DNA of 38,797 bases from Bacteroidetes bacterium MED-G21 (GCA_002457305.1 NTKG01000007.1:1-38797), one strand, 5' to 3'. Counted from the stretch's first letter, positions 1-38,797 are shown. A program made the numbers and translations. The notes: generated by a model not told the origin, from the sequence alone.

Positions 1-1
1 A

Positions 2-436
2 GATGATTTTGTTCCAATTGGTAAAGAGCCTAAAAAAGTATATTCATTTCCAGGAGCACTTTCTATTAAAAATACTATTTATAATAAACTGCTAGCGCTT
101 TTCCCTCAATTGACAGGCTCTTTATCATCATTTGTAAATAATACAGGGGTTAAGTATTTATACAATTTTGATTGGAGTACTTTTAGTAGTGTAAATAAAG
201 AGTGTAAGGCATTGGTTTTTATAAAATACAGCTCATTTTCTAAAAATAAGATTTCAAAAATTTCAAAAATAAAAGCATTAGAGTATTTAATTCCAGACAC
301 ATGGATTTACCCTAATAAAGAACATGTATCCGTTTTTTTAGATTGGGTTTGTGAAAAGCCAATTTACATCATTCATTACACCGACAATCAGTACCTTAAG
401 ATGTGTATTGATGAGTTTTTTAATAATGAAGTATAA
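2..436 (+). CDS. HPr-kinase-like protein, C-terminal part (5' end outside window)
   Basis: The reading frame is open from the left edge of the window to TAA at 434-436, so the gene begins upstream and only the last 144 codons are visible. The visible N-terminal part reads DDFVPIGKE, then YSFPGALSIK. This resembles the acidic loop and following strand of HprK/PEP-carboxykinase-like 'serine kinases' found beside PqqD-type and nucleotidyltransferase genes in peptide or polysaccharide clusters. The tail PIYIIHYTDNQYL also fits how those proteins end. The P-loop would lie outside the window, so I cannot confirm it. The stop overlaps the start of the next gene by 11 bases, which argues for translational coupling. 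The family call rests on short motifs plus context and is moderate at best. Confidence 0.45.
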   Translation, partial: DDFVPIGKEPKKVYSFPGALSIKNTIYNKLLALFPQLTGSLSSFVNNTGVKYLYNFDWSTFSSVNKECKALVFIKYSSFSKNKISKISKIKALEYLIPDTWIYPNKEHVSVFLDWVCEKPIYIIHYTDNQYLKMCIDEFFNNEV

Positions 437-1529
437 TGAGGTTCTTTTTTTTATTTCTTCGGTTTTGTTATTAAAAATAAGGCCTGAAATGAGATGTGTA
501 GTTAAATCTAAAATGATGGGTCCAATAAATTGGGATTTAATTATAAGACTCGCATCTAAACACTATGTGCTGCCAATATTTTTTAGTAGTCTAAAAAGTT
601 TACACTTACTTTATTTGTTGCCCAAAAGATTAGAAGAGTATTTGGCGTATATATACTCGTTAAACAAGCAAAGAAATGAGAAATTACTTGAAGAAGTTAG
701 TTTAATTAATAAAACCCTTATCTCATATAATATTAAACCTATATTTTTAAAGGGTACAGCGCTTATAGTTAGTAAGGTTTATATAGACAAGTCAGATAGA
801 ATGCTCGGTGATATTGATTTTTTAGTATCACATAATCAGTTTTATAAAACTGTAGAAGTTTTAAAAAAAAATGGATATCATTCCTTAGTTGATGTATCAC
901 GTGATTTTAAATCTATGAAACATTTTCCCCGAATGGTTCATCAAAAAAAGGATTTCGCAATTGAAATTCACAAAGATGTAATTCAAGCAGTTTCAAAGAG
1001 GCAACTAAACTATAAGAGAATAAACATGTCTAAAAGGTTAGTAGATGGATTTTACCTGCCATCACTTTCAAATTTAATAATACATAACATGATGAATATG
1101 CAACTGAATGATAAAGGATTTCTTTTTACTCGTTTTAATCTACGTCAACAGTATGATTTTGTGTTATTATCTCAACGTAAAAATTTAAGTACTGTTTTTA
1201 ATAATTTCCCTTTTCATAAAAGGGTTTTAACAGCTTATTTAGTTAAAAGTCATTATTTGTTTCATGAACTGAACAATCTATCTTATTCGAAAGGTTTTTG
1301 GTCGTGTTGGGTAAAGAATGTATTATGGGTAAAAGTTAATTATCCTATCATTTTTAAAGGAATAAATACTTTAGTCTATATAATTTTTAGATGTTTTAGA
1401 GATTTTACACTACTGTTTCAGTATATGTTTAATAGAACGAAACGTGTTGATTTGGTAAGGTCTTTAAGGTGTCCAAAATGGCGGTCAAAGTATATAGAAA
1501 ATATTTTTCGTGGGCATAAATCTATTTAG
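426..1529 (+). CDS. Nucleotidyltransferase family protein (NTP_transf_5-like)
   Basis: About 367 residues from ATG 426, chosen because it overlaps the upstream stop by only 11 bases and begins MKYNEVLFF, as such proteins do. ATG 411 is an in-frame alternative. The core reads IKPIFLKGTALIV, then RMLGDIDFLV. This is the LKG...DiDlLV signature of the NTP_transf_5 group, with the paired aspartates of the metal site, followed by VEVLKKNGY as usual. These proteins occur in lasso-peptide-like and exopolysaccharide clusters next to HprK-like kinases, matching the neighbour here. The nucleotide and acceptor are unknown. The C-terminal third is basic and aromatic-rich, with no domain I recognise. The stop overlaps the convergent DUF6427-type gene by four bases. 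Confidence 0.7.
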   Translation: MKYNEVLFFISSVLLLKIRPEMRCVVKSKMMGPINWDLIIRLASKHYVLPIFFSSLKSLHLLYLLPKRLEEYLAYIYSLNKQRNEKLLEEVSLINKTLISYNIKPIFLKGTALIVSKVYIDKSDRMLGDIDFLVSHNQFYKTVEVLKKNGYHSLVDVSRDFKSMKHFPRMVHQKKDFAIEIHKDVIQAVSKRQLNYKRINMSKRLVDGFYLPSLSNLIIHNMMNMQLNDKGFLFTRFNLRQQYDFVLLSQRKNLSTVFNNFPFHKRVLTAYLVKSHYLFHELNNLSYSKGFWSCWVKNVLWVKVNYPIIFKGINTLVYIIFRCFRDFTLLFQYMFNRTKRVDLVRSLRCPKWRSKYIENIFRGHKSI

Positions 1530-2500
1530 CCTAAAATATGATTTGAAATCATGACGATTACTAGAGATAAAATTAAGAAATTCAGCCAGTTTGTCTTTTT
1601 ATGATGGTAAAAATAATTACTAATCGCTGCAGATAAAGGAATTGAAAATATGATAAGTTTCATATAAAAAAAGTCATTACTAACTAAGAAGTAAATTACA
1701 GAGAATGGAATAATCCAAAGCAGTAATATGTATGATTTACGTGCTTTTATGTTTTTTTGTTTTAATCTTATCATAAGTTCGGTAAGAGCTATAAAACAGA
1801 TGAATCCGTATATTGTAAGACCTAAAAAACCCCCTAAATTAAGTGAATATTTGGGTCCTTCTTCAAATAAAAAAAGTAATGAGGAACTGAAACTTGAGTG
1901 TTCAATTGAGTAAAATGTGGTAATGCTAAACATAATATACCATGGGCAAATTATTGCTATAATACTTAATACCCAGTGACGCCATTCCACTTGAGAAAAG
2001 ATCGACATGCCAATCCAAACGATTGGAATAAAAACTATGAATGGTGTGTGTATAAGTCCTGCTAAACTAATTAGGAAAGCACTTTCAAATACCTTTGAGT
2101 AAGCATTTTTATCTAAATAACTACTAAGTATTTTTGTTAGTGCAAGAATTAACAATACCATGGAAAGTATGGTGGGATTTATATGAATTATTTCCGGCGA
2201 AATGCTAATTAGTAAAAAATAAAACAAGGCAGGATAAAAGGACTTAGTAGAAATAATTTTTTCTTGAACCATCATTCTATTTATTAGCATGCATTGCCAA
2301 AAGATCAGAATTCCAAGAATCAATCTTTGTAATAGAGGCATGGATTCAATTGCGCTAATCAAGAAGTTGTAGAAAAAGCTTGATGATTCTTCTGCCATGT
2401 CTGAACTACTAAAAGAAATACCCATCCATATAAACACACAAAGGCTTAGGATAAAAGCAATAGAAGTAGTTTGATTATGTCGAAATATATTGACTATCAT
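1526..2500 (-). CDS. DUF6427-type polytopic inner-membrane protein
   Basis: 324 residues, starting ATG at 2500. It is mostly hydrophobic with about eight probable membrane spans (for example around residues 15-30, 55-75, 90-130, 140-165, 175-195, 225-245, 255-270 and 285-320). Short charged loops such as RLKQKNIKARK separate them. The sequence style, length and position next to a tiny membrane protein and purD match the Bacteroidota family DUF6427. No catalytic motif is visible and its function is unknown. It is divergent from the small gene at 2550, with 49 bases between the start codons. It meets the nucleotidyltransferase gene tail to tail with a four-base overlap. Confidence 0.6.
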   Translation of the reverse strand: MIVNIFRHNQTTSIAFILSLCVFIWMGISFSSSDMAEESSSFFYNFLISAIESMPLLQRLILGILIFWQCMLINRMMVQEKIISTKSFYPALFYFLLISISPEIIHINPTILSMVLLILALTKILSSYLDKNAYSKVFESAFLISLAGLIHTPFIVFIPIVWIGMSIFSQVEWRHWVLSIIAIICPWYIMFSITTFYSIEHSSFSSSLLFLFEEGPKYSLNLGGFLGLTIYGFICFIALTELMIRLKQKNIKARKSYILLLWIIPFSVIYFLVSNDFFYMKLIIFSIPLSAAISNYFYHHKKTNWLNFLILSLVIVMISNHILG

Positions 2501-2514
2501 ATGGTAAAAATATG

Positions 2515-2522
2515 TAAATTTG
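2515..2522 (+). promoter_or_regulatory. Bacteroidota -7 box for the 53-residue membrane protein gene
   Basis: TAAATTTG matches the TAnnTTTG consensus exactly. A TTG at 2490-2492 lies 22 bases upstream as a possible -33 element. The predicted transcript would begin near 2529, giving a leader of about 20 bases before ATG 2550. This supports the short form of the protein. Confidence 0.5.
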
Positions 2523-2549
2523 TTCTCGATAAGAAAAACTAATTACGAC

Positions 2550-2711
2550 ATGAACGATTTTATTTATGCTATTGGGGATTTATTTGAGGCCTCATTTGAA
2601 ATTCTCGCCTTAGCAGGTAATCTACCAAATCTTGTTTTGGGAATAGTTGGAGCAGGAGCCCTTTATTTTTGTGGTAAAATTTCTGTTGCTGAGAAGAATA
2701 TTATAGAATAA
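2550..2711 (+). CDS. Small membrane protein (DUF6341-like by context)
   Basis: 53 residues from ATG 2550. An in-frame start at 2520 would sit inside the predicted promoter (-7 box 2515-2522), so the shorter form is preferred. The protein begins MNDFIYAIGDLFEASFEI, has one clear membrane span (about residues 24-41, with a Gly/Ala-rich core) and ends in a short charged tail. Bacteroidota often carry a tiny membrane protein (DUF6341) beside DUF6427 and purD. Both position and layout (amphipathic start, one span, charged tail) agree, but sequence similarity is loose. A strong hairpin terminator follows 22 bases after the stop. Function is unknown. Confidence 0.5.
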   Translation: MNDFIYAIGDLFEASFEILALAGNLPNLVLGIVGAGALYFCGKISVAEKNIIE

Positions 2712-2732
2712 CATGGCATTGAATTAGAATCT

Positions 2733-2758
2733 AAAAAGCGGCTGTTTGCCGCTTTTTT
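2733..2758. terminator. Bidirectional intrinsic terminator
   Basis: A perfect 10-bp stem AAAAAGCGGC / GCCGCTTTTT with loop TGTTT. It has a T-run on the + side and, because of the leading A-run, also on the - side. It can end both the small membrane protein gene (+) and the lepA-purD operon (-). Confidence 0.85.
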
Positions 2759-2773
2759 GTTTAATTAAAAGTA

Positions 2774-4045
2774 TTACAAATCGAAACCAATATCAGTTCT
2801 GTAGTATTTACCTTCGAATTTTATTTTATCTGCATTGGCAAATGAGTTCGCCAAAGCTTCGTTCATTTTTTCTCCAAGTGATGTTAATGCTAATACACGT
2901 CCACCATTAGTGTGAATTTCTGATCCTTCGATTTTTGTGCCCGCATGGAATACAATTGAATCCTGAACATTTTCAATTCCAGTTATATTCTTTCCTTTTT
3001 CGTATACTTGAGGGTAACCACCTGAAACCATCATTACCGTTGTTGCAAAACGTGGATCCAATTCAAGTGTTTTTTCGGCCAACTTTCCTTTTCCAACAGC
3101 TTGGAATAATTCCAGTAGATCTGATTTGATTCTTGGTAGAACGGCTTCTGTTTCTGGGTCACCCATACGAACATTGTATTCTATGACTATAGGCTCATCA
3201 TCGACTTTTATTAATCCGATAAAGATGAATCCTTTATAGGGTAGATTGTCTTTTTTGAGACCTTCAATTGTTGGTTTTACGATACGTTCTTCAATTTTTT
3301 GCATGAATACACCATCTGCAAATGGAACCGGGGAAATAGCACCCATGCCCCCAGTGTTTAAGCCAGTGTCGCCTTCACCAATGCGTTTGTAGTCTTTGGC
3401 TGTAGGGAGTATTTTATAGCTGTTTCCATCTGTTAAAAGAAAAACAGATAGCTCAATTCCGTCTAAAAATTCTTCAATAACCACTTTAGCACTTGCCGAA
3501 CCAAATTTTGCTTCGGTAAGCATCTCTTTTAATTCTCCTTTTGCTTCTTTTATAGAGTTTAATATGAGTACACCTTTACCGGCAGCTAAACCATCTGCTT
3601 TTAAAACATATGGTGCTTTTAAGGTTTCCAAAAATGTATAGCCTTGTTCTAAATTTTCAGAAGTGAAGGTTTTGTATGCGGCCGTGGGAATGTTGTGTCG
3701 GAATAAGAAATCTTTAGCAAAATCTTTAGATCCTTCTAATTCAGCAGCAGCTTTTTGAGGTCCGATTACTGGGATGTTTTTTAAGTCGGCATCAGCTAAA
3801 AAGAAATCGTGAATACCCTTTACTAATGGGTCTTCTGGTCCTACCACTACCATGTTAATTTCTTTATCTTTACATAGTGATTTTACAGCAGTAAAACTAT
3901 CTACTTTGATGTTTATATTTTCACCCAATGTAGCAGTACCTGCATTACCAGGAGCTATATATAATTTATTTAGTAAGGGGCTTTGTGCCAATTTCCAGGC
4001 AAAGGTATGTTCGCGGCCACCTGAGCCTAATATGAGTATGTTCAT
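2774..4045 (-). CDS. purD: Phosphoribosylamine-glycine ligase
   Basis: 423 residues, the usual length. It joins glycine to 5-phosphoribosylamine using ATP, the second step of purine synthesis, in the cytosol. It starts MNILILGSGGREHTFAWKLA, the glycine-rich N-domain motif, followed by APGNAGT. The ATP-grasp part shows LKADGLAAGKGV, then LNTGGMGAISP, and YNVRMGDPETEAVLPRI near residue 290, the signature segment. The C-domain carries MVSGGYP. The start codon lies one base after the stop of the acyl-CoA carboxylase gene, so the two are almost certainly co-transcribed and probably translationally coupled. It is the last gene of the operon and is followed by the hairpin at 2733-2758. Confidence 0.97.
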   Translation of the reverse strand: MNILILGSGGREHTFAWKLAQSPLLNKLYIAPGNAGTATLGENINIKVDSFTAVKSLCKDKEINMVVVGPEDPLVKGIHDFFLADADLKNIPVIGPQKAAAELEGSKDFAKDFLFRHNIPTAAYKTFTSENLEQGYTFLETLKAPYVLKADGLAAGKGVLILNSIKEAKGELKEMLTEAKFGSASAKVVIEEFLDGIELSVFLLTDGNSYKILPTAKDYKRIGEGDTGLNTGGMGAISPVPFADGVFMQKIEERIVKPTIEGLKKDNLPYKGFIFIGLIKVDDEPIVIEYNVRMGDPETEAVLPRIKSDLLELFQAVGKGKLAEKTLELDPRFATTVMMVSGGYPQVYEKGKNITGIENVQDSIVFHAGTKIEGSEIHTNGGRVLALTSLGEKMNEALANSFANADKIKFEGKYYRTDIGFDL

Positions 4046-4046
4046 C

Positions 4047-5588
4047 TTAAAGTGGAATATTTCCGTGTTTCTTTTTTGGTAGTGTATCTACTTTATTTTC
4101 TAGCATCTTAAATGCTTTAATCAATTTTAGGCGGGTATGTTCAGGTTCAATAACTTCATCTACATAACCACGAGCAGCTGCATTGTATGGATTCGCAAAT
4201 AACTCTGCATATTCATGTTCTTTTTCTTTCCATTTGGCATTTTGGTCATCCGCTTCTTTGATCTCTTTTTTGAAGATAATCTCAGCTGCTCCTTTGGCAC
4301 CCATGACAGCAATTTCTGCTGATGGCCAAGCATAATTCATATCGGCACCTATGTGCTTAGAGTTCATTACGTCATATGCGCCACCATATGCTTTACGTGT
4401 GATGACAGTAATTCGCGGAACAGTGGCTTCAGAAAATGCGTATAATAATTTTGCACCATGAGTAATGATTCCATTCCACTCCTGATCGGTTCCGGGTAAG
4501 AATCCTGGAACATCTTCTAATACCAATAAAGGAATGTTAAAACAGTCGCAGAATCTAACAAATCGTGCGCCTTTCGTTGATGCTTCAATGTTTAAAACAC
4601 CTGCAAGAAATGCAGGTTGGTTTGCTACTATACCAATTGATTTTCCAGCCATACGAGCAAAACCACAAACGATGTTTTCAGCATAATTTTTATGTACTTC
4701 AAAGAAAGAATCTTTATCAGTAATTTGGTCAATAACTTCTTTGATATCGTAGGGTTGATTTGGTTTGTCAGGAATCACTTTGTTTAATTTTTCCCTCTGC
4801 TCATTAGAAGTTGTGTAAGGGACTTTAGGTGCGTCTTCTTCGCAGTTTTGAGGCATGTAAGAAAGAAGTGTTTTTAAGTCTTCTATCAAAGCTACTTCGT
4901 TTGCACAAGAGAAATGTGCCACGCCTGATTTAGATGAATGAGTTGAAGCGCCACCCAATTCTTCTGAGCTTACTTCTTCGTGTGTAACAGTTTTTACGAC
5001 GTTGGGTCCAGTAACAAACATGTATGATGAATCTTCTACCATCATAATGAAGTCTGTTAATGCTGGGGAGTATACTGCACCACCTGCACAAGGTCCCATA
5101 ATCGCTGAAAGTTGGGGAATGACACCAGAAGCCAGTGTGTTTTTGTAAAAAATGTCTGCATAACCTCCTAAGGAAACAACACCTTCCTGAATACGTGCGC
5201 CACCCGAGTCGTTTAAGCCTATTATTGGAGCGCCATTTTTCATAGCCAGATCCATTACTCTACATATCTTTTGTGCGTGAGCTTCAGCCAATGACCCCCC
5301 CATTACCGTAAAATCTTGTGCGAAAACATAGATTAAGCGACCATTAATATTACCATATCCGGTAACGACGCCATCACCTAAAATTTTCTGTTTATCTAAA
5401 CCGAAGTTAGTAGAGCGATGCATCACTAGCATACCAATTTCTTGGAAAGAGCCTTCGTCTAAAAGGAAGTGAATACGCTCACGGGCAGTTAATTTACCCT
5501 TTTTGTGTTGTACTTCAATTCTTTTTTCGCCACCACCTTTTTTGGCTTCTGTAATTTTAGCATTAAGTGCTTTTATTTTATCTTCCAT
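4047..5588 (-). CDS. Acyl-CoA (propionyl-CoA type) carboxylase, carboxyltransferase beta subunit
   Basis: 513 residues. It transfers CO2 from carboxybiotin to an acyl-CoA, most likely propionyl-CoA. The N-terminal carboxyltransferase half has [18 protein letters not shown], then [30 protein letters not shown] and [16 protein letters not shown] (oxyanion and acyl-CoA pockets). The C-terminal half has [17 protein letters not shown] and [14 protein letters not shown] (biotin pocket). Both halves are on one chain, as in PccB-type enzymes and unlike bacterial AccD/AccA. It needs a biotin carboxylase and carrier protein. None is in this operon; accB-accC at 18-20 kb are the fatty-acid pair, so its partners are probably elsewhere. 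It lies nine bases after lepA and one base before purD. Substrate choice is inferred from family. Confidence 0.9.
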
Positions 5589-5597
5589 ATTTCAGTC

Positions 5598-7394
5598 TTA
5601 ATCGAGTTTAAGTACAGCCATAAAAGCAGATTGAGGAATTTCTACATTACCTACCTGACGCATTCTCTTTTTACCTTTTTTCTGCTTTTCCAATAGCTTA
5701 CGTTTACGCGAAATATCCCCACCATAACATTTGGCAGTTACATCTTTTCTTAAAGCCTTTACTGTTTCACGCGAAATAATTTTAGAGCCAATAGCTGCCT
5801 GAATTGCAATATCAAACTGCTGTCTTGGGATTAATTGACGAAGTTTGATACATATTTTTTTACCTATGTTGTGTGCGTTATCTCTGTGGATCAAAGCAGA
5901 AAGAGCATCTACTTGATCTCCATTTAAAAGGATGTCCATTTTTACAAGATTTGATTGCTGGTATCCTATTGGTTGGTAATCGAATGAAGCATAACCTCTT
6001 GAAATGGTTTTGAGTCGATCGTAGAAATCAAATACAATTTCAGCAAGAGGTAATTCAAAACTCAATTCTACCCGGTCTGTTGAAAGATAGACCTGATTTT
6101 TGAGCACACCACGTTTTTCAATACATAAAGTGATAATAGAACCAATGTATTCAGATTTTGTAATAATCTGAGCTGATATATAGGGTTCTTCAACTTTTTC
6201 AATTACCGATGGATCTGGAAGATCTGAGGGGTTATTTACCAGAAGTTTTTCGCCCTTTTTAGAGTATGAGAAATATGACACGTTAGGTACTGTGGTAATA
6301 ACAGTCATATTGAATTCTCGTTCTAATCGTTCCTGGATAATTTCCATATGAAGCATTCCAAGGAAGCCACAACGAAAACCAAAACCTAGTGCTGCCGATG
6401 ATTCCGGCTCAAAAGTAAGGGATGCGTCATTTAATTGAAGTTTCTCCATTGACGTTCGAAGCTCTTCATAGTCTTCTGTGTCTACCGGGTAAATACCAGC
6501 AAAGACCATTGGCTTTACATCTTCAAAACCCTCAATAGGTTTATCACAAGGTTCATCTTTATGAGTAATGGTATCTCCAACTTTTACCTCGTTGGCTATT
6601 TTAATACCCGAAATGATATACCCTACGTCACCTGCTTTTATTTCTTTTCGAGGCTCTTGATCTAATTTAAGTGCACCAATTTCGTCGGCAAAGTATTCTT
6701 TTTCCGTAGCAAAGAATTTCACTTTATCTCCCTTTGTAATGGTACCATTAACAACTTTAAAATAAGCTTCAATACCACGAAACGGATTGAAAACAGAGTC
6801 AAAAATTAAAGCTTGCAAAGGCGCTTTTTCATCACCTTCAGGAGGTGAAACACGATCTACAATTGCTTCTAATATTTCTTGTATTCCAATTCCTGTTTTA
6901 GCACTGGCTGGAATAATATCTTCTCTACTACAACCAATTAAATCAATTATTTGATCTTTTACTTCTTCGGGGTTCGCACTCGGTAGATCAATTTTGTTAA
7001 GTACTGGAATTATTTCTAAATCATTTTCAAGAGCCAAATACAAGTTAGAAATAGTCTGTGCTTGTATGCCTTGAGCAGCATCAACAATTAATAGAGCTCC
7101 TTCACAGGCCGCTATAGATCTAGAGACCTCATATGAGAAGTCTACGTGTCCTGGTGTGTCGATTAAATTTAACCTGTAATTGATACTATTGCATGGAAAT
7201 TCCATTTGTATGGCATGACTCTTGATTGTAATACCACGTTCTCGTTCCAGGTCCATATTATCGAGAAGTTGATTTTGAGATTCTCGTTCTGTTACCGTTT
7301 GAGTGTGTTCCAAAAGTCGGTCGGCCAAAGTGCTTTTACCATGGTCGATATGAGCAATGATGCAAAAGTTGCGAATGTATTCTTGTTTCATCAT
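5598..7394 (-). CDS. lepA: Elongation factor 4 (ribosome back-translocase)
   Basis: 598 residues, the normal LepA length. It is a membrane/cytosol-associated translational GTPase acting on the 70S ribosome. G motifs in order: G1 [18 protein letters not shown] near residues 14-31, switch [11 protein letters not shown]3 [15 protein letters not shown], and G4 [10 protein letters not shown]. LepA-specific parts follow: [18 protein letters not shown] and the C-terminal [20 protein letters not shown]. It starts with two methionines (7394 and 7391). A TAGTTTTG box at 7404-7397 on this strand would place transcription start at or within the first codons. The mRNA may therefore be leaderless and begin at the second ATG. 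First gene of a lepA / carboxylase / purD operon. Confidence 0.97.
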
Positions 7395-7396
7395 TG

Positions 7397-7404
7397 CAAA
7401 ACTA
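7397..7404 (-). promoter_or_regulatory. Probable -7 box of the lepA operon
   Basis: Read on the minus strand the sequence is TAGTTTTG, an exact TAnnTTTG match, ending three bases before the first ATG of lepA. No good -33 TTG is seen at the usual distance, so confidence is limited. If used, the transcript would be nearly leaderless. Confidence 0.4.
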
Positions 7405-7426
7405 CATTATTTGATTAAAATACTTA

Positions 7427-7458
7427 TTGCTAATGCAGTTAAAAAAAAGTTATATTTG
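7427..7458 (+). promoter_or_regulatory. Promoter of the secreted protein / adhesin pair
   Basis: TTG at 7427-7429 (-33 element), 21 bases, then TATATTTG at 7451-7458, an exact -7 box. Predicted start near 7464, giving a leader of about 58 bases that contains a short reading frame at 7477-7512. Confidence 0.6.
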
Positions 7459-7476
7459 TCGTTTTGGAAGGCTAAG

Positions 7477-7512
7477 ATGAATTTAATTATTTTAATTGGT
7501 CTGACCTCATAA
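7477..7512 (+). other. Possible 11-codon leader ORF
   Basis: ATG to TAA, reading MNLIILIGLTS, in the leader upstream of the secreted protein gene. GGAAGG at 7466-7471 lies five bases before the ATG, a Shine-Dalgarno-like element that the annotated genes here lack. It ends 10 bases before the start codon at 7523. It could be a small regulatory upstream frame or chance. Confidence 0.25.
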
Positions 7513-7522
7513 GATTGATTTT

Positions 7523-7951
7523 ATGAAAAAGATACTGTTTTTATTTTGTTTGTTTAATGTTTTGAATACTTATGCTCAGGATTTACCTGAGATAGATGAT
7601 CGTTTGTTTTTTCGTTTTACTCAAAGTCAATTAGATGATATAGCAGCAGTAAATCCGAGTCAAATAAAGTATTTAAATTTTTACGTTAATAATTCGTATT
7701 ACTTCGTAGATGCTGGTATTATCCCTAGTCAAAAGTTACAAGATTATGAAGATGTTTTTGAACATCTATCTTTACCTTCAGATTACCAATTAGACGAATC
7801 TATTAATGAAGATAATTTTAACATCCTTATGTTTAATATTAATTTTTTTGAAAATAAGAGCACAGCTTATTTATTTGGAGATAGTAATCGTTTACTTGTA
7901 TTAAGGAGTAAAAAAATGATAAACCAAATGTTTAATGAACAGTATTATTAA
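7523..7951 (+). CDS. Small secreted protein upstream of T9SS adhesin, unknown family
   Basis: 142 residues. The N-terminus MKKILFLFCLFNVLNTYAQ is a clear Sec signal peptide with cleavage expected after AQ. There is no lipobox cysteine in the right place. The mature part (about 123 residues) is acidic and aromatic-rich, with no domain or repeat I recognise. Segments such as YLNFYVNNSYYFVD and NILMFNINFFE suggest beta structure. It overlaps the next gene, a giant adhesin, by 17 bases, so the two are probably translationally coupled and may act together outside the cell. It has no sorting tail of its own, so it is likely periplasmic unless carried by its partner. Position resembles that of PorP/SprF-like partners of SprB-type adhesins, but length and sequence do not match that family. 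Confidence 0.75.
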   Translation: MKKILFLFCLFNVLNTYAQDLPEIDDRLFFRFTQSQLDDIAAVNPSQIKYLNFYVNNSYYFVDAGIIPSQKLQDYEDVFEHLSLPSDYQLDESINEDNFNILMFNINFFENKSTAYLFGDSNRLLVLRSKKMINQMFNEQYY

Positions 7952-10900
7952 GGTGAAAGAAATTACAAGACTTTTTTATGTAGTTGTTCTTATGTCATGG
8001 CATACTTTAGCACAAGAATTTACTACCTGTGAAAGTGGAGAGGTTGGTGTATTTGTTTCGATGCAATATACTGATCTCAATTTCCCTGTTGGAGAAGTTT
8101 CTTGGGATATTCAAGATGTTGATGGAAATGTTCTTGCAGATCTAGATTATCTTCCAATTGCATCAAATATTATCTACCCATATCCCGAAGAAATTTGTTT
8201 ACCTGAGGGGGAGATTTATACATTTAACACGTATGATTCAGGTGGAGATGGCTGGGGCTTTGGCTCCTGGTATGAGCTTTCTATCTGTGGAGGAAATAAT
8301 GTAATCATTAATAATAGTGGTAATGCACCTACTGGTTCAGGGGGTTCAGAATCATTTTCTGTGCCTTTTGTTACAGATAATTGTTTTTGTTTTAGTATTG
8401 ATCTCGAACAGTCAAGTGCATCTTCCCCAACTGCTGCTGATGGGTCTATAACTACTTCTTCATATGCAGGCAATTCTCCTTTTACATATGAGTGGTCTAA
8501 TGGAGCAACAACTGAAAACTTAAATAATGTTGCTCCAGGAGTTTATTATGTTACAGTTACTGATTCTTTAGGTTGTGAATTGACTGAGATGGCTGAGGTT
8601 CAGGGGCCTAATATTTATATGGGAAATGGAAATGAGACAGTTTGTACAGGTTATTTTTATGATTCTGGTGGGCCAAATGGAAATTTTAATTCGAATGAAA
8701 ATTATGTTTACACAATCTGTAGCGATTCACCAGATTTGAGTTCAGCCATTAGCTTTTATTCGTTTAATTTATCAGGCTCTGTATGGTCATCTCCGATCAT
8801 GACTATTTATGATGGCGAGACTACAGATTCTCCTATTTTATATTCATATAATGGTCCAGGAGATCCACCACCAGGAGATATAGTTGCTACCGAAACTAAT
8901 GAGAGCGGTTGTTTGACGATTTCTTTTAGTTCTGGTAATAACCAGTCTACTGGATGGTTTGCAGAGATTGATTGTCAGTATCCTTGTCAAGATTTTACCG
9001 TTCAAATTGAGTCTAGTGATTTAATAAATGCATTAGGTCAATTAGAAGCTTGTCACGATATTGATTTAAATGCTTTAACAGACTATCCTCAAAATGATCA
9101 ATATTACTTTCAACAAGATAACACTACTTCATTTAATTGGGATTTTGGTGATAATCAAATTTCAGATGATCAGTCTGTAACATACTTGTACACGGAACTC
9201 GATACATTTGAGTTAAGCATAGTGGCTACGGATGTTAATGGGTGTTCAGCAGAGACTGCAATTACTGTGATTAACGATGCACCTGGAGTTATGACTTCTA
9301 TTTTTCCTCCTGAGGATAATGAAGTATGTCCTGAAACAATTGTTGAGGTTGGCTCTTCTATTCCTGGGACAGATAGTGTGATTTATTTTTTTAACCCTGT
9401 TACATGGGTTATTACAGAAGAAGCTTTGAATGTTGGTGAAGATTTTGGTGATCCAATATATTTGCCTGATGGTTCGGGTGTTTCATACCAAACCACAGTA
9501 AATATTCAGGCGTTTGATTCAGATGCTATTTTAGATGATGATGATTTTGAAGAAATTTGCGTTGAGATGGAGCATTCCTATTTAGGAGATCTTGATGTGA
9601 GTTTAACATCACCTAATGGAACAACAGTACTTTTATTTGACACTTACTCTTCTTTTGGTGCTGGAGGTACTTATTTAGGAGATCCTATTGATGACTATGG
9701 TGATGGTCCAAATGATCCAACTGGTGAATGTTGGGAATATTGTTGGTCCATTGAACCACAATTTGGAACGTTTAATAATTCTCTTGGTAACACGATGATT
9801 GCTCCAATCGAATCTAGTAACTCTATGGTTCCTGGATCATATACTCCAGAGGGAGATTTTTCAAACTTTGAAGGTTCATCAGCTAATGGTGTTTGGACAT
9901 TAACTGTAACAGATAATATAGGAAATGATAATGGATTTATTTGTGCTTGGGGTATAACAATGAATGTTGTTGGTGAGCAAGATGAAGTTGTTGTAGATTC
10001 GTTGGTGCCAGAAATACTTTCTTATGGTTGGTATTGCCCAGAGGAACCTTCTTCTATTGTTACTTTTGATTCAACATCTGTCGTTGTTCAACCTACCACG
10101 CCGGGTATTCATACTTACGTAATGAATCTTTCTGATAGTTATGGGTGTGATTATACTGAAGAATTTGTTTTGGATGTTTATAGTATTCCAGAAACTGGTC
10201 CTAATTTAGTTTCTGAATGCCAAGATCAATTTGATTTGGAGGTCAATAACGTTCCGCCAGGAGGAGGTTATTGGGAATGGATTGATGGTCCGGATGACTC
10301 ATCTTTATCTTTCAATCCAGATACAAATTCATTTACACCTGAAATTATGGTAAGTGAAGTAGGAGACTATACTTTTATGTTTACAGACAATGATTGTGGT
10401 TTGTCAAATACTGTTTCTGTTGATGTTCAAGTTGTAAATCCAATAATTGAGGAATCGATAGATGTTATATGCCAGTTAGATAATGCTATAAGTGTTATCG
10501 ATCCTACCGGAAATGGAGGTTCTTGGACAGTATTTTCTGTGGACAGCTCTATGAATGCTTCCATAGTTGATTCCAGTATGCTTCAGACTAATATCATTGT
10601 TGATGATTTCGGGACTTATCAAGTTGCCTTTACTGTTGATTTTTGCTTTGGAACAGATACTATGGATGTGAACTTTATTACTGTTGACCCTGTTATATAT
10701 AATCCTGGAGTTCAGGTTTGTGATTGGGATGCTGAGCTTGAGGTAAATAATCCTTCACCAACCAATGGTTTTTGGGAACTCCTAAATCAGCCTAATCATA
10801 CTTCTGCTGTAATTTCTAGTTTTGACAATCCTTTTATAACAATTGAAGTAGACGATTTTGGAGGCTATCAGATGGCTTATACAATTAATGGTTGTGAAAC

Positions 10901-11462
10901 TTCAGATACTTTAATGGTTCAATTTGGTCAAGCAATACCACAACTTAATATTGAAGAGTTGGTTCGTTGTGATTTTGATGCCATGTTAGAAGTTAAGTCT
11001 TATGGTATGGAAGAAGGTTGGGGTTTTGTTGATGGTCCTGCTGAGCCCATATATAGTGATCCACTTTCTTTTGATACTGAGATAGAAGTTCCTGAGTATG
11101 GAGATTATACTTTAATGTATACTGGATGTGATACTTCTATAGTATTTAATGTGCTTTTTATGTGTGATTTAGAAATCCCTGATACTTATAGCCCTAATGG
11201 TGATGGGTATAATGATTTGTTTATTATAGAAGATTTGACCTATGAGTATTATTCTTATAGCAATATGAGTATTTATAATAGATGGGGAGATGAGATATAC
11301 AAAAATGGACATTATGGATTAGATGGTTCTTGGTGGGGTGGGAAAAATACACATCAATATGACCAATTAGCTCCAGGAGTTTACTTTTATGTTTTGAAAG
11401 TTGGTAACAAAGTGACGCAGAAAGAAGATGTATATAAAGGGATGATTAATTTATTCTATTAG
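7935..11462 (+). CDS. Multidomain cell-surface adhesin with type B T9SS sorting domain
   Basis: 1175 residues with signal peptide ending HTLAQ (residue 27). Modules in order: a DSGGDGWG module (29-150); a SprB-like repeat (about 150-222: AADGSITTS, FTYEWSNGATTENL, APGVYYVTVTDSLGC); a CUB-like domain (about 228-345, IMTIYDGETTDSP); a PKD-like domain (about 360-448, FNWDFGDNQISDDQSV); a proprotein-convertase P-like domain (about 520-683, YLGDLDVSLTSPNGT, ANGVWTLTVTDNIG); four tandem two-cysteine repeats (753-1077); and the C-terminal gliding-motility-associated sorting domain (from 1078: YSPNGDGYNDLF, IYNRWGDEIY, APGVYFYVLKVG). The last predicts export by T9SS and attachment via the SprB/type B route. 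The start ATG overlaps the upstream gene; GTG 7953 is an alternative. A role in adhesion or gliding is inferred from modules. Confidence 0.9.
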   Translation: MNSIIKVKEITRLFYVVVLMSWHTLAQEFTTCESGEVGVFVSMQYTDLNFPVGEVSWDIQDVDGNVLADLDYLPIASNIIYPYPEEICLPEGEIYTFNTYDSGGDGWGFGSWYELSICGGNNVIINNSGNAPTGSGGSESFSVPFVTDNCFCFSIDLEQSSASSPTAADGSITTSSYAGNSPFTYEWSNGATTENLNNVAPGVYYVTVTDSLGCELTEMAEVQGPNIYMGNGNETVCTGYFYDSGGPNGNFNSNENYVYTICSDSPDLSSAISFYSFNLSGSVWSSPIMTIYDGETTDSPILYSYNGPGDPPPGDIVATETNESGCLTISFSSGNNQSTGWFAEIDCQYPCQDFTVQIESSDLINALGQLEACHDIDLNALTDYPQNDQYYFQQDNTTSFNWDFGDNQISDDQSVTYLYTELDTFELSIVATDVNGCSAETAITVINDAPGVMTSIFPPEDNEVCPETIVEVGSSIPGTDSVIYFFNPVTWVITEEALNVGEDFGDPIYLPDGSGVSYQTTVNIQAFDSDAILDDDDFEEICVEMEHSYLGDLDVSLTSPNGTTVLLFDTYSSFGAGGTYLGDPIDDYGDGPNDPTGECWEYCWSIEPQFGTFNNSLGNTMIAPIESSNSMVPGSYTPEGDFSNFEGSSANGVWTLTVTDNIGNDNGFICAWGITMNVVGEQDEVVVDSLVPEILSYGWYCPEEPSSIVTFDSTSVVVQPTTPGIHTYVMNLSDSYGCDYTEEFVLDVYSIPETGPNLVSECQDQFDLEVNNVPPGGGYWEWIDGPDDSSLSFNPDTNSFTPEIMVSEVGDYTFMFTDNDCGLSNTVSVDVQVVNPIIEESIDVICQLDNAISVIDPTGNGGSWTVFSVDSSMNASIVDSSMLQTNIIVDDFGTYQVAFTVDFCFGTDTMDVNFITVDPVIYNPGVQVCDWDAELEVNNPSPTNGFWELLNQPNHTSAVISSFDNPFITIEVDDFGGYQMAYTINGCETSDTLMVQFGQAIPQLNIEELVRCDFDAMLEVKSYGMEEGWGFVDGPAEPIYSDPLSFDTEIEVPEYGDYTLMYTGCDTSIVFNVLFMCDLEIPDTYSPNGDGYNDLFIIEDLTYEYYSYSNMSIYNRWGDEIYKNGHYGLDGSWWGGKNTHQYDQLAPGVYFYVLKVGNKVTQKEDVYKGMINLFY
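10191..11165 (+). repeat. Four tandem ~83-residue two-cysteine repeats in the adhesin
   Basis: Units at 10191-10442, 10443-10691, 10692-10940 and 10941-11165 (84, 83, 83 and 75 residues). Each has a cysteine at its tenth residue (VSEC, DVIC, VQVC, LVRC). Most then show a Gly-Trp or Gly-Phe-Trp turn after about 20 residues, an acidic-Gly-x-Tyr strand (EVGDYTFMFT, DFGTYQVAFT, DFGGYQMAYT, EYGDYTLMYT) and a second cysteine soon after. They look like Ig-like stalk units, each perhaps closed by a disulphide. DNA-level identity is low, so they are old duplications. Confidence 0.75.
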
Positions 11463-11488
11463 TTAAAGTGACTTAACAGTTAGTTTTT

Positions 11489-12076
11489 TTAACTTTTCAT
11501 CATTCGGGCAATATATTTTCCTATGATGTCAAATTCTATGTTTACTTGATCTCCTTCTTTTAATAACTTAAATGAAGTGTTTTCAAAAGTATAAGGTATA
11601 ATACAGACTGAAAATTCATCATCTTTCGAATCTACAACTGTAAGACTAGTTCCGTTAACTGTTATTGAACCTTTTTCTACAGTCATTTCTGAAATAGATT
11701 TTTTGGTGTATTTGAAGCTAAAGATCCATGAACCATCTAAAGTTTCAATATTGTTACAAATAGCTGTTGTGTCTACATGACCTTGAACAATATGACCATC
11801 TAATCTGTCTCCTATTTTCATGCATCGTTCTAAGTTAATCTTATCTCCGTGAATAAGATTGCCAAGGTTTGTTTTTTCAAGGGTCTCTTTAATTGCTACT
11901 ACATTATATTGATTGTCTTTAATAGAAATTACAGTAAGACATACTCCATTATGAGCAATGCTTTGATCAATTCTAAGCTCAGGAGTAAATTTTGCTTCAA
12001 TTGTAAGATGAATGTTACCTTTATTTTTTTCGACCTTCTTTACTGTTCCTAATTCTTCAATGATTCCTGTGAACAT
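11489..12076 (-). CDS. ribE: Riboflavin synthase alpha subunit
   Basis: 195 residues, typical size. It converts two 6,7-dimethyl-8-ribityllumazine molecules into riboflavin plus the pyrimidine precursor, as a cytosolic homotrimer. The start MFTGIIEELGTVKKV is diagnostic. Two lumazine-binding halves follow: the first with HNGVCLTVISI, the second starting near residue 95 with DGHIVQGHVDT and later GSITVNGTSLTVVD. It lies 49 bases downstream of mqnC on the same strand, so a two-gene transcript is likely. No FMN riboswitch is seen upstream. It meets the adhesin gene tail to tail across 26 bases. Confidence 0.97.
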   Translation of the reverse strand: MFTGIIEELGTVKKVEKNKGNIHLTIEAKFTPELRIDQSIAHNGVCLTVISIKDNQYNVVAIKETLEKTNLGNLIHGDKINLERCMKIGDRLDGHIVQGHVDTTAICNNIETLDGSWIFSFKYTKKSISEMTVEKGSITVNGTSLTVVDSKDDEFSVCIIPYTFENTSFKLLKEGDQVNIEFDIIGKYIARMMKS

Positions 12077-12125
12077 ATTGCGTTTTATTTTCTTTTATTG
12101 AAGTAATAAATTTAAAATGGAGTTT

Positions 12126-13250
12126 TTAGTAATTAATTACTTGTTCCTCCATTATTGAAGGTAATTCTCTGTATTCATATTCTTGATTTCGTAATTGAGG
12201 CTCAAATCCAGCTTCTTTTATAGCTTCTTGAATTGTTGTGGATGTAAATCTATGAGGCGCGCCTGCAGCTGAAACCACATTTTCTTCAATCATAATTGAG
12301 CCAAAGTCATTTGCACCTGCATGTAAACATAATTGTCCAACTTTTTTCCCAACAGTAAGCCATGATGCTTGAATATTTTTTACGTTTGGAAGCATTATTC
12401 TGGATAAAGCAACCATTCGGATGTATTCATCTCCATCGACATTGTTTGAGATGCCTTTGACGCGTTTTAGTAATGTCCCATCATCTTGAAATGGCCAAGC
12501 AATAAATGCAAGAAACCCATTTGAGTTTTCAGGTTTTTCAGATTGTACTTGTCTAATTTTAACCAAGTGTTCAAAACGTTCTAAGAGTGTTTCTATATGC
12601 CCAAACATCATGGTAGCTGATGTAGTTAGTCCTAATTTGTGCGCTTCTCTCATAACATCAAGCCATTCTTGAGCACCACATTTTCCTTTTGAAATCATCC
12701 TGCGAACTCTATCATCAAGTATTTCTGCTCCTGCACCTGGTAGACTATCTAATCCGGCTGTAATTAAAGCTTTTAAAACTTCTTTATGACTTTTGCCGTC
12801 AATTTTACTTATGTGTGCAATTTCAGGTGGTCCTAGAGCGTGAAGTTTAATATTTGGAAATTTCTTTTTAATACCGCTAAAGAGATCACAATAGAAATCT
12901 AACCCTAGTTCAGGGTGGTGCCCACCTTGAAGTAATAATTGTTCTCCACCATATCGAATGGTCTCCTCAATTTTTTCAGTGTATTCTTCTAAGGTTGTGA
13001 TGTAAGCTTCTTTATGTCCTGGGATTCTGAAGAAGTTGCAAAATTTACAGTTGGCATTACAAACATTTGTTGTGTTCGCATTTCTGTCTATTATCCAAGT
13101 AACTTTATTGCTTGGTACCTGTTTCTTACGAAGTTCATTTGCAACAAACATCAAATCTGGTGTTGCAGCGTTTTCAAAAATAAAAAGCCCTTCATTTGCG
13201 GTGAGGAAGTCAAATTGTAGTGCCCTATCTAATAGCTTCTGAGTCTCCAT
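12126..13250 (-). CDS. mqnC: Cyclic dehypoxanthine futalosine synthase (radical SAM)
   Basis: 374 residues. This radical S-adenosylmethionine enzyme cyclises dehypoxanthine futalosine in the futalosine route to menaquinone. The 4Fe-4S cysteines are C64, C68 and C71 in NVCNANCKFCNF. Other family segments: LLLQGGHHPELGLDFY, LPGAGAEILDDRVRR, SATMMFGHIET, HAGANDFGSIMIEENVVSAAG and the C-terminal AGFEPQLRNQEYEYREL. MqnE is the close alternative, but the HHPELGL and GAGAEILDDRVR segments and the short N-terminus fit MqnC better. A TAATTTTG box (13280-13273, this strand) lies 22 bases before the ATG. It indicates that this organism makes menaquinone by the futalosine route. Confidence 0.9.
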   Translation of the reverse strand: METQKLLDRALQFDFLTANEGLFIFENAATPDLMFVANELRKKQVPSNKVTWIIDRNANTTNVCNANCKFCNFFRIPGHKEAYITTLEEYTEKIEETIRYGGEQLLLQGGHHPELGLDFYCDLFSGIKKKFPNIKLHALGPPEIAHISKIDGKSHKEVLKALITAGLDSLPGAGAEILDDRVRRMISKGKCGAQEWLDVMREAHKLGLTTSATMMFGHIETLLERFEHLVKIRQVQSEKPENSNGFLAFIAWPFQDDGTLLKRVKGISNNVDGDEYIRMVALSRIMLPNVKNIQASWLTVGKKVGQLCLHAGANDFGSIMIEENVVSAAGAPHRFTSTTIQEAIKEAGFEPQLRNQEYEYRELPSIMEEQVINY

Positions 13251-13272
13251 TAAAATGTGTATTTTTACGCTT

Positions 13273-13280
13273 CAAAATTA
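13273..13280 (-). promoter_or_regulatory. -7 box of mqnC-ribE
   Basis: Read on the minus strand, TAATTTTG fits TAnnTTTG exactly and predicts a leader of under 20 bases. It lies in the 37-base gap between the divergent starts of mqnC and the leucyl aminopeptidase gene, so both promoters must overlap here. Confidence 0.5.
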
Positions 13281-13287
13281 AGAAAAA

Positions 13288-14724
13288 ATGCACAGTATTA
13301 TACATAAAGTGGATGTAGTTTCGGAAGTTAGACATTTAGTTGTTTTGGGATCTGTAGATTCAGACTGGTCTAAGATAGGGTTAAGTAAGATTGAGCATGA
13401 TTTTGTAACATCTAAATTAGCGATAGGGGAGCTCTCTATTCACATCAATCAGTATTCGCGGAGTATATTTATTGAGTGTTTAAGCGAAGAATCTACAAAA
13501 AGTAATAATCTTGAGAAAGCAAGGGAAAGAGGCGCTAAATTAGTAAAACAATTTAATGAGGCTAAGATTGAAGAAGTAGAATTAATAAGCTTATCAAGTG
13601 GTGATTTAAGTTTATATGTTGCGGAGGGTATGGCTTTAGCAAATTATCAGTTTTTAAAATATTTTAGTACCCCAGAAAAAAAACTAAACAGCTTAAAAGC
13701 AATTTTTGTTAATGCTGAATCATCAGTTATTCATAATATGAATGCTGTTGTTTCGGGAACCTTATATGCTCGTGATTTTGTTAATGAGCCCTTGTCTTAT
13801 TTAACAGCTATGCAGTTTTCTGAGGATATGTTGGCTTTAGGAAAGGAGGCAGGCTTTAAGGTAGAGGTTCTTCATAAAAAGCAAATAGAGTCCTTGAAAA
13901 TGGGAGGCTTGCTTGCTGTAAATCAAGGCGCTTTGGAGCCTCCAACATTTAATATTCTTACATATAAACCAGAAAACCATATTAACTCTAAGCCATTTGT
14001 GTTAGTGGGAAAGGGAATCGTGTATGATACTGGTGGATTGAGCTTAAAGCCTACTCCAAATTCTATGGATATGATGAAGTGTGATATGGGTGGTGGTGCT
14101 TCAGTACTTGGTGTTTTGTATGCTATAGCGAAAGCTAAATTCCCTGTTCATGTTGTCGGATTAATACCTGCTACAGAAAACCGCCCAGGAGGTAATGCTT
14201 ATGCGCCTGGTGATGTTATTCATATGATGGATAACACCTCTGTTGAGGTTCTTAATACGGATGCTGAAGGACGTTTGGTTATGGCAGACGCCCTATGTTA
14301 TGCAAAGAAGTATAACCCTGAATTGGTTATTGATTTTGCTACATTAACTGGTGCAGCAGTTAGAGCCATTGGTAAATATGGTATTGTTGCTATGGGAAAT
14401 ACAGATATTCGAGTTCAAAATGAATTACGTGAAAGTGGGGATTTTACTTATGAAAGATTGGCAATGATGCCTTTTTGGCAAGAGTACTCAGAATTATTAA
14501 AATCGGACATAGCAGATATGACAAATTTGGGACCAGCTGAAGCTGGGCAAATAACTGCTGGTAAGTTTTTGGAACATTTTACTGATTACCCTTGGATACA
14601 TCTCGATATTGCTGGACCTGCTTTTTTGTCAAGTGATGACCATTATCGTTTAAAGGGAGGGACAGGTACAGGCGTTCGTCTTCTTTTTGATTATTTGCTA
14701 AAGAAATGCGTAAATGCAGAATAA
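13288..14724 (+). CDS. pepA: Leucyl aminopeptidase, M17 family
   Basis: 478 residues, the usual M17 length. It removes N-terminal residues from peptides in the cytosol with two metal ions, as a hexamer. The N-terminal half is the variable regulatory domain. The catalytic half begins near residue 150 (ARDFVNEPLSYLTA) and holds LVGKGIVYDTGGLSLKP (metal-binding Lys/Asp), KCDMGGGASVLG, PATENRPGGNAYAPGDVI and the signature NTDAEGRLVMADALCYA with its Asp/Glu ligands and catalytic Arg. All expected ligands are visible. It is divergent from mqnC with only 37 bases between starts. pdxA follows 65 bases downstream on the same strand. Confidence 0.93.
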   Translation: MHSIIHKVDVVSEVRHLVVLGSVDSDWSKIGLSKIEHDFVTSKLAIGELSIHINQYSRSIFIECLSEESTKSNNLEKARERGAKLVKQFNEAKIEEVELISLSSGDLSLYVAEGMALANYQFLKYFSTPEKKLNSLKAIFVNAESSVIHNMNAVVSGTLYARDFVNEPLSYLTAMQFSEDMLALGKEAGFKVEVLHKKQIESLKMGGLLAVNQGALEPPTFNILTYKPENHINSKPFVLVGKGIVYDTGGLSLKPTPNSMDMMKCDMGGGASVLGVLYAIAKAKFPVHVVGLIPATENRPGGNAYAPGDVIHMMDNTSVEVLNTDAEGRLVMADALCYAKKYNPELVIDFATLTGAAVRAIGKYGIVAMGNTDIRVQNELRESGDFTYERLAMMPFWQEYSELLKSDIADMTNLGPAEAGQITAGKFLEHFTDYPWIHLDIAGPAFLSSDDHYRLKGGTGTGVRLLFDYLLKKCVNAE

Positions 14725-14789
14725 TAAATTTTAGAGGTTTAAAAGTTTATTTTTAATGCCAATTTTAGAACTCTTTTAATAAGCTAAAA

Positions 14790-15857
14790 ATGAGAAATCA
14801 ATCAAAACCCAAGAAAGTCCGTATAGGAATTTCTGTTGGTGATATTAATGGAATCGGACTAGAGGTTATCATGAAAGCATTCTCTGATAATCGTATTTTT
14901 GATTTATGTACTCCTGTGGTTTATGCTTCGTCAAATTATGTTATGGCATATCAGAAAGAAATGGGGATGAAAAACTTTAGTTTTAACTTTGTGAAGCCCA
15001 ACTCGAAAATCATTTCTAATAGAGCAAATCTAATTAATTGTTGGGAAGAAGATGTTAAGTTGACTTTAGGTAAAGAAACTGATGAAGGTGGTGCTTATGC
15101 ATTAAAGTCATTGTCTGCAGCTGTTGATGCTTTAAAAAAAGGTGATGTTGACGCATTGGTTACGGCTCCAATAAATAAACATAATATTCAGTCTGATGAA
15201 TTTAATTTCCCGGGGCATACAGAATATTTGGCAAATGAATTTGATGGAGAAGATGCATTAATGTTTATGGTTGCAGACTCCTTAAGAATAGGTGTGGTTA
15301 CGGGGCATATTCCTATTGCTAATGTAGCGTCTTCTATTACTATAGAAAAGATTTTCAAAAAAATTGATCAAATAGAGCGTTCTTTAAAGAGTGATTTTAA
15401 TATTAGAAAACCGAAAATAGCAGTTTTAGGCCTTAACCCACATAGTGGTGATAAAGGTGTTATTGGAAAAGAAGACGATGCAATAATATTGCCTGCTGTA
15501 GAAAAGGCTTTTGATTCTGGGAAATTAGTTTATGGTCCTTATTCTGCCGATAGTTTTTTTGCTTCTGATGTTTTTACTCAGTTTGATGCTGTTTTGGCTA
15601 TGTATCATGATCAAGGTTTAATTCCTTTTAAGAATATGTCATTTAATAGGGGAGTGAACTTTACAGCGGGGATATCTGTTGTTAGGACATCTCCAGATCA
15701 TGGCACGGCTTATGACTTAGCTGGAAAAAATGAGGCTCAAGAGTCTTCATTTCGTGAAGCTGTTTACCTTGCGTGTAAGGTTTTTAAGAACAGGTTAGAA
15801 TTTTCAAAACTACACGAAAACCCATTGGAAATAACCTCAGTTTCTAAGAACAAATAG
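14790..15857 (+). CDS. pdxA: 4-hydroxythreonine-4-phosphate dehydrogenase
   Basis: 355 residues. It oxidises 4-phosphohydroxy-L-threonine with NAD(P)+ in the DXP-dependent vitamin B6 pathway; dxs in this same window supplies the other precursor. Motifs: GISVGDINGIGLEVIMKAF at the N-terminus, VTAPINKHNIQSDEF, FPGHTEYLA (metal His), LGLNPHSGDKGVIGKED (metal His and phosphate), YHDQGLIPFK (metal His) and RTSPDHGTAYDLAGK. All three metal histidines are present. The start ATG at 14790 follows a 65-base gap after the aminopeptidase gene. A separate promoter precedes the next gene, so pdxA may end its own transcript. Confidence 0.96.
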   Translation: MRNQSKPKKVRIGISVGDINGIGLEVIMKAFSDNRIFDLCTPVVYASSNYVMAYQKEMGMKNFSFNFVKPNSKIISNRANLINCWEEDVKLTLGKETDEGGAYALKSLSAAVDALKKGDVDALVTAPINKHNIQSDEFNFPGHTEYLANEFDGEDALMFMVADSLRIGVVTGHIPIANVASSITIEKIFKKIDQIERSLKSDFNIRKPKIAVLGLNPHSGDKGVIGKEDDAIILPAVEKAFDSGKLVYGPYSADSFFASDVFTQFDAVLAMYHDQGLIPFKNMSFNRGVNFTAGISVVRTSPDHGTAYDLAGKNEAQESSFREAVYLACKVFKNRLEFSKLHENPLEITSVSKNK

Positions 15858-15942
15858 ACTTGCGCTTTAAGAAAAGATGCAGACGGTTTAGTGTTTAATA
15901 TTGTGCTTATTAAGTATTCCGTTCTTTTAAGAAAATTATTTT

Positions 15943-15950
15943 TATCTTTG
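15943..15950 (+). promoter_or_regulatory. -7 box of the DUF177-rpmF unit
   Basis: TATCTTTG is an exact TAnnTTTG match, 21 bases before ATG 15972. No clear TTG -33 element is seen upstream. It predicts a short leader. Confidence 0.55.
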
Positions 15951-15971
15951 CAGACCGAAAAACTTATATGA

Positions 15972-16502
15972 ATGGATGCGCTCACAGATTTCATTATACC
16001 CATAATCGGGCTTAAGTTAGGTGAGCATTCTTATCAGTTCAATGTTGATCGGCAGTTCTTTAAAGAATTTGATAACACTGATTTACAAGAAGGATGCCTT
16101 CAAGTAGATTTGATTTTAAAAAAAAGATCAAATCATATGGAGTTAATGTTTCGAGCAAAAGGAAGTATTAATTGTCTGTGTGATAGGTGTGGAGGTGATT
16201 TAAAGCTTCCTCTTGATCATCAAGAAATGAGAATTGTAAAATTTTCTCAAGAAGATTTTGATAATACAGATGATGTTTTAGTTATCGGACGTGAAGACTA
16301 CGAAATTAATGTGTCGCATATTGTATATGAGACTATTTTTTTAGGTTTGCCGATTAGAAAGTTTCATGATCAAGAAACAAATGGGCAAAAATGTGATGAA
16401 GAGGTAATAAAAAGACTTAAAGAATATCAAAAAAAAGAAGCAAATAAAGGTGTTGACGATAGATGGTCAGCATTAAAAAAATTATTAACGGATAAAGATT
16501 AG
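15972..16502 (+). CDS. DUF177 (YceD-like) protein
   Basis: 176 residues. The YceD/DUF177 family is almost always encoded just before ribosomal protein L32 and is linked to 23S rRNA processing or ribosome assembly; its exact role is unsettled. The family hallmark is seen as [12 protein letters not shown], with cysteines C68, C70 and C73. A conserved acidic middle follows ([32 protein letters not shown]). The C-terminus [11 protein letters not shown] is also typical. ATG 15972 is preferred; it lies downstream of the TATCTTTG box. rpmF begins five bases after the stop, so the two are one unit. Confidence 0.85.
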
Positions 16503-16507
16503 TAAAA

Positions 16508-16684
16508 ATGGCACATCCAAAACGAAAAATTTCTAAACAAAGACGCGACAAGAGAAGAACGCATTATAAAGCTGAAGCACCAACCGTCTCTGTTTGTTCT
16601 AAAACAGGTGAGGCACACTTGTACCACAGAGCATATTGGCATGAAGGTAAAATGTACTACAAAGGTAATGTAGTTATAGAATAG
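16508..16684 (+). CDS. rpmF: 50S ribosomal protein L32
   Basis: 58 codons. It starts [20 protein letters not shown], the conserved L32 N-terminus, and ends [11 protein letters not shown]. The translation is continuous from ATG 16508 to TAG 16682-16684. There is a single cysteine (C30) and none of the CxxC pairs of the zinc-binding form, so this is the zinc-independent type. It sits five bases after DUF177, the expected partner, and a hairpin terminator follows at 16758-16807. Confidence 0.95.
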
Positions 16685-16757
16685 TATGCTGTAAATATTA
16701 ATACATCACTTTTATTAATATTTATTCTTTTTTTACTGTTTGCGTATTAAGATTTTA

Positions 16758-16807
16758 TGTAGATTTAAACCCGTTTTTAATTGAGTTTAGATCTACATTT
16801 TTATTTT
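16758..16807 (+). terminator. Intrinsic terminator after rpmF
   Basis: A 13-bp stem TGTAGATTTAAAC (16758-16770) pairs with GTTTAGATCTACA (16785-16797), with one G-T wobble and a 14-base loop. TTTTTATTTT follows. It separates DUF177-rpmF from fabH-accBC, which therefore need their own promoter. The rest of the 278-base gap (16685-16962) holds no gene that I can see. Confidence 0.75.
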
Positions 16808-16897
16808 AAATAAATGAGTAGGTTGTAAGTTGTTATAGAAAATGTTCTCTATTGATACTTTTAACCTCTAGATTTAAATCATAAAGCTTCAACTAGA

Positions 16898-16905
16898 TAC
16901 ATTTG
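16898..16905 (+). promoter_or_regulatory. Candidate -7 box of fabH-accB-accC
   Basis: TACATTTG matches TAnnTTTG exactly, 57 bases before the fabH ATG. No clear -33 TTG is seen at the usual spacing. A promoter is expected here because a terminator precedes it. Confidence 0.45.
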
Positions 16906-16962
16906 ATTTGTCATAAATGTGAGATGTGAAATTATTAGAAAAAGTTAAATAAGTTTTCAAAA

Positions 16963-17952
16963 ATGGGTAAAATAACAGCAGCTATTTCAGGAGTCAATGG
17001 TTGGGTCCCAGAGTATAAATTAACAAACCATGAGCTGTCTTCTATGGTAGATACCAATGATGAGTGGATTGTTTCTCGTACAGGAATCAAAGAAAGAAGA
17101 ATCCTTAAAGGTGAAGGTTTAGGCTCCTCAGATATGGGTGCCAAAGCTGTTGAGGGTTTGTTAAAGAAGAAAAATATAAAGGCTGACGAGATTGATCTTA
17201 TTATCTGTGCAACAGCAACTCCAGATATGCTTTTCCCTTCTACTGCGTGTGTTATTGCCGATAAAATTGGAGCAAAAAATGCTTTTTGTTTTGATTTAAT
17301 GGCTGCATGTTCTGGTTTTTTATTCTCTTTGTCTACTGCTTCAAAGTATATAGAGTCGGGTTCTTACAAAAAAGTAGTTGTAGTTGGAGCAGATAAAATG
17401 TCTTCTATTGTCGATTATGAAGATCGTACAACATGCATTATATTTGGAGATGGTGCTGGTGCAGTATTGTTAGAACCAAATGAAGAAGGTTTAGGGATTC
17501 AAGATGCTATTTTGAAAAGCGATGGGTCTGGAAGAGATTATTTGAATATGAAAGGTGGTGGTTCTGTTAGCCCATCGACACATGAAACTGTTGATGCGAA
17601 GGCGCATTATATTTATCAGGATGGTAAAACTGTATTTAAGTTTGCGGTTACAAATATGGCTGATGTGTCTGCGGAAATTATGGAACGCAATAACCTTAAA
17701 GGGAATGATGTTGCTTGGTTAGTTCCTCACCAGGCTAATAAACGTATTATTGATGCAACTGCTAGAAGAATGGGTGTTGGAACTGAAAAGGTAATGTTGA
17801 ATATTGAGAAATACGGGAATACAACAAACGGAACAATCCCACTGTGTTTATGGGAGTGGGAAGATAAATTAAAGAAAGGAGATAATTTGGTATTAGCTGC
17901 TTTTGGTGGTGGTTTTACCTGGGGGTCTATTTACCTTAAATGGGCGTATTAA
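16963..17952 (+). CDS. fabH: 3-oxoacyl-ACP synthase III
   Basis: 329 residues. It condenses acetyl-CoA (or a branched starter) with malonyl-ACP to begin fatty-acid synthesis. The catalytic triad is visible: C116 in [13 protein letters not shown]256 in VPHQANKRI and N286 in [11 protein letters not shown]. Other marks are [16 protein letters not shown] near residue 32 and the C-terminal [16 protein letters not shown]. Starter preference cannot be read from the sequence. In many bacteria plsX lies between rpmF and fabH; here it is absent, as in flavobacterial gene orders I recall. accB starts 27 bases downstream, giving a fatty-acid initiation operon. Confidence 0.95.
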
Positions 17953-17979
17953 AAGTAAATAGTAACATTAATAATTGTT

Positions 17980-18495
17980 ATGGCATTAGATATTAAAGAA
18001 ATTCAAGAACTTATTAAGTTCGTTGCAAAATCTGGTGTTTCCGAAGTAGATTTGGAAATGGGAGATATGAAAATCTCAATTAAAACACCACCTAAAAAGG
18101 GTAAGGGGCAAGTAGAAACAGTTGTTCAGCAAATTCCTGTTACCGCAGCCCCTTCAATTGCTCCTATAGCGGTTCAGTCTGCTCCTGTAGTTGCTGCTGT
18201 TCCTGAAGTGGAAGCTGAAACTCCGGTTGCTAGTTCTGATTCTGATGATTCAAAATATGTTACAATAAAATCGCCAATGATTGGGACATTTTACCGAAAG
18301 CCTTCACCAGACAAAGATCCTTTTATTAATGTAGGAGATGAAGTTAATATTGGAACTGTTGTTTGTGTTGTGGAAGCGATGAAATTATTCAATGAGATTG
18401 AATCTGAAATATCAGGTAAAATAATAAAAGTGTTGGTCGAAGATATGAGTCCAATCGAATATGATCAGCCATTATTTTTGGTAGATCCTTCATAA
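17980..18495 (+). CDS. accB: Biotin carboxyl carrier protein of acetyl-CoA carboxylase
   Basis: 171 residues. It carries the carboxybiotin arm between AccC and the carboxyltransferase. N-terminal part (1-40): IKEIQELIKFVAKSGVSEVD and DMKISIKTPP, as in AccB. An Ala/Pro/Val-rich flexible linker spans about 45-90. The biotinyl domain runs from about 92, with SPMIGTFYRKPSPDKDPF, and the biotinylated lysine is K135 in VVEAMKLFNEIE. The domain ends SPIEYDQPLFLVDP. It lies 27 bases after fabH and 17 before accC. accA and accD are not in this window. Confidence 0.96.
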   Translation: MALDIKEIQELIKFVAKSGVSEVDLEMGDMKISIKTPPKKGKGQVETVVQQIPVTAAPSIAPIAVQSAPVVAAVPEVEAETPVASSDSDDSKYVTIKSPMIGTFYRKPSPDKDPFINVGDEVNIGTVVCVVEAMKLFNEIESEISGKIIKVLVEDMSPIEYDQPLFLVDPS

Positions 18496-18512
18496 TTTTT
18501 ATGTCATAAAAA

Positions 18513-19859
18513 ATGGCCATGTTTAAGAAAATTTTGGTTGCCAATCGTGGCGAAATAGCCCTTCGTGTTATTCGTACTGTTAGAGAAATGGGTATTAAAA
18601 CAGTGGCAGTATATTCTTCTGCAGATGCTGATAGTCTTCATGTTAAGTTTGCAGATGAGGCTGTTTGTATAGGTCCTGCCTCGAGTACTGATTCTTATTT
18701 GAAAATACCCAATATTATTGCAGCAGCAGAAATTACAAATGCTGATGCAATTCATCCTGGTTATGGTTTTTTATCAGAAAATTCGAATTTTTCGAAAATT
18801 TGTGAAGAGAATAATTTGAAATTTATTGGAGCTTCACCTGAAATGATTGATGGGATGGGAGATAAAGCAAATGCTAAAGCAACGATGAAAGCTGCTGGAG
18901 TTCCAACAATTCCTGGTTCAGATGGTATTTTAGAAACTTATGAAGCGGCTGAAAAACTAGCGCTTGAAATAGGTTTTCCTGTTATGTTAAAAGCTACTGC
19001 TGGTGGTGGTGGAAAAGGTATGCGTGCTGTTTATGAATTAGAGCAATTTCATGCAGCTTGGGATTCTGCGCGTCAAGAGGCAGGTGCAGCTTTTGGAAAC
19101 GATGGGATGTATATGGAGAAGTTAATTGTTGAACCCCGCCATATTGAAATTCAAATTATTGGAGATTCATCTGGAAAAGCTTGTCATTTATCTGAAAGAG
19201 ACTGCTCTGTCCAAAGAAGGCATCAAAAACTTACTGAAGAAGCACCATCTCCATTTATGACAAAGGAACTTCGTAAACGAATGGGCGCAGCTGCAGTAAA
19301 AGCTGCCGAAGCGGTAAAATATGAGGGTGCTGGTACTGTTGAGTTTTTAGTTGATAAGGATCGGAATTTTTATTTTATGGAAATGAATACTCGTATTCAG
19401 GTGGAACACCCGGTAACTGAAGAGGTTATTAATTATGATTTGATAGCAGAGCAAATAAAAGTCGCTTCTGGAATTCCAATATCAGGTAAGAATTATGAAC
19501 CCACACTGCATGCAATAGAATGTAGAATTAATGCTGAAGATCCAATGAACGATTTTAGACCATGTCCTGGGAAAATCACAAACTATCATGCCCCTGGAGG
19601 GCATGGTGTTCGTGTTGATACTCATGTTTATGCGGGTTATGTTATTCCTCCATATTATGACTCAATGATAGCTAAGCTTATTGTGGTTGCTCAAACTAGA
19701 GACGCGGCTATTGAGAAGATGAAAAGGGCTTTGAGTGAATTTACAATTGAAGGCATTAAGACTACTATTCCATTTCATTTACAATTAATGGATCATGCGG
19801 ATTATAGATCTGGAAATTATACGACCAAGTTTATGGAAGATTTTATCTTAAAGGGGTAA
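18513..19859 (+). CDS. accC: Biotin carboxylase subunit of acetyl-CoA carboxylase
   Basis: 448 residues, typical. It uses ATP and bicarbonate to carboxylate biotin on AccB. N-domain: [17 protein letters not shown] and [16 protein letters not shown]-grasp: [16 protein letters not shown], the lid, then [28 protein letters not shown] and [26 protein letters not shown] (split here for the metal Glu and catalytic Arg). C-domain: [10 protein letters not shown] and [12 protein letters not shown]. It starts ATG 18513, or the third codon (18519) could serve. It follows accB closely and ends just before a strong hairpin at 19881. Confidence 0.96.
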
Positions 19860-19880
19860 TTTATCTTTATGTATCATATC

Positions 19881-19916
19881 AAATTCCGATTCGTTTAAGC
19901 GGGTTGGAATTTTTTT
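19881..19916. terminator. Terminator of fabH-accB-accC, overlapping the dxs stop
   Basis: AAATTCCGATTCG (19881-19893) pairs with CGGGTTGGAATTT (19900-19912) through Watson-Crick and G-T pairs, with loop TTTAAG and a following T-run. The dxs stop codon (19915-19917, minus strand) lies in the T-run, so convergent transcripts meet here. Confidence 0.75.
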
Positions 19917-21837
19917 ATATAGCAAGTTTTAATTTATTCTTGACCTGTTCTATTTTCTTTTTTATGCTTCCTTTATCATATCCGCAATCAGCGTGAAGTT
20001 GAATCTGAGTCCCATGTTCAATAAATTCATCTGGTATACCCAGTCGATATACTGAGGCATTGTATTGGTTGTCTGCCATAAACTCAATAACAGAAGACCC
20101 TACTCCTCCAGAAATACATCCGTCTTCGATAGTGATGATGTGTTCATATGTTTTAAAAACCACGTGGAGCATTTTTTGATCAAGCGGTTTAGCAAATCTT
20201 AAGTCGTAGTGTCCAATATATATACCTTCTTTCTCATATTCATTACAGACTTCAGTTGCATAGTTGCCTACATGACCCAAAGACAGAATTGCAATGTTTT
20301 TGCCAGTCCTAAGCTTACGTCCAGTACCAATTTCGATAGATTTAAACTCCGTTTTCCAATCTGGCATTACACCCTTGCCACGTGGGTATCTAATAGTGAA
20401 AGGACCGTGTTTTTTTTCTTGAGCTGTAAACATTAAATTTCTTAATTCCTCTTCATTCATAGGAGCAGAGATAATCATGTTTGGGATGCATTTAAAATAT
20501 GCGATATCAAATGAACCATGGTGAGTTGGGCCATCTTCTCCTACTAATCCTGCACGGTCTAGACAAAATATTACACTTAGGTTTTGAATAGCAACATCAT
20601 GAATTACTTGATCAAAAGCTCTTTGCATAAATGTTGAATAAATGTTACAAAAAGGAATTAAGCCTTGAGTAGCCATTCCTGCCGAAAAAGTAACAGCATG
20701 TTGTTCTGCAATTCCAACATCAAATGCCCTATCTGGTATTTCTTCCATCATATATTTTAGTGATGACCCAGTTGGCATTGCAGGAGTCACACCTACAATT
20801 TGTTTATTTTTTTTTGCAAGTTCTATGATGGTATATCCAAATACATCTTGGTATTTAGGAGCCTCATTTTTAGTTTTTGCAATACTTAATATTTTACCAG
20901 TATCTTTATTAAAGATGCCTGGAGCATGCCATTTCGTAGTGTTTCCATCTTCGGCAGGTTTGTACCCCTTGCCTTTTTTTGTGACACAATGAAGTATTTT
21001 TGGGCCAGGAATGTCTTTTAAATCCTCTAATATTTTAACTAGATGTTCTACATCATGACCGTCAACAGGTCCAAAGTATCTAAAGTTTAGTGATTCGAAA
21101 TAATTGCTTTGTTCTAGCATAGATGATTTAATGCCATTTTCTATTTTTTGAACAATAGATTGCGCATTAGGCCCAAACTTGCTGAATTTGCCAAGTAGAT
21201 CCCAGACTTCATCTTTAATTTTGTTATAAGTGTGCGATGTTGTAATGTCAGTTAGGTATTCTTTTAATGCTCCTACGTTTGGATCGATTGACATACAGTT
21301 GTCGTTTAATACAACCAGAATATTCGAGTCTGACATGCCTGCATGATTAAGAGCTTCAAAAGCTTGTCCACCGGTAAGTGCGCCATCCCCAATTACTGCA
21401 ATATGCTGTTTGTTCTTTTCATTTTTTAATGATGATGCAATTGACATTCCGAGGGCAGCTCCTATAGATGTAGATGAGTGGCCAACACCAAAAGTGTCAA
21501 ATTCACTTTCAGTACGTTTAGGGAATCCGCTAAGACCTTTGTATTTTCTATTTGTGTGAAAAATGTCTCTTCTTCCGGTAAGAATTTTATGTCCATAAGC
21601 CTGGTGTCCTACATCCCATACTAACTGGTCATAAGGCGTATTAAAGACATAGTGTAATGCAACTGAAAGCTCAACGACACCTAAGCTTGCTCCAAAATGC
21701 CCACCGTTTACCGAAACGACATCTATAATAAACTGTCGAAGTTCTTTTGATAGTTTTACTAAATCAGAGACATCTAATTTTTTTAAATCAGAAGGAGAGT
21801 CAATGTTGTTTAATATTGATTTTGTTTTTTCAGACAA
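19915..21837 (-). CDS. dxs: 1-deoxy-D-xylulose-5-phosphate synthase
   Basis: 640 residues. It condenses pyruvate with glyceraldehyde-3-phosphate, using thiamine diphosphate, at the entry of the MEP isoprenoid route and the DXP route to vitamin B6. H47 in NGGHFGASLG, H78 in WDVGHQAYGH, the thiamine-binding GDGALTGG (150-157) to NDN (178-180), and VGIAEQHAVTFSAGMA with the catalytic Glu are all visible. The pyrimidine-binding and C-terminal domains are complete. The start is TTG at 21837: an in-frame stop lies three codons upstream and there is no early ATG, while MSEKTKSILNNIDSPSDLKKL matches where the family begins. A TACATTTG box is 26 bases upstream. Confidence 0.96.
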   Translation of the reverse strand: MSEKTKSILNNIDSPSDLKKLDVSDLVKLSKELRQFIIDVVSVNGGHFGASLGVVELSVALHYVFNTPYDQLVWDVGHQAYGHKILTGRRDIFHTNRKYKGLSGFPKRTESEFDTFGVGHSSTSIGAALGMSIASSLKNEKNKQHIAVIGDGALTGGQAFEALNHAGMSDSNILVVLNDNCMSIDPNVGALKEYLTDITTSHTYNKIKDEVWDLLGKFSKFGPNAQSIVQKIENGIKSSMLEQSNYFESLNFRYFGPVDGHDVEHLVKILEDLKDIPGPKILHCVTKKGKGYKPAEDGNTTKWHAPGIFNKDTGKILSIAKTKNEAPKYQDVFGYTIIELAKKNKQIVGVTPAMPTGSSLKYMMEEIPDRAFDVGIAEQHAVTFSAGMATQGLIPFCNIYSTFMQRAFDQVIHDVAIQNLSVIFCLDRAGLVGEDGPTHHGSFDIAYFKCIPNMIISAPMNEEELRNLMFTAQEKKHGPFTIRYPRGKGVMPDWKTEFKSIEIGTGRKLRTGKNIAILSLGHVGNYATEVCNEYEKEGIYIGHYDLRFAKPLDQKMLHVVFKTYEHIITIEDGCISGGVGSSVIEFMADNQYNASVYRLGIPDEFIEHGTQIQLHADCGYDKGSIKKKIEQVKNKLKLAI

Positions 21838-21862
21838 TTTTTTTCAATTTATAATTCCATTA

Positions 21863-21870
21863 CAAATGTA
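21863..21870 (-). promoter_or_regulatory. -7 box of dxs
   Basis: On the minus strand the sequence is TACATTTG, an exact TAnnTTTG match. It predicts a leader of roughly 20 bases ahead of the TTG start codon. No convincing -33 element is seen. Confidence 0.5.
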
Positions 21871-22027
21871 GTAAAGAATGTGTTTAAAATATATTTTGTC
21901 TTGTGTTTAGTATAAAATATTTTTTACAGGCCTATTAATTATATTTTATGATAAGTTTCAGGTTTTAATTTACTATTTTCACTCATTATAAATAAGTTTT
22001 TACGTTATACCTTTTTAATTAGATGTC

Positions 22028-22783
22028 TTGAAGTTAAAAACAAATAAATTTATAGAAAGGTATTTCGATGACGATTTATCAAATGAAGAACTTGAATTGT
22101 TTCGAGAAAAACTCCAAACGGATATAAAATTCAAAGAAGAAGTTGAATTGTATGAGCAAGTATTTGGTGATTTAGTTTACAAGCGAGAACGCAAAATGAA
22201 AACTAATTTTCATGCTCTTGAACTTCACACTAGAAAATCTAAAAAGGTCTTTTTTTTTAATGGAATAATGAAAAGGGTTATTATGTTTCCCCTTTTATTC
22301 ATTGTTATTATTTTTGGTTTGAATCACTTTTCTTTTTCTTCAGAACAAGATTTTAGAATAATTTTTGAAGAATATTTTGAGCCTTATCCTAACATATTGG
22401 CTCCTATTAGTCGTTCTTCAGAATATTTAGATTCTGAGCTATCCAATGTTATGGTTTTATATGAGATAGAACAATATGAAGATGCTCTTTTAGGATTGAA
22501 TACATTAATTGATAGTACTAATGCTTATCATAATGAATTGCTTTTTTATAAAGGTTTATCATTACTTGCTTCCGGAAATTCAAGTGAAGCTGTCTCTAGT
22601 TTTGAGCTTATGGATTTGTCTTGTGATATGGAGAATCAAAGAAAATGGTATTTATCTTTGGCTTTAGGCCAATCTGGGGACGTTATTCAAGCAAAAGAAT
22701 TGCTAAATGATATTGTGTCTGACAGGAGTCATTTTATGACTTATGCAGAAGAGCTGTTAGATGAACTTTCGATAAAAGAGTAA
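22028..22783 (+). CDS. Single-pass membrane protein with anti-sigma-like N-terminus and periplasmic TPR-like region
   Basis: 251 residues. The start is TTG 22028: the frame has a stop four codons upstream and no early ATG, and the first residues already hold the motif IERYFDDDLSNEELELFREK. That motif resembles the cytoplasmic front (about 1-50) of Bacteroidota anti-sigma-like proteins, though no zinc motif is present. A basic stretch (KSKK, MKR) precedes one membrane span (about 84-99), so the N-terminus should face the cytosol. The part outside (about 105-251) is helical with TPR-like pairs (YEIEQYEDALLGLNTLI, NELLFYKGLSLLASGNSSEAV). Its 3' end overlaps the convergent CHAT gene by 27 bases. 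No sigma-factor gene is adjacent. Partner and function are inferred, not shown. Confidence 0.7.
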   Translation: MKLKTNKFIERYFDDDLSNEELELFREKLQTDIKFKEEVELYEQVFGDLVYKRERKMKTNFHALELHTRKSKKVFFFNGIMKRVIMFPLLFIVIIFGLNHFSFSSEQDFRIIFEEYFEPYPNILAPISRSSEYLDSELSNVMVLYEIEQYEDALLGLNTLIDSTNAYHNELLFYKGLSLLASGNSSEAVSSFELMDLSCDMENQRKWYLSLALGQSGDVIQAKELLNDIVSDRSHFMTYAEELLDELSIKE

Positions 22784-25756
22784 ACCAATAATTAAAATTA
22801 ATGGAATTAGAAAGTATATCTTCTTGTCCATTTTAGATTTTATGTCAATGTTATTTGTGTTTCCATAAATAACCATCCCTCCCCAGAATATTGGATTGGA
22901 AAGGTGTTCGTCGGAGGATTTAAGATATTTTATTTTAGCTTGTTGAAGAGCTAAACCTTTGTTTTTGTTATTTCTTTTTTCAAAGAATGAAGTTGTAATT
23001 TTTGATGTTGGTAAATCTGCGACATCCCACAAGCTTAAAAGAACGGCATGCGCTCCAGCATAATTAAAACTTCTAGCTAAACTTGTGACTCCTTCTCCTA
23101 AAATCATATTGCCATTTCCACTACTACAACTACTCAATACTACGAGTTTAGCATTTAATTTTATGTTTTGTATTTCATGTGCATAAAGTTCACTTTTTGA
23201 GTCTTCTTTTTTTTCTGGAGAAAGAATGAGTTTTGAGTAAGCAGAATTATTTGTGTTTTGCTCAGTATGACCTGAAAAATGAATGACTTCGTAATCAGAT
23301 ATAATTTTTAATAGATTCTTTTTAGTAGCATTTTCGTTTATTAATAAATCGCCATTTATTTCTTTTGCTACGCTATTAATTTCTTTATGTGCCTCTTTAA
23401 GAGGTGCGTATTTCGGTCCTGTTACCTTTGGCAAAATACCGAGGTAATTTTTATTTGGTTTAAGATGGTTTAATTTTTCATTTGTTATATAGTTTTTGTA
23501 TTGTATTGAATGGTTGTGAACGAGATAATTAAGTTTATTGTATTTAATTTCTTTTGGTTTTTTATTAATAAAGCAATCAAAGTTTAAAGAGTAAATATCC
23601 TTACTTGGAATGATTGTAATTTTTTGGAAGTCATCAGTTTTATGAGGCTTAAGTAATAGCATATATAATTCGTATGCTAGATCAGTATATTTCTCAATAT
23701 CTGAGTTTGTAATAGATTTATTAAACTCAAATATTTTATCTGATAAATTTGTGATAGTGTCTTCATGAAATGTTATGTTATTTTTAGAAATACCCAAAGA
23801 GTAAATATGGTCATGGTATTTATAATATTCTATAATAATCTCATTTTCACCTAATTTCTTTTGTATTAAACTATAATTAGATTCTGACTTTTTGTACTTA
23901 TGATTGAAGTAATTAGGGTATTCCTTTTCTATTCTAGAGATTAAAGATTCTAACTCTCTTTTTAATTTAAATATTTCTGATTTGATTTCTTTATTTGATT
24001 GAGATTCAGGGTTGTTTTCATTGAAAATTTGATTTTGCTTCTCAGATATTTTTCTTTTTAATAGATCTTCTTTAATTATTATTGAATCTGGAAGATTCGA
24101 ATTGTGTTTTGCATTGGCATTTTGCAACTCTTTTTTTAATAAATAGGCTTTTTCGTATTCGAAAAAATTCAGTGCGTGTTTAATGTGTTTAGGGTTATTA
24201 TCTAAATCATAAAGTTTTTTTAATGCTTGAATTGCTAAATAGAGATTTTCATCGATTTCATTGAATAGAGATAATTTTTCTGAATTGTGAAAATAGAAAT
24301 TAGTAAAAACCTCATATAATAAATTTACTTTTTTAGCGCTTTCGATAAGTTGGTATAGGTAGTTTGTGTCTTTTGTTTTATTGTAAAGTCCAAGTAGGCC
24401 TTTTTGTTTTAGAATAGAGGTACTCAATAATAGTGGCCTGGAGATGATGGCGCTTTTATAATCTTCTAGTTCATTTGTAAGTACTAAGTTTTTTTCAGCA
24501 TTTTCAAGTTCTTTTATGCATGTTTCATAGCTATGCTCTTTAAAATAACTTAAGGCGTTAAGATAATAGGCTTGTGCCAAATCATAGTTTTTTTGGTTCC
24601 AAATAGTTTTATTAATTTCTATTGATTCTTTAAGTACTCTTCTGGCTTTGTCATTTTTATTTTTATGAAAGTAAATCAATGCTAAATGATTTGATATCAA
24701 GTTAGCCAGTTCATTTTGTGGTCCATTTATTTCTTCATTGAGAGTTTTCGATTTCCTTAAAATATTTAGGGCTTTGCTGTATTCATTACTCTCTATGTAT
24801 GTAGCACCTAGGTTAAAGTATTTCCATGGGAGTTCGTTTTTGTAGTTGTTTGTTTCTACTACGTTAATAGATTTATTATGATATATTTTTGCTTGATCAA
24901 GGTCTCCGAGGTTTGTGTAATTATTTGCAATATTACTTTGAATTGTTGCAATATTGATGACTTTTTCTGGATTGATTTTAGTGAAAAGCCTCAGTGCTTC
25001 AAAATAATACTCTTGTGATTTTTCAATATCCTTTAGTTCTGATGAGATGACGCCTAATGAATTGTATATATGTGCTTTGTAAATTTCAACAGTTGATAAG
25101 TAGTCGTTAAAGTAATTTAATGCCTTTTGGAGGTGTTCTTGTGCGAGTATTAAATTATGACTGGACTTATATGAGTTGGCAAGAGAAAAGTGCGCAATGA
25201 CAATACTATTGTAGTCAACAGGTACGCTATTTAGAGATAATTTTAGTGCTTGTTGCTGAAGCTTGATGCATTTTTGAATATTTCCTATTTTTTTATGGAA
25301 AACCCCTAAAGAACTAGTATTGTGTATGATTTTTGGATGGGAAGGTTTTAGGTGTTTAATTCTTTGTTTTAGTGCTTTTTCTCCATATAAAATTGTAGAG
25401 TCGGTCTCTCCATAATGGTATTTTGCAACAGCCAAATTGTATAGGATGTCACCGTATAGTTCTAGGTTTTCTAGTTTACTGCCTTTAGATAGTTGAAGCG
25501 CTTGGTGTCCGTAAGTAATTACTTCAGATAGATTTTCAGTTTCTTTATTTATCTGACATAGTAGGCTTAAGCAGTCGAATTTATTCTGTTTGTTTTTTGC
25601 TTGGGCGAGATTATTTTCTAGATATAAAATAGCATTTTCAAACTCTCCTATTTCAGATAAAGAATCAGTAGTGTATTGGTAATTATTATATTTCTGCTCA
25701 TTTTGTCCATATATACTATTTATTAGGACAATAGATGCAATAAGTAATGTTTTCAT
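22757..25756 (-). CDS. Periplasmic TPR-CHAT caspase-like protein with C-terminal membrane anchor
   Basis: 999 residues. Signal peptide MKTLLIASIVLINSIYGQ, then about twelve tetratricopeptide-like helical pairs (about 30-480; for example AKYHYGETDSTILYGEKALK and YYFEALRLFTKINPE). A charged helical linker follows (about 530-620), then a CHAT domain (about 690-970). The caspase-type dyad is intact: H830 in IHFSGHTEQ and C877 in LVVLSSCSSGNG, followed by GEGVTSLARSFNYAGAHAV and the conserved SLWDVAD. A hydrophobic segment at about 980-996 ends RKFI and would anchor it, leaving the peptidase in the periplasm. Substrate is unknown. Its ends face a TPR membrane protein gene (overlap 27 bases), a natural candidate partner. 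Confidence 0.88.
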   Translation of the reverse strand: MKTLLIASIVLINSIYGQNEQKYNNYQYTTDSLSEIGEFENAILYLENNLAQAKNKQNKFDCLSLLCQINKETENLSEVITYGHQALQLSKGSKLENLELYGDILYNLAVAKYHYGETDSTILYGEKALKQRIKHLKPSHPKIIHNTSSLGVFHKKIGNIQKCIKLQQQALKLSLNSVPVDYNSIVIAHFSLANSYKSSHNLILAQEHLQKALNYFNDYLSTVEIYKAHIYNSLGVISSELKDIEKSQEYYFEALRLFTKINPEKVINIATIQSNIANNYTNLGDLDQAKIYHNKSINVVETNNYKNELPWKYFNLGATYIESNEYSKALNILRKSKTLNEEINGPQNELANLISNHLALIYFHKNKNDKARRVLKESIEINKTIWNQKNYDLAQAYYLNALSYFKEHSYETCIKELENAEKNLVLTNELEDYKSAIISRPLLLSTSILKQKGLLGLYNKTKDTNYLYQLIESAKKVNLLYEVFTNFYFHNSEKLSLFNEIDENLYLAIQALKKLYDLDNNPKHIKHALNFFEYEKAYLLKKELQNANAKHNSNLPDSIIIKEDLLKRKISEKQNQIFNENNPESQSNKEIKSEIFKLKRELESLISRIEKEYPNYFNHKYKKSESNYSLIQKKLGENEIIIEYYKYHDHIYSLGISKNNITFHEDTITNLSDKIFEFNKSITNSDIEKYTDLAYELYMLLLKPHKTDDFQKITIIPSKDIYSLNFDCFINKKPKEIKYNKLNYLVHNHSIQYKNYITNEKLNHLKPNKNYLGILPKVTGPKYAPLKEAHKEINSVAKEINGDLLINENATKKNLLKIISDYEVIHFSGHTEQNTNNSAYSKLILSPEKKEDSKSELYAHEIQNIKLNAKLVVLSSCSSGNGNMILGEGVTSLARSFNYAGAHAVLLSLWDVADLPTSKITTSFFEKRNNKNKGLALQQAKIKYLKSSDEHLSNPIFWGGMVIYGNTNNIDIKSKMDKKIYFLIPLILIIGLLFYRKFI

Positions 25757-25879
25757 TTAGGACTTTTGGCGCAACTAAAATAGTATTTGTTTTTTAGATT
25801 AAAGCTTTTTTTAAAAAAGCCCCCTTATCAAAAATAGTACCAAATTACAAATTTTGAGATTATTTGGCTGCTTATATAG

Positions 25880-25909
25880 TTGACATGCCAATGAAAAAAA
25901 TTAAATTTG
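25880..25909 (+). promoter_or_regulatory. Promoter of asnS-rpoN
   Basis: The best promoter of the window: TTGAC at 25880 (-33), a 19-base spacer, then TAAATTTG at 25902-25909 (-7). Transcription should start near 25915, only about 13 bases before the asnS ATG. Confidence 0.7.
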
Positions 25910-25927
25910 TAATACGCATTATTATAG

Positions 25928-27376
25928 ATGGATAATATGAATAGGATAGAAGTAAAAGAAGCCTTAAGACTAGAGATAAGTAATAATTTGGTCACTCTAA
26001 AAGGTTGGGTTAAAACAAAGAGGGGCAGTAAAAACGTTTCATTTATTGCTTTAAATGATGGTTCGACACTTAATAATATTCAGATAGTTGCTGAACATAA
26101 TATTTCTGAGGATACTTTAAAGTTGATTAATACTGGTGCCAGTATTTCTGTAACAGGAAAATTAGTTCAATCAAAAGGTTCAGGTCAATCTGTAGAGGTT
26201 TTAGCTGAATCTATTGACGTGCTAGGTATAGCTGATCCAGATGAATATCCATTGCAACCAAAAAAACATTCTTTAGAATTTTTAAGAGAAAAGGCTCATT
26301 TAAGATTTCGAACAAACACCTTTGGTGCAGTATTTCGTATTCGTCATGCGATGACTTATGCGATTCATAATTTTTTTAATCAGAAGGGGTTTTCGAATAT
26401 ACATACCCCTATAATTACTGGTTCGGATTGTGAAGGTGCAGGTGAGATGTTCGCTGTAAGTACTTTAGATAAAGTCAACACTCCATTAACGGAGCAGGGA
26501 GATGTTGATTATTCGAAAGATTTTTTTGGTAAAGAGACCAATTTAACTGTATCTGGTCAGTTAGAAGCTGAAATGGCAGCATTAGCACTTGGTAAAGTTT
26601 ATACTTTTGGCCCAACATTTCGTGCAGAAAATTCTAATACTTCTAGACATCTCGCAGAGTTTTGGATGATTGAGCCCGAAGTGGCTTTTGCGGACTTAAA
26701 TGAAAACATGAGCCTTGCACAAGATATGCTTCAATATTTATGTTCATATGCGTTAGATAATTGTAAGGATGATATAGCGTTTTTAGATAAACGTTTACAG
26801 GAAGAGGAGAAACACAAGAAAAAAGAAGAGCGCCAAGAAATGGGGCTAATTGAGAAGCTTAAATTCGTGGTGGAAAATGATTTTGAACGAATTAGCTACA
26901 CAGAGGCTTATGATATTTTAAGGAATTCTAAGCCTAATAAGAAGAAAAAGTTCCAATATCTTATAGAGGAGTGGGGTGCTGATTTTCAGTCGGAGCATGA
27001 AAGGTATTTGGTAGAGAAGAAATTTAAAAAGCCTGTAATTATTACTGATTACCCAAAAGATATAAAGGCTTTTTATATGCGTATGAATGATGACGGTAAA
27101 ACTGTTCGTGCTATGGATGTTTTGTTCCCTGGTATTGGCGAAATTATTGGTGGCTCGCAAAGGGAAGAACGATTAGATGTACTTAAAGAAAGAATGAAAG
27201 AGATGGATATTCCTGAAGACGAGTTATGGTGGTATATTGATTCTAGAAATTTCGGTACAGTTCCTCACAGTGGATATGGATTAGGCTTTGAGCGTTTGGT
27301 TTTATTTGTTACTGGAATGGGTAATATTAGAGATGTCATTCCTTTTCCAAGAACTCCAAACAATGCAGATTTTTAA
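25928..27376 (+). CDS. asnS: Asparaginyl-tRNA synthetase
   Basis: 482 residues. This class II enzyme charges tRNA-Asn. An OB-fold anticodon-binding domain (about 1-110) has [21 protein letters not shown]. Class II motif 2 is [19 protein letters not shown] and motif 3 is [16 protein letters not shown], followed by [17 protein letters not shown] at the end, which distinguishes it from the aspartyl enzyme. A charged insertion (about 290-310, [12 protein letters not shown]) occurs in Bacteroidota versions. Since this organism charges Asn directly, a GatCAB route for tRNA-Asn is not required. Two ATGs are possible (25928 and 25937). rpoN starts five bases after the stop. Confidence 0.97.
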
Positions 27377-27381
27377 ATTTT

Positions 27382-28815
27382 ATGTTAAAGCAGTCCCTAA
27401 ATCAAAAATTAGCACAGAAACTTTCGCCTCAGCAGATTAAGTTGATGAAGCTTATACAGCTTCCAACAATTGAATTAGAGCAAAAAGTTAAAGATGAATT
27501 GGAGGAAAATCCAGCTATCGAGGAGGTGACTGAAAGAAGTTCAGATGCTGAATATGATGAAATAAAAGGTCAGGATTCGGATTCACAGGACATTAATGTC
27601 GATGAGTACCTAAGTGATGACGAAATACCTCGGTACCGTACGGTGGCAAATAATATTAGTCCTGATCAAGAAGATAAGTCTGTACCTATTGCTATGGGGG
27701 TAAGTATGTTGGAGACTTTAGAGCGTCAACTTGCATTAAGAGATTTAGATGATCATCAGTATAAAATAGGGTTATTCCTAATTGGTTGTTTAAATGATGA
27801 TGGCTATATAAGGAGAGACTTTTCAGCTATATTGGATGATCTTGCTTTTTCCCAAAATATTTCAACAACTGAGATAGAGCTACTCGATGTTTTAAAGATC
27901 ATTCAGGATTTTGATCCTGTTGGAATTGGTGCTCGAGATTTACAAGAATGCTTAAAGATACAGTTAGATAAAAAGCAGTTGTCTGTTTCGGTAGATTTAG
28001 CAAAAGAAATAGTATCTAATCATTTTAATGAATTAACTAAAAAGCATTACTCAAAGCTCCTTTCTAGGCTGGCTGTTTCAGAAGAGGTGCTAAAAGATTC
28101 ATTAGATGAGATCTCTAAATTGAATCCTAAGCCTTGTGCGTTTGGTTCTTCTAAAGTGGTACAGCATATTATTCCTGATTTTGTAATATCTATTATCGAT
28201 GGTCAATTAGATTTAGTTATGAATACAGGAATGATTCCTGAATTAAGAATTAACAGTTCGTTTAAAGATTTGTTGCAAGGTTATAAAGAATCTAATCATT
28301 CAGAGGATAAAGAGCAAAAAGCTGCAGTTCTTTTTGTGAAACAAAAGTTAGATTCAGCAAAATGGTTTATTGACGCTATTAAACAAAGGCATAGAACACT
28401 AATGTTGACAATGAATGCAATAATGAATTTTCAAGAAGCTTATTTTTTAACGGGAGATGAAAAGCTTCTAAAGCCAATGATTCTAAAGGATGTTGCAGAA
28501 ATTGTAGCTATGGATATTTCTACAGTCTCTAGAGTGGCAAATAGTAAATATGTTGATACGCCTTATGGTACATTTTTAGTAAAACATTTTTTCTCTGAGT
28601 CATTAAAAAATATTAAGGGAGAGGATGTTTCAACTAAAGAAATTAAAATGATATTGGATGAGCTGATTAAAAATGAAAATAAAACAAACCCATTAACCGA
28701 CACTAAGTTAATGGACTTATTGAAAAAGAGGGGATATCCGATTGCCCGACGAACGGTTGCTAAGTATAGAGAGCAAATGAGTATTCCTGTTGCCCGTTTA
28801 AGAAAAGAAATTTAG
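27382..28815 (+). CDS. rpoN: RNA polymerase sigma-54 factor
   Basis: 477 residues. It directs RNA polymerase to -24/-12 promoters that need an AAA+ activator. Region I has QSLNQKLAQKLSPQQIKLMKLIQ, the glutamine/leucine-rich start. Region II is acidic (about 50-90). The core-binding part includes DDDGYIRRDF and FDPVGIGARDLQECL. The helix-turn-helix has LKDVAEIVAMDISTVSRV, with NSKYVDTPYGTFLVKHFF next to it. The C-terminal RpoN box ARRTVAKYRE is intact at 455-464. It is co-transcribed with asnS (five-base gap). No bacterial enhancer-binding activator is in the window. Confidence 0.96.
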   Translation: MLKQSLNQKLAQKLSPQQIKLMKLIQLPTIELEQKVKDELEENPAIEEVTERSSDAEYDEIKGQDSDSQDINVDEYLSDDEIPRYRTVANNISPDQEDKSVPIAMGVSMLETLERQLALRDLDDHQYKIGLFLIGCLNDDGYIRRDFSAILDDLAFSQNISTTEIELLDVLKIIQDFDPVGIGARDLQECLKIQLDKKQLSVSVDLAKEIVSNHFNELTKKHYSKLLSRLAVSEEVLKDSLDEISKLNPKPCAFGSSKVVQHIIPDFVISIIDGQLDLVMNTGMIPELRINSSFKDLLQGYKESNHSEDKEQKAAVLFVKQKLDSAKWFIDAIKQRHRTLMLTMNAIMNFQEAYFLTGDEKLLKPMILKDVAEIVAMDISTVSRVANSKYVDTPYGTFLVKHFFSESLKNIKGEDVSTKEIKMILDELIKNENKTNPLTDTKLMDLLKKRGYPIARRTVAKYREQMSIPVARLRKEI

Positions 28816-28881
28816 AGTATAAATTATAATAAGTTAATATTGTAGATACATATAAGTTTGATTATTTAAATGTAAAGTAGT

Positions 28882-28889
28882 AAATTTGC
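28882..28889 (+). promoter_or_regulatory. -7 box of the ArsR-type regulator
   Basis: TAAATTTG, an exact TAnnTTTG match, about 20 bases before ATG 28910 (positions good to about one base). It supports ATG 28910 over an upstream in-frame TTG at about 28886, which would lie inside this box. A C-run follows in the short leader. Confidence 0.5.
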
Positions 28890-28909
28890 TTCTTATAATC
28901 CCCCCCATT

Positions 28910-29203
28910 ATGAAAACAATAAACCTAAATTCAGAATCTTTACATACAGCTGCCTCTATGTTAAAAGTGTTAGGGCATCCTATACGTATCTCAATTATTG
29001 AGCTACTAGATGATACTAATAAGATGTCGGTAACTGAGATTTTTAAAGCTTTAAAAATTGAACAAGCAATTGCCTCACATCATTTAAATACACTCAAAAA
29101 TAAACGAATATTGATGTCTGAAAGGGTAGGTAAGAATACTTATTATTCTGTTAGTGACCCTAATTTAATATCAGCTGTAAATAGTGTGCGTTCATATAAG
29201 TAG
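28910..29203 (+). CDS. ArsR-family winged-helix transcriptional regulator
   Basis: 97 residues from ATG 28910. It is a DNA-binding repressor type. Family marks: AASMLKVLGHPIRISIIELL (first helices) and MSVTEIFKALKIEQAIASHH, with recognition helix AIASHHLNTLKNKRIL. The wing is SERVGKNTYYSVSD. The classic metal-binding CxC of ArsR/SmtB helix 3 is absent and the protein has no cysteine at all, so it does not sense metals by that site. It stands between rpoN and a secreted C25 peptidase gene. A near-palindrome at 29246-29263, just downstream, is a candidate operator. The regulated gene is not known. Confidence 0.85.
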   Translation: MKTINLNSESLHTAASMLKVLGHPIRISIIELLDDTNKMSVTEIFKALKIEQAIASHHLNTLKNKRILMSERVGKNTYYSVSDPNLISAVNSVRSYK

Positions 29204-29245
29204 AGCTATACAATTCACGTTATTTTGATTTCAATTTTAAGTATT

Positions 29246-29263
29246 AACAATTACATAATTGTT
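29246..29263. promoter_or_regulatory. Inverted repeat ahead of the C25 peptidase gene (candidate operator)
   Basis: AACAATTA-CA-TAATTGTT: perfect 8-base arms with a two-base centre, 22 bases before ATG 29285. Size and AT-rich form suit a winged-helix dimer such as the adjacent ArsR-type protein. I find no second copy ahead of the regulator gene itself. Confidence 0.35.
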
Positions 29264-29284
29264 TAAAATCTAATTATAATACCT

Positions 29285-32200
29285 ATGAATAAGATTTTAT
29301 TTTTCATTAGCTTAATTACATTAAATAGTTTTGCTCAAAATAGTTTTTTTGATATTATTTCAAATTCTAAAAAAGCCAGTCATTTGCTTCTTACTATTGG
29401 TGATGTAGAATTTAGAAACACAGAAAATAGAGGTGAATTATTTACTGAGATTCATATTGATGGGTTTTCAAAATCTTATGATTTAGGTAATCCGGACTTG
29501 CCAGTATATTCTAAATTGATAGAGATTCCTTCCAATGGAGATGTTTCTATCTCTATTATTAATAAAACTGAAAGCCATATAGATTTATCAGGTATAGGGT
29601 TTCCAGACAAACTGATCCCATCTCAACGTTCTATATCTAAGAGCGAAGACCCTACTCTTGTTGATTTTAAATTTAATGAAAAGGTTTATTCGACTGATGA
29701 ATTTTATGCGAATGAATTGATAAGTGTCGAGCGATTAGGGATTATGAGAGGTAGAACTATAGCACGAATTAAAATTTCACCTTTTGCATATAATCCTTTG
29801 ACACATTCTCTAAAGGTCATCGAGGATTTGGAATTTAAGGTTGAATATTCATCAAATATTCAACCCCCAAATAATGCTCACTATTCGAGAGTATATTCAA
29901 CAAATTTCTCAAAATTAATTAACGCAGATATTCATTCAAAGAATGATTTTACAAGTTTGCCTATAAGAATGATTATTCTTTCTGACCCTATGTTTGAAGA
30001 AGAATTACAAGAATTTATAGCTTGGAAAACAAGATTAGGATTTGACGTTATTGAAGCATACAAAGGAGATGACGGTGTTGGAAATACAAAAGAATCTATG
30101 AAGGCTTTTGTTCAGTCCTATTATGACAATGCAACAGCGGAAGAACCAGCTCCTACGTATTTGTTAATTGTAGGTGATCACGAGCAAATACCTAGTTTTC
30201 AGATGGGCAATGGTAATTGGGGAGGTCATACTTCTGATATGGTTTACTGTGAGTTTGACGGGAATGGGGACTATTTTCCTGAAATGTATTATGGACGATT
30301 TTCTGCCAGTACAGTAAATGAATTGATTCCTCAGATTGATAAAACATTAGAGTATGAACAGTATACCATGCCAGACCCATCCTATTTAGATGAGGTTTTA
30401 TTGGTTGCAGGAGTTGACCAGAGTATGGCTATGATTCATGGAAATGGACAAATTAACTATGGAACAGATTATTATTTTAATACAGATCATGGATTAACCT
30501 CATATACTTTTTTGTATCCTGAGTCTGGAAATTCTGCATCAGAGCAGGAAATAATTAATGAGATAAGTAAAGGAGTTGGATATGCAAATTACACTGCTCA
30601 TTGCAGTCCTGAGGGCTGGGCTGAACCTGCTTTTCTTGTAAATGATGTAAGTGGATTAGACAACCAGAATCAATATGGTTTATTGATTGGTAATTGTTGT
30701 AATTCTAATGAATTTGCTGGAGTAACATGTTTAGGTGAGGCATTACTGAGAACACCAAATAAAGGAGCTGTTGGTTATATTGGGGCAACAAATAGTACCT
30801 ATTGGGATGAAGATTTTTATTGGAGTGTTGGGAATGGAGAAGCGGTTGTTAATCCTTCTTATGAAGAGACGGGGCGTGGTGTTTATGATTGCAGTTTTCA
30901 TGAAAATGATGAGAGTGAGGAGACCTGGTCGATTACTCAAGGACAAATACTCCATGCTGGTAATCTTGCTGTATCCGAATCAAATGCAGACGATGAGTAT
31001 TATTGGGAGATTTATATGTTAATGGGAGACCCTACCGTACTAACTTATTATGGTGTGCCTTCAATCTTATCAATTAATCATCCTGAGGTATTGCCTATGG
31101 GCTCCAATTCAATTAATATTTCTTCAGAGCAACATACTTATGTAGCTGTTAATCAGGGTGGCGTTTTATTAGATGCTTCTTATACCGATGCGTCTGGAAA
31201 TGTGATTTTAAATTTCGATCCTCTTGATTCAATGGTACCTTTAGAAATTGTAGCTAGTAAACAAAACAAGCAAGTTTATATCCAGGATGTTAATATTATG
31301 TCTGCAGATGCACCGTTTGTTGTTTTTTCTGAATTGTCTATTAACGGTACTGCAGGAGATACTCAAGTTAATGGTGGAGAAAGTTTTTCTGTTGATGTTG
31401 AGTTGCAAAATTTTGGAATGGTTGAGACTGGAGACTTGCTTATGGAGGTTTCAACTGATAATCCTTATGTTAATATCTCATCTGAATCATTAAGTTTTGA
31501 TGGATTAGGAGCAGCGGATACTTTGACATTAGCAGATGCTGTGTCTATTGATTTAATTGGCCCAGTTGAAGATCAAGAAAATATTGCTTTGACTTTTACA
31601 ATTTCTGACTCCTCTGGAAATATTTGGGAGACATATGGAAGTTTTACAGTAAATGCTCCAGATATAGAGTTCATTTCTCATACAATAGATGATGCTGATG
31701 GAAATGGATTTATTGACTTTAATGAGTCAGGTGTTTTAAATGTTACACTTGCTAATGTTGGGCACCTAAATAGCTTAGATGGGCTTGCAGTGGTGAGTTC
31801 AGATTTCAGCGCTCTGCAAATTAGTCAAGATTCAATTTCATTTAGTCCTATTAATGAAGGTTCTGAAGTTGTTATATCAATTCCAGTTTTTCTAGATGAA
31901 ATGGCTCCTAATGGAGAGGATTACCAGATATACATTGTGGCCACTACTCAAGATAATTATACTTGTGATTATTTAGTTAATCTTAATACGTCTAATTGTT
32001 CATTGGGTTCATTTGAGGTTCAGGTCAATCTTACAACTGATGGTTTCCCTGATGAGATATCCTGGACACTTGCGGATATTAACGAAACTGTTCTTGGAAA
32101 TGCCCCTTTTAACTCTCTACAAGAAGAAACCAATTACGAAGAGGTGTTTTGTGTAAATAATAATGCATATTTAACTTTTGAGATTATAGACGACTATGGT

Positions 32201-32647
32201 GATGGATTACTTTGGGGAGGATATGAGATTATAGTATGTGATCAAGTGATAGCATCTGGAAGTAATTACGGAGATGGAGAAACAATTTCTTTTATTGCTG
32301 GTTGTGATCAGTCATTAACTGTCGGATGTACTGACCCTGAATCATCAAATTATGATGAAAATGCAATTATTGATGATGGCTCTTGTGAACAATTAGGAAT
32401 AAATGAGTTAATTGAACGCATTAGTATTTATCCAAACCCAGCCAGTGATAATATTCTTATAAATTATGGCGGAGCGGAAGTAACTTCTATTAAAATCATT
32501 GATATGACCGGTCGTGAAGTTTTAACAAATTCATTAAATAAACAAGTAAACAAGATTTATCTTAATGATTTGGAATCAGGGACTTATTTTGTGAAGTTCA
32601 ATTTTATAAACGGTAATCATATTATTAAAAATCTTATAATTCTTTAA
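29285..32647 (+). CDS. Secreted gingipain-family (C25) cysteine peptidase with type A T9SS sorting domain
   Basis: 1120 residues. Signal peptide MNKILFFISLITLNSFAQ. A C25-type propeptide (about 20-200) has LGNPDLPVYSKLIEIP. The catalytic domain (about 225-560) starts LPIRMIILSDPMFEEELQEF, with YLLIVGDHEQIPSF. Catalytic H439 lies in NYTAHCSPEGW and C472, second of the pair C471-C472, in GNCCNSNEF; their spacing of 33 equals that in gingipains. Ig-like regions follow (about 600-900), then a DDYGDGL module (about 904-1015) shared with the adhesin, a CTDPESSNYDENA...DDGSC calcium-loop-like motif, and the type A sorting tail (ISIYPNPASDNILINYG, GTYFVKFNF). Exported by T9SS; proteolysis of external protein is inferred. 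PorU is unlikely: no porV neighbour and different N-terminus. Confidence 0.9.
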   Translation: MNKILFFISLITLNSFAQNSFFDIISNSKKASHLLLTIGDVEFRNTENRGELFTEIHIDGFSKSYDLGNPDLPVYSKLIEIPSNGDVSISIINKTESHIDLSGIGFPDKLIPSQRSISKSEDPTLVDFKFNEKVYSTDEFYANELISVERLGIMRGRTIARIKISPFAYNPLTHSLKVIEDLEFKVEYSSNIQPPNNAHYSRVYSTNFSKLINADIHSKNDFTSLPIRMIILSDPMFEEELQEFIAWKTRLGFDVIEAYKGDDGVGNTKESMKAFVQSYYDNATAEEPAPTYLLIVGDHEQIPSFQMGNGNWGGHTSDMVYCEFDGNGDYFPEMYYGRFSASTVNELIPQIDKTLEYEQYTMPDPSYLDEVLLVAGVDQSMAMIHGNGQINYGTDYYFNTDHGLTSYTFLYPESGNSASEQEIINEISKGVGYANYTAHCSPEGWAEPAFLVNDVSGLDNQNQYGLLIGNCCNSNEFAGVTCLGEALLRTPNKGAVGYIGATNSTYWDEDFYWSVGNGEAVVNPSYEETGRGVYDCSFHENDESEETWSITQGQILHAGNLAVSESNADDEYYWEIYMLMGDPTVLTYYGVPSILSINHPEVLPMGSNSINISSEQHTYVAVNQGGVLLDASYTDASGNVILNFDPLDSMVPLEIVASKQNKQVYIQDVNIMSADAPFVVFSELSINGTAGDTQVNGGESFSVDVELQNFGMVETGDLLMEVSTDNPYVNISSESLSFDGLGAADTLTLADAVSIDLIGPVEDQENIALTFTISDSSGNIWETYGSFTVNAPDIEFISHTIDDADGNGFIDFNESGVLNVTLANVGHLNSLDGLAVVSSDFSALQISQDSISFSPINEGSEVVISIPVFLDEMAPNGEDYQIYIVATTQDNYTCDYLVNLNTSNCSLGSFEVQVNLTTDGFPDEISWTLADINETVLGNAPFNSLQEETNYEEVFCVNNNAYLTFEIIDDYGDGLLWGGYEIIVCDQVIASGSNYGDGETISFIAGCDQSLTVGCTDPESSNYDENAIIDDGSCEQLGINELIERISIYPNPASDNILINYGGAEVTSIKIIDMTGREVLTNSLNKQVNKIYLNDLESGTYFVKFNFINGNHIIKNLIIL

Positions 32648-32670
32648 CAATTATTAAAATCATACCACAT

Positions 32671-32997
32671 ATGAAAAAATTAAAATATGCTAGTATTATT
32701 ACTTTATTGTTTCTATGTTCTTGTTCTGTAATAAATCCAGTTTTAACTGAGGAAGAAAAAGAAAAGTTTGTTTTAAAAGGAGATAAAGTATTATATGAAG
32801 GCGAAGTTGTAGGTGTATTTGGACCAATGGAGTACGAATATTCTAATGGTAAATTTCAAAAAGAAATCAGTGTTGTACAAAAATCATTTTATTATGATGA
32901 AATGACTGTTAAGATTGCACACTTTTTATCAATGAGATTCCCTAAATCCAAAATCGAGGTCAAGGTTCCAAGAGATGACCAACTTGATAGATTTTAA
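32671..32997 (+). CDS. Small lipoprotein of unknown function
   Basis: 108 residues. The signal sequence MKKLKYASIITLLFLCSCSV has a lipobox (LCSC), predicting lipidation at C16 or C18 and a membrane-attached protein. The mature part is short and charged (EEEKEKFVLKGDKVLYEGEVVGVFG), with a basic C-terminal end (PKSKIEVKVPRDDQLDRF). I recognise no domain. It starts 23 bases after the C25 peptidase stop, so it could share that transcript, and it ends before a strong terminator at 33014. Whether it helps the peptidase is unknown. Confidence 0.8.
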   Translation: MKKLKYASIITLLFLCSCSVINPVLTEEEKEKFVLKGDKVLYEGEVVGVFGPMEYEYSNGKFQKEISVVQKSFYYDEMTVKIAHFLSMRFPKSKIEVKVPRDDQLDRF

Positions 32998-33013
32998 TTT
33001 TTGTTTTAAAATA

Positions 33014-33042
33014 AAAAAAGCCCACTTAACGTGGGCTTTTTT
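33014..33042. terminator. Bidirectional intrinsic terminator
   Basis: A 12-bp perfect stem AAAAAAGCCCAC / GTGGGCTTTTTT with loop TTAAC. Runs of A and T on the two sides let it end both the lipoprotein gene (+) and the SulP-carbonic anhydrase operon (-). Confidence 0.85.
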
Positions 33043-33055
33043 AATGTCTAATTTT

Positions 33056-33676
33056 TTAATAAAATTCCACGGTTCCATTTGAAACGTAATACATCCCACC
33101 TATAATTTTTATTTCACCGTTGTCTTCCATTTCTTTTAGTATAGGACTTTCGGTTCTAATTTTTTCGATAGTATTCTTAACATTTGATTCTGCAATTAAA
33201 TGAACATATTCACTATTTTGAGAATTTCGTTCTCCTTCTGAGTATTGATTTGAATTGATCACTTGATCAAAATTCGATAACATTGATGTTAAATTACCTA
33301 ATTTAACTCCATCACACGCACCTTTTACTGCACCACATTGAGAATGGCCCAATACTAAAATAACTTTTGAGCCAGCTACTTTACAGGCAAACTCCATACT
33401 CCCTAAAATATCTGTATTAACAAAATTACCAGCAATTCTAACATTGAAAATGTCACCTATTCCCTGATCAAAAATTATTTCTGCAGGAACTCTTGAGTCA
33501 ATACAGCCAAGTATACATGCTAAGGGATACTGACCTGAACTTGTTCCTTTGACTTCTGCAGAGAAATCTTTTTTGGTTTCATTACCATTAATAAATCTTT
33601 TGTTTCCTTCTTTAAGAATATTGATGACCTCAGTAGGACTAATATTAATTTGAGATTCTTTGTTGGCTGCTATCAT
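33056..33676 (-). CDS. Beta-class carbonic anhydrase
   Basis: 206 residues from ATG 33676. The frame extends to a TTG at 33718, which would overlap the transporter gene by 38 bases; ATG four bases after the transporter stop is far more natural. It interconverts CO2 and bicarbonate. Zinc ligands C58, H111 and C114, and the Asp-Arg pair D60/R62, are seen in LACILGCIDSRVPAEIIFDQ and VLVLGHSQCGAVKGACDG. The N-terminus ISPTEVINILKEGNKRFINGN is the family's usual one. It lacks a signal peptide, so cytosolic. Its gene follows a SulP transporter directly, which suggests they move and hydrate inorganic carbon together. Confidence 0.94.
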   Translation of the reverse strand: MIAANKESQINISPTEVINILKEGNKRFINGNETKKDFSAEVKGTSSGQYPLACILGCIDSRVPAEIIFDQGIGDIFNVRIAGNFVNTDILGSMEFACKVAGSKVILVLGHSQCGAVKGACDGVKLGNLTSMLSNFDQVINSNQYSEGERNSQNSEYVHLIAESNVKNTIEKIRTESPILKEMEDNGEIKIIGGMYYVSNGTVEFY

Positions 33677-33680
33677 AGAA

Positions 33681-35195
33681 TTAAATATTAATTTCACTAA
33701 TGTTAACTGGATTTTCAAATGTACCCTTATCAGATTGAATTGTAACTTTTAATTTTCTTTCTGATTTAGTTTCAAGAAAATCATTTAGTATTTCAATGAT
33801 ATCATTGTCTAAATATTTATTGTTTTTTATATTAATATTTACTGAACTTTCAGGTTTTACTTTATCAAGTTCACTAAATATAGAATCTTTGTTTATAAAT
33901 GTTACTTCTTCAGCAAGAGTAATATTTACTGATTTTTCGTCAAGTTCAGTTGAATGAGAATTTTTATAGCTTTCTAGTAAAATAATAACTATTGCTAAGA
34001 CAAGTCCCATGGAAATTCCCATCAATAAATCTGTAAAAATAATACCTATAATTGTAATCATAAATGGTACAAATTGCTTCCACCCCAAATGATACATTGA
34101 TTTAAATAAAGCAGGCTTTGCAAGTTTATATCCAACAAGAAATAAAATTGATGCTAATACGGATAAAGGTATTTTATTCAATAGTGCAGGTATTGTCAAT
34201 ACAGAAATCAAAAGCAAAAAACCGTGAATGATAGCTGATGATTTTGTTTTACCCCCAGACTGAAGATTTGCTGAACTTCGAACGATAACTTGTGTCACAG
34301 GGAGGCCTCCAATAATACCTGACAACATATTACCAATACCTTGGGCGATTAATTCACGATTTTTAGGAGTTACTCTTTTCTGTGGATCGAGTTTGTCAGT
34401 TGCTTCAACACAAAGAAGAGTTTCTAAACTTGCTACTAAGGCAATAGTAAACGCAACTACCCATATATCAACGTTACTTATGGCGGAGAAATTAGGTAAT
34501 GTGAAGAATTTACTAATCAATTCAGATGAATTACTTGGAACAGGAACGTCTACTAAATTACTTTTTACAATACCCCATTTTTCATTTCCAGACATAGTTA
34601 CTGTATAAATAATTCCAACAATAACTGCAACTAGTGGACCTTGTACAAGTTGAAAAATTTTAGCTTTTTTTGAAAGTACTGATTCCCAGAGAATAAGTAT
34701 GAACAATCCGATGATTCCCACAAGAGTTGAGCCTAAGCTGATCTCACTTAGCATATTGCTACCTAATTCTAAATTTTTGTTTCCAAAAAAGTATGGAATT
34801 TGTTTTATAAATATAATTAAACCGATACCAGTTAACATCCCTTTAATCACTGATGAAGGAAAGTACTGACCAATAACGCCCGCTTTGAGAATCCCAAATG
34901 TCAGCTGAATTACACCACCAATTACCACAGCTAAAAGGAAATTTTCAAATCCATTTAATGTGCTTATTGCTGTCAGAACAATAGCTGCTAGTCCTGCCGC
35001 AGGTCCGCTTACTCCAATTTGAGAACCACTTAATAGACCGACAACAATACCGCCAATTATACCAGCAATAATTCCTGAAAATAAAGGAGCACCACTAGCA
35101 AGAGCAATCCCTAAGCAGAGAGGTATCGCAACAAAAAAAACGACAATACTCGCAGGGATATCTGATTTTAAATTGTTTAAAAAATTATTTGTCAT
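33681..35195 (-). CDS. SulP-family anion transporter (probable bicarbonate type)
   Basis: 504 residues. It begins LKSDIPASIVVFFVAIPLCL, the first SulP segment, followed by SGAPLFSGIIAGIIGGIVV and GSQIGVSGPAAGLAAIV. The membrane part has about 12-14 spans to residue 400, including GMLTGIGLIIFIKQIPYFFG and NMLSGIIGGLPVTQVIVRSS. A short STAS-like domain follows (about 415-495). SulP proteins move sulfate, bicarbonate or other anions. Coupling to a carbonic anhydrase gene four bases away favours bicarbonate, possibly with sodium. Transport direction and ion are inferred from context. A TATCTTTG box lies upstream at 35276-35269 (this strand). Confidence 0.88.
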   Translation of the reverse strand: MTNNFLNNLKSDIPASIVVFFVAIPLCLGIALASGAPLFSGIIAGIIGGIVVGLLSGSQIGVSGPAAGLAAIVLTAISTLNGFENFLLAVVIGGVIQLTFGILKAGVIGQYFPSSVIKGMLTGIGLIIFIKQIPYFFGNKNLELGSNMLSEISLGSTLVGIIGLFILILWESVLSKKAKIFQLVQGPLVAVIVGIIYTVTMSGNEKWGIVKSNLVDVPVPSNSSELISKFFTLPNFSAISNVDIWVVAFTIALVASLETLLCVEATDKLDPQKRVTPKNRELIAQGIGNMLSGIIGGLPVTQVIVRSSANLQSGGKTKSSAIIHGFLLLISVLTIPALLNKIPLSVLASILFLVGYKLAKPALFKSMYHLGWKQFVPFMITIIGIIFTDLLMGISMGLVLAIVIILLESYKNSHSTELDEKSVNITLAEEVTFINKDSIFSELDKVKPESSVNINIKNNKYLDNDIIEILNDFLETKSERKLKVTIQSDKGTFENPVNISEINI

Positions 35196-35268
35196 TTTTG
35201 CAACCCTTTGATTAATATAATAAATAACTGAACTAATTCAATTTTAGTGTTTAAAAAAGTATTTTTTG

Positions 35269-35276
35269 CAAAGATA
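35269..35276 (-). promoter_or_regulatory. -7 box of the SulP-carbonic anhydrase operon
   Basis: Minus-strand TATCTTTG, an exact TAnnTTTG match lying between the TonB receptor stop and the SulP start, 73 bases ahead of its ATG. It shows the operon need not depend on the receptor transcript. No clear -33 element. Confidence 0.5.
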
Positions 35277-35282
35277 AATGTT

Positions 35283-38237
35283 TTATAAATTTAATTGAAG
35301 CGATAAATTAAATTGTGGTGCATAGAAGAAATCTCTAAATGCATACTCTTGTCCATTGAATGGGTAGTACCATCTGTTTCTTGCGCTTAGAAGATTTCTA
35401 GCACTTAAAGATAAAGTACTATTATCTAAAATTTGGTGACTTAATTTTATATTAAGCATAGGTTGAGGTGCCTGATATACATCAACAGCTCCTTTTTGAA
35501 CAATTACAATATTTTTTCCTGAAACATTAAAGTTTGCACCAAGGGACCATTTGTTTTTTTGGTATTGAGAGTAAAAATTAATTATGTATGGCGATTGACC
35601 AAACATAGGCCTTGTCTCAGAGTGATTTGGGTCGAAAGCTCTAATAAGTTCTAGCTCTAATGAATCTATTTTAGTTTCAGATTTGATTAATGAAGTGTTA
35701 AATCCAATATTCAAGTATTCATTTTCATCAAATACAAATTTCTTTTTGGCTTCAAATTCAATTCCAATTAATGAAGCTTCATCAACGTTTCTCCAAGATA
35801 ACTCAACATTTTGAGCTTGAGGGTTCATGACTTGCTCTATAGGATTTTTAAACTTTTTATAAAATCCAGAAATTGATAACAGTCCAGCTCCTGAGGTGTA
35901 TTTTTCTAATCTTAGGTCAATGTTGGTTACCAATGTACGTTGTAAATTAGGATTTCCAACAAATTGGAATGTAGTTTCAAAATCATACCACGAAATAGGT
36001 GCAATTTCTCTGAAACTAGGTCGTGCCAAAGTTTTGCTATATGAGGCTCGCAGGTGAGTATTCTCATCAATACTAAATTTGGTGTTAAAAGCAGGAAGAA
36101 TATCATTATTATTTAACTCACCAACATCTTGAGCGGTATCTGCACTAGTTGCAAGTATTTCAGCATTTTCAAATCTAGCTCCAAATGTAATTTCAATCCT
36201 TTCATTAGGATGTAGAGTACTCATTAAGTATGAACTTAATATTTTTTGTTCGGCTTTATAGTTGTTCTTAATTTCTGTATTATCAATTACATTTATGAAT
36301 TCACCCTGGCCTCCTAAACTATTATTTGATTGGCCAACAACCATGTTGGTCGAGTCAAAGTATTCATCTAAATTATTGTTGTAATCAACACCTTGCGATG
36401 TAAAAGTGTATCTATATTCTATGTTTTCTCTACTTTTATTTAAGTAATAAAAGCCAGCTTTTACAAAGTCTTCTTCATTAATATTGAGTTTGTAGTCAGA
36501 TTTGAAATTTATATTATTTTCATCCAAATAACGATAGTATCTTGTTGGAGCAGGATATAAATTTGCCTGAATAGAATATGTTGGAATAGTGTCTAAATAA
36601 AAGTCTCCTGTTTCATCATCTTCTAGAGTTAAAAATTCATATGAGTTTGTAAATACCCTTAAGTCAGGAGTGTTTTGATAAGATTTTGTAACACCTAGAT
36701 TCCATTTAAGCTGAGATGTTTTATTTCCTTCAAAATTATGCTCTCCTGACAATTGAGCAGTTTGCATTTGTCTCTCTAGATATCTTTGAGTTCTTTGTTC
36801 TTCATAAAGTCCAACTGCGTCAGACATATTTTCTCCATCAAAATATCTAGCAGAGCTTTGACCACTTTGATTAAGCATCATAACCAAATTTAATTTATGG
36901 TCTTCTTCAAACTTCAAAGAGGCATTCGTAAATAATGACCCAAATATATTTTCATCTCCTCGAGATTCTAAACCAATTTTTTGAGGAATTAATGTTTCAG
37001 AATCTACCCCAGTTTGTTTGAATCTACCAAATTCTGCATTTTCATAAAACGCGTATTTTTTATTGTAACTTATACCAGAATTAAATCCAATTTCTTTACG
37101 ATTTAATACATATTTATTACCTACACTAAAATTAAATGATTGATTCAATCCAGATTTAAATCTTATTGGATCCCAATCTTTAGAAAAAGAGTTTGAAGCA
37201 ATAGTAAGAGAATCGTTTGCGACAACTCTTGATTGCTCAATCCAGAACCATCTATCGGTCCATCCATTGAAGTTACCATTAGCATCTTGAACGTCTTCTA
37301 GTGACATATCTGCGTAAACTGGGTCTTGTGATTGAGCATAGTAAAAAGCTTCTTCAAATGAGGATGTAGAATAATTATTGATGCCATTTTCTAAAATAAA
37401 GTTAGGAATATCTCTTGATCCATCATCGTATCCCAACCAATCTGTAGAACTACTTTCTTGACCTAAAAAATTGTCATTTATATTAGAAAGATTAGAATAA
37501 CCAGAACTGTACTTGACAGAAATTTCTAATGAATCAGGAAAGTCACTTGTATAAACATCAACCATTCCTCCGGTAAAGTTTCCAGGTAGGTCGGGTGTAA
37601 AGGTTTTAAATACGAGTATATTATCTATGACATTCGATGGGATTAGATCCATTTGAACAGAGTTCTTGTTTGGGTCTAAACTTGGAATTGCTATGCCGTT
37701 AAGTGTTGCCAAGCTATATCGATCACTAAGTCCTCTAACAAAAACATATTTACCTCCTTGTACATTTACTCCGCTCACATTTTTAACCGCATCTGCTGCA
37801 TTTGATACACCGGTAACATTCATCTGCTTTTTTGAAAGCGTATTAATCATTCCGACAGCCTTTTTTTGGACATTAACTACGTAAGATTCATCTTTTCTAT
37901 CCACTTTGGTGATGAGTTCTACAGCACTAATTGTATAGCTGTCTGAAATAAGTTCAAAATTTAAAGTAAGATCTTGGTTTATGTTTACTTCAATAGTATC
38001 ATTTTGGTATGAAATGTATTGACATATAATTTTTTTCGAACCAGATTCAATATTTGATAATTCATAGTTACCCTCAAAATCAGTAATTGTTCCATTATTA
38101 GTTCCTAATACAAATATTGCAGCTCCAATTAATTCTTCTCCGGAGCTTTTGTCGGTTATTTTACCACTTATTTTGTAGGATTGACAATAGATAATTTGCG
38201 TGATAAGTGTACAGAATAATATTGATCGGAATTTCAT
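35283..38237 (-). CDS. TonB-dependent outer-membrane receptor
   Basis: 984 residues. Signal peptide MKFRSILFCTLITQIIYCQ. A carboxypeptidase-regulatory-like domain (about 20-105) has KISGKITDKSSGEELIGAAI and DFEGNYELSNIESG. The plug (about 120-240) has NAADAVKNVSGVNVQGGKYV, FVRGLSDRYSLATLNGI and DLIPSNVIDNILVFKTFTPD. The rest is beta-barrel, including HLRASYSKTLARPSFREIAP and ending APQFNLSLQLNL, a terminal aromatic/leucine strand. There is no SusD partner, so it is not a standard SusCD pair. It is divergent from a secreted beta-helix-like gene across 176 bases. The substrate is unknown; the neighbour may be its surface partner. Confidence 0.92.
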   Translation of the reverse strand: MKFRSILFCTLITQIIYCQSYKISGKITDKSSGEELIGAAIFVLGTNNGTITDFEGNYELSNIESGSKKIICQYISYQNDTIEVNINQDLTLNFELISDSYTISAVELITKVDRKDESYVVNVQKKAVGMINTLSKKQMNVTGVSNAADAVKNVSGVNVQGGKYVFVRGLSDRYSLATLNGIAIPSLDPNKNSVQMDLIPSNVIDNILVFKTFTPDLPGNFTGGMVDVYTSDFPDSLEISVKYSSGYSNLSNINDNFLGQESSSTDWLGYDDGSRDIPNFILENGINNYSTSSFEEAFYYAQSQDPVYADMSLEDVQDANGNFNGWTDRWFWIEQSRVVANDSLTIASNSFSKDWDPIRFKSGLNQSFNFSVGNKYVLNRKEIGFNSGISYNKKYAFYENAEFGRFKQTGVDSETLIPQKIGLESRGDENIFGSLFTNASLKFEEDHKLNLVMMLNQSGQSSARYFDGENMSDAVGLYEEQRTQRYLERQMQTAQLSGEHNFEGNKTSQLKWNLGVTKSYQNTPDLRVFTNSYEFLTLEDDETGDFYLDTIPTYSIQANLYPAPTRYYRYLDENNINFKSDYKLNINEEDFVKAGFYYLNKSRENIEYRYTFTSQGVDYNNNLDEYFDSTNMVVGQSNNSLGGQGEFINVIDNTEIKNNYKAEQKILSSYLMSTLHPNERIEITFGARFENAEILATSADTAQDVGELNNNDILPAFNTKFSIDENTHLRASYSKTLARPSFREIAPISWYDFETTFQFVGNPNLQRTLVTNIDLRLEKYTSGAGLLSISGFYKKFKNPIEQVMNPQAQNVELSWRNVDEASLIGIEFEAKKKFVFDENEYLNIGFNTSLIKSETKIDSLELELIRAFDPNHSETRPMFGQSPYIINFYSQYQKNKWSLGANFNVSGKNIVIVQKGAVDVYQAPQPMLNIKLSHQILDNSTLSLSARNLLSARNRWYYPFNGQEYAFRDFFYAPQFNLSLQLNL

Positions 38238-38294
38238 ATCAGTTAATTAAGTTTAAATGCAAAAAAAGACTACTAATGTTAACAAAGTATTTAG

Positions 38295-38350
38295 TCAATA
38301 TTAATTAAATATAAACTTAATTAATAAATATAACAGATAATTAATATTGA
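38295..38350. promoter_or_regulatory. 13-base inverted repeat between receptor and beta-helix genes
   Basis: TCAATATTAATTA (38295-38307) is the exact reverse complement of TAATTAATATTGA (38338-38350), 30 bases apart, inside the 176-base divergent promoter region. It could bind a shared regulator. The region is very AT-rich, so chance is possible but not likely for 13 bases. No exact TAnnTTTG box is seen on either side. Confidence 0.35.
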
Positions 38351-38413
38351 TTAAACGTTGTGATAATTTTTCATTTTGATATTTGTCCTCGAATAATTAA
38401 AATTTAAAAACAA

Positions 38414-38797
38414 ATGAAAACAAAAATTACGCTATTATTTTTTTTAATGATTAACCTAACATTATTCGCCCAAGGTGATGTTACAGTTACAGACAATGTA
38501 GGTTCAGGTGACGTTTATTGGACAGCAAATAACACTTATCATTTAGATGGTAGTGTCTTTGTAAATGCCGGCACAACACTTTATATCGAGGCAGGAACAG
38601 TGATTAAAGGTATGTCTGGTGTTGGTGAAGAATCATCATATTTATGTGTTGCAAGAGATGGTATGATTATGGCTGAAGGAACTTCGGATGCGCCAATTAT
38701 ATTCACTTTTGAGGCAGATCCATTAGATGGATCTACACCAGTAACTACAAGAGGACAATGGGGTGGATTAATTGTATTAGGTAATGCAAGTTTAAAT
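38414..38797 (+). CDS. Secreted beta-helix-like surface protein, N-terminal part (3' end outside window)
   Basis: 128 codons are visible and the frame is open to the window edge. Signal peptide MKTKITLLFFLMINLTLFAQ. The mature start reads VTVTDNVGSGDVYWTANN, then GSVFVNAGTTLYIEAGTVIK, and later MIMAEGTSDAPIIFTFEA and RGQWGGLIVLGNASLN. This turn-by-turn pattern is that of large right-handed beta-helix-type surface proteins of Bacteroidota, which often end in a T9SS sorting tail; that tail would lie beyond the window. It is divergent from a TonB-dependent receptor, which suggests joint use at the outer membrane. Function is unknown. Confidence 0.7.
   Translation, partial: MKTKITLLFFLMINLTLFAQGDVTVTDNVGSGDVYWTANNTYHLDGSVFVNAGTTLYIEAGTVIKGMSGVGEESSYLCVARDGMIMAEGTSDAPIIFTFEADPLDGSTPVTTRGQWGGLIVLGNASLN

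Follow-up and report, generated by a model that had tools for sequence, protein, structure and literature searches.

A predicted anti-sigma protein and TPR-CHAT peptidase gene pair, sigma-orphaned or decaying, as a putative retained part of a Bacteroidota envelope-signalling module

Single-pass anti-sigma factors can be subject to regulated proteolysis across the inner membrane, as in the case of DegS/RseP-RseA-RpoE and RsiW (discussed in PMC10028731). In the type III-E CRISPR Craspase, the peptidase Csx29 cleaves Csx30, a protein that binds and inhibits CASP-sigma (PMC10028731), and in the CalpL-CalpT-CalpS system, a protease cuts an anti-sigma factor, freeing the sigma factor (PMC11229360). 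In Myxococcus, DdvA is the transmembrane anti-sigma factor of DdvS, which controls a CBASS/CRISPR island (PMC4374960, PMC12288465).

Here, we analyze a gene pair in a 38,797-nucleotide stretch of DNA from Bacteroidetes bacterium MED-G21 (hereinafter, the window) that, judging from its sequence and that of its relatives, is a retained part of a conserved envelope-signalling module of Bacteroidota, which comprises an ECF sigma factor, a TPR anti-sigma protein and a TPR-CHAT peptidase. The explanation that we favour, with moderate confidence in the whole, is that the CHAT protein cuts the anti-sigma protein so that the sigma factor is freed, and that, in this genome, the sigma gene was deleted, leaving a pair that is either re-partnered or on its way out. 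In the open-licence literature, we found no description of this Bacteroidota module; the likely sources lie outside that literature. The features of the locus are as follows.

19915-21837, minus strand: dxs, the left boundary of the site, syntenic in relatives
21838-22027: 190-bp gap separating dxs from the anti-sigma gene, the site of the ECF sigma gene in relatives
22028-22783, plus strand: gene for an anti-sigma-type single-pass membrane protein, 251 aa, TTG start
22757-22783: 27-bp overlap of the 3' ends of the two convergent genes
22757-25756, minus strand: gene for a predicted TPR-CHAT caspase-like peptidase, 999 aa
25757-25927: region upstream of the CHAT gene, common to asnS
25928-27376, plus strand: asnS, the right-hand boundary of the site, with rpoN behind it

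Both open reading frames and their overlap, as given in a preliminary description of this DNA, were confirmed. The 251-codon frame opens with TTG and has an in-frame stop just before it; the ATG located 6 bases upstream was rejected as the start because it lies in another frame that meets a stop after two codons. The chance that a random 999-codon frame stays open at 33% GC is about 4e-34, and the respective gene is the only CHAT gene in the window's MAG (72.6% complete). The region shared by the CHAT gene and asnS contains the string TTTGGTA-N-TATTTTTGAT (with one-base variants), which is also present upstream of CHAT in two genomes of the same family (G008 and G010) and could be a promoter of either CHAT or asnS. 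This string, again with one-base variants, is kept even beside the CHAT remnant of a third genome, G011. Elsewhere in the window (29285-32647), a by-eye reading of the translation suggests a secreted protein of 1120 aa that has a gingipain-like region and a C-terminal tail of the T9SS type, and a similar large protein is encoded in the same place in G010 and G011. Neither the 251-aa nor the 999-aa protein matched any of the PADLOC 2.0 models, so that the pair was not assigned to a known defence system, and the search against NCBIfam yielded only TPR-type cross-matches far below the cut-off.

The 999-aa protein contains a CHAT domain (Pfam PF12770, residues 693-966, E 8.7e-43, 147 bits against a cut-off of 24), with TPR families matching N-terminal of it. 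The preliminary description had noted the dyad H830/C877 with intact surroundings, and these residues, together with H826, are indeed invariant in 28 homologues, down to 17% identity. The signal peptide, TPR array and C-terminal anchor reported there hold up as well: a hydrophobic, signal-like N-terminal segment and a TM anchor (978-998) are visible in the sequence, the TPRs are recognized by Pfam, and a C-terminal TM was scored by hydropathy in 50 of the 61 CHAT homologues. The best Foldseek matches of the AlphaFold model (pLDDT 83.8) are Csx29, DdvA and separase (E 9e-15 to 6e-13, TMt 0.37-0.61); DdvA provides the second and third best matches, and H830 and C877 align with a His and a Cys in DdvA. 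With its TPR-CHAT fold, PF12770 membership and His/Cys dyad, the protein is predicted to be a caspase-like peptidase.

The facing 251-aa protein was modelled by AlphaFold (pLDDT 85.8) with helices at 5-13, 19-31 and 33-69, a TM helix at about 86-101 and TPR helices at 137-249, so that the predicted layout includes a cytosolic helical domain (1-70), a single TM segment, a juxtamembrane loop (117-136, including R129) and a periplasmic TPR domain (137-249). The PDB matches of the model are TPR proteins. When the single sequence was compared to Pfam, every match was below the cut-off, with no match to an anti-sigma family; hence, its designation as a TPR and anti-sigma protein is based on the model, the relatives and the gene context, and on these grounds the earlier reading of a single-pass protein with an anti-sigma-like N-terminus and a TPR-like outer part is supported. 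Both the topology and the N-terminal domain, a putative sigma-binding domain, fit a single-pass anti-sigma factor; the domain lacks cysteines and therefore is not of the zinc-binding type. A similar N-terminal domain occurs at three other loci (L155, L156 and L157), each time behind an ECF-like sigma gene and with a differing outer part, and the presence of the same domain in sigma-linked proteins with other outer domains supports its assignment as the probable sigma-binding part. In these fusions, the proteins are 969, 744 and 343 aa long (L155 643-4106, L156 1077-3881 and L157 1142-2725, respectively).

Used as a single query, the 251-aa protein retrieved no relatives, and a whole-genome search of 396 Flavobacteriales genomes, in which full-length anti-sigma matches were counted, was employed instead. 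The anti-sigma protein was found in 50 genomes and the CHAT protein in 52, with both present in 48 (Fisher 1.6e-54, a value that is overstated because the genomes are kin by descent and not independent, although the pattern nonetheless spans several families). Thus, co-occurrence is nearly perfect in both directions (48/50 and 48/52), and the genes are usually neighbours: among 70 anti-sigma genes, 63 have a CHAT gene within 15 kb, either convergent and within 1 kb (27) or at 1-15 kb and mostly divergent, the arrangement of genus g7 (36), and the remaining 7 lack one within that distance on the contig. The convergent pairs overlap in 20 of 26 cases, by 4-34 bp. In a set of 63 anti-sigma loci that includes the window, G003 and G185, an ECF sigma gene lies directly upstream of the anti-sigma gene in 57; the exceptions are these three and another three in which a sigma gene is found at a distance of a few kb. 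At the dxs-asnS site of G008 and G010, an ECF sigma gene of 181 codons is directly followed by the anti-sigma gene, with CHAT convergent and overlapping by 24 bp; the same gene order, with a 4-bp convergent overlap, is found in a genome from another family (G018). The signalling pair that the preliminary description had proposed is thus supported by the relatives, as is its remark that the lack of an adjacent sigma gene is unusual. Neither of the two outcomes named there as refuting the proposal, a lack of co-occurrence or constant pairing with another protein, was observed. The idea that a membrane protein and a CHAT protein with no relation to each other have come to lie side by side by chance could draw on G035, where the sigma/anti-sigma pair sits beside dxs and CHAT is on another contig, but it is refuted by the co-occurrence and by the repeated convergent overlap in several families, and we assign it a negligible probability.

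A profile of the module sigma matches the solved ECF sigma factors SigW and SigE (E 3e-4 to 6e-4); given that the Pfam scores are mostly below the cut-off, the module sigma factors appear to be a divergent group. The three-gene module is widespread in Bacteroidota: scanning named genomes with the CHAT profile detected it, in convergent, co-directional or divergent orientation, also in Saprospiraceae, Chitinophagales, Belliella, Agaribacillus and others, and the named loci include Gelidibacter japonicus and Aquimarina. The correlation between anti-sigma and CHAT distances is weak (Spearman 0.24, reached by 64 of 2000 permutations, with species history uncorrected) and is not used here as evidence.

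In genus g7, where sigma and anti-sigma are divergent from CHAT, the module region includes extra genes (L147 1479-9607 and L148 2055-10056): these code for a DUF4234-like protein of 99 aa, a putative lipoprotein and a PKD/DUF7619/DUF7849 protein, and the gene located behind CHAT encodes a small aspartyl protease of the retropepsin-like type (PF13650). A second orphan anti-sigma gene, in G185 (L149 6054-7538), has lost both sigma and CHAT, with the aspartyl protease gene kept alongside. Two or three CHAT genes form side-by-side clusters at some loci, in convergent (L060 4960-10771) or tandem (L073 3440-13937 and L152 4306-13108) arrangement.

Within the window's family, the dxs-asnS site presents a graded series, from the intact module in G008 and G010, through the window, which has lost sigma, to G003, where both sigma and CHAT are lost and the anti-sigma gene stands alone, and G011, with only a CHAT fragment; the site is empty in six genomes (G001, G002, G004, G006, G007 and G009), including a member of the window's genus, G001, in which dxs and asnS are 123 bp apart. 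From this decay series, it follows that the missing sigma gene is a lineage-specific loss. The intergenic sequence that lies on the dxs side of sigma in G010 is still matched by the first part of the 190-bp gap, and no sigma remnant was found in the gap (best tblastn E 0.38). In the MAG as a whole, a close homologue of the module sigma was detected neither next to the anti-sigma gene nor elsewhere, although a translocated copy remains conceivable because the MAG is 72.6% complete. The pair in this genome, then, is either sigma-orphaned or decaying.

Decay would mean that, after the sigma loss, the anti-sigma and CHAT proteins have no signalling output and are heading for deletion. That every stage of such a process is represented in the family, together with the TTG start, makes this a serious reading, if one toward which we lean somewhat less than even. 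Relative to dxs, the anti-sigma distance is 9.2x for the sigma-less pair and 5.2x for sigma-bearing genomes, that is, raised about 1.8x, a rough estimate from few taxa; the longer anti-sigma branches in the two sigma-less genomes are as expected under some relaxation. The CHAT branch of the window, in an equally rough comparison of few taxa, shows no clear rate increase (5.7x relative to dxs against 5.5x in sigma-bearing relatives), which speaks against decay, as do the two intact open reading frames and the retention of the catalytic residues and of the anti-sigma N-terminal domain. Between the window and the likewise sigma-less G003, the anti-sigma proteins are 57% identical in the N-terminal domain and 52% in the TPR part, compared to 74% and 70%, respectively, for a sigma-bearing pair, so that the ratio is about the same, and divergence by codon position follows the order pos3 > pos1 > pos2 in both genes. 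Collectively, the rates, domain identities and codon positions appear to argue against long-standing pseudogenisation, which does not imply current function.

Under another possibility, the partner of the pair is a sigma factor whose gene lies elsewhere, which could be the original one after translocation or a different ECF sigma factor. The incompleteness of the MAG and the apparently continuing constraint on the N-terminal domain are compatible with such an arrangement, and the genome encodes two generic ECF sigma factors. However, these two genes, considered as candidates for the module sigma, were rejected given that they score like the generic ECF genes of module-less relatives, and G003, a 94% complete genome, also lacks a close homologue of the module sigma, so that we regard this possibility as doubtful.

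Returning to the explanation favoured here, in the complete module, the N-terminal domain of the anti-sigma protein would keep the sigma factor at the inner membrane. The TPR-CHAT protein would be anchored in that membrane with its peptidase in the periplasm, where an envelope cue would switch it on via the TPRs; from hydropathy and flanking charge, we infer that the TPR and CHAT parts of both proteins are on the same side of the inner membrane. The activated CHAT domain would then cut the anti-sigma protein in the exposed loop between the TM and the TPRs (117-136, near R129), and further, RseP-type proteolysis would free the sigma factor. RseP scored above the cut-off in 7 of 11 genomes of the family, including the window's genus (TIGR00054 search); in the window's incomplete MAG, no RseP was above the TIGR00054 cut-off, and S2P (PF02163) had no match. 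With the sigma gene deleted, the pair in the window's genome would feed another sigma factor or else be disappearing.

Between the TM and the TPRs, the anti-sigma homologues share an extended loop with the pattern LFxxYFxPYxNxxxPxxRG, the Arg of which (R129 in the window) is found in 51 of the 63 homologues; the AlphaFold model shows this loop as unstructured. Accessible, conserved and adjacent to the membrane, the loop is the natural place for a first cut, which may fall there or after the Arg. In G003, which lost CHAT and sigma, the Arg is replaced by Ser. One clade of CHAT-linked anti-sigmas has Met (DPGLPTTMS) where others have Arg, a few other anti-sigmas have Lys, Leu or Ala, and the Arg is retained in G185, a genome without CHAT; the Met clade, the other exceptions and the CHAT-less G185 weaken the case for Arg as an obligatory cut site. 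The clade with DPGLPTTMS/T in place of the PxxRG loop (L050, L122, L124 and L150), in which CHAT is mostly co-directional, possibly reflects a changed protease specificity.

Cleavage might not be involved at all if the two TPR proteins join in the periplasm to make up a sensor complex in which the CHAT domain binds a ligand or plays a regulatory role, as maybe it does in the one-chain anti-sigma DdvA. The TPR nature of the outer parts of both proteins would suit such a complex, and in DdvA the CHAT-type domain belongs to the anti-sigma chain itself, but the invariance of the His/Cys dyad in distant homologues is hard to explain without catalysis, which makes a non-cutting CHAT rather improbable in our view.

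The closest parallels of the predicted module differ from it in their organization. The Craspase likewise combines an ECF-type sigma factor with its inhibitor and with a TPR-CHAT peptidase that has a His/Cys dyad, and Csx29 is among the closest folds; however, Csx29 is bound to an RNA-guided Cas effector that activates it (PMC10028731), whereas the peptidase of the Bacteroidota module is predicted to be a periplasmic protein with a membrane anchor, and the inhibitor is a transmembrane protein. No Cas7-11/gRAMP or other Cas gene was found beside the window pair, the tested neighbours being housekeeping and regulatory genes. DdvA/DdvS of Myxococcus xanthus (PDB 8rot, 8rw5) shares the membrane anti-sigma, the ECF sigma partner and the TPR-CHAT part, but DdvA is a single chain, whereas here the anti-sigma protein, with its own TPRs, and the TPR-CHAT protein are encoded by separate genes on opposite strands. 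The proteolytic release of a sigma factor, which in the Bacteroidota module is a prediction, is common to CalpL-CalpT-CalpS, where the protease is a cyclic-nucleotide-activated SAVED-Lon protein (PMC11229360), as opposed to a periplasmic TPR-CHAT protein. In the DegS/RseP-RseA-RpoE and RsiW type of pathway, the first cut is made by the PDZ serine protease DegS, a role that would fall to CHAT in the module described here. Separase (PDB 9hma, 7nj1, 5u1s) has in common the clan-CD fold and the helical-repeat array, but it is a eukaryotic cohesin protease, and the pathways are unrelated.

Thus, the Bacteroidota module resembles the Craspase branch and DdvA in its predicted working but is a member of neither, given the lack of a visible Cas partner and a protease that is encoded separately and anchored in the membrane. 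The module is common enough to be tested in culturable Flavobacteriaceae; the conserved loop offers a specific candidate for the cut site, and natural losses of each part are available from the decay series of a single family. Tentatively, and with the odds against so specific a scheme, it might be a membrane-embedded, CRISPR-independent counterpart of the Craspase that cuts a TPR anti-sigma at the juxtamembrane loop, with DdvA as the fused form and Csx29-Csx30 as the RNA-guided form, and with the output in the window's lineage rewired to another sigma factor after the loss. If this is true, the RNA-guided anti-sigma proteolysis by the Craspase would be one branch of a commoner theme, in which TPR-CHAT peptidases switch ECF sigma factors.
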